Below the pieces are notes generated by a model. That model was not told the DNA's origin, searched no databases, and saw only the letters and a program-made list of their open reading frames with translations. A stretch of 32,301 nucleotides of DNA. Source: a virus. How positions within the stretch are numbered: position 1 is the stretch's first letter; each line of letters opens with the position of its first letter. A program made the position numbers and the translations under genes. Below, in pieces: positions 1 through 32,301 of the stretch. The DNA is taken from the IMG/VR virus record IMGVR_UViG_3300038701_002077, positions 1 through 32,301 of that record, one strand, 5' to 3'.

Positions 1-2
1 GG

Positions 3-74
3 AAAGCAAAAACACTGGCCCAACAAGAACAAACCCGCTGCAAAAACACGCTCGACATGTTTGCCGCAGCATAA
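3..74 (+). CDS. 3' fragment of XRE-family regulator (duplicate of the end of the gene at 31765-32160)
   Basis: This is the C-terminal coding end of the HTH regulator whose full copy lies at the other end of the window. From base 6 it reads AKTLAQQEQ... to the TAA at 72-74, identical to the full gene. It is present only because the circle overlaps itself and should not be counted as a second gene. Confidence 0.8.
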   Translation, partial: KAKTLAQQEQTRCKNTLDMFAAA

Positions 75-215
75 CCACGGCCAACAGCGGGGCGGGCGAC
101 CACACAACCACCCACCCCGCTGCGGCCACCACACAAAAGAAAGCCTAATAATGAAGAACTTACTAGAAGAAGCTGTAAACCAATACCGCATCGATAATGA
201 CCTGATACGCGCGCA
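5..215. repeat. Left copy of 211-bp terminal direct repeat
   Basis: Bases 5-215 are identical to 32091-32301. The copy holds the last codons of the XRE regulator (stop at 72-74), an intergenic hairpin and the first 65 bases of the DUF7694-like gene. Because it cuts through two genes and is far from the terminase genes, I read it as the overlap left when a circular genome was assembled, giving a unit of about 32,090 bp. True direct terminal repeats remain possible. Bases 1-4 (ggaa) do not match the corresponding bases 32087-32090 (actt). Confidence 0.95.
79..127 (+). other. Strong intergenic hairpin between XRE regulator and DUF7694-like gene
   Basis: CAGCGGGG (85-92) pairs with CCCCGCTG (115-122). 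The stem is extended inward by GGG/CCC (94-96, 111-113) and outward by GGCC (79-82) with GGCC (124-127). No U-tract follows, so this is not a classical intrinsic terminator. It could be an attenuator, a pause or processing site, or an mRNA stabiliser inside the early operon. The second copy lies at 32165-32213. Confidence 0.6.
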
Positions 216-522
216 TTACGGGAACGCTGGTGATGGGACATGTGGCGTATTTGAAATACCTAGCCACATTGACAAAAGAACTTTATGCGTGATCGCCTCA
301 TGCGGTGACGGCTGGGAACACATTAGTGTCAGCAGAACAAATCGTGTTCCGAATTGGTATGAAATGGAGCAAATCAAACGATTATTCTTTAAAGAGGATG
401 AAACAGCGATGCAACTGCACGTTCCATCCAAAGATCATATCAGCGTGCATCCACATTGCTTGCATTTATGGAAGCCGATAGACGCGGATATTCCAATGCC
501 GGATCCAAAAATGATTGCCTAA
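151..522 (+). CDS. DUF7694-like phage protein
   Basis: Encodes 123 residues starting at ATG 151, just after the intergenic hairpin; an in-frame ATG at 61 lies inside the preceding gene and is rejected. The protein carries the pattern I associate with the phage DUF7694 family: GWEHISVS near residue 50, RVPNWYEMEQIKRLFF, a hydrophobic MQLHVP segment, and a C-terminal HPHCLHLWKP block. Biochemical function is unknown; members sit in small-gene early regions of many tailed phages. It is the first gene after the XRE regulator in the rightward early operon. Family assignment is from memory of the motif, not a search. Confidence 0.75.
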   Translation: MKNLLEEAVNQYRIDNDLIRAHYGNAGDGTCGVFEIPSHIDKRTLCVIASCGDGWEHISVSRTNRVPNWYEMEQIKRLFFKEDETAMQLHVPSKDHISVHPHCLHLWKPIDADIPMPDPKMIA

Positions 523-550
523 ACCAAATAAAAACCAGGGAGTACGAAAG

Positions 551-1027
551 ATGAAAACAACAGACGATCAACTCGGACATTTAATTTCAAAGCTACAAAA
601 TTGCACCAGCGACATTGTGCAGAAAATTCAGAAAGACGCCTTGCAAAACATCGTTGACGATCACTTGCAAATCGAAGACGCACCACCCACCCCAGCAACA
701 GGGGGGGGTAAGAGCGCCATGCAGGAAGATTTCACCTTAGAAGGCCTGCACCCCGATGATGCAGCCTTCCAAGAATGCACCCAAGAACAACACATAATTA
801 CCCCTCTGGGATTATCTATTCTTATTCATCACTATATTACGCACGCCCCCTGGCGCAATCCATCGCCCGCGGCAACTGAATTAATAGCGCTCTTTTTTAC
901 GAATGATTTGTTAGAAGAAAGCCCGCACGGAGATCGTGAATATGATCTATCAGATCGGGGGCTGGCCTATATTCGCTATATCCTGAAAACCCCATTCCCG
1001 AAAACCGTCTATGTCATAGAAAGATAA
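551..1027 (+). CDS. Hypothetical early protein with C-terminal winged-helix-like region
   Basis: Encodes 158 residues. ATG 551 is chosen over the in-frame ATG at 515 because GGGAG lies about nine bases upstream of it and because 515 overlaps the previous gene. The first half (about residues 1-70) is helical and polar and contains a Gly-rich stretch encoded by a run of eight G (701-708), a possible slippage or sequencing-error point. The second half, from about residue 85, has alternating hydrophobic helices and ends with a short beta-like tail (KTVYVI), as in small winged-helix domains. I do not recognise the family. It lies in the early operon, 28 bases after its upstream neighbour. Confidence 0.65.
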   Translation: MKTTDDQLGHLISKLQNCTSDIVQKIQKDALQNIVDDHLQIEDAPPTPATGGGKSAMQEDFTLEGLHPDDAAFQECTQEQHIITPLGLSILIHHYITHAPWRNPSPAATELIALFFTNDLLEESPHGDREYDLSDRGLAYIRYILKTPFPKTVYVIER

Positions 1028-1033
1028 TCCAGC

Positions 1034-1228
1034 ATGAAAACAATCAACTTCAAAGAACAGGCCAGAAAAAGAGATCCTTTGATCTGGCAATGCGGCACGT
1101 GCGGCAACTGCTCTTTCATGCTGTACGACACGGGCGCGGTTGAATGCGTTGACTGCAACACATTCCAGAACGGCACAAACATGGAAACCGTCGTCCGAAA
1201 ATGGACAAGAAAGGACACACAAAAATGA
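1034..1228 (+). CDS. Small zinc-ribbon protein
   Basis: Encodes 64 residues. The centre reads CGTCGNC followed by CVDC about 16 residues on, so five cysteines can form a CxxC...CxxC zinc ribbon. The N- and C-termini are rich in Lys and Arg, which fits nucleic-acid or protein binding. The stop TGA overlaps the start of the next gene as ATGA, indicating translational coupling. Function is unknown; small zinc-ribbon proteins are common in phage early operons and often act as adaptors. Identification rests on the cysteine spacing alone. Confidence 0.7.
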   Translation: MKTINFKEQARKRDPLIWQCGTCGNCSFMLYDTGAVECVDCNTFQNGTNMETVVRKWTRKDTQK

Positions 1229-1473
1229 TTGGACTAATCAATACCCGTTACGACGTTATTCCCGTATTTAATGCGATGGGATACTTAAAATTGGAAGATG
1301 ATGCAGAGCGCATTATTAACAACACACTGGAAAATATCAAGAAAGACATTCATGAAAACTTTCTACAGCATATTACTCAAACACTTATGAAGGGGTACGC
1401 GTCTGAAATATATGGCATTCCGATCACAATCGAAACGCACATAACAATCAAAACAGAACGGCCAACACCATGA
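1225..1473 (+). CDS. Hypothetical early protein
   Basis: Encodes 82 residues from ATG 1225, which overlaps the stop of the zinc-ribbon gene (ATGA) and has AAGGA about nine bases upstream. The protein is predicted mixed alpha/beta: a central amphipathic helix (DDAERIINNTLENIKKDI) and a beta-rich C-terminus (IPITIETHITIKTE). There are no cysteine clusters or membrane segments. No family is recognised. Its stop overlaps the next start by ATGA, so it is one link in a coupled chain of small early genes. Confidence 0.65.
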   Translation: MIGLINTRYDVIPVFNAMGYLKLEDDAERIINNTLENIKKDIHENFLQHITQTLMKGYASEIYGIPITIETHITIKTERPTP

Positions 1474-1691
1474 CAACAGAACAAACCTATCCATGCTGCG
1501 ACAGCGCCATCGATACGCAACCGATTGCGGGCATTCGTGAACTATGTATCCGCGATCATTGCCCGTTTTGCAATGCCCTGATCTGGCACATAACAGATCG
1601 CAACACCTGCGAAACCGTGACCGATGATGAATTCATGGATCGCTTTGTCTTAAACGAACAATCCAGAGAGGCCACCCCAAAAGATGACTGA
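1470..1691 (+). CDS. Small Cys-rich (putative zinc-binding) protein
   Basis: Encodes 73 residues, starting at an ATGA overlap with the previous gene. It contains a CC pair at residues 9-10, a further Cys-rich block CIRDHCPFC around residues 26-34, and an acidic C-terminus. The HCPFC motif with the upstream cysteines could bind one zinc ion. It resembles small phage restriction-alleviation (Lar-like) zinc proteins in layout (PCP..C...HCPFC..), but the match is too short to assign. The following gene starts inside its last codons. Confidence 0.6.
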   Translation: MTTEQTYPCCDSAIDTQPIAGIRELCIRDHCPFCNALIWHITDRNTCETVTDDEFMDRFVLNEQSREATPKDD

Positions 1692-2280
1692 ACAAAACAA
1701 AATGCCAGAAAGTAAATGTAGCACAGCCAGAAAAAGATTAATTGCGATTGTCGAAGGGATCGAAGGAGCAAAACACGGAACATGGCGCGATGATAATGGG
1801 ATGCGTTTGAAGGACACAAAAGAGTGGATCGAATTTTATATAACAAAACCCGACATCACAGAAACACCGACAAGTGAGGAACTATTTCCACTTCTCAATA
1901 GTTGTAAAAAAATACCGTGGTCTATAGCTGAAAAGATATATGACGGTTATGCCAGTAAGTACCGTAGGAGCCAATCTTTAAAAAGGATTGCGGAGCGAGG
2001 GGGCTTTCACACAGATGAATGTGATGCCTTTTACCCTCAATGGCGTGAAGACACCGATGAAATAATTATGCTCCGCAAAGCCCTCACCGCGAAAGAAGAT
2101 GGTCTGTCTGATGAAGCATTAAAAGACGCGAAAGGTATGGTCGAATTTTGCATTAACCATGGATACTGCATGGGAATGGATGAAGGGCGCAATGAAAAAG
2201 GGGAATACCATCCATTTGTCAAAGAATTATTAGGGTGGTGCGACATTGACACCCAACCCCCAAAGCAGGAGGGCGCGTGA
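1684..2280 (+). CDS. Hypothetical early protein, 198 residues
   Basis: Starts at ATG 1684, eight bases inside the end of the previous gene. The protein is soluble and mostly helical, with high charge, several Trp residues (TWRDD, EWIEFYITKP, QWREDTDE) and a C-terminal segment GYCMGMDEGRNEKGEYHPF. No known motif is recognised. Base usage is more AT-rich than the structural genes, as is usual for small accessory phage genes. It is the largest member of the early chain between the DUF7694-like gene and attP, and may act on the host or on replication; nothing in the sequence decides which. Confidence 0.6.
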   Translation: MTEQNKMPESKCSTARKRLIAIVEGIEGAKHGTWRDDNGMRLKDTKEWIEFYITKPDITETPTSEELFPLLNSCKKIPWSIAEKIYDGYASKYRRSQSLKRIAERGGFHTDECDAFYPQWREDTDEIIMLRKALTAKEDGLSDEALKDAKGMVEFCINHGYCMGMDEGRNEKGEYHPFVKELLGWCDIDTQPPKQEGA

Positions 2281-2504
2281 TGGGAAAAGTAATAAACGTA
2301 AACTTTGGCCACAACGGGGCAGACCCTTATGAAACAGGCAAGAATGATGGTTTCTTATGTGGCTTTGCCGCGGCCATTGGCGATGCCTGCAGATCAGCAG
2401 ACGCAGAAACGGTCTTGATAGAAAGCGGCATATCACTCGAAGAATTCAAAGCCGCAGGCGTTGAAGAATACGATCTTGATATTTTAAGGGAGATCCTGAA
2501 ATGA
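2280..2504 (+). CDS. Hypothetical early protein
   Basis: Encodes 74 residues from ATG 2280, which shares one base with the stop of the preceding gene and has AGGAGG (2267-2272) seven bases upstream, the best ribosome-binding site in this operon. A GTG three bases earlier is less well placed. The protein has a small Gly/Ala-rich helix (GFLCGFAAAIGDAC) that is not long enough for a confident membrane span, then an acidic helical C-terminus ending DILREILK. No family is recognised. It overlaps the next gene by four bases. Confidence 0.6.
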   Translation: MGKVINVNFGHNGADPYETGKNDGFLCGFAAAIGDACRSADAETVLIESGISLEEFKAAGVEEYDLDILREILK

Positions 2505-2704
2505 CAAAAATGACACACAGTAAAATCGAAACAATCGCCGCGACCATTGCGGAAAATATGGAAGACGATCGCGGAAAAAAAATTCATGCCGGCGGCTGGC
2601 CACTGGTACAAAATAAAAACAAATATCGCCGCATCGCCCAGGCCGTCACATCACGCCTTTCCGCACTGGAAGACGACAAAAGTCTAACGTTAGACCATTT
2701 CTAA
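2501..2704 (+). CDS. Hypothetical protein, last gene of the early operon
   Basis: Encodes 67 residues, overlapping the preceding stop by four bases and preceded by AGGGAGA. It is small and basic with a helical layout (HSKIETIAATIAENME, then NKYRRIAQAVTSRLSALED). Its final codons coincide with a putative integrase arm-type site, the palindrome GTCTAACGTTAGAC at 2682-2695, so the end of the gene doubles as part of the attachment region. After integration it would be the phage gene closest to the regenerated tRNA. No function is assigned. Confidence 0.6.
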   Translation: MTKMTHSKIETIAATIAENMEDDRGKKIHAGGWPLVQNKNKYRRIAQAVTSRLSALEDDKSLTLDHF

Positions 2705-2715
2705 AGTCTAACGTT
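2679..2715 (+). promoter_or_regulatory. Two putative integrase arm-type sites left of attP
   Basis: AAAGTCTAACG occurs at 2679-2689 and 2703-2713 in the same orientation, 24 bases apart. The first is extended to a perfect palindrome GTCTAACGTTAGAC (2682-2695). A third copy lies on the other side of the attP core at 2862-2872. Short direct repeats flanking the core are what lambda-type integrases bind with their N-terminal domain, so I read these as P-arm sites. This is inference from position and repetition. Confidence 0.6.
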
Positions 2716-2747
2716 TTCAATAATATTCCGCTAAGTCATTGATAAAA

Positions 2748-2793
2748 TGGCGCGCCTGGGAGGATTCGAACCCCCAACCTCCTGATCCGTAGT
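2748..2793 (-). other. attP: attP core: 3' part of tRNA-Arg(ACG)
   Basis: Read on the minus strand these 46 bases are the 3' part of a tRNA: one base of the 5' anticodon stem, anticodon loop CTACGGA (2792-2786, anticodon ACG), anticodon-stem 3' strand TCAGG, variable loop, T-arm with loop TTCGAAT, acceptor strand CAGGCGC, discriminator G and encoded CCA. The match stops exactly at the anticodon stem; 2794 onward is unrelated AT-rich DNA, so this is not a functional tRNA gene. Tyrosine integrases that recombine in the anticodon loop carry just such a tRNA 3' segment in attP, which restores the host tRNA after insertion. Confidence 0.88.
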
Positions 2794-2810
2794 GTGTATT
2801 GTCTATTTAA

Positions 2811-2823
2811 AATCAATAACTTA
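2811..2823 (+). promoter_or_regulatory. Putative IHF site in attP
   Basis: AATCAATAACTTA matches the IHF consensus WATCAANNNNTTR at every specified position. It lies in an AT-rich stretch between the tRNA-like core and the right-hand arm site at 2862, where an IHF-induced bend would bring arm and core together. The match and its place are seen; IHF binding is inferred. Confidence 0.6.
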
Positions 2824-2861
2824 TAAAATAAAAACCGTTATATCATGCAAAAACTGGGGCA

Positions 2862-2882
2862 AAAGTCTAACGATTGTTAGAC
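2862..2882 (+). promoter_or_regulatory. Putative integrase arm-type site right of attP
   Basis: AAAGTCTAACG at 2862-2872 is the third copy of the motif seen at 2679 and 2703. Here it is extended into an inverted repeat, GTCTAACGATTGTTAGAC (2865-2882), seven-base arms with a four-base spacer. The inverted form could equally be a dimer site for the AlpA/Xis-like protein. Confidence 0.55.
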
Positions 2883-2900
2883 ACGGAATGAGGATAAAAA

Positions 2901-2926
2901 AATGCCCGGAACATTGTCCGGGCATT
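2901..2926. terminator. Bidirectional intrinsic terminator
   Basis: AATGCCCGGA (2901-2910) and TCCGGGCATT (2917-2926) form a perfect ten-base stem with a six-base loop. On the minus strand the stem is followed by TTTTTATCC, ending the long late/lysis operon; on the plus strand it is followed by TTCTATTTT, ending rightward transcription that passes attP. Confidence 0.85.
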
Positions 2927-2952
2927 TCTATTTTCTGGGAGAAAATTTTGTT

Positions 2953-3207
2953 CTATGGATCGCCGCCTGGATGCAACAGGGCGCGACACTTCCCAATCGT
3001 TGCCCGCTGATCCAAAATATAGATCGCGGCTTTCGTCACCGTGATCGGCTCTGCAGGTTTTTTCGGATACACGCATTCATTGTGCGGATCCGATGGATAA
3101 TATTTTGGTTTATTCGTGCTGCATCCCGCCAATAGCATAACGGATGATATAAGGAGCAAGCATGTCGCCGCCTTCCATTTCTTTAATATCTTCAATATCT
3201 CTTTCAT
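2953..3207 (-). CDS. o-spanin (Rz1-like outer-membrane lipoprotein)
   Basis: Encodes 84 residues. The N-terminus is a lipoprotein signal with a basic start, a hydrophobic stretch (TCLLLISSVMLLAGC) and lipobox LLAGC, giving Cys29 as the lipidated residue. The mature part is short and Pro/Tyr-containing, as in Rz1 proteins. It would sit in the outer membrane and pair with the i-spanin to fuse the two membranes at the end of lysis. ATG 3207 is chosen because GAGGA lies just upstream. Its first third overlaps the i-spanin gene out of frame (3110-3207) and the rest extends past it, the overlapped spanin layout. Last gene of the leftward operon. Confidence 0.85.
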   Translation of the reverse strand: MKEILKILKKWKAATCLLLISSVMLLAGCSTNKPKYYPSDPHNECVYPKKPAEPITVTKAAIYILDQRATIGKCRALLHPGGDP

Positions 3208-3415
3208 ATTTTTCCTCAAGCTTAATAATAACGCCCCTTGATTGTTCCTGTGCGGCTGCGGCCGATGCCTTATATTCCAAAACGCATTTGTTATAACCAT
3301 CATCAAAGATGCCGGCATGGATACGCCACAAGACAACACCAATAAAAACAACCACGCCCAGGACGATGCCAATTTGATAGGGCGCAGATAGCGCCTTAAA
3401 TGCCTTCAGAAACAT
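3110..3415 (-). CDS. i-spanin (Rz-like inner-membrane protein)
   Basis: Encodes 101 residues: an N-terminal transmembrane segment (about residues 14-31, YQIGIVLGVVVFIGVVLW) followed by a periplasmic region with an Ala/Gln/Glu/Lys-rich coiled coil (about 45-82). That is the Rz plan, anchored in the inner membrane and reaching the outer-membrane o-spanin. The start overlaps the end of the endolysin gene by 20 bases. An in-frame ATG at 3526 lies deep inside the endolysin gene and would remove the N-terminal membrane topology, so ATG 3415 is preferred. Confidence 0.85.
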   Translation of the reverse strand: MFLKAFKALSAPYQIGIVLGVVVFIGVVLWRIHAGIFDDGYNKCVLEYKASAAAAQEQSRGVIIKLEEKYERDIEDIKEMEGGDMLAPYIIRYAIGGMQHE

Positions 3416-3890
3416 TTTCCAGCCCCACAATACAAAGTTTACGCTCCGCTTCACGGCGACGCGCCAGGCCGCGCAAATATTTGCCTTTCGCATAGACCCA
3501 TCGCCGCAGCTCATTACATGCGCCAAGCGTATCTCCGCCGTTCAATTTCCGCAAAAGCGTTGACCGTTTAAAATTTTCAACGCCAACGTTATAGGCAAAG
3601 CTGGCCAATGCCGCGCGCCGTTCTGCGGTGATCGGCACGATCACAAGCCCGTCAACGGCCTGTAAATACGTTTTCAGCTCCTTTTGTAATAATTGGTCAC
3701 ATTCCCCCACGGTTTTGCTTTGACCGACTCTGACCCCCTCTGTGGAGCCATAACAGATCGTCGGAACACCGACCGCATCCAAATAAGCATCCGTGCGCAA
3801 ACCTTCCCAGCCCGCAACAAGGGGCAACGCAATCAACATCGCCGCCCCAGCAAAACCACCAGCCATGCGCGTATTTATAATATTAGCCAT
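3396..3890 (-). CDS. SAR endolysin (GH24 lysozyme)
   Basis: Encodes 164 residues that cleave the beta-1,4 link between MurNAc and GlcNAc in peptidoglycan. The phage-lysozyme catalytic triad is intact: Glu29, Asp38 and Thr44, the E-x8-D-x5-T spacing. Just before it lies a weakly hydrophobic Gly/Ala-rich segment (residues 11-27, GGFAGAAMLIALPLVAG), typical of signal-anchor-release endolysins such as P21 R. The enzyme would be secreted by Sec, stay tethered and inactive, and be released when the membrane is depolarised. The length fits the family. It overlaps the holin gene by eight bases and the i-spanin gene by twenty. Confidence 0.92.
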   Translation of the reverse strand: MANIINTRMAGGFAGAAMLIALPLVAGWEGLRTDAYLDAVGVPTICYGSTEGVRVGQSKTVGECDQLLQKELKTYLQAVDGLVIVPITAERRAALASFAYNVGVENFKRSTLLRKLNGGDTLGACNELRRWVYAKGKYLRGLARRREAERKLCIVGLENVSEGI

Positions 3891-4080
3891 TGCGCAGCTC
3901 TTTCTTTTTCAATTTGCTTTCAAGGTAGTTGTTGTAAATACGCCACATCAACAAAACCAACGTCAAAACCCCCGCCAATACAGGCAAGCTTTCTGAAAAG
4001 AAAACCCATCCACCACTGGCCGAAACCGCGACGGTATCGGCAACCTTGCCGCCTGTGTTCTGAATAATATCTTTGCTCAA
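3883..4080 (-). CDS. Putative holin, single membrane span
   Basis: Read from a TTG at 4080 it encodes 65 residues: a short polar N-terminus, one hydrophobic span (about residues 32-46) and a strongly basic C-tail (KLKKKEL). The TTG overlaps the upstream stop (TTGA) and has GGGAG eight bases before it. An in-frame ATG at 4128 has no convincing ribosome-binding site and would lie inside the neighbouring gene. The size, single span, basic tail and position directly before a SAR endolysin support a holin or pinholin. No sequence family is claimed. Confidence 0.65.
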   Translation of the reverse strand: MSKDIIQNTGGKVADTVAVSASGGWVFFSESLPVLAGVLTLVLLMWRIYNNYLESKLKKKELRNG

Positions 4081-4232
4081 TGCTTTAACTCCCTTTCCAT
4101 TTTCGTGATACGTGCCGGCTTTGACCATGCCGGTTCTTTCATCACACCCCGTTTCACCAACCGCAGCGCCGCCATATTGCTATATAATCCCGTCACAATA
4201 TCCAGCACCCTTGTGTCTTGATTAGATCGCAC
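4077..4232 (-). CDS. Small soluble protein in lysis cassette
   Basis: Encodes 51 residues from a GTG at 4232, preceded by a G-rich stretch inside the end of the upstream membrane-protein gene. The sequence is basic and amphipathic (LDIVTGLYSNMAALRLVKRG, then KMERELKH). It overlaps the upstream gene by 11 bases and the holin start by four, which suggests coupled translation. Lysis cassettes often hold a small regulator or antiholin in this place; that role is only a guess. The start is uncertain because all three genes here lack a good ATG. Confidence 0.5.
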   Translation of the reverse strand: MRSNQDTRVLDIVTGLYSNMAALRLVKRGVMKEPAWSKPARITKMERELKH

Positions 4233-4794
4233 CTGCAAAACCCACCCCCAACACAACACCAAACAGAATTTCAGCCACCCACACACGGATCAAACGCGCA
4301 AGATCCGCAAAATTCTTCTGAAATAAATGGCTAAGAAAATAGCAAATCGGCATCGTTAAGCCGTAAAGCACCAATAAAGGCGCCTGAAATAAGAAAACAA
4401 ACGGCAACACTGTCAAGACACCGCGCAAGGCCAACCCTGCCGCGCCCCACAATCTGGGCTTGTCTGTTAGGTTTTCAATAAATTGATCGATCGGCTCCCA
4501 TTCGACAAGCGCCGTTTTCGCTGCGCCGTTCAATGCCTGCACATATCGGCCAAGACCAGGAGAAACACCCAACAACCAGGCGGCGGCCGCCAAAAAACAA
4601 AACTCAACATTCTGCGTGGCAAGGTAGAAATAGACCGCAATCAATAAAGAGCTGGCGACCTTCCCATCCAGCAAACGATCTAATATTTTACTGCCTTCAC
4701 GTAGATCCCGCACACTTGATATTTGATTAAGCTGACCACCCTTGAAAAGATACGCAACTGTAAAAACCAGAATAATAATAAGTGAATGTGTCAA
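4222..4794 (-). CDS. Multi-pass membrane protein
   Basis: Encodes 190 residues with several hydrophobic stretches: residues 1-17, about 50-80 (two spans, SSLLIAVYFYLA and FCFLAAAAWLLGVSP), about 120-155 (VLTVLPFVFLFQAPLLVLYGL) and the C-terminus (ILFGVVLGVGFAGAI). The start is a TTG at 4794 with AAAGGGG upstream, three bases after the preceding stop; no ATG is suitably placed. Similar polytopic proteins of unknown role lie between tail-fibre and lysis genes in other podoviruses, with a central LGVSPGLGR-type motif. It could assist lysis timing or modify the envelope. Function is unassigned. Confidence 0.7.
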   Translation of the reverse strand: MTHSLIIILVFTVAYLFKGGQLNQISSVRDLREGSKILDRLLDGKVASSLLIAVYFYLATQNVEFCFLAAAAWLLGVSPGLGRYVQALNGAAKTALVEWEPIDQFIENLTDKPRLWGAAGLALRGVLTVLPFVFLFQAPLLVLYGLTMPICYFLSHLFQKNFADLARLIRVWVAEILFGVVLGVGFAGAI

Positions 4795-4796
4795 AA

Positions 4797-5114
4797 CTAT
4801 GCCCCTTTATCTTTGTTTACCAACAGCCAACGCCCCAAAGCGTCATCCATGTCCTGCGTCATTTTATCCCCTTGCAATCGGCGATAATTCATTTCTGCCA
4901 TGATTGCGTTTATATAATCACGATCTGTATAACCATCGTCTTTCAAGTCTTTGGACTGCGCCTTTTTTGCTTTGCGCGGCGGCGCGGAAAACGTATTGTG
5001 TTTGCCCTTAACCATGCCGCAAACCGTATTTTTCGGAACGGCCTTAAATCCTTTTTCTGGATATGGCTGCACCTGGACGACAACACCCTTTTCAATCTTT
5101 GCGTATTTTTGCAT
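4797..5114 (-). CDS. Putative tail-fibre accessory/assembly protein
   Basis: Encodes 105 residues starting at an ATG that shares its first base with the stop of the tail-fibre gene; AAAGGT lies upstream. The N-terminus (YAKIEKGVVVQVQPYPEKGF...VCGMV) resembles the short beta-domain found at the start of small phage proteins encoded directly after fibre genes. A Lys-rich linker and a C-terminal helical domain (YINAIMAEMNYRRLQGDKM) follow. The place and layout suggest a fibre chaperone or a fibre-associated protein. The assignment is by context, not by a strong motif. Confidence 0.55.
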   Translation of the reverse strand: MQKYAKIEKGVVVQVQPYPEKGFKAVPKNTVCGMVKGKHNTFSAPPRKAKKAQSKDLKDDGYTDRDYINAIMAEMNYRRLQGDKMTQDMDDALGRWLLVNKDKGA

Positions 5115-6586
5115 TATGTTACCTTTCTAATCATGACATCTGCGTAAACTTCCAACCCATTTGACGCGGCGTTACCTAAGCCACTGGTTGCAAAAGCATT
5201 CTGAATGTAGTGACGTAACTCAAAATCTTTTTCGCCCGCAATCGTGAAGCGACCCCGAACACGCGACACAACATTAATACCAGACCCCGAAGGTAAAGCC
5301 GCATAAAGGCTTGTCCCGTACAATTCAACAGCCGTGTCATCAACATTGTAGAGATACAACTGCGAGAGCGTATTTGAGTTTGATTGAAAACTTGGCGCAG
5401 TCGCATCAATTTCATACGTGCCTGCAGGCAGGGTTATTTGATTAGAAGACAGTGACGCACCCGTGATTTCATTTGTAACAACTGTGTTTAAAACACGCGT
5501 GTTTGCACCAGCGCTTGATCCCCCGCCAGGCGTTCCAGATGTTTTTTGATCTTGAATATGCAGCAATTCATATATTGTTCCATCTGTACCATCCGCGCCA
5601 TCTGCACCCGCCGCACCTTGCGGGCCGACCAAAGACACCGCGCTTGGCCATGTGCCACTTTTAGGGCCATAGATTTCACTGGCGTTTGTATCGATGTAAA
5701 AATCACCATCAACCCCCGTGCCACCAGACGGCGCACCCGTCCCGTTTAGAATAGAATTCCCATCCGCGCCATCATCACCATCGTTACCAGCCGCGCCTTG
5801 CGTGCCGGACACTTGAATTGTCCAATCTGCCAGTGTGCCGGATCCGCCGATATTTGTGACATTGACGGTCAAAGATGTGTCACTGTACGCTGTCACTTGC
5901 CCGTGCATATAATTTGATGGATCCGCATCTGACGCTATTTCAACCCATGTGCCAGGAACAAAAGATTTTCCCGATTGCGTTGTAAAGGCTTTTGATCCCG
6001 TGCCGATCGTGCGGGATGTTGTGGATGTGCCTGTCAAATTCGCAACATGCGCCGCGGCTTGTGTTGCGTATGTTTGCGCATTTGCAATTTCATCCGCTGT
6101 CGGGCCGGACGTAAGGCCCGTGCCGTCACTGTTCCAGATCACGGCCGCATTCGCAACCGCGGCCGCCAAAACACCGCTTATGGTTGCCGTATCATCGGCA
6201 GGGTTTAACAACAGCGCCCGCCCAATATCGCGGTGCATTTCCTGCAAAATCTGAATAACCAGATTTGCATCTTTGTTCAAAAGCGCAGACGACAACCCAC
6301 CGCGCAAAGGATGCCCTGCCACGCGTTTGACCAGCTGACTGCCATCAACAACAACAAGGCTGTTTTGATCGGCAGGCGTGTTAAGAGATACGGTTAAACT
6401 TGCCAAATCAAACGTGAAATTTTCCGTTTCAACCCCGTCCACATACGCGCGCAACGGCACATAATCATTCCCGTCTTTGTCGGTTAAGATCGTGACGGGA
6501 AAATCAATGATAAAATCAGCCTGACCGCTTGGATCGGTGACTGTAAAGCGTGAACGTCTATCGTTTTCTTGAACCTGATCTGTCAT
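5114..6586 (-). CDS. Tail fibre: T7-like N-terminus, collagen-like repeats, jelly-roll tip
   Basis: Encodes 490 residues of the receptor-binding fibre. Residues 1-130 have the layout of the T7 gp17 N-terminal tail-attachment domain (beta-rich, then QILQEMHRDIGRALLLNP). Residues 160-260 form a linker. Collagen-like Gly-X-Y runs occur at about 261-279 and 321-338, with a GDFYIDT...YGPK module between them. The last 150 residues are beta-rich (LPAGTYEIDA, SRVRGRFTIAG, VYADVMIRKV), like C1q/TNF-type jelly rolls at the tips of phage fibres. The collagen stretch implies a trimer. The only fibre gene seen; no diversity-generating template or reverse transcriptase accompanies it. Confidence 0.85.
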   Translation of the reverse strand: MTDQVQENDRRSRFTVTDPSGQADFIIDFPVTILTDKDGNDYVPLRAYVDGVETENFTFDLASLTVSLNTPADQNSLVVVDGSQLVKRVAGHPLRGGLSSALLNKDANLVIQILQEMHRDIGRALLLNPADDTATISGVLAAAVANAAVIWNSDGTGLTSGPTADEIANAQTYATQAAAHVANLTGTSTTSRTIGTGSKAFTTQSGKSFVPGTWVEIASDADPSNYMHGQVTAYSDTSLTVNVTNIGGSGTLADWTIQVSGTQGAAGNDGDDGADGNSILNGTGAPSGGTGVDGDFYIDTNASEIYGPKSGTWPSAVSLVGPQGAAGADGADGTDGTIYELLHIQDQKTSGTPGGGSSAGANTRVLNTVVTNEITGASLSSNQITLPAGTYEIDATAPSFQSNSNTLSQLYLYNVDDTAVELYGTSLYAALPSGSGINVVSRVRGRFTIAGEKDFELRHYIQNAFATSGLGNAASNGLEVYADVMIRKVT

Positions 6587-6587
6587 G

Positions 6588-9500
6588 TCATTCCCCTTGT
6601 AAGTCTTTCAGTGAAGGACGCACCGCGCCCAAATTCGCCGCATTGCGGCGCTCTTGCCCGATGCGTTCCGATATTTCCGGAAACTCTTCCAAAACCTGCT
6701 CACGCGCGGCTTTGTTATAATCACGCACAACGCTGCTGATAAAATTTTGTTGATCCTCATAACTGTTGCCCAGCGCCATGAAAAAGCCGATATGACGGCC
6801 AAACGGATCTTCTTCAGACGCCAGATTTTTAAAAAAGGATTTCATTGTCTGATTGCCGTATTTCTGCATTTTCAATTCCCCGCCGCGCAGCTGCACCAAA
6901 CGATGATAAGCCTGCGGAAATTCGCGCAAGTCAATGCGCACACCATCAAAGACTTGTGTCTTTTGTGGCATGTTCACAGAAAACCCATTTTTCAAAAGCC
7001 AACGATCAACAGGCGCATCCTTTTGCGCGCTGTAATAAACAGGGTTTACAAGGCTTAAAAGACGTTCGGCCGTCGCGCCCACAACATCCTTTTCATTCGG
7101 ATAAAATGTTTTGATCTCTTCGCCCCAAACATTCAACCGATTGGGGACTTGATCGCTTAATCCTGGAATGCGCGCTTTCATCGCATCGATCATGTTGAAA
7201 GATTGTTCAATCTCTGGATTGATCGCACGCTCAACCGCGGCAACGCCTGCAGGCACGACAGACCCCGCAAACCGTTTCGCCCAATACGGGCCATAGCGTT
7301 TCGGATCGCTTAAGGCTTCGACCAAATCGGCCATGCCTGACATAAAGGTTTTTCCCATGACTTGATTGCTGGCCGCCATGATCGATGCCAGGGCAAGCTG
7401 GTCTGTCTCTTGCTGGGCGTCAAGGTCATAAGCTTCGTAATTCGACATGATCTCGGCCATATCCGCACCCATGCCCAGCACCGTGCCAAGATAGCCCAAA
7501 CGGCCATAGCTATAATAATTTTCACCAATTTTCACAGAATTCGGTTGCCAGCCTGTACGGCGCAAGGCGGATCGCTGTTTTCCGTCAATCGGCCCCGTGC
7601 CGGTTATTTTCCCGTTTAAGGCAAAATCCACTGTCATGGCCATGATCGATGTGCCAACCGCCATGCGCGTTGTGGCCGCCGCACGGCGCGCACCACCTGC
7701 CGCAATATCCGCACGCACGTTTTCGCTTAAAAGGCCAAGCGGCGTGCGTGAAAATGTAAACTTAAAAATATTTGCAGGTGTGCGCACAAACGGCGCAACA
7801 AACCGCAGGGCAGGCCAGCGATTGATAAAGTCTTGCACCTTGCGCCCTTGCGCGCCCAGCTCACGCGTATATGTTGCATAATTGGCAAAATCCTGCGCCT
7901 GCGCTGTAAGATGTGACGGCGGATCCGCCAGCACATTTGCAACATGCGTTTTCAAGCCATCGGGATCCATCCCTTGCGCGATGCCGTCGCGTGTTGCCAG
8001 GGCGCGCATTTGCGATTGAAACATCAAAGTTTTATTGTATTCATCACCGGCCGCCAACATACCGCCAACATATTTATTTAATAACCAGCCCCAACCATCA
8101 ATGCCTTTACTGATAAAACCTGCCTTGCCTTCAGGGTCTAAAATCTCGCGGCTTGTGGCGCGTGTCCGGGGCAAGTCAATTTTGCCCATGCCGAAACCTG
8201 TCTGGCCAGAACGCAACGCCTGCGCGGCATTTTTAACCGCCATTTTTTGCGCGCCAATCCAGCCTTGAAAAAAGGCTGTGCCTTCCTTTAACGTCACGGG
8301 GCTATCTTTGGCAAAGGCCATGCCGATGCGCTCCGCCCCCATCATCAAACCTGTGATAAGACTATCCCCCAAATTGACCGTATGCGTTGTCGGGTTTGTC
8401 AATATGCCAAGCGTCCAGGCTTCTGTTGCCGCATCCAACGTGCGCGCGCCTGCGCCTTTTTGTGTAATGGCATTGATCTGCGATGTGTTCAGGCTTTCAC
8501 CTGCGGCCGCCAGCTGACGCGCCAGCTGTTTGCCAACATCCGCCCCGCCAAAATCTGTGAGCATTTCCCCAATGAAACGCGCATTGTCTGCACCCGATCC
8601 GCCGACGGGAATGCGCCATGCAGCAAGGGCGCGACCAGCTTCCGCGCGCACACCCATAAATTCTTTTTGCACCGCATGATGCAAGGACACCATTTTGCGG
8701 AAATTGAAAACGTCAATGTCTGACGCTTCAGGGCCGGCGGCACGCTTTGCCGCATCCATAAGCTTTTCCGTTGTGTCATAATAAACCTTACGCGCCGCAA
8801 CAATCTGATCGGCATTAAAGGCATCGCCAACACGCCGCCCCATTAAACTGTCAAAACCGTCAATGTCTTCCGCAGCCGCCAAAGTCTGTTTTGCATCGCG
8901 CTTGCCGCGGCGCGCTTTGTCGATACTGTCTTTCAGCTCTGGCTTATTGACCATTTCATCCATCAGCTGCTTAATATCGTCCGGCCCCTCGATACGGGCA
9001 AAATTGATTTCAAAATCATCTATGCTGGCGGGCGCACCTTCAGAAAGCGCTGGCGTTTTTCCAAAGGCTTCAGACACTTCTTGCGTGGCATCGTCCAGCT
9101 TGCGCTGACGCAACAACGCATCATCATCCACATCGCCCAAAAAATTGAACTGTTCCGGTTCAACATGAATGCCGGCGCGTTCCTCTTCAGGAATATCAAA
9201 AATATCTTCAGGCTTTTTCCCCTGGGCTTTTAAATCTTCAGCCACGCGCTTGCTGCTGCGCAAAAGTTTCACGCCACGAAACAGTGCTTCACCGAAACCA
9301 CCCAACGACAAACCTTCAACGGCTTGTTTTAATTTTGCTTCCGCCGCGCTATCATCCGGATCCGCCGCCAAAAATGCGGTGACAGGGTTTTGCAATGCCG
9401 GCACGCTTTCAATGACATTTGACAAACGGTCTTCATGCCCTTCAAAAGCCAACAAATCCGCGGCTGCACCCTTAACGATTGTAGGAACAGCACCCTTTCC

Positions 9501-10088
9501 GGATAGAAAATTCTTGATGCCTTGCCCCGCCACATCTGATTTTGCAAATTTATCCACGCCCTTAAAACCAATAAGAAACTGCGCGATACCTTCAATTATT
9601 GCGCCTGTAACTGTCGGCACGGCAGGCGCGTCTGGAACAGGCAGGGCAGGCGCATCGGGCAAGGCGTCCTTGCCGTCTTTTGCGCGTTCTTTATTCAAAC
9701 GCTTGTCAAATTCATTGCCGCTGACAATGCGCGGGATAAAACTGCGATCACCATCTTCTGTTAAATTGGTAATATCGGGCAGAAAATCCACAACATCATC
9801 AACCAATCCAACCATGTTATTGATGCCTTTTGTCACACCGCGCATGCCAGATCGCGGCGATTGCATCACACCCAAACCAATATCGCGGCCAATGCCTAAA
9901 CCTTCGCGCGCATCGGGTATCGTTGCATCCGCATCTGACTGCGCCGCAGGCTGTGCCGCGGCATCATCAGGGGCATCCGTTTGCACCGGGGCATCCGAAA
10001 ACTGTTGCGCAAAATCCAAAGCCTGCGCGGTCCGGGCGTTCTCATAATCATTTGTAAATTCCGCTGTAAAATTATTGTTTTCTTGCAT
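6588..10088 (-). CDS. Large internal virion (ejection) protein
   Basis: Encodes 1166 residues, the largest protein here. The N-terminal 100 residues are Ala/Asp-rich and disordered-looking. The body is mainly helical with Gly/Ala-rich amphipathic stretches (about 60-80 and 175-200) and a hydrophobic segment near residue 790 (AVGTSIMAMTVDFAL). A central block, RFVAPFVRTPANIFKF, is of a kind I know from large ejection proteins of podoviruses. Its place between tail tube and fibre genes matches T7 gp16, whose role is to form a conduit across the cell envelope. I see no lytic transglycosylase motif, unlike T7 gp16. The start overlaps the upstream gene by 17 bases. Confidence 0.75.
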   Translation of the reverse strand: MQENNNFTAEFTNDYENARTAQALDFAQQFSDAPVQTDAPDDAAAQPAAQSDADATIPDAREGLGIGRDIGLGVMQSPRSGMRGVTKGINNMVGLVDDVVDFLPDITNLTEDGDRSFIPRIVSGNEFDKRLNKERAKDGKDALPDAPALPVPDAPAVPTVTGAIIEGIAQFLIGFKGVDKFAKSDVAGQGIKNFLSGKGAVPTIVKGAAADLLAFEGHEDRLSNVIESVPALQNPVTAFLAADPDDSAAEAKLKQAVEGLSLGGFGEALFRGVKLLRSSKRVAEDLKAQGKKPEDIFDIPEEERAGIHVEPEQFNFLGDVDDDALLRQRKLDDATQEVSEAFGKTPALSEGAPASIDDFEINFARIEGPDDIKQLMDEMVNKPELKDSIDKARRGKRDAKQTLAAAEDIDGFDSLMGRRVGDAFNADQIVAARKVYYDTTEKLMDAAKRAAGPEASDIDVFNFRKMVSLHHAVQKEFMGVRAEAGRALAAWRIPVGGSGADNARFIGEMLTDFGGADVGKQLARQLAAAGESLNTSQINAITQKGAGARTLDAATEAWTLGILTNPTTHTVNLGDSLITGLMMGAERIGMAFAKDSPVTLKEGTAFFQGWIGAQKMAVKNAAQALRSGQTGFGMGKIDLPRTRATSREILDPEGKAGFISKGIDGWGWLLNKYVGGMLAAGDEYNKTLMFQSQMRALATRDGIAQGMDPDGLKTHVANVLADPPSHLTAQAQDFANYATYTRELGAQGRKVQDFINRWPALRFVAPFVRTPANIFKFTFSRTPLGLLSENVRADIAAGGARRAAATTRMAVGTSIMAMTVDFALNGKITGTGPIDGKQRSALRRTGWQPNSVKIGENYYSYGRLGYLGTVLGMGADMAEIMSNYEAYDLDAQQETDQLALASIMAASNQVMGKTFMSGMADLVEALSDPKRYGPYWAKRFAGSVVPAGVAAVERAINPEIEQSFNMIDAMKARIPGLSDQVPNRLNVWGEEIKTFYPNEKDVVGATAERLLSLVNPVYYSAQKDAPVDRWLLKNGFSVNMPQKTQVFDGVRIDLREFPQAYHRLVQLRGGELKMQKYGNQTMKSFFKNLASEEDPFGRHIGFFMALGNSYEDQQNFISSVVRDYNKAAREQVLEEFPEISERIGQERRNAANLGAVRPSLKDLQGE

Positions 10089-11856
10089 TGCCGTCCCTGA
10101 CTTTTAATAGATCGTAATATTGCTTTAAAAGCGTAACCTCACGCTGATATATTTCATCTTCCTGCATCGCCGCTGCATTGCCGTTATGACGCTTTAGAAA
10201 TTCTTGATTTGTTGCGCGAATTGTGTCTTGCACATCGTTGGCATTTAAGTCACCACTGAATTTTTGTGCCGGCGACATCATCAAAGGCAAAGGCAGATTT
10301 GCGATTGACGTATCTGTATCAATAAAGCTATAACGCCGCACAATATCGCGGGCGATGTCCATTGTTTCAGGCAAAGATGGCTTGCGCTGATTTTCTGTCA
10401 CAAAATTATCAACGCGCTGTTCATATTCGCTTTCAGCCTGCGGAATGCTCAAAGATTGCGCAAAACCCAATTCAGACGACAAACGCCCCAATGAATTGCC
10501 AACATGATCGCGGCCGTTGGCAATCGGATCACGCTGACCGCCGTCAAGGCGTTTTGTGTTTCTGTCATACAGCTTTAAAAAATCTTCGTTTTTTAACTGC
10601 CCATCTTTATAAGCCTGGATAACCATCGGGCGAATATCTTGATTATCCGCATCCATCACGGTCAACATTGACACAACACCGCCATTGCTGACGGTTGCAC
10701 CACCACCACGCGCCAGCTCGCGCAGGGCAAGATATTTTTCCGGCTCAAGGCTGGCCCGTGATGCTTCCACGATCGACAACGACAAACGCCCGTCTTGCGC
10801 CAGAACGCTAAGATCGGAATATAATTCCGTGCTGCTTTCTTTAAACTGACGATCTTCCGCCGCATCAATTTGCGCCTGCAGGGCAAGCTCGCCCTTTAAA
10901 TTCTGGATAAATGATTTTTCTGCATCGCGGAAACCGCTATCGCCCAAGAATTCGCGCAAGGATAACTTCTGCGTATTGCCTTGATCGTCTGCCAATTCAA
11001 TCACAGGATCGCCGTTGCGCCATTCATCCAATGCCTTTAATTTATCGTCTTGCGACCGCAACCAACCTTGACCAATGTTTTCAGCAACAGCCTGTTGCGC
11101 CGCCAATTCAAAGCTGACCCGTTCGCGCGCCTTGAATAAAGGCTGACCATCTGGCCCAATCTGATGCGCCAAATCCCGCATCTTGATAGACGATGCCATC
11201 ATATCGGCGATAATATTTTGCGTTTCACTGGCTTCCGCTGAAAACAACGCATCCGCCTGTTGCGCCAAATCCTTCTCCAAAACCGCCTGCAGCTTCAAAC
11301 TGTCTTCCAGCATATTATCACGCTGGACAGCATTGCGTTGCTTTGTGATGCGGTTAATGGCCGCCGATTGCTGCAACTGATATTTGGCCGCAAATCTTTG
11401 CGACATGCCGCGATCAAACTTTGCCAGATCATCCGTTGCGCCTTTTAGATACGCATCGGACGATTGCTGAAACTTCACCGTATCCAGACCGCTTTCATTC
11501 TCATATCCCTGCAATGCCTGCCGAGATTTTAACTCATACTGCACGGCAATCGCATCGGACGCCGCACGATTATGCGCACGCCCGCGGATCGTTGCATCGT
11601 CTTGGCGTTCAGGGATACCGTTTTCACCCGCAACTTGCCCCGCATCACGGCCTTCTATTTCCGCATGAATATCCAAACGATCTTCAACATTGTTCGACAT
11701 ATCAGACAACAAAGCCGCCAATGTATTGCCAGCCTGCCCCGCCGCAGGGTTCGCCGCCGATTGTGTGGCAAATTTAATGCGCGGAATATCGCTTGATAAG
11801 CGATCTTGCCGTTCAAACTCTGGAATGCTCTGACCTTGACCTGTGCGATTAGCCAC
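10072..11856 (-). CDS. Internal virion (ejection) protein, helical
   Basis: Encodes 594 residues, almost wholly predicted helix and rich in Gln, Ala, Asp and Arg (KYQLQQSAAINRITKQRN; KLQAVLEKDLAQQADALF). There is no membrane segment. Position and composition match T7 gp15-like ejection proteins, which assemble as a periplasmic tube. It overlaps the preceding gene by eight bases and the following one by 17, so the three ejection proteins are translated as a coupled set. Assignment is by context and composition. Confidence 0.7.
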   Translation of the reverse strand: MANRTGQGQSIPEFERQDRLSSDIPRIKFATQSAANPAAGQAGNTLAALLSDMSNNVEDRLDIHAEIEGRDAGQVAGENGIPERQDDATIRGRAHNRAASDAIAVQYELKSRQALQGYENESGLDTVKFQQSSDAYLKGATDDLAKFDRGMSQRFAAKYQLQQSAAINRITKQRNAVQRDNMLEDSLKLQAVLEKDLAQQADALFSAEASETQNIIADMMASSIKMRDLAHQIGPDGQPLFKARERVSFELAAQQAVAENIGQGWLRSQDDKLKALDEWRNGDPVIELADDQGNTQKLSLREFLGDSGFRDAEKSFIQNLKGELALQAQIDAAEDRQFKESSTELYSDLSVLAQDGRLSLSIVEASRASLEPEKYLALRELARGGGATVSNGGVVSMLTVMDADNQDIRPMVIQAYKDGQLKNEDFLKLYDRNTKRLDGGQRDPIANGRDHVGNSLGRLSSELGFAQSLSIPQAESEYEQRVDNFVTENQRKPSLPETMDIARDIVRRYSFIDTDTSIANLPLPLMMSPAQKFSGDLNANDVQDTIRATNQEFLKRHNGNAAAMQEDEIYQREVTLLKQYYDLLKVRDGNARKQ

Positions 11857-12499
11857 GGCGTTTTTCCCTTTCTAATTTCTGTGCAACCGTACCGATTGCG
11901 CTTGCAACACCACTGATGCGTGTCGATCTGTTTTTCTGCTTGGCGGCCGTAATGGTATTGGCGGCGCTGATCCGCTGCTCAACAGCCTGACGACGGCGCG
12001 ATAAACTACGGATCAAGGCATCTTCGCGCGATATGCTTAACTGACGATCGGCACGTTCACGCGCATTGTCTGCCAATGCCGGCACGGATCCGAATGAAAT
12101 ATCAATCCCGTTCGTTGCCCCTGCCAGCTGTTGCGCGGCAATCGTGCGGCGCAAATTATCCAGAATGTCATTGCTTTCCTGTTTGCCGCGCAATTCCTCT
12201 TGACGCGCTTCCAAAACACTTTGCTGTGCGTCCAGCTCAAGACCCCGCGCAATCTGGCGGGCTTGCGTGATGTTTGCCTGGGCGGCCTCTTCAGACGCAA
12301 ACAAACGCATCGCCGCGGACCCCAAATTCAACCCCGTGGACAAACGTTCTAATATATCTGTTTTGCCGCCGCCAGTATCCGCGCCTGATCCTGTGCCGGC
12401 ATTTGGATTAAAAACCGTGCGGCCGTAATCCACGCCTTTGGATACAACATCCGAACTTTTTGACACAAAATTGGTGAAACCATTCACAAGACCTGTCAT
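11849..12499 (-). CDS. Internal virion protein, gp14-like
   Basis: Encodes 216 residues. After a Gly/Ser-rich N-terminus, a long helical region begins near residue 55 (LGSAAMRLFASEEAAQANI...ARQIARGLELDAQQ), then a coiled-coil Glu/Gln/Arg-rich part and a basic C-terminus (VAQKLEREKRRG). This is the pattern of T7 gp14-type proteins, which are ejected early to form the outer-membrane part of the DNA channel. The start codon overlaps the nozzle gene's stop by four bases. Function is inferred from gene order (nozzle, then three ejection proteins) and helix pattern. Confidence 0.7.
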   Translation of the reverse strand: MTGLVNGFTNFVSKSSDVVSKGVDYGRTVFNPNAGTGSGADTGGGKTDILERLSTGLNLGSAAMRLFASEEAAQANITQARQIARGLELDAQQSVLEARQEELRGKQESNDILDNLRRTIAAQQLAGATNGIDISFGSVPALADNARERADRQLSISREDALIRSLSRRRQAVEQRISAANTITAAKQKNRSTRISGVASAIGTVAQKLEREKRRG

Positions 12500-15192
12500 A
12501 ACGTTACCTCTCTGACAATACCCAACACGTTGAACGGCACAGGCCCAGGGCGACGAAATTCAACAGGCGCACCAATGGCAAAGCCCGACAATCCTGTGAT
12601 TGACGCTTCGCCTGTAAACAATAATTCCGCTGTGCTGCGGTCAAGGACGTTACTGTCCAAACGCCGCAGCGGCATATCGTGCCATTTATCCACACCGTTT
12701 GCGCGGATCTGAATACCGCCCGTATTGCGCAAAATTGCCGTGACGTTTATGACGTTAATCAGCTCATTCGCCAGTGTTTCCGTTTCAGGCACACGCAATG
12801 GCATCAATGTGCCGGACACTTCAAAATCAAAACCATATTGAATTTCTGTATCAGCATAATCGTCCAACGTTAAAACGCCACTGGTCACGGTATATGATCC
12901 GCCCTCTGTGCCATCGATAACGGTCAAGACCGTTTCGCCTTCCAAATGATCCAATCCGGACACGCTGTTTTGCATCAAGGTTATGCGCACTTGCACCCCC
13001 GCAGACACGCCATCATTTAACGTCACTGTTTTTGCACCCAGATCAACCGTGTATTCTTCAGGCGCCAAACGCCCGCCATCAACACGCACGCCCACTGCAT
13101 CGGCCGATCCGGGGCTTGTAAATGTATAAGAAAAAACGGTTTGATCTGCCGTTGCCGTTGTTGTTTCGCCCGAAATCGTGACAAGACCGCCACCATCCAG
13201 CAACAAATCTTCATTCCATTTTTCTAAAAATCGGCGTGTTGTGCCGTTGATAACGCGCTCGACTGCAAAATAAACACGGCGGTTTTTATCCACGCCAACC
13301 GCCAATAATTTGTCGCCATCACGCGTGCGAAACGGTATCAAGGCGTTGACGGCATCGCCGCGCAAAACAGTGTAATTTGTGCCGGTTCCGTCTTCATTGA
13401 CGATCGCCAAAATATCCGCATCATTTGTGGACAAGGCTTTGCGCAGGGCCATATCAATGGGATTGATAATCAGGTGTGACGACAGCTTTGACACAAGATT
13501 GGCTTGATAAGATTGCTCTGTATCAACAAAAAGAAATTCACGCAAAGATGTGCCGATCTCTTCACCGTCTTCATTCTTTACACCTTGAATAAAAATCAAT
13601 GCGCCATCAACTTCATAAATCCGCGTGCCTTCTTTGTTGCCGCTGCGCGTTGTAAGTTTCGGCGGATTATCCAATGAAATTTTTTCGTTTGGAAAGAAAA
13701 ATTCGCCATCATTGGAGAACAAAGCCAAATGACGCCCTGCAATAAGATTGTATATCGCACCCACCTGATCGGTTTCCGCGCGGAACAAAAGCCCTTTTGT
13801 GTCCAGATCTGACGTAATATCCAAATTATAATAATCCCCAACAACCGACATCATCAGCGCATCAGGAACACCGGGAACGCCCCCCATTGCCAAACGGCTA
13901 TCGATAAACAAACCCGCCCGCGGATAACCGCGCGTGGTGCTCATAAGCGGCTCACCTGGATATTCGCCTTTTGTTGTGCGGCTGGTTGACCATACAGAAT
14001 TGCCGTTTAAAACAGAAACGCTCATGCTGTCCCACGGCTGCACACCATCATCACCCGCAAAGGTAACGGCAAAACCGTCGCCCGACGCATCTGTCACCGT
14101 TATGCCGTCCGATGATGTATTGGACAAAGCGCGCAAAGCGGTCTGTATGGCCGTTGCACTTGCCGCCCGACTGCCGCCTGCCGTGATTGTCGTTGTGCGC
14201 TCACCTTCCAGCAGGATTGTAAATTTATCACCGCTTGATAACGTTGCCCCATCATTCAGCGTTTGCACTTCATTCGTGCCACCCGTGCCAGCGCCATAGT
14301 CATGGCTGGGAATATTGCTGAAACTCTGCGCACGAAAATCAAATTCATCATCATCGCCCTGGCGAAAAATACGCTGCGGCGCAATGTCTTTATGAAACAG
14401 CAACATTGTATCAAGGCTTTGCGTCCAGTTAATCCCCCGAAAATTTGTGCTTTCATGCGGTATCCCTGCGCTGCAGGCGTATTCCGTACCAACCAATATA
14501 TCCAGATTTTTATCGGTTGCCACTGTCATATAAGCTTCATCTGTTGAATAAGCAAATGGCAGCAAACGCACATCTGACAAACTGCCCGATGCCTGCCAAA
14601 AACGGAACAAGCCAACATTTGCCTTTGCCGCTGTTGCTGTTGCGCCGATCCGCGCCAAGCGCCAATAACGCGCCGTTACATCACCAGACACATCACGGCG
14701 GCGACGGCTGCGCTCTGACGCATCCCAATCAAAGGCCGTGCCGTAATTGTTCCAGCTGGCATCATCCGTGCTGTATTGAATGAAAAATTCATCGGATAAA
14801 CTGCCCGTTTCCAATGAATAATTCACAACATCAACCGCAGAAATATCAACCGCCGCCCCAAAATCAACATGCAGCACGACAAAAGGATCTGTCGTGCCTA
14901 TATCGCCCGTTGTTGTGACAAGCGTCGCGGGATCACCATCATGCGCATTCGCCGCCGTTCCGCCTTCAGGCGCGGTGACTGTTGCTGTGCTTAAATCATT
15001 TTCAGACAAAACGCCTGCAATTTCTTGGATATTCTGCAAACCAGGACGGGCTTTAAATCCGCCTTGTGGCTGGATGATCCCGTTGACACCATCTTTCAGC
15101 CCATTATAAAAAAAGGTAATGTCTTCACGCGCAGCAAGGGCGGGATCCAAAACCCCGCTTGTAAAATTCGTTTGTGGTAATTTTACAACCAT
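12496..15192 (-). CDS. Tail nozzle (tail tubular protein B-like) with F5/8C-like domain
   Basis: Encodes 898 residues forming the distal part of the short tail. Residues 40-52 (IIQPQGGFKARPG) are the hallmark of podovirus nozzle proteins, and LLPFAYSTDEAYMTVAT (about 211-227) is the beta strand that normally follows it. Between them, at about 62-200, lies an extra beta domain with discoidin (F5/8 type C) features: HDGDPAT, VVLHVDFGAAVDISAV, FFIQYSTDDASWNNYG and ARYWRLARIG. Such domains bind sugars, so the nozzle may touch surface glycans. The rest is beta-rich. The gene starts four bases after the adaptor gene. Confidence 0.85.
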   Translation of the reverse strand: MVVKLPQTNFTSGVLDPALAAREDITFFYNGLKDGVNGIIQPQGGFKARPGLQNIQEIAGVLSENDLSTATVTAPEGGTAANAHDGDPATLVTTTGDIGTTDPFVVLHVDFGAAVDISAVDVVNYSLETGSLSDEFFIQYSTDDASWNNYGTAFDWDASERSRRRRDVSGDVTARYWRLARIGATATAAKANVGLFRFWQASGSLSDVRLLPFAYSTDEAYMTVATDKNLDILVGTEYACSAGIPHESTNFRGINWTQSLDTMLLFHKDIAPQRIFRQGDDDEFDFRAQSFSNIPSHDYGAGTGGTNEVQTLNDGATLSSGDKFTILLEGERTTTITAGGSRAASATAIQTALRALSNTSSDGITVTDASGDGFAVTFAGDDGVQPWDSMSVSVLNGNSVWSTSRTTKGEYPGEPLMSTTRGYPRAGLFIDSRLAMGGVPGVPDALMMSVVGDYYNLDITSDLDTKGLLFRAETDQVGAIYNLIAGRHLALFSNDGEFFFPNEKISLDNPPKLTTRSGNKEGTRIYEVDGALIFIQGVKNEDGEEIGTSLREFLFVDTEQSYQANLVSKLSSHLIINPIDMALRKALSTNDADILAIVNEDGTGTNYTVLRGDAVNALIPFRTRDGDKLLAVGVDKNRRVYFAVERVINGTTRRFLEKWNEDLLLDGGGLVTISGETTTATADQTVFSYTFTSPGSADAVGVRVDGGRLAPEEYTVDLGAKTVTLNDGVSAGVQVRITLMQNSVSGLDHLEGETVLTVIDGTEGGSYTVTSGVLTLDDYADTEIQYGFDFEVSGTLMPLRVPETETLANELINVINVTAILRNTGGIQIRANGVDKWHDMPLRRLDSNVLDRSTAELLFTGEASITGLSGFAIGAPVEFRRPGPVPFNVLGIVREVTL

Positions 15193-15196
15193 GCGG

Positions 15197-15826
15197 TTAA
15201 TACCTCGTCGCGGTTAAGGGATCGCCGTTTTGGTAAATGGTTTTGATCGGCTCCGATCGGGCATCGATATTCTTGGCCGCACCAAGCAAACCACCATTGC
15301 TATTTTCATCGGCACGCCCAAATGCCTGGATACGGTATTCCCGGACAAGCGCGTCATTGTCTGTTTCCGCCTTCGCCATACGCGACGCAAGCGCCACGAC
15401 AACCAAATCCGTGAAATATAGCGGCCATGTCGATAAAGGCGGATTGCGCCGATATTGCACCAGGCAAACATCAAACGATGCGTGAATATGATCGTTTGCA
15501 TTAATATAATTCAAAACAGGCTCATCACTTGTCGCGCTGTCATATACGGCAAAAGGACCGGCAATCAAATCCGATGGCAATTTAAAGGCATGATCATGCC
15601 CCGCATTTGGCGTCACATCTGGATTGTTTGTTAATTGGACAACAGGATTGGCAAAATTCCAATCATGGCGTGATAACAACATGCCGCGCAATAATGGTAA
15701 TTGACGCGCAAAACGCGCTTCTGTATCTGTTGTGGGGTCTGAAATACTGCTGACAGCAGGAATGCGCAACAAATCACATGTTGCGCTACATAAATCTTCG
15801 TCTGCGTTATATGAATTTACGGTCAT
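15197..15826 (-). CDS. Tail adaptor (tail tubular protein A-like)
   Basis: Encodes 209 residues that link portal and nozzle. The N-terminal half is helical with the usual LLRGMLLSRHDWNFA pattern (many members have a Trp and Ala here in the same setting); the middle holds beta strands with AFKLPSDLI; then comes a conserved WPLYFTDLVVVALASRMAKAE helix. The length is close to T7 gp11. GGGAGAAG lies just before the ATG. It comes directly before the nozzle gene, as expected. Confidence 0.85.
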   Translation of the reverse strand: MTVNSYNADEDLCSATCDLLRIPAVSSISDPTTDTEARFARQLPLLRGMLLSRHDWNFANPVVQLTNNPDVTPNAGHDHAFKLPSDLIAGPFAVYDSATSDEPVLNYINANDHIHASFDVCLVQYRRNPPLSTWPLYFTDLVVVALASRMAKAETDNDALVREYRIQAFGRADENSNGGLLGAAKNIDARSEPIKTIYQNGDPLTATRY

Positions 15827-15847
15827 TTACTTCTCCCAAAAAGCAGA

Positions 15848-15884
15848 CCTGGGCGGGAAAGAGACCATCAAAAACCCGCCCAGG
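15848..15884 (-). terminator. Hairpin between decoration and adaptor genes
   Basis: CCTGGGCGGG (15848-15857) pairs with CCCGCCCAGG (15875-15884), ten bases perfect with a 17-base loop. On the minus strand the stem is followed after a few bases by TTTTT. This could end a fraction of transcripts downstream of the capsid and decoration genes. Confidence 0.5.
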
Positions 15885-15902
15885 CCATTCATAAAACCCG
15901 CC

Positions 15903-16502
15903 TTATGACGGCGTTAATTTCATGGAGATCTTTGCGGTTGCTGTTGCTGTACTGCCGCCGCCGCCGGTGATTGTAATGACATCACCTGCCGAGAACGTAT
16001 TGGCGGCCGATGGCGTCGCCACATCAACATCCCCAGCCGCGGATCCGGATTGTGCTGCGGTAATCGCGCCATCTGTCACCGCACTGGCATTAATCGCCGC
16101 GGTAAAGGTTGCATCATCTGTCGCAAGCGCGTCGTCCAAAACGGAATAAATCTTGTCAATCGTTCCGTCAAACGTCGGCACATAACGGATCACATCCGCA
16201 TCCGACGCCTTGGAACTAATTTCCCCAAGAAAAACTTCCTGAATAACGTTTTGTGTCACCGCAGCATGCTCGGTCAAGGCGACATCCGTCGCGGTTACAG
16301 ACGACAACGTGTATGATGTATGAAACGGCGTTCCGTCAATATCGCCAGACACCTGCAAAATATCGCCTTTACGAAAGCGATCTGCAAATTCATCAAAATA
16401 ACCATCTGTTTCAACAGCCGATTTTGTATCATTCGTTGCATAGGCAAAGACAGATTGCTCTGCAAAAGCCGCGATCATCACCAAATTATTAGGTACAAAC
16501 AT
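15903..16502 (-). CDS. Putative capsid decoration/head protein
   Basis: Encodes 199 residues, beta-rich and poor in basic residues. The C-terminal third is low-complexity Ala/Thr/Gly/Ser with a repeated beta pattern (SGSAAGDVDVATPSAAN, DVITITGGGGSTATATAK). It is set apart from its neighbours by a hairpin on each side, and AAGGAAG precedes the ATG. Genes of this size and composition directly after the capsid gene commonly encode a decoration or head-completion protein. No conserved motif confirms it. Confidence 0.5.
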   Translation of the reverse strand: MFVPNNLVMIAAFAEQSVFAYATNDTKSAVETDGYFDEFADRFRKGDILQVSGDIDGTPFHTSYTLSSVTATDVALTEHAAVTQNVIQEVFLGEISSKASDADVIRYVPTFDGTIDKIYSVLDDALATDDATFTAAINASAVTDGAITAAQSGSAAGDVDVATPSAANTFSAGDVITITGGGGSTATATAKISMKLTPS

Positions 16503-16559
16503 TTTTTTCTTCCTTAATTTAATTTCAATTTAAAAACACATCTTTAAAAACAAGATAGG

Positions 16560-16585
16560 CCGCCCGCGCAATGCAGCGCAGGCGG
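16560..16585 (-). terminator. Intrinsic terminator-like hairpin after the capsid gene
   Basis: CCGCCCGCGC (16560-16569) and GCGCAGGCGG (16576-16585) form a stem of five plus four pairs with one internal mismatch and a six-base loop. On the minus strand the stem is followed by CCTATCTTGTTTTT. It lies nine bases after the capsid stop and would raise capsid mRNA relative to downstream genes by partial termination or by protecting the 3' end. Confidence 0.6.
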
Positions 16586-16593
16586 ATTATTCA

Positions 16594-17424
16594 TTAGGAC
16601 GCAGGCGCGGCCACATCATCCAAACGCAGCTCAACAACGCCACGCTCATCGATCAGCTTGGCGCCACAGCTCATTTTCAAGGTCAAGAGCCATTCCTGCG
16701 CCTTACCATTCCACCACCAGTCAGTCTCAATATCTTGACCAACAGCAACACCGACGGAAGACTTGTGATAGATAAAGCTTGTGCGATCCGCGCCATCAAC
16801 AGGCAAACCTGTGTGGTGCATCCAGATAATTTCTTCCCAATCGAAAGCCTTACGCCCTTTCAAATGGGGTTTCATATCACCAACAAAATCGGCGTTGGAA
16901 ACTTCAGAAATTTTCTTGAATTGACGCCATGCGCGGTTTGACAACGCCGCATAACTTTCCGTATCTTCCGGCGGATCTGTTTCCCAGTATTTTTCAATAG
17001 CATCATCAAGCAGATCATCGCCAAGACCTTCTGTGAAATCACCAACAAAGCGAGATGTTGCATCCAACTGTGTGATAATGATATCATCTTTTTTCTGACC
17101 TAGAGCAGCAACAGAGGCGTTAAGAGCAACCTCTTTTTCATCATGATCGACTTTTAGCATGTCCAATTTATCAATCGGGATTTGCACATACCAATCCTCA
17201 AGCAGACACTCAACAGGGCCGTGCGCAGGATGCGATTGCGGCACATCACCATTGCGGGTTTTCTTCACCGCGGTTGCTGTACCATATGTTTGGAAGGTTG
17301 TGCTTTTGCCTTTAACACCTGTCTTACTGCGACAAGTCTTATCCAGCTTACTGCCTTTTCGTTGAAAATATTCGTGAACTTCAGATTCAAATTGCTTTAC
17401 AAAAGCAAGATCGATTGTTGACAT
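16594..17424 (-). CDS. Major capsid protein
   Basis: Encodes 276 residues. ATG 17424 is chosen because GGAGG sits eight bases before it; an in-frame ATG at 17439 is part of that ribosome-binding region. The protein follows scaffold and portal genes and precedes tail genes, as in T7/BPP-1-type podoviruses. It has the expected layout: polar helical N-terminus, a mixed central region with acidic helices (GDDLLDDAIEKYWETDP) and a long C-terminal beta-rich domain. It lacks membrane or signal sequences. The gene has its own 260-base leader and a terminator-like hairpin behind it, consistent with high expression. HK97-type fold is inferred, not seen. Confidence 0.8.
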   Translation of the reverse strand: MSTIDLAFVKQFESEVHEYFQRKGSKLDKTCRSKTGVKGKSTTFQTYGTATAVKKTRNGDVPQSHPAHGPVECLLEDWYVQIPIDKLDMLKVDHDEKEVALNASVAALGQKKDDIIITQLDATSRFVGDFTEGLGDDLLDDAIEKYWETDPPEDTESYAALSNRAWRQFKKISEVSNADFVGDMKPHLKGRKAFDWEEIIWMHHTGLPVDGADRTSFIYHKSSVGVAVGQDIETDWWWNGKAQEWLLTLKMSCGAKLIDERGVVELRLDDVAAPAS

Positions 17425-17439
17425 TTTTATGTCCTCCAT

Positions 17440-17700
17440 AGTTTTGGTTTCGGTTTCTGACTTGCGTCGGGCCGAGTGCCTTGCTATGGAGCCGGTCTGT
17501 CGATAAAAATATCCGAGTGCAGCTCGCTTGCTTGGGTCCTATCCCTGGCCGTATCGTTGGGCCTTGCACGTTTGAATTTTACAGGCTTCAAAAAACTGTC
17601 CGGTCTAGGCCGATGCCTAAAGGGCGGAAAAGCAGGAACGTTTCCGTCCCTGCTTATTATCCCATAACGGATTTTTCACACCGTCAATCAAAAAATGAAA
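17440..17700 (-). other. Long non-coding leader between scaffold and capsid genes
   Basis: About 260 bases without a convincing gene. It contains one strong hairpin near the scaffold side (17630-17655) and, upstream of it on the minus strand, TTGACG, which could be a -35 element, although no good -10 at the right distance is seen. The rest has mixed composition. A separate capsid promoter or a processed capsid mRNA 5' end is possible; the sequence does not prove either. Confidence 0.4.
17630..17655 (-). terminator. Tetraloop hairpin after the scaffold gene
   Basis: On the minus strand, AAGCAGGGACG and CGTTCCTGCTT form an eleven-pair stem with one G-U pair and a GAAA tetraloop, then TTTCC. 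GNRA tetraloops make very stable RNA hairpins. With only a short U-run this may be a weak terminator or an mRNA-processing/stability element separating scaffold from capsid message. Confidence 0.55.
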
Positions 17701-18573
17701 TTATTTTTCAGGTTTGTTATAAAACGCCTTAAACATCCGTGTTGTTTCTGCAATAAATTGCGGGTCTTTATCAACAGCATATCGATCATCCGCAACACGC
17801 GCGCGCAGCATTTCCTCTGTGATCTGCTCACCACCCGCAGCATCGCCACCTGGATTTTTCGGGATCGGCTTATCCCCCAGCAAGGGCCGCAGCTCATTCA
17901 ACAACGTCAACCCCTGCCCATGATAAGACAGCAGTTTAAATTCTTCAGCCGCTTCACTTGTCAATTTTCCAGACGATTGCAAGCCGTCAATAAATGTTTG
18001 CGCGCCTTCAACAATGGGTTGCGCCTTTTCCATGCCGCCAAAAGATTGATATTCAAAATCCGCTTGGTTTTCCGCATCGCCCGCGCCATCTTCGCCGCTT
18101 GCACCATCGTCATTACCTGCCGCTTTCAATGCTATGACACTACCGAAAAAATCTTCCAGCAATTTTTTACCAACATCCGCAGGAATATTATTTTCATGCA
18201 ATGTTGCACGGGCTTGCTCAAAAACAGGGTCTTTCCCATCTTCGCCTGGCTGAATGACTTGCGCGGCCACGTCTTCAGGCAATTCAATTTTATAATCATC
18301 CAGATTTTCAGGGATATTGTGCTTTGTGGACAGCTCACGCCGCGCACCCAAATAGGCATCCTTCAGCTTATCAATCGTTTCCTGATCGTTGCCACCGGCC
18401 AAATGTTCAGGCAAGCCTTCAGGGATATAAACATCCGCCTGATCGCCATCCTCTTGACCATCACCATCTGCGCCCTGATCCGCGCCATCCGCATCTTGCC
18501 CTGCATCGGCGGCCGCATCATCATTGACGCCTTCATTTTCTTCCGTGGTTTCTTTTACCTGTTCTTTCGTCAT
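17701..18573 (-). CDS. Scaffolding protein
   Basis: Encodes 290 residues. The first 50 are extremely acidic and low-complexity (repeated Asp, Ala, Gly, Glu, Gln), followed by mostly helical segments and another acidic Gly/Asp/Glu stretch near 150-170. The C-terminus ends with a helix and basic tail (RMFKAFYNKPEK); basic C-terminal helices bind capsid protein in T7- and P22-type scaffolds. It lies directly before the capsid gene in transcription order. AAGGAG precedes the ATG. The strong composition bias makes a long antisense reading frame on the other strand, which I reject. Confidence 0.8.
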   Translation of the reverse strand: MTKEQVKETTEENEGVNDDAAADAGQDADGADQGADGDGQEDGDQADVYIPEGLPEHLAGGNDQETIDKLKDAYLGARRELSTKHNIPENLDDYKIELPEDVAAQVIQPGEDGKDPVFEQARATLHENNIPADVGKKLLEDFFGSVIALKAAGNDDGASGEDGAGDAENQADFEYQSFGGMEKAQPIVEGAQTFIDGLQSSGKLTSEAAEEFKLLSYHGQGLTLLNELRPLLGDKPIPKNPGGDAAGGEQITEEMLRARVADDRYAVDKDPQFIAETTRMFKAFYNKPEK

Positions 18574-18607
18574 TGTCGTTTTCTCCTTTTTTTGGTTTTA
18601 AATAATA

Positions 18608-19015
18608 TTATTCTGCAGACGATCCGGGCGGCGGCAGCAATAAACCGTCATGGATCATTTTCAAAATCACCACGACAATGCTGTTTTGGCCGTGGCGCTC
18701 ACGGCTATAAAGGGCCTCTTGCTCAAAGCCGAGACTTTTGTTTGGATGCGAACACCCAATACGCAAAGTTTTGTCCAGCAAAAATTCAATCACACGGCGG
18801 CCAACAGGATCGCGATACATCGCCGCAAAATCCCGCCGGATCGTATCATGGGAACTGTCCACATGTTTTTTTAAACGCTCACCGGCAACGGTTCTATCCA
18901 TGCCCTCCCAGCCTACGCCTTCGATACGCTCCAGAATATCGTCCAGCTCTGGCAGGCTTGGCAAGAAACCCTCTCGGGTATCCTGCCCTATAGTTGTTTT
19001 TCTTTCTTCTGTCAT
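18608..19015 (-). CDS. Bbp19-like phage protein
   Basis: Encodes 135 residues from ATG 19015, which has AAAGGAG about a dozen bases before it; the frame is open further upstream but would run into the portal gene. The C-terminal part, FAAMYRDPVGRRVIEFLLDKTLRIG...ERHGQNSIVVVILKMI, matches the layout of the small BPP-1 Bbp19-type proteins that lie between portal and scaffold/capsid genes (a DP.GRRV...LL helix, then a hydrophobic helix after an R/G-containing turn). Function is unknown; a minor head component is likely. Family naming is by motif memory and position. Confidence 0.65.
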   Translation of the reverse strand: MTEERKTTIGQDTREGFLPSLPELDDILERIEGVGWEGMDRTVAGERLKKHVDSSHDTIRRDFAAMYRDPVGRRVIEFLLDKTLRIGCSHPNKSLGFEQEALYSRERHGQNSIVVVILKMIHDGLLLPPPGSSAE

Positions 19016-19046
19016 TGTCGTCTTGTCTCCTTTTTGGTTGATAAAA

Positions 19047-20666
19047 TTATGCCGCAAGCGCCAATTCTGGGCTGGCCTGCGCCTGGTCTGCCGCGATAGA
19101 CATTGCGGCTTGCTGCTCTTGCTCTTGCAATGCATTCTGTTTCAAACGGTTTTCCTCTTCCGCGATACCGTCTTCGCTGCGCACCAGCTCCGACGGGACG
19201 CCCATGCGTTCAGCGATCCAAATAATAAGTTTTTCCAGCTTCAATGCGATTGCCGCGGCCTGCGGCCCCGCAAGCGTGGAAACAATTTCATAGAACTGGA
19301 TCACTTTTTCCACCGCGGCCATCTGTGATGCACGCGCCAGGGGCGAATTGATTTTGACTTTCAGCGTAAACTGATCGAATTTAAAATTCGGGATCATCCC
19401 GCGTTTGCCCAATATCTCCAAACGGCGGCGCACATATTGCACAATATCTGCATCCAAACGGCCGATGCTGATCCCCATATCTTGCGACAGCTCGCGCACA
19501 CGCTGAATAATTTCTGTCGCACTGGACGGCGCGCCCCGATCAGGCGGCAGGCTTGTATCAAACAACTGTTTCTTAATTGTCATTTGCAAATTTTCCAGCA
19601 TGATCTGGCCAAGATTAAATTCGCGGTTGGTTCCCAATGGCACCATTGATGCGCCCATTGTCCCGCCTGTGCTTTGCACGGGGATCATGCCGCCTTGCGA
19701 AATAATGATATTATTCGGATTGATAACGCCATCATCGCGCACCAGATACATGCCTGCCATTGCCAAAGCCGCATTTTTCAGCAACATTTCCATGACCTTA
19801 TTGACCGTGCGAATATCTGCAAGCGCCAACAAAACAGGGCCGGGGCCGTATGCAATGCCTGGCAATTTCATCCAGCGGAAAATCGACCACGGGTTGACGT
19901 CATATTCACGCTCAACAATGCGCACCGGCTCTTTCTTTTCCGAATTCTTTGCACAATAAAAAATCTCATACCGCCAACGCACTTTAGCATCACCCCGATA
20001 GGTTGCTTCCAAAACATCAATTTCAGGATCCTTGTCGCCTTTCTCCATATCAGAAATTTCTTGCGGGATTTTGGCATCTGACCAGACGCTAAGAATTTCA
20101 CGCACCTTGATTTTACGTTTACGGAACACGCCAGAAATACGCCCCTTTGCATCTTCCTCAATCGCAATTTCCGCCTGACTGACTGCCTGATCGATAATTG
20201 GCTCTACATCATCCGTCGGATCTTCCAATCCCAAAACAGCCCCCATTCCGGCAACATAGCAATCAAGAAAAGCAGAAGACCGCGCATCAACAGCCGACCC
20301 GCTGTTAATCACAACATTCCCCAGGCGCGACACTTTTGAAAGCTTCTTTTTCAGTGTGTTCAAAGTCTCTTCATCATCGTCTTCCATTTCAATTTCCAGC
20401 AATGGCCCAGGCTCAACACTGACCCAATCCTGATCGGGCGGGGTAAACTCTGTCACAATCCGATTGACCGTGCGAATTGTTGAGCTTACGGCCGTACTGT
20501 CAAATTGTTTGTTCATGCCACGCGGCGCCTTTTTATCCGGCGCATAAGGATTGATGCCAGAAAACGCCAATTCATAGGCTTCTTCCAACAAAGCCCGCCA
20601 CATATCACGCACGCGCCATGCCGTATCTGACCGCTTTTTAACCACGCTTGGTTTCAACTGTGTCAT
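19047..20666 (-). CDS. Portal (head-to-tail connector)
   Basis: Encodes 539 residues, the usual size for podovirus connectors of the T7/BPP-1 type. The N-terminus has the typical RDMWRALLEEAYELAFSG helix followed by FDSTAVSSTIRTVNRIV, where connector proteins carry a conserved D-ST-A pattern. The middle contains the wing/stem-like beta and helix elements (WSIFRWMKLPGIAYGPGPVL, then DIRTVNKVMEMLLKNAALAM), and the C-terminus is Gln/Ala-rich. As a dodecamer it forms the DNA gate at the capsid vertex and docks the terminase. It lies between the terminase block and the scaffold gene. Confidence 0.9.
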   Translation of the reverse strand: MTQLKPSVVKKRSDTAWRVRDMWRALLEEAYELAFSGINPYAPDKKAPRGMNKQFDSTAVSSTIRTVNRIVTEFTPPDQDWVSVEPGPLLEIEMEDDDEETLNTLKKKLSKVSRLGNVVINSGSAVDARSSAFLDCYVAGMGAVLGLEDPTDDVEPIIDQAVSQAEIAIEEDAKGRISGVFRKRKIKVREILSVWSDAKIPQEISDMEKGDKDPEIDVLEATYRGDAKVRWRYEIFYCAKNSEKKEPVRIVEREYDVNPWSIFRWMKLPGIAYGPGPVLLALADIRTVNKVMEMLLKNAALAMAGMYLVRDDGVINPNNIIISQGGMIPVQSTGGTMGASMVPLGTNREFNLGQIMLENLQMTIKKQLFDTSLPPDRGAPSSATEIIQRVRELSQDMGISIGRLDADIVQYVRRRLEILGKRGMIPNFKFDQFTLKVKINSPLARASQMAAVEKVIQFYEIVSTLAGPQAAAIALKLEKLIIWIAERMGVPSELVRSEDGIAEEENRLKQNALQEQEQQAAMSIAADQAQASPELALAA

Positions 20667-20669
20667 ATC

Positions 20670-20981
20670 CTAACCCCCCAATGTATTTTTCAAAGCTTTC
20701 GGACCGGAAAACGCCAAACCGCCACGCCCTCGACGACGCGCTGCAACGGCACGTCTTTGCCCAGCCACCTGACCGGAAAGATCCGCTTCACGTTTGTCTT
20801 CCTCATTCTTCAAACGCAAATTTGCGGCTTCCTGTGACTTCAGCAAAGCCTCTTGACGACGTTCTGCCGCCGCCACCGCCGGATCCGCCTTTGGTTTTTT
20901 CGCCAACGCCTTCGATGCTGCCGCACCAATGGCAGCGCCCGCTATCGCCTTAATCGCAAAAGTCGCTACTGCTCCGCCCAT
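20670..20981 (-). CDS. Small Ala-rich virion-region protein
   Basis: Encodes 103 residues. A glycine/alanine-rich N-terminal helix (residues 8-26, FAIKAIAGAAIGAAASKAL) could insert in a membrane; it is followed by a charged coiled coil (AERRQEALLKSQEAANLRLK) and an Arg-rich segment (AARRRGRGG). Small proteins of this type sit between terminase and portal genes in related podoviruses and may be minor virion components. The start overlaps the upstream gene by 16 bases and the stop lies three bases before the portal gene. No function is assigned. Confidence 0.6.
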   Translation of the reverse strand: MGGAVATFAIKAIAGAAIGAAASKALAKKPKADPAVAAAERRQEALLKSQEAANLRLKNEEDKREADLSGQVAGQRRAVAARRRGRGGLAFSGPKALKNTLGG

Positions 20982-21415
20982 GTTCTTTCCCTTTCGTAAA
21001 TATAAAAATCAAGATCGTTCCCTTTGGCCCCCATTTTCCGCATCGGCCCGGCTTCAAACCTGAAACCCAAAAGATCAGCCCAACGCGCCGCATCTTTCCG
21101 GCCATGATCGACCAGAATATGCAATCTGTGCAGGTGCAATGCGTCATACATATCCCGCAACAGCTGCCTTTGCTGTTCCAGAATGCCGCGTGCATTCCTG
21201 AAAAATCCGTTACCTGTAACCATCCAAACCTCTGCAACGCCGTGCGCATGGACAATCCCTGTGATGCAGGTTGCCCGATCCGCAGAAGGCAGCGCAAAAG
21301 ACGGAAACCGCACAATCTGCGCTTCCAACTGTTCACGCACCGCAGGCGTGTCATACATCCACGCATCCACGGGGCGGGGCGTCATGGCTTGGAATGCTGT
21401 CAAAACGCTGCTCAT
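20966..21415 (-). CDS. GNAT-like (T7 gp13/DUF2833-like) protein
   Basis: Encodes 149 residues with the order of a GNAT acetyltransferase fold: beta strands in the first half (TCITGIVHAHG, AEVWMVTGNGFF), a helix with RDMYDALHLHRLHILVD, then ARWADLLGFRFEAGP...DLDFYIYER. The LGF.F.AGP...D...Y.R ending is what I know from phage DUF2833 proteins, which include T7 gp13. The acetyl-CoA loop (Q/R-x-x-G-x-G/A) is not evident, so catalysis is doubtful. It starts in an ATGA overlap with the large terminase and precedes the portal block. Confidence 0.65.
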   Translation of the reverse strand: MSSVLTAFQAMTPRPVDAWMYDTPAVREQLEAQIVRFPSFALPSADRATCITGIVHAHGVAEVWMVTGNGFFRNARGILEQQRQLLRDMYDALHLHRLHILVDHGRKDAARWADLLGFRFEAGPMRKMGAKGNDLDFYIYERERTWAEQ

Positions 21416-22896
21416 ATCCCCACCTCAACCTTCGCCGTGATGGTCTTTCCCTGACCACCCCAAAACCCCGATTGCCGTTTGGAACGGCCGACAACTTCCT
21501 CATATCCCCCATCGTCAAGCGCACCATATTGCAAGGCATCATGCACATCTGACACAGGAAAGACCTTTTCAGGCAGATCGGCATAGCTGGCCGCACCTGC
21601 GCCACGCTTGCGCTTAAACCGGTATGAACTGTTAAATCCTTTCCGCAGCACCCGACAGGCTGAAGAAATCACAATCCCCGGACGCCCATCATCAACATTG
21701 CGCTTCAGGCGCAGCCTAACCGCTGATTGCCGTCTGTCTGGATCATTGGTATCTGCAACACGCACGCGGTCACGGCCTGTCCAGCCCATCAGGCGATTGA
21801 CACAATCAACCCAGCTTTCCGCATCATTGCCATCACGTGCCGCGGCCGCTGGATCACAACGGCCACCGATCACGCGTATACCAACATAACGCTCTGACGC
21901 AATCAAACGCTTCAGCATGTCGCACAAACCTTGCGCGCCACTCTCACAAAACAATTCATCCAAGATCACCATCTGACCGCTGGGCATGATCTGCCGTAAA
22001 ATCACAGCAGGGCGCAACCCCTGGTCAAAGTCACAGCGCACCAGCACACCCTTCACAGGATCCAGCACATCACCAGAACAATGGAAATCGTCGCGGTACT
22101 CTGGATAGACGGGCTGGCCGTCACGGGTAAAGCCGTATTGATTGTGGATCATACGCCGTGCCAGATCAGGACGGCCTTGCGCGATCATATCCGCTTCCAT
22201 CTGTTCGTAATCCTCACGACGCGCACGCTGTCTGTTCTCTGCATTCGCATCCAGCCCGCCAGGCTGACGAAAGAACCCGTAATTGTCGGGCTTGTTTTCC
22301 TCGAACAGCGCATACAAATAATTCTCAATATCAGGGGCGTTGTAATCGATGTTGACCTGTTTTATCGCATATTCTGGATCCACATGCTTTTCCCCAGGAT
22401 AACGCCCTTGCTGAATACGAATAATCCCTTGTGACAGCACATCGGGCGCAAGCGTATCGCCTTCATTCAAATTCAACAAATTGAACTCTTTCCCACGAAA
22501 CAGCGCTTCAACATTCTGATCGCCCAACGCTTCAAACATCGCCACAAAGTCAACTGTCGTGCCATCAGGCAGCGCAAACTTTAATTGATGCCGCCCAGGA
22601 TTGCCCGATGCACCTTGCCATTCGCCCAGCTCTTTGGGAAACCATGACCACCAGCTGGGGATCGTCGTGCCATACAGCTGACGAAACGTTTCCCGCACGA
22701 ACAATGCGCGGGTATAACGCACGCCATCGATCTTGCTTGGCGGCTGCAGGCAGGCCAAACGGATATTTTTCATCATCAGGCATGACGTTTTAGCAGAACC
22801 CACTGGCCCCATAATGCCATTGACAGGCAAAAGGCTATCCATGAAGGACGCGCCAACGGGACCGGGGGGATCAAAGTTTAAATTTAAAGCTGCCAT
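21412..22896 (-). CDS. terL: Terminase large subunit
   Basis: Encodes 494 residues of the packaging motor. Walker A is GPVGSAKT at 30-37. A Walker B-like strand, FNLLNLNE, lies at 138-145, with Asn where Asp is usual before the catalytic Glu145, as in several T7/BPP-1-type terminases. The C-terminal half is the RuvC-like nuclease: candidate metal ligands are Asp289 (RCDFDQG), Asp348 (GGRCDPAAA) and Asp453 (SDVHDALQYG). AGAAGGAAC precedes the ATG. It follows the small subunit by 18 bases and couples to the next gene by ATGA. Confidence 0.93.
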   Translation of the reverse strand: MAALNLNFDPPGPVGASFMDSLLPVNGIMGPVGSAKTSCLMMKNIRLACLQPPSKIDGVRYTRALFVRETFRQLYGTTIPSWWSWFPKELGEWQGASGNPGRHQLKFALPDGTTVDFVAMFEALGDQNVEALFRGKEFNLLNLNEGDTLAPDVLSQGIIRIQQGRYPGEKHVDPEYAIKQVNIDYNAPDIENYLYALFEENKPDNYGFFRQPGGLDANAENRQRARREDYEQMEADMIAQGRPDLARRMIHNQYGFTRDGQPVYPEYRDDFHCSGDVLDPVKGVLVRCDFDQGLRPAVILRQIMPSGQMVILDELFCESGAQGLCDMLKRLIASERYVGIRVIGGRCDPAAAARDGNDAESWVDCVNRLMGWTGRDRVRVADTNDPDRRQSAVRLRLKRNVDDGRPGIVISSACRVLRKGFNSSYRFKRKRGAGAASYADLPEKVFPVSDVHDALQYGALDDGGYEEVVGRSKRQSGFWGGQGKTITAKVEVGI

Positions 22897-22914
22897 GTTC
22901 CTTCTAATTCCTAA

Positions 22915-23541
22915 TCAGTCTGTTGTATCCGCTTTTTCTTTTGATGTTTCAGTGCCTTGCGCCAATTCGTTAGACTTGTTTTCGTTAGACTTTGAAAAAT
23001 CATCATGGTTAAGTAGTTGATTTTGTTCACTTTCCGAATTCATCACCTCAACCGCCGCAGGAACGGCCTGCGCGCCAATATCAGGATTGTTTGCACCCGT
23101 ATTGATTGTAAGCTGGATCAAGCCATTATCGCCCAGATCGACCTCTGTCGGCATCTTTCCGTGAACATATGGCGCCAATTCTTTCGCCGCTGCCATCTGC
23201 AGCTTAAATGCGTCCAGCGGGTCACACTTCAATTCTTCCATCAACAACGCGATCGGCCGTGAATAGGTTTCCGCCAGCGCGATCAACGGCGACGTATAAC
23301 GCCCCAGGATATAATCGCGCCACGCTTCAGTGTTTTTGTTCTTTGAACCAGCTGGACGGCCTGGACCCCGAACCCCATGCCCCACGTCACACGCATTTTC
23401 CGCAGGCTTGACCTTGCCAAGCGGCAACATTTCCATTTGCTCGGCGACACATTCCCCAGGCACAGGCTGATCCGGATCATGTTCCGCACTCACAGCCGCC
23501 TTCAAACCCCGCTTTTCACCATCAATTTCATCAACCATCAA
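22915..23541 (-). CDS. terS: Terminase small subunit (putative)
   Basis: Encodes 208 residues lying directly before the large subunit. The centre holds an AT-hook-like GRPAGSKNK followed by helices (WRDYILGRYTSPLIALAETYS, then DPLDAFKLQMAAAKELAPYVH), the pattern of small-terminase/DNA-binding proteins in this phage type. The N- and C-terminal parts look disordered. The C-terminus has a KSNE-N-KSNE repeat whose DNA carries two copies of AAGTCTAACG, the same ten-mer found around attP. Role: recognition of the packaging start site. Confidence 0.75.
   Translation of the reverse strand: MMVDEIDGEKRGLKAAVSAEHDPDQPVPGECVAEQMEMLPLGKVKPAENACDVGHGVRGPGRPAGSKNKNTEAWRDYILGRYTSPLIALAETYSRPIALLMEELKCDPLDAFKLQMAAAKELAPYVHGKMPTEVDLGDNGLIQLTINTGANNPDIGAQAVPAAVEVMNSESEQNQLLNHDDFSKSNENKSNELAQGTETSKEKADTTD
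22968..22992 (-). repeat. Two AAGTCTAACG copies inside the small-terminase gene
   Basis: On the minus strand AAGTCTAACG occurs at 22992-22983 and 22977-22968, 15 bases apart, each followed by AA. The same ten-mer is present three times around attP (2680, 2704, 2863). Here it also encodes KSNE twice. Whether it is a protein-binding site or only a coding repeat cannot be told. Confidence 0.7.
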
Positions 23542-23587
23542 TAAAACCCCAATATTTTATTCCAAAATGGCGGAAATCCGCCGTTCC

Positions 23588-23860
23588 TTTCGTGCGTTGC
23601 ACCAGCGTTGCGCCAAGCGTTGCACCTGTTTGTCTTTCTATCTATTTGAAAATAAATAGAAAAAGTAAAAAATAATAACAAGCGCAACGCTTGCAACGGT
23701 GCAACGCACCTTGAACCCATATGCACACGCGCGCGCCCGCATATGTATCCTATGGTTTTTAGCGTTGCACCGTTGCAACACCAAAATAATTCTTAGCTTT
23801 CAATAACTTAAGGCGCAACGCACCACCGTTGCACCACCGTTGCACCGTTGCACCAACCCG
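23588..23860. other. Iteron-like repeat array, candidate replication origin
   Basis: This non-coding stretch holds eight CGTTGC(A/G)(C/A)C units on the plus strand (23595, 23606, 23618, 23763, 23771, 23827, 23838, 23846) and four inverted GCAACG cores (23684, 23693, 23701, 23815). Many are spaced 8-12 bases apart. An AT-rich stretch (23627-23680) lies between two repeat clusters, and an alternating purine-pyrimidine segment between two CATATG-like sequences lies at 23719-23745. Repeats plus an AT-rich unwinding zone, directly after the helicase gene and before the packaging genes, suggest an origin. A terminase (pac) recognition site is the main alternative. Confidence 0.6.
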
Positions 23861-23963
23861 GCATAAAATGATGCTAGAAAATCCTGTGGTTTCAGGAGCT
23901 TGCGCAGATCGGCGCGAAAATACAGTTTTATGTAACGTCAAAAACAACGTCATTTTCTACTCC

Positions 23964-25748
23964 CTAATCTTTCTCTGAAAAAATGCTATCAATCGGAATT
24001 GCTGTGCAGCGAGACGGAACACCATCAAAACGTAATGAACCACCAGCACAGGCTCCAGATACACGTCTAAATGCTTGAACCCAAACGCCTGACGTACCCG
24101 ATTTGCCCGCCCAGTGCGTCTCCATGAAAAGCTTTGATAACCCTTGATGCCGATTTGCAACCATAAGATACATTGGTGCATTTGCCGGAATGTAACTTTT
24201 GCCGGAGCTTGACGACGGTCTTTGATTTTCAGGCATCCACGGCTGAACCTTCATGCCAAAACTGGCTAAAACTTTGTTGGCGTCGACCCTGCCGTTTATG
24301 TCTTTTACTGCGTGTGCAATCCATGACCCAATCTGCCGGCGCTCTCCATTGCGATAAACGTCACAGACGGACGTCATAATGTGATTTAAACAACTCTCAT
24401 GATCGGCCACATCATCATCCGCTTCCGACAATGTTGCCTTGTCCAGCTTTTCGCCCCAGGCCAGCGCATCCTCTTCGCTGGGGACTTCATCAAACATCAA
24501 CAGGTCATAACACGCCAATAACGTGCCAAACAGATCAGCACTACGGCCGCCATGTCCTGTTTTTTCCAATGCTGTGCGATAAACCTGCAACGTTTCCGGC
24601 AAACGCTCCCATCCGAGTATTAAGCGCTTACGGAAATCCGCGCCGAAACTTGCTAGCTTCTTAGGTTCGAGGATGGGCGCAGAAACGCCCTCCAAACTGT
24701 CTAATTGTAAAATCGCCATCCGGCTAACATCCTGCGCCATCATCGGCGGGATCAAAATAGATGAAAACATAAAGCAGCTGCGCACGGTAAAATTCACACC
24801 CTTATGATCGGATCCACCACGCAGTAACGTTCCACCACTGGCCGCAATCCGTGCCAGCTTGATGATCGACGCATTGCGCCTGTTATCCTCTTCCGCTTCC
24901 AATTCATCCATCGCCACAGGCAATGACGCATGGCCAATATTCTGCCAGAGCGACGCGGCCGTCCCGTCGGGCGTGGAGATCATACCCCCAGGGCCGTGAA
25001 CATGGCCGATCACGTCATGCAATGTTGATTTACCCGTCGCCTTGTCCCCCGTGATCCATATCATCGGGCGCCATTTTAACGCCCCGCCGATCATCGATGC
25101 ACCGATCCAGCCCAGCAACAAATGCGGGTCAATCCCTTCCCGCCGCCATTTCCATGTCTTAAATAAACTTAACAGGTTTTCAGCCGGCAACGACACAGGC
25201 GCACCAGCTGATGGACGGGGCTTTTCAGGGGCCGAGGGATAAATGTAACGGCCAATCATGCCGGGCTCTTGCTTTTTCCCATCGTTATAAAGCGTATCAC
25301 CGCAATGCAGCACAAGATTATCATCTTCATCTTTCCACGCCCCAGGGCCGCGCACGCGATCAACAACATCCAAAACACCCTCACCGGCAGCCGCCGCCAT
25401 CAAACTTTCCGCAACCTTGTCGGGCGTCCAGCCCACAACATCACCGTCTTTGCTGATCCGCGGCCATTTGGTATAGAGATAATTATTTTTCTGGCCAAAC
25501 AAAGCCAACACGCCCAGCCGTGAATGATCTGACGGGCGATAAACTTTCATCTGCCGGCGCGCATCCAGATAATAAAAATCATTCCCATGTATGCCCAGCG
25601 CATCCACAGGACAGCCTGCAGGCAAACGCACGCAGGAAAAATCACGGCGTTTCTTTTTCTGCGGTTTGTCTGTTGACGCATCTGGCGCGGCCTGTATCGG
25701 CTCCGCTGATTGCACGGCGTCACGAATGGGGGATATTTTATCCGACAT
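23964..25748 (-). CDS. DUF927/SF3-like replicative helicase
   Basis: Encodes 594 residues with an AAA+ ATPase core: Walker A GDKATGKS at 234-241, Walker B VAMDE at 278-282, and a sensor strand SCFMFSSIL near 324-332. The N-terminal 200 residues resemble the domain preceding the ATPase in DUF927 proteins. No primase active site is present. It would unwind phage DNA, probably together with the Toprim primase encoded directly upstream, whose gene it overlaps by 11 bases. GGAAAAC precedes the ATG. It ends just before the iteron-like array, a common place for an initiator/helicase gene. Confidence 0.8.
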   Translation of the reverse strand: MSDKISPIRDAVQSAEPIQAAPDASTDKPQKKKRRDFSCVRLPAGCPVDALGIHGNDFYYLDARRQMKVYRPSDHSRLGVLALFGQKNNYLYTKWPRISKDGDVVGWTPDKVAESLMAAAAGEGVLDVVDRVRGPGAWKDEDDNLVLHCGDTLYNDGKKQEPGMIGRYIYPSAPEKPRPSAGAPVSLPAENLLSLFKTWKWRREGIDPHLLLGWIGASMIGGALKWRPMIWITGDKATGKSTLHDVIGHVHGPGGMISTPDGTAASLWQNIGHASLPVAMDELEAEEDNRRNASIIKLARIAASGGTLLRGGSDHKGVNFTVRSCFMFSSILIPPMMAQDVSRMAILQLDSLEGVSAPILEPKKLASFGADFRKRLILGWERLPETLQVYRTALEKTGHGGRSADLFGTLLACYDLLMFDEVPSEEDALAWGEKLDKATLSEADDDVADHESCLNHIMTSVCDVYRNGERRQIGSWIAHAVKDINGRVDANKVLASFGMKVQPWMPENQRPSSSSGKSYIPANAPMYLMVANRHQGLSKLFMETHWAGKSGTSGVWVQAFRRVSGACAGGSLRFDGVPSRCTAIPIDSIFSEKD

Positions 25749-26826
25749 CGATCTTGTTTTCCTTTTCTGTCTTCAGCTGCGCCTGCAGCAAATCATTAAA
25801 ATCTTTTCCTTCGGGCGACCGCGTGACAAAAACCTGTCGTTTCTGCCGTAAAAAATGCTGTATCGCCGCATCCAATCCTTTTTGCGCCTGTAGGTTGTCG
25901 CCATCATTATCCGCCGCGATCGTCACATGCGTCACCGCAGGCGGCAGGGCAATATTTTGAAAGTTTGACAACGACACAGCCGCCAAAATCCGCAATTCAG
26001 GACAAGCCAACGCCAGCGTTAGGCCGTCTTCGATGCCCTCACATAACAAAACATGATCGCCCTGAGGCGCATCACGCAGCGGCTTGCCGGATTGCCCACG
26101 GTTTAAGGCGATAAACCCGCCCCGATACCGCGACAAAACTTTCTTACTTTCTTTCAAATCAGCCTTGCCCCATGTCAAATCGGGCCGACGCTTCAAATAT
26201 GTCCGATGCACGGCAACAAACTGCCCTTGCCCGTTCATAATCGCCGCCACCATTGCGGGCAGATTGCTCTTTGTTTCTGCACACCAACAGGCCGATGAAT
26301 ACCGCAAGGACCCTGGCAACTTCGCCAGCTGTTTGAAATCAATGCCCCGCCCAGCCAAATATCGGCTTGCAGGGTCTTCCCCGGTTAAAGGGGCGGCGCC
26401 ATGCCAAATGCGTTGCGCCGAGGATAATATCTTTTTGTCATTGTCTGCCGATGCTGCACGCCGTTTTTCGGCGGCCGCCGATGCCGCACGCCGTTGAATG
26501 TCCAGCCGATCGGGATCCATATTGTCAATACCCAGCCAGCTTTTTGCCCAGGCAATCGCATCAACCTTATTCCCGCCAAACAACACCACGGCGACAAGAT
26601 CAAGCGCATCACCTTTTTCACCACTGGAAAAATCTGACCAAACACCCTGACGGCGGCCACCAAGATGCACCGCCATCGATCGCCCGGCTTCCCCAGCTGG
26701 GGATCCAACGCGCCATTCGCGCGGGCCGTCCAATTTCCCATTCGGCAAAATATCTTTGACCAGCGCATCAATGCGCTGTGCCAACATATTCGATAGATCA
26801 GATAATTCCACAAGACTGCCTTTCAT
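25738..26826 (-). CDS. Toprim-domain DNA primase (DUF7146-like)
   Basis: Encodes 362 residues. The N-terminal region (GVWSDFSSGEKGDALDLV, 61-78) is the segment that follows the zinc finger in primases, but the cysteines of a CHC2 finger are absent here. The C-terminal Toprim domain is clear: CEGIEDG with Glu263, AADNDGD with Asp306, Asp308 and Asp310, and GKDFNDLL with Asp342. ATG 26826 overlaps the stop of the small zinc-finger gene (TAATG); an in-frame start seven codons upstream is less likely. The missing zinc finger may be supplied by that neighbour, which is an inference. Confidence 0.85.
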   Translation of the reverse strand: MKGSLVELSDLSNMLAQRIDALVKDILPNGKLDGPREWRVGSPAGEAGRSMAVHLGGRRQGVWSDFSSGEKGDALDLVAVVLFGGNKVDAIAWAKSWLGIDNMDPDRLDIQRRAASAAAEKRRAASADNDKKILSSAQRIWHGAAPLTGEDPASRYLAGRGIDFKQLAKLPGSLRYSSACWCAETKSNLPAMVAAIMNGQGQFVAVHRTYLKRRPDLTWGKADLKESKKVLSRYRGGFIALNRGQSGKPLRDAPQGDHVLLCEGIEDGLTLALACPELRILAAVSLSNFQNIALPPAVTHVTIAADNDGDNLQAQKGLDAAIQHFLRQKRQVFVTRSPEGKDFNDLLQAQLKTEKENKIDVG

Positions 26827-27056
26827 TACGCAGACCCATCCGAACACGCACGCCGCGGCAGGGCCGCACCATGCACAGCAGGCATATATTTATCCTGCCA
26901 CCCATGTTTGCAAAATCGACAAATACGATTGCCGGCATGCGTACTGTCAAACATGGTGGAACAACGCAAACATTTACGCTCTTTCGCAACATGCTGAACT
27001 TCAGGCGCAGGGCGTGCGCGATAATATGGATTTTTATATTTTCTTTTGACGTCCAT
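26826..27056 (-). CDS. Small zinc-finger protein
   Basis: Encodes 76 residues with CLRC at 29-32 and CRFC 14 residues later in a CLRCSTMF...NRICRFC frame, a typical four-cysteine zinc finger of small phage proteins. A basic N-terminus (MDVKRKYKN) precedes it. GGGAGG lies before the ATG and the stop overlaps the primase start by one base, so the two are coupled. Because the primase lacks its own zinc finger, this protein may act in trans for template recognition, though it could equally be a regulator. Confidence 0.7.
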   Translation of the reverse strand: MDVKRKYKNPYYRARPAPEVQHVAKERKCLRCSTMFDSTHAGNRICRFCKHGWQDKYMPAVHGAALPRRACSDGSA

Positions 27057-27086
27057 CTTTTTGCCCTCCCAAGCAAATCGATAATT

Positions 27087-27440
27087 CTACGCCCCGGACG
27101 GGGCTTGATCTTGACCTTTCGCGCGCGCTTTCTCCGCATCCGCTTTTTTCTGTGCTTCAGCTGCCGCTTTTTTCTGCTGTTCTGCATAGGCTTGCTTTTG
27201 ACGCGCCGCTTCGGCCTTACGTTTTTTCTCTTCAGCTGCTTTCTTTTTCTGGGCTTCAGCTGCGATCTTTTTTTGTTCTTCAGCACTGGCCTTTTCGGCA
27301 TCCGCTGCGCGCGATTTGCGCAAATCATCTTGCTTTTTTGCGCGTGCTTTTTCCGCCTTTTGCGCGGCCTTTGCCGCATCCGCCGCGATCTTTGCCGTGT
27401 CTTTGTCTGAAATATATTTCCCGTTCACCAGCTTTTTCAT
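27087..27440 (-). CDS. Lys/Ala/Glu-rich helical protein
   Basis: Encodes 117 residues made almost wholly of Ala, Lys, Glu, Gln and Arg after a short KYISDKDTAKI start, with short repeats such as AEEQKKIAAEAQKKKAAEEKKRK. It should form a single long charged helix like the TolA central domain. There is no signal peptide. AGAAAGGAAAG precedes the ATG. It is encoded between the regulator and the replication genes; DNA or RNA binding through the basic helix is possible but unproven. The composition produces long spurious frames on both strands. Confidence 0.7.
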   Translation of the reverse strand: MKKLVNGKYISDKDTAKIAADAAKAAQKAEKARAKKQDDLRKSRAADAEKASAEEQKKIAAEAQKKKAAEEKKRKAEAARQKQAYAEQQKKAAAEAQKKADAEKARAKGQDQAPSGA

Positions 27441-27560
27441 GGATCTTTCCTTTCTAAGAAATTAACGATGATCTCCCCGCAACTGCAGAAAAGACCGCCT
27501 AAAAAAATGAAACAAGACGCGAAACATCTTGCAAATTTACGACACACGCGCTGTAAAAAA

Positions 27561-27920
27561 TTACATCCCGTCCCCGTCTTCCGATTGGTCATGTGATAGT
27601 CTCCTGATCCTGTTCTCCATCGCTTCTAACCGATCTTTTAATGCAGACAGATCGTCGATCAGACGTGTCTGCGCAGAATAATCCGTATCCGGAAATAAAA
27701 GATCAGCCACAGCGGCCACTCCAAATAATGACGCCGCCCGCAATACCTGTTTTATTCCGGGCGTGTTTCCGTCCAACCACCCGCGGGCCGTTCGGACAGC
27801 ACAATCAAAATCCCCCGCGATCAATTTTGCCGCGTGTGGTTTGTTGTACTGCTCTCTCAAAAACTGCGACCATCTGTCACCCAGATCGCATTTGTGAAAT
27901 TCATTGCATTCTTTTGACAT
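27561..27920 (-). CDS. Putative HTH regulator of the leftward operon
   Basis: Encodes 119 residues. ATG 27920 is preferred (AGGG six to ten bases upstream); the frame is open to 28013, where an ATGA overlap with the Cro-like stop gives an alternative but odd-looking N-terminus. Residues 25-75 (HAAKLIAGDFDCAVRTARGWLDGNTPGIKQVLRAA...) fit a helix-turn-helix in which TARGWLDG takes the recognition-helix place, as in small phage XRE-like proteins. A coiled-coil C-terminus (LIDDLSALKDRLEAMENRIRR) could give dimers. A 20-base imperfect palindrome lies just upstream. A delayed-early activator role is possible. Confidence 0.6.
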   Translation of the reverse strand: MSKECNEFHKCDLGDRWSQFLREQYNKPHAAKLIAGDFDCAVRTARGWLDGNTPGIKQVLRAASLFGVAAVADLLFPDTDYSAQTRLIDDLSALKDRLEAMENRIRRLSHDQSEDGDGM

Positions 27921-27938
27921 CGTTTTTCCCTGCCTTTT

Positions 27939-27958
27939 GTGCGAAGTTGATTTCACAC
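27939..27958. promoter_or_regulatory. Imperfect palindrome upstream of second HTH gene
   Basis: GTGCGAA-N6-TTCACAC is an inverted repeat matching at six of seven positions per arm. It lies 19-38 bases upstream of the chosen start of the 119-residue HTH gene, a fitting place for an operator. The motif differs from the CMAACA-N3-TGTTKG operators, so a different regulator would bind it. Confidence 0.35.
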
Positions 27959-28009
27959 GACGCAATGCAGGGGCAGACAATGATCCTTGTATATGTTGAG
28001 ACCGGTGCA

Positions 28010-28276
28010 TCATGCGACGACCTCACGATAATGTTGTGGATGTTTTGATATTGGTCTTTGTTGGTAGCGCGGCCCAATATCTAAAGATGGAAGATCATAA
28101 AAATCGTCTGGTCTCACATGGCCGTTTGACCAGACAAAAATACTTTTCATTTCATCTTTTCGGGGGATACGTTTCCCCTTTGTCCAATTATAAACAGCTT
28201 CAGGACTGACATTCAGCGCGCGGGCCGCATCAGTCGGGGATAAATTCTGTTCATGTATGTAGCGTTTCAATTTCAT
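28010..28276 (-). CDS. Cro-like HTH protein, first gene of the leftward operon
   Basis: Encodes 88 residues. The N-terminal 55 form a Cro/CI-type helix-turn-helix: MKLKRYIHEQNLSPTDAARA, LNVSPEAVYNWTKGKRIPR. The C-terminus (RYQQRPISKHPQHYR) is basic and probably disordered. It is the divergent partner of the repressor gene, as Cro is to CI, and would help commit to lytic growth. The -10 of its promoter ends eight bases before the ATG, so the mRNA should have almost no leader. No ribosome-binding site is visible. Confidence 0.8.
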   Translation of the reverse strand: MKLKRYIHEQNLSPTDAARALNVSPEAVYNWTKGKRIPRKDEMKSIFVWSNGHVRPDDFYDLPSLDIGPRYQQRPISKHPQHYREVVA

Positions 28277-28283
28277 AGATACA

Positions 28284-28312
28284 ATTCAAACAAAATGTTG
28301 GACGCAAGTCAA
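28284..28312 (-). promoter_or_regulatory. Leftward promoter (lytic/replication operon)
   Basis: On the minus strand TTGACT (28312-28307), a 17-base spacer and TTGAAT (28289-28284). Operator O1 (28287-28301) covers the spacer and -10. The predicted start site falls within a base or two of the Cro-like ATG at 28276. The same promoter plan occurs in inverted copy at 29289. Confidence 0.7.
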
Positions 28313-28361
28313 CATCTTTTTCCAACACAATGTTGGTTTACAGCAAAAAACAATTTGTTGG
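28287..28361. promoter_or_regulatory. Left operator cluster O1-O3
   Basis: Three copies of the 15-base site CMAACA-N3-TGTTKG: O1 28287-28301 (CAAACAAAATGTTGG), O2 28322-28336 (CCAACACAATGTTGG, perfect palindromic arms) and O3 28347-28361 (AAAACAATTTGTTGG, weaker left arm). O1 overlaps the leftward promoter; O3 lies just before the repressor ATG at 28373, suiting autoregulation. Two more sites are at 29265 and 29301. Confidence 0.75.
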
Positions 28362-28372
28362 AAAATAAGCCC

Positions 28373-28747
28373 ATGAAAAACAAGAACTTTATAAAAGATA
28401 TTCGTGACGATCGTGGCCTAAGTTTGGAAGAACTTGCGCAGCGCATGAACACGACCAACCAACAAATCAGCAATTTGGAACTTGGTAAAAGAAAATTAAG
28501 CTGGGACTGGATGCAGCGCTTGGCGGGCGCGCTGGAATGCCACCCGATGGATCTTGTCGAAGGGCTACCAACAGCCGAAACCAAACAAGAGAAAGAACTT
28601 TTAGACGCCTATCGCGGCCTATCGGATGGCGAACAAAGGATGTTTGGCAATATGCTCAAATCCTTATCCGACGGCGATCACAAAAAACAGACTGAAAAAG
28701 ATAATATAAGCGATGACGATAAAAAAGAAAATACAACAACATCCTAA
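28373..28747 (+). CDS. CI-like prophage repressor, single domain
   Basis: Encodes 124 residues. ATG 28373 is chosen because it lies right after operator O3 and begins the HTH domain; the open frame upstream runs through the operators. Residues 8-62 form an XRE helix-turn-helix (LSLEELAQRMNTTNQQISNLELGKRKLS). A helical segment follows (ETKQEKELLDAYRGLSDGEQ), then a highly charged tail. There is no S24/LexA-type protease domain, so RecA-stimulated self-cleavage is not expected. It is the first gene of the lysogeny cassette and overlaps the next gene by 35 bases. Confidence 0.8.
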   Translation: MKNKNFIKDIRDDRGLSLEELAQRMNTTNQQISNLELGKRKLSWDWMQRLAGALECHPMDLVEGLPTAETKQEKELLDAYRGLSDGEQRMFGNMLKSLSDGDHKKQTEKDNISDDDKKENTTTS

Positions 28748-28943
28748 AATTGTTATAGCATGCGCCACTGTCTTTATAACATTATGGCTCATCACAGAAC
28801 TGTCATTTGCCCTGATCGAACACAACACCATCTTGGAAAAACACGCACAATTTTGCGAAAAACGTTGCATTCTTTCTGGCTCACGCCCTACTATGAACCC
28901 CAACGAAGCCATACAGTGCATTCGCCAATGTATAAAACAGTAA
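28713..28943 (+). CDS. Single-span membrane protein with periplasmic twin CX3C
   Basis: Encodes 76 residues. A basic N-terminus (TIKKKIQQHPK) and one hydrophobic span (about 13-35) predict an N-in, C-out inner-membrane protein. The roughly 40-residue outer part carries two CX3C motifs, Cys48/Cys52 and Cys69/Cys73, 16 residues apart, suited to a helical hairpin held by two disulfides. The start overlaps the repressor gene and the ribosome-binding site is weak, so translation is probably coupled. Expression with the repressor suggests a lysogenic-conversion role such as superinfection exclusion. I do not recognise the family. Confidence 0.65.
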   Translation: MTIKKKIQQHPKIVIACATVFITLWLITELSFALIEHNTILEKHAQFCEKRCILSGSRPTMNPNEAIQCIRQCIKQ

Positions 28944-28954
28944 GGAAAACCATC

Positions 28955-29167
28955 ATGAAAAAAATCTTATATGCCGTGCCGGTCTTGGCACTTCTCGCAG
29001 GCTGCGCCCCAGGAAAACAACTTGCAGTCATGCAACACCCAAAAACAAAAGACGTCGTACAATGCAAAGTCGGCGAAGATGATATTTTTTCAAACGATCC
29101 ACTCGGCCATTGCATACGCGCCTATGAAAAGGCTGGCTATAAAAGAATTGACGAACACGCCGAGTAA
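28955..29167 (+). CDS. Small lipoprotein of the lysogeny cassette
   Basis: Encodes 70 residues with a lipoprotein signal: MKK start, hydrophobic stretch and lipobox LLAGC with Cys17 lipidated. Residue +2 is Ala, so outer-membrane sorting by Lol is expected. The mature part is about 53 residues with two further cysteines (VVQCKV, GHCIRAYEKAGY) that could form one disulfide. TAAGGA precedes ATG 28955. It follows the twin-CX3C protein by 11 bases and is the last gene before a strong terminator. Small phage lipoproteins made in the lysogen often block outer-membrane receptors of related phages; that is inferred here. Confidence 0.78.
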   Translation: MKKILYAVPVLALLAGCAPGKQLAVMQHPKTKDVVQCKVGEDDIFSNDPLGHCIRAYEKAGYKRIDEHAE

Positions 29168-29186
29168 AACACAAACACTCCATTGG

Positions 29187-29213
29187 AAACCGCCACTTGC
29201 TGGCGGTTTTTTT
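29187..29213 (+). terminator. Intrinsic terminator of the repressor operon
   Basis: AAACCGCCA (29187-29195), loop CTTGC, TGGCGGTTT (29201-29209), then the U-run continues to 29213. It separates the lysogeny transcript from the rightward promoter at 29289. Confidence 0.92.
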
Positions 29214-29264
29214 CGCTTTAAAATCCCCGTATTCAAAGACTAAAACACCCTAAAACACATTTTA

Positions 29265-29315
29265 CAAACATTTTGTTGGAAAAAGATGTTGACATTCAAT
29301 CCAACATATTGTTTG
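29265..29315. promoter_or_regulatory. Right operator pair O4-O5
   Basis: O4 at 29265-29279 (CAAACATTTTGTTGG) and O5 at 29301-29315 (CCAACATATTGTTTG) match CMAACA-N3-TGTTKG. The block 29265-29318 is an inverted copy of 28284-28336, including the GATGTTGAC -35 region and the AAAAAGATG spacer. O5 covers the spacer and -10 of the rightward promoter. Confidence 0.78.
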
Positions 29316-29318
29316 AAT
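29289..29318 (+). promoter_or_regulatory. Rightward promoter (integration/early operon)
   Basis: TTGACA (29289-29294), an 18-base spacer and TTGAAT (29313-29318). It is the mirror image of the leftward promoter at 28312-28284, with one extra base in the spacer. Transcription should start near 29325, just before the GAGGAG ribosome-binding site of the 35-residue peptide. Confidence 0.72.
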
Positions 29319-29343
29319 ATGAGGGAAGAGGAGAAAAACAACA

Positions 29344-29451
29344 ATGTTTTTATGGTCACAAATTAACAAACTGAAACAAGCCTTGCGCCGTATCAAACGC
29401 CGCATGCGCCCAATCGGACAACTGCCAAAAACATGGAGGCCCAACAAATGA
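29344..29451 (+). CDS. 35-residue basic peptide, first gene of the rightward operon
   Basis: A short frame beginning MFLWSQINKLKQALRRIKRR and ending KTWRPNK. It has a good ribosome-binding site (GAGGAG, ten bases before the ATG) directly downstream of the repressible promoter, and its TGA overlaps the next ATG as ATGA. It is strongly basic with an amphipathic helix. It may be a functional micro-protein (anti-repressor, DNA-binding or membrane-active) or a leader for coupled translation of the AlpA-like gene. No similarity is recognised. Confidence 0.6.
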   Translation: MFLWSQINKLKQALRRIKRRMRPIGQLPKTWRPNK

Positions 29452-29732
29452 GCATGCGCAGATTATTAAACACCGAACAAGTCGCCGAAAAAATCGGCTA
29501 TTCCAAAGACTGGTTTATTCGCAACAAAGAAAGCCTTTTCAAACAAGGTTTTCCACGCCCAACGCTGGGCGACAAACCGCACGGCCGCGCCCGCTTTGAC
29601 GACAGCGCAATCGATGCCTGGCTGGACAGCCGCATGCCCAAAGAATTGCGCAACACCCGCGCCGAAGTCTCCCGCGCTGCCGAAGATTGGAGCGCCGTTC
29701 TCGAAACCCGTGCAGAGGGAATCAGTCTATGA
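29448..29732 (+). CDS. AlpA/Xis-like winged-helix protein (putative excisionase)
   Basis: Encodes 94 residues from ATG 29448, with GGAGG nine bases upstream; an in-frame ATG at 29433 lies before that site. The protein reads LLNTEQVAEKIGYSKDWFIRN...FPRPTLGDKPHGRARFDDSAIDAWLDSR, the AlpA/MerR-like excisionase pattern: HTH, a wing ending in R.RFD, then IDAWL. Such proteins bend attP/attR DNA and steer integrase toward excision. It lies in the same operon as the integrase, two small genes upstream of it. It may also regulate transcription. It starts and ends in ATGA overlaps. Confidence 0.78.
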   Translation: MSMRRLLNTEQVAEKIGYSKDWFIRNKESLFKQGFPRPTLGDKPHGRARFDDSAIDAWLDSRMPKELRNTRAEVSRAAEDWSAVLETRAEGISL

Positions 29733-29992
29733 CACAGAATATAAACGATAAAACCAGCCTGCCGGCATGGTTGCAAATCATGCTCGATGATCTGCCCCGT
29801 CCAGCACAGGCCGTTATTGAAACAACGCGCCTTTTGGAACGCCTGCAAGGAAACACCGCGCCCGAAAACGCTGCATCGATGCTGAATATGTTGGCGCAAA
29901 AATACCGCGAAGACACGCCCGTTTTATCGGCGCATCTACGTATCGAAGCAAAGAACCACGCACAAAAAGGGAACCAAAACCATGTCCAATAA
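29729..29992 (+). CDS. Hypothetical helical protein
   Basis: Encodes 87 residues, translationally coupled at both ends (ATGA with the AlpA-like gene; 11-base overlap with the next). It is predicted almost wholly helical (LPAWLQIMLDDLPRPAQAVIE, ETTRLLERLQGN, ASMLNMLAQKYRED) with a basic tail. No motif is recognised. Its place between a putative excisionase and the integrase suggests a role in recombination control or early host interaction, without further support. Confidence 0.65.
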   Translation: MTQNINDKTSLPAWLQIMLDDLPRPAQAVIETTRLLERLQGNTAPENAASMLNMLAQKYREDTPVLSAHLRIEAKNHAQKGNQNHVQ

Positions 29993-30263
29993 CATCATTG
30001 ATTTTCCAATAAAACCCGCCAACGCTGTTTCTGTTGTCCCCGAATACGTCATTTATTGGGCCGATGGGTATGGCGACGTTGCCAATATAAAAACCCGCAG
30101 CGAACGCAACGCACGCATCCAGCTCGACAATTTACTGCAAATGAAAAAACCCGCCCTGGTCAAAGCAGACGGGAAAAATTGCGGCGGCGTCATGGAAGTA
30201 CACAACCCAGACGGCACAAAATATTATCGCGCCGTCTTAAACGGCGATTTATGGAGCGCGTAA
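29982..30263 (+). CDS. Hypothetical small protein
   Basis: Encodes 93 residues from an ATG preceded by AAAGGGAA. It appears to be a compact mixed alpha/beta domain (PEYVIYWADGYGDVANI, ARIQLDNLLQM, GGVMEVHNPDGTKYYRAVL). It contains a single Cys, no membrane span and no nucleic-acid-binding motif. No family is recognised. It lies 46 bases before the integrase; that gap holds a small ATCGGG/CCCGAT hairpin and the integrase ribosome-binding site. Confidence 0.65.
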   Translation: MSNNIIDFPIKPANAVSVVPEYVIYWADGYGDVANIKTRSERNARIQLDNLLQMKKPALVKADGKNCGGVMEVHNPDGTKYYRAVLNGDLWSA

Positions 30264-30309
30264 TCGGGGGCAACATCACACCCGATAACCATAAAAGGAG
30301 ACCACAGAC

Positions 30310-31431
30310 ATGGCAAAAATACGCATCCGATATTTCACAACCCGCCCAGGCAAAAACGGCACAGAACGTTATTTCTGGCAACCCAGAACCGAACTGATAA
30401 AGGCGGGCTGGAAAATACAACGCCTGTCCAACAACAAAACAACCGCCCTGCAGGAAGCCGAACGCTTAAATGCCGATCTGGATAAATGGCGCGACGGGTT
30501 AAGGGAAAGCCCAACCAATGCAAAACAAGGATCCATTGAAGCCTTAATACAATCCTTTAAAAACAGCCACCGCTGGAAAGACCTTGCGCCCAAAACCCAA
30601 GAATCCTATCAGTATTGTTTGAAAATAATTATGCGTTGGGCGGGCGATGCACCGGCACGCGCCTTAACCCGAAAAATTGTGCATAATTTTTATCGCTCTA
30701 TGTATGAAAAAACACCGGCAAAGGCCGCCGCTGTTTTGCGTGTCTTGCGTCTGTTGTTGCAATACGCTGTTGATGAAGACATCTTGCACGACAACCCCGC
30801 CACAAAACAACGCATCAAAAACACCGCCAAGAAAGGCATCTTATGGACACCTGCCGCGATCAAGGCTTTTGCAACAACCGCCGATAACATGGGGCAACAC
30901 GGCCATGCCAGTGCCGTTATTCTTAACGAATGGCTGGGGCAACGCATGGGCGATATTCTCAACATGTCACTGGCATCGTATCAAGACGGCAACATCAAAC
31001 TGCGCCAAAACAAAACAGGCGCAACGGTCACATTGCCGGTTGATATTATCCCCAAAATTGCCGACCGCATCAGCTGGCAGATCAACCATAACAAAAACCT
31101 GCCGGTTGTGCCGACGGTCTTGATCGCCCAGGCAAATGGCCAACCCTTTAAAAAAGATTGGTTTGCCCATCTGTTTGCAAAGATCCGCGCCCAGGCCATC
31201 ACCGAACATCCGGACGTGCCGGAACTCAAAGACATGATTTTCAAAAACCTACGCCACACGGCCGTCACACGCATGGCGGAAAGCGGCTGTGAAATTTTGG
31301 AAATCGCAGCTGTCACCGGACACACCGCACAATCTTGCCAAAACATTGTCGATCGCTATGCGATCCGCACAAAGAAAATGGCAGAAAACGCCTTCCGCAA
31401 ACGACAAACCGCAGAAGAAAACCAAACTTAA
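30310..31431 (+). CDS. int: Tyrosine-recombinase integrase
   Basis: Encodes 373 residues. The N-terminal 60-70 resemble an arm-binding domain (MAKIRIRYFTTRPGKNGTERYFWQPR); residues 74-165 are the SAM-like core-binding domain; the rest is catalytic. Active-site residues are Arg212 (GQRMGDIL), Lys235 (NKTGA), Arg315 in LRHTAVTRM, His338 (TGHT) and the nucleophile Tyr350 (VDRYAIRT). The usual first His of HxxR is Lys312, a common variant. AAAGGAG precedes the ATG. The phage integrates at tRNA-Arg through the attP at 2748-2793, about 3.4 kb away on the circle. Confidence 0.93.
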   Translation: MAKIRIRYFTTRPGKNGTERYFWQPRTELIKAGWKIQRLSNNKTTALQEAERLNADLDKWRDGLRESPTNAKQGSIEALIQSFKNSHRWKDLAPKTQESYQYCLKIIMRWAGDAPARALTRKIVHNFYRSMYEKTPAKAAAVLRVLRLLLQYAVDEDILHDNPATKQRIKNTAKKGILWTPAAIKAFATTADNMGQHGHASAVILNEWLGQRMGDILNMSLASYQDGNIKLRQNKTGATVTLPVDIIPKIADRISWQINHNKNLPVVPTVLIAQANGQPFKKDWFAHLFAKIRAQAITEHPDVPELKDMIFKNLRHTAVTRMAESGCEILEIAAVTGHTAQSCQNIVDRYAIRTKKMAENAFRKRQTAEENQT

Positions 31432-31454
31432 AACCAAAAAAGGAGACCATAACC

Positions 31455-31778
31455 ATGAGAAACGACACTTTAAAAACCACAGACTTGAAAGATGAAAAAG
31501 AACTTTTTGAAAAAATCCATGATGCCATCAAACAAGTGGAAGCAGAAAACAAAGGCATCCTTCTTATAACCTTTGAAGAAACCGAAGATCATATATTTAA
31601 GACGCAACAAGTTATTAACAATGTTTCGCCAGCACAGATCGCTATTGGACTACGTGGATTAATTAAAGCATTTCCAAACATTCTTGATGCCCTGCTGAAA
31701 GAAGCCATTGCCGATCTAAAAGAAAATGCCCGTAACGACCCTGCACAAGAAAAGGACAAAGAAAATGACGCAGCCTAA
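31455..31778 (+). CDS. Hypothetical acidic protein
   Basis: Encodes 107 residues from ATG 31455 with AGGAG just upstream; open frame further upstream is inside the integrase gene. The protein is helical and acidic (DEKELFEKIHDAIKQVEAEN), with a middle beta-like segment (GILLITFEETEDHIF) and a hydrophobic helix (PAQIAIGLRGLIKAFPNILDALLKEAIADL), ending in a charged tail. No motif is recognised. It overlaps the XRE regulator by 14 bases and may be co-regulated with it; an antitoxin- or modulator-like role cannot be tested here. Confidence 0.65.
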   Translation: MRNDTLKTTDLKDEKELFEKIHDAIKQVEAENKGILLITFEETEDHIFKTQQVINNVSPAQIAIGLRGLIKAFPNILDALLKEAIADLKENARNDPAQEKDKENDAA

Positions 31779-32160
31779 CAACGAACACCGCATTGACATC
31801 GAAGTCGGCCGCCGCTTAAAGCAGCTCCGCAAGATGAAGGGATACAGCCAAGCGTCTTTGGCGCGGGCTGTTGGCATCACGTTCCAGCAAATTCAGAAAT
31901 ACGAAAATGCAAAGAACCGCCTGTCCGTGTCCCGTTTAACCGCCATTGCACATGTCTTGCAAGTGCCGTTTTCCACCTTTGTTGATCCGGACGCATGCGT
32001 CCCTGGCGTCAACATCGACGGATCCGCGCCCTTGCTAAAAGAATGGCAAAACATCCACAACCCAGAGGACAGAAAACTTGTCTTAAACTTAGCAAAAACA
32101 CTGGCCCAACAAGAACAAACCCGCTGCAAAAACACGCTCGACATGTTTGCCGCAGCATAA
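31765..32160 (+). CDS. XRE-family HTH regulator of alphaproteobacterial type
   Basis: Encodes 131 residues from ATG 31765 (AAAGGA upstream); it overlaps the previous gene. Residues 10-70 are a strong XRE domain: IDIEVGRRLKQLRKMKGYSQ, ASLARAVGITFQQIQKYENA, KNRLSVSRLTAIAHVLQVPF. The rest is a short helical tail with no protease domain. The GITFQQIQKYENA.NR recognition region is typical of small XRE regulators in alphaproteobacterial chromosomes, so the gene may derive from the host. Placed in the rightward operon, it could counter the repressor, control early genes or alter host transcription. It differs clearly from the 28373 repressor. Confidence 0.85.
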   Translation: MTQPNNEHRIDIEVGRRLKQLRKMKGYSQASLARAVGITFQQIQKYENAKNRLSVSRLTAIAHVLQVPFSTFVDPDACVPGVNIDGSAPLLKEWQNIHNPEDRKLVLNLAKTLAQQEQTRCKNTLDMFAAA

Positions 32161-32301
32161 CCACGGCCAACAGCGGGGCGGGCGACCACACAACCACCCA
32201 CCCCGCTGCGGCCACCACACAAAAGAAAGCCTAATAATGAAGAACTTACTAGAAGAAGCTGTAAACCAATACCGCATCGATAATGACCTGATACGCGCGC
32301 A
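32091..32301. repeat. Right copy of 211-bp terminal direct repeat
   Basis: Identical to 5-215 with an offset of 32086. It contains the end of the XRE gene, the intergenic hairpin (32165-32213) and the start of the DUF7694-like gene. It runs to the last base of the window, as expected when a circular molecule is reported with overlapping ends. Confidence 0.95.
32237..32301 (+). CDS. 5' fragment of DUF7694-like gene (duplicate of 151-215)
   Basis: The first 65 bases of the DUF7694-like gene, beginning MKNLLEEAVNQYR, cut off by the window end. It is the same locus as the complete gene at 151-522 and not a second gene. Confidence 0.9.
   Translation, partial: MKNLLEEAVNQYRIDNDLIRA

Follow-up and report, generated by a model that had tools for sequence, protein, structure and literature searches.

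A probable lambda-type immunity region with closely similar, inverted early control blocks in a podovirus-like phage record

Genes and control sites around the repressor

The DNA analysed here, hereafter the window, is the whole 32,301-base virus record IMGVR_UViG_3300038701_002077, and the repressor gene region considered lies around 28,284-29,318. A helix-turn-helix (HTH) repressor of 124 aa (HTH_3, 6.4e-10) is encoded at 28373-28747 (+), flanked in the sequence by two outward-facing early promoters, PR on the minus and PL on the plus strand. Pfam gave HTH families only for this protein, with the S24 autoproteolysis domain absent; among solved structures (PDB) it matched the 434 repressor (E 0.0026).

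Divergent from the repressor and directly after PR lies the first gene of the PR operon, encoding a Cro-like HTH protein of 88 aa (28010-28276, −) that matched HTH_3 (1.4e-06), phrog_35 (transcriptional repressor, 3.5e-07) and, weakly, P22_Cro (3.5e-05). The second gene, a 150-aa ORF from the ORF list in the cII position (27561-28013, −), is followed by replication genes, of which primase and helicase were recognised by homology and read in the PR direction. On the other side, two ORFs occupy the rex position: one of 76 aa (28713-28943, +), taken from the ORF list and with no family match, and a lipoprotein-like one of 70 aa (28955-29167, +) with LPAM_1 at 0.0042, below the cutoff. A predicted intrinsic terminator (29185-29211, +) marks the end of the repressor unit. 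The PL operon opens with a basic ORF of 35 aa (29344-29451, +), found by reading, and includes genes for an AlpA/excisionase-like HTH protein (29448-29732, +; phrog_66, excisionase and transcriptional regulator, 7e-07) and a tyrosine integrase (30310-31431, +; Phage_integrase 1e-10, phrog_1 2.9e-25). No N-like antiterminator gene was identified on inspection.

The first-pass annotation had placed CMAACA-N3-TGTTKG operators at both promoters. With at most one mismatch, this pattern occurs five times in the 32,301 bases against 0.48 expected, a count reached in 0 of 100 shuffles, and all five sites lie in or beside the two control blocks (the arms described below), with none elsewhere in the record; that claim is thus borne out. 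The sites are O1 (CAAACA-AAA-TGTTGG, 28287-28301), O2 (CCAACA-CAA-TGTTGG, 28322-28336), O3 (AAAACA-ATT-TGTTGG, 28347-28361), O4 (CAAACA-TTT-TGTTGG, 29265-29279) and O5 (CCAACA-TAT-TGTTTG, 29301-29315); O3 is one base off the consensus and sits outside the arms. One operator word is therefore common to both promoters and, as judged from these five sites in the sequence, so placed as to block them.

The promoters were assigned by reading and do point outward, as had been proposed. PR has a −35 TTGACT (28307-28312, −) and, after a 17-bp spacer, a −10 TTGAAT (28284-28289, −); PL has a −35 TTGACA (29289-29294, +) and, after 18 bp, a −10 TTGAAT (29313-29318, +). Both are absent from the list of the consensus promoter scanner, because the scanner insists on A as the second base of the −10 hexamer. 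It did report a PRM-like promoter (TTTACA-18-GAAAAT, 28337-28366, +), with 6 nt left between its −10 and the repressor ATG. O1 overlaps the PR −10, O2 is bracketed by the −35 hexamers of PR and of the PRM-like promoter, and O3 sits within the PRM-like promoter, an OR3-like position. From these positions we infer the roles of promoters and operators, the binding of the repressor and the regulation described below.

The PR −10 is 7 nt from the cro-like ATG. Distances of about 5-7 nt from −10 to ATG recur for both cro and repressor (28276 and 28373 in the window, and likewise in the two sister regions L205 and L095), which suggests that both transcripts may be leaderless.

Mirrored control blocks in the window and in other phages

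The left arm (28284-28337, −) is the PR control block with −10, O1, −35, spacer and O2, and the right arm (29264-29318, +) is the PL control block with O4, spacer, −35, O5 and −10. The alignment of 28284-28340 with the reverse complement of 29260-29320, which had been recommended as a check, was run and gave a match far above chance: minus-strand 28337-28284 and plus-strand 29264-29318 are identical in 48 of 55 columns (87%, one 1-base gap, blastn E 9e-13). Their earlier description as near-identical over about 53 bases is slightly generous, as no more than 37 of 54 positions match without the gap. The longest perfect run common to both arms is 20 bp.

Within the 4.5 kb surrounding the repressor, no inverted match scores higher than the arms (37, best of 20 shuffles 16). 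When, in a targeted test, the intergenic region between repressor and cro was compared with the sequence beyond the repressor, the inverted score was 39 (z 17.9; shuffle mean 12.4, sd 1.5, maximum 17) and the direct-orientation control scored 16. Chance or low complexity might be considered in so A+T-rich a region; with shuffles never approaching the scores of arms or operators, and the direct orientation at background, its probability is negligible.

The first-pass annotation had set the near-copy control regions in contrast to lambda. This contrast is not supported, since the annotated OL and OR of lambda are themselves related inverted blocks (38/54, z 6.1 in the inverted block test), and the difference is one of degree. 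HK97 gave 35/51 (z 3.9), phi80 32/44 (z 3.9, with a direct control of 19, as high), and P22 and D3 gave no significant inverted OL/OR block in the same test. The arms of L006, from an unrelated phage with an S24 repressor, reached 44/61 (z 11.2). Given the likeness in lambda, HK97 and L006, and possibly in phi80, inverted OL/OR resemblance is normal; among the phages put through the block test, the window has the most alike pair by score apart from L015, a relative discussed below.

Inverted, not direct, block pairs stood out in the window, L015, L098, L164, L116, L115 and L162, and each phage with such a pair has its own operator word around TTGAC. The L098 pair spans 39 bp at 92% with the operator word TTATGACA/TGTCATAA. 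Many relatives showed no significant inverted block in this test. Brute-force inverted-repeat scans were noisy in G+C-rich relatives: the pairs of L106/L143, L117, L121, L126, L149, L182 and L186 were left uncounted, G+C-rich similarity of this sort being expected in coding DNA, and that of L150 was dropped, being in and beside its integrase.

An exact operator-promoter pattern scan returned two further candidates. L007 was a chance match in structural genes. L006, rejected as a relative, belongs to an unrelated phage of the S24 type whose operator word is similar and whose OL and OR are likewise inverted. In this phage fragment (L006:4545-5543), which encodes an S24-like repressor, OL and OR both carry CCAACA-N3-TGTTGG, in what looks like an independent occurrence of the same kind of operator word.

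The plan of the window resembles lambda in the order of PR and cro, PRM and repressor, and rex-position genes, in an outward PL toward the integration side, in three OR operators with OR3 in PRM, and in having related inverted OL and OR blocks. It differs from lambda in its operator word, in a 124-aa repressor without S24, in a wider O1-O2 spacing, in having only two PL operators, in the greater likeness of PL and PR (48/55) and in that no N gene was identified. In phi80 the OR operator starts are 24 and 33 bp apart (25 and 35 in the window) and the outer operator likewise overlaps the PR −10, whereas its PL and PR blocks are less alike than those of the window and its other genes differ. The operator of phage 434 has ACAA/TTGT-type half-sites, as in L205, and the recognition-helix pattern TQQ.I..LENGK of its repressor resembles those of the window and L205; the window differs in an operator core of 15 instead of 14 bp and in a repressor without the C-terminal peptidase domain.

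Sister regions and the proposed switch

Scans of viral contigs with one protein at a time (repressor, integrase or primase) gave no matches, nor did blastn and repressor tblastn searches against phage records. Relatives were found via searches with the large terminase and helicase, and two MAGs proved to contain an orthologous immunity region, in L205 and L095. These prophage pieces (L205/L206 and L095, from Rhodospirillaceae and alphaproteobacterial MAGs) are like the window in gene region, repressor and operator places. In L205 (MAG UBA8982, Rhodospirillaceae) the repressor is 53%, AlpA 51% and the integrase 51% identical to those of the window. Its OR operators (510-522, 544-556 and 568-580, counterparts of O1, O2 and O3) start 34 and 24 bp apart, compared with 35 and 25 in IMGVR_UViG_3300038701_002077, and the position of O3 is kept; a terminator then precedes two OL operators around TTGACA. 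The PR blocks of the two phages align over 79 columns with a score of 37, against a shuffle maximum of 13. The L095 repressor is 54% identical and CAACA-type sites occur at the same three OR positions; this contig ends at the terminator, before OL, and the integrase side is on another contig.

The repressors of the window, L205 and L095 have the recognition helix QQI..LE.GKRK in common, and all three regions have the operator core CAACA-N3-TGTTG or one close to it. The best solved-structure match of the L205 repressor is again the 434 repressor, with TQQ.I..LENGK aligned. L015 and L116 differ from these three in both recognition helix and operator. As helix and operator are kept or changed together, the operator word appears to follow the recognition helix, which supports the 124-aa repressor as the probable binder of the sites.

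The window PL scores 39 against its own PR and 16 against the L205 PL. In L205, unlike the window, PL is no copy of PR: its operators are 25 bp apart in another geometry, and only one 19-bp operator is shared with the L205 PR; the rex-position gene differs as well. Since PL and PR of L205 are unlike, block identity is no constant of the group.

On these grounds we regard the region, at a probability of about 0.82, as a lambda-type immunity region of a temperate, podovirus-like phage in which the likeness of PL and PR comes from an inverted copy or from conversion. The lambda-like plan proposed before, with one HTH repressor between outward promoters with shared operators, cro and replication on one side and the AlpA-like gene and integrase on the other, is upheld by this analysis, and the regulatory reading appears well supported by comparison with relatives. 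A PRM-like promoter would drive a single HTH repressor, which on O1 and O2 would shut PR with cro, the cII-position gene and replication, and on O4 and O5 would shut PL with the AlpA-like gene and the integrase. O2 borders the PRM-like −35 on its upstream side, a place from which a lambda-like repressor could stimulate its own transcription, and O3 should shut PRM at a high repressor level; Cro would compete with the repressor for the same sites. An inverted copy of the whole PR block may have been placed beyond the repressor, or gene conversion may later have equalised the two blocks; selection by a single repressor would then have preserved operators, −35 and −10.

Origin of the paired blocks

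The clearest material on origin comes from L015 (IMGVR_UViG_3300035040_000074), the nearest whole-phage relative, with a terminase 60% identical and the same gene order. Its positions 4121-4340 and 4884-5104 are inverted copies, 98% identical over 221 columns, which hold a promoter, the operator TTGACGTCAA and some 44 codons of the repressor. The second copy is at the OL position and faces the AlpA/integrase operon; the truncated repressor that it carries continues into the remnant of an IS200-type transposase (4334-4597; Y1_Tnp 2.3e-27, profile positions 40-121). L015 and the window are therefore alike in gene order and in a PL block that is an inverted copy of PR, and differ in the extent of the copy, the truncated repressor codons, the operator word and the IS200-type relic in the cassette.

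Both copies also occur at the two ends of a second contig, IMGVR_UViG_3300035525_000091 (L114:372-592 and L195:127-346), which derives from an almost identical phage. The contig opens inside the inter-arm spacer, and so displays both copies and not their junction; the two samples may share one project. The L015 arms differ at four sites, at three of which the right arm of the second contig matches the left arms; this pattern is as compatible with gene conversion between arms as with three mutations in the right arm of L015. A chimeric assembly was held unlikely, given these four differing sites, the boundaries of the copies, which fall at the −10 and within the repressor, and the recurrence in the second contig. 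In that contig the repressor gene has A8 for an A7 homopolymer and its frame is shifted, reflecting either a real mutant or a sequencing error. L015 is direct evidence that inverted duplication of an OR region can give rise to an OL-type region.

Duplication by inversion, suggested earlier for the window itself, thus finds support for the group through the 221-column copy and is plausible for the window. The spacer from O2 or O4 to the −35, AAAAAGATG, is completely common to both blocks of the window, and at the same place the PR spacers of L205 and L095 read AAAAATCC and TTTTTCTC and do not keep it. Five bases of AAAAAGATG form an A run also found in the L205 PR, and the case for duplication is weaker here than in L015, the shared non-site sequence being short; L205 may also be the one that changed. 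For the window pair we favour the copying step, taken alone, by a modest margin of confidence.

The same lambda-type switch could instead have acquired its likeness by convergence, one repressor and a strong promoter selecting the same operators, −35, −10 and register with no duplication. The blocks of L164, L116 and L162 share operators, TTGAC and spacing and differ in their spacers, as site-only selection would leave them; PL and PR of L205 share a single operator, and in the window the identity outside operators and promoter hexamers amounts to the short AAAAAGATG. That this spacer is shared in full, and that L015 is a real block duplication including coding sequence, count against convergence, which we consider rather unlikely for the window.

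A broader proposal, offered tentatively and as something short of an even chance, is that OL/PL was repeatedly regenerated from OR/PR by inverted copying or conversion, with one repressor governing both through changes of the operator word. L015 would represent an early stage, the window and L098 a middle one, and L164, L116 and L162 a late one with only the sites alike; these block 'ages' are impressions from identity, not dates. The window is a further member of the lambda plan, and the wider interest lies in the PL/PR pairs that seem to form this series of ages, with L015 foremost among them. None of the titles and abstracts in the literature searched describes OL as the product of an inverted duplication of OR, and they leave as an open question how a two-promoter switch such as OL-cI-OR originates and how specificity changes at five sites at once. 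A phage group with block pairs of differing apparent age, one still with truncated repressor codons attached, makes the duplication route testable.

The arms had also been put forward as substrates for inversion of the enclosed cassette, which would make a phase-variable switch. Inverted arms with outward promoters do flank the cassette, and by reading, the repressor of L015 would be intact in either orientation, since codons 1 to about 44 are present in each arm. The window arms share no perfect run above those 20 bases, and neither a site-specific invertase linked to them nor an inverted form was observed; the two L015-type contigs agree in orientation, and flipping the cassette would alter neither of the outward promoters. 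We therefore did not retain this suggestion: inversion is very unlikely for the window and speculation for L015.

The small genes in the rex position (28713-29167 in the window, L205:912-1364), membrane or lipoprotein-like, differ from phage to phage, as would be expected if they are lysogenic-conversion cargo. A second HTH_3 regulator (31762-32160, +) lies beyond the integrase, at the record's end. The 150-aa cII-position protein has no Pfam match and has homologs in L095, L163, L116, L124, L098 and others, recurring at the same place. Several relatives share an FD..RTA..WL.G-like motif in this family, and in L098 and L019 the cII-position protein seems to replace cro.
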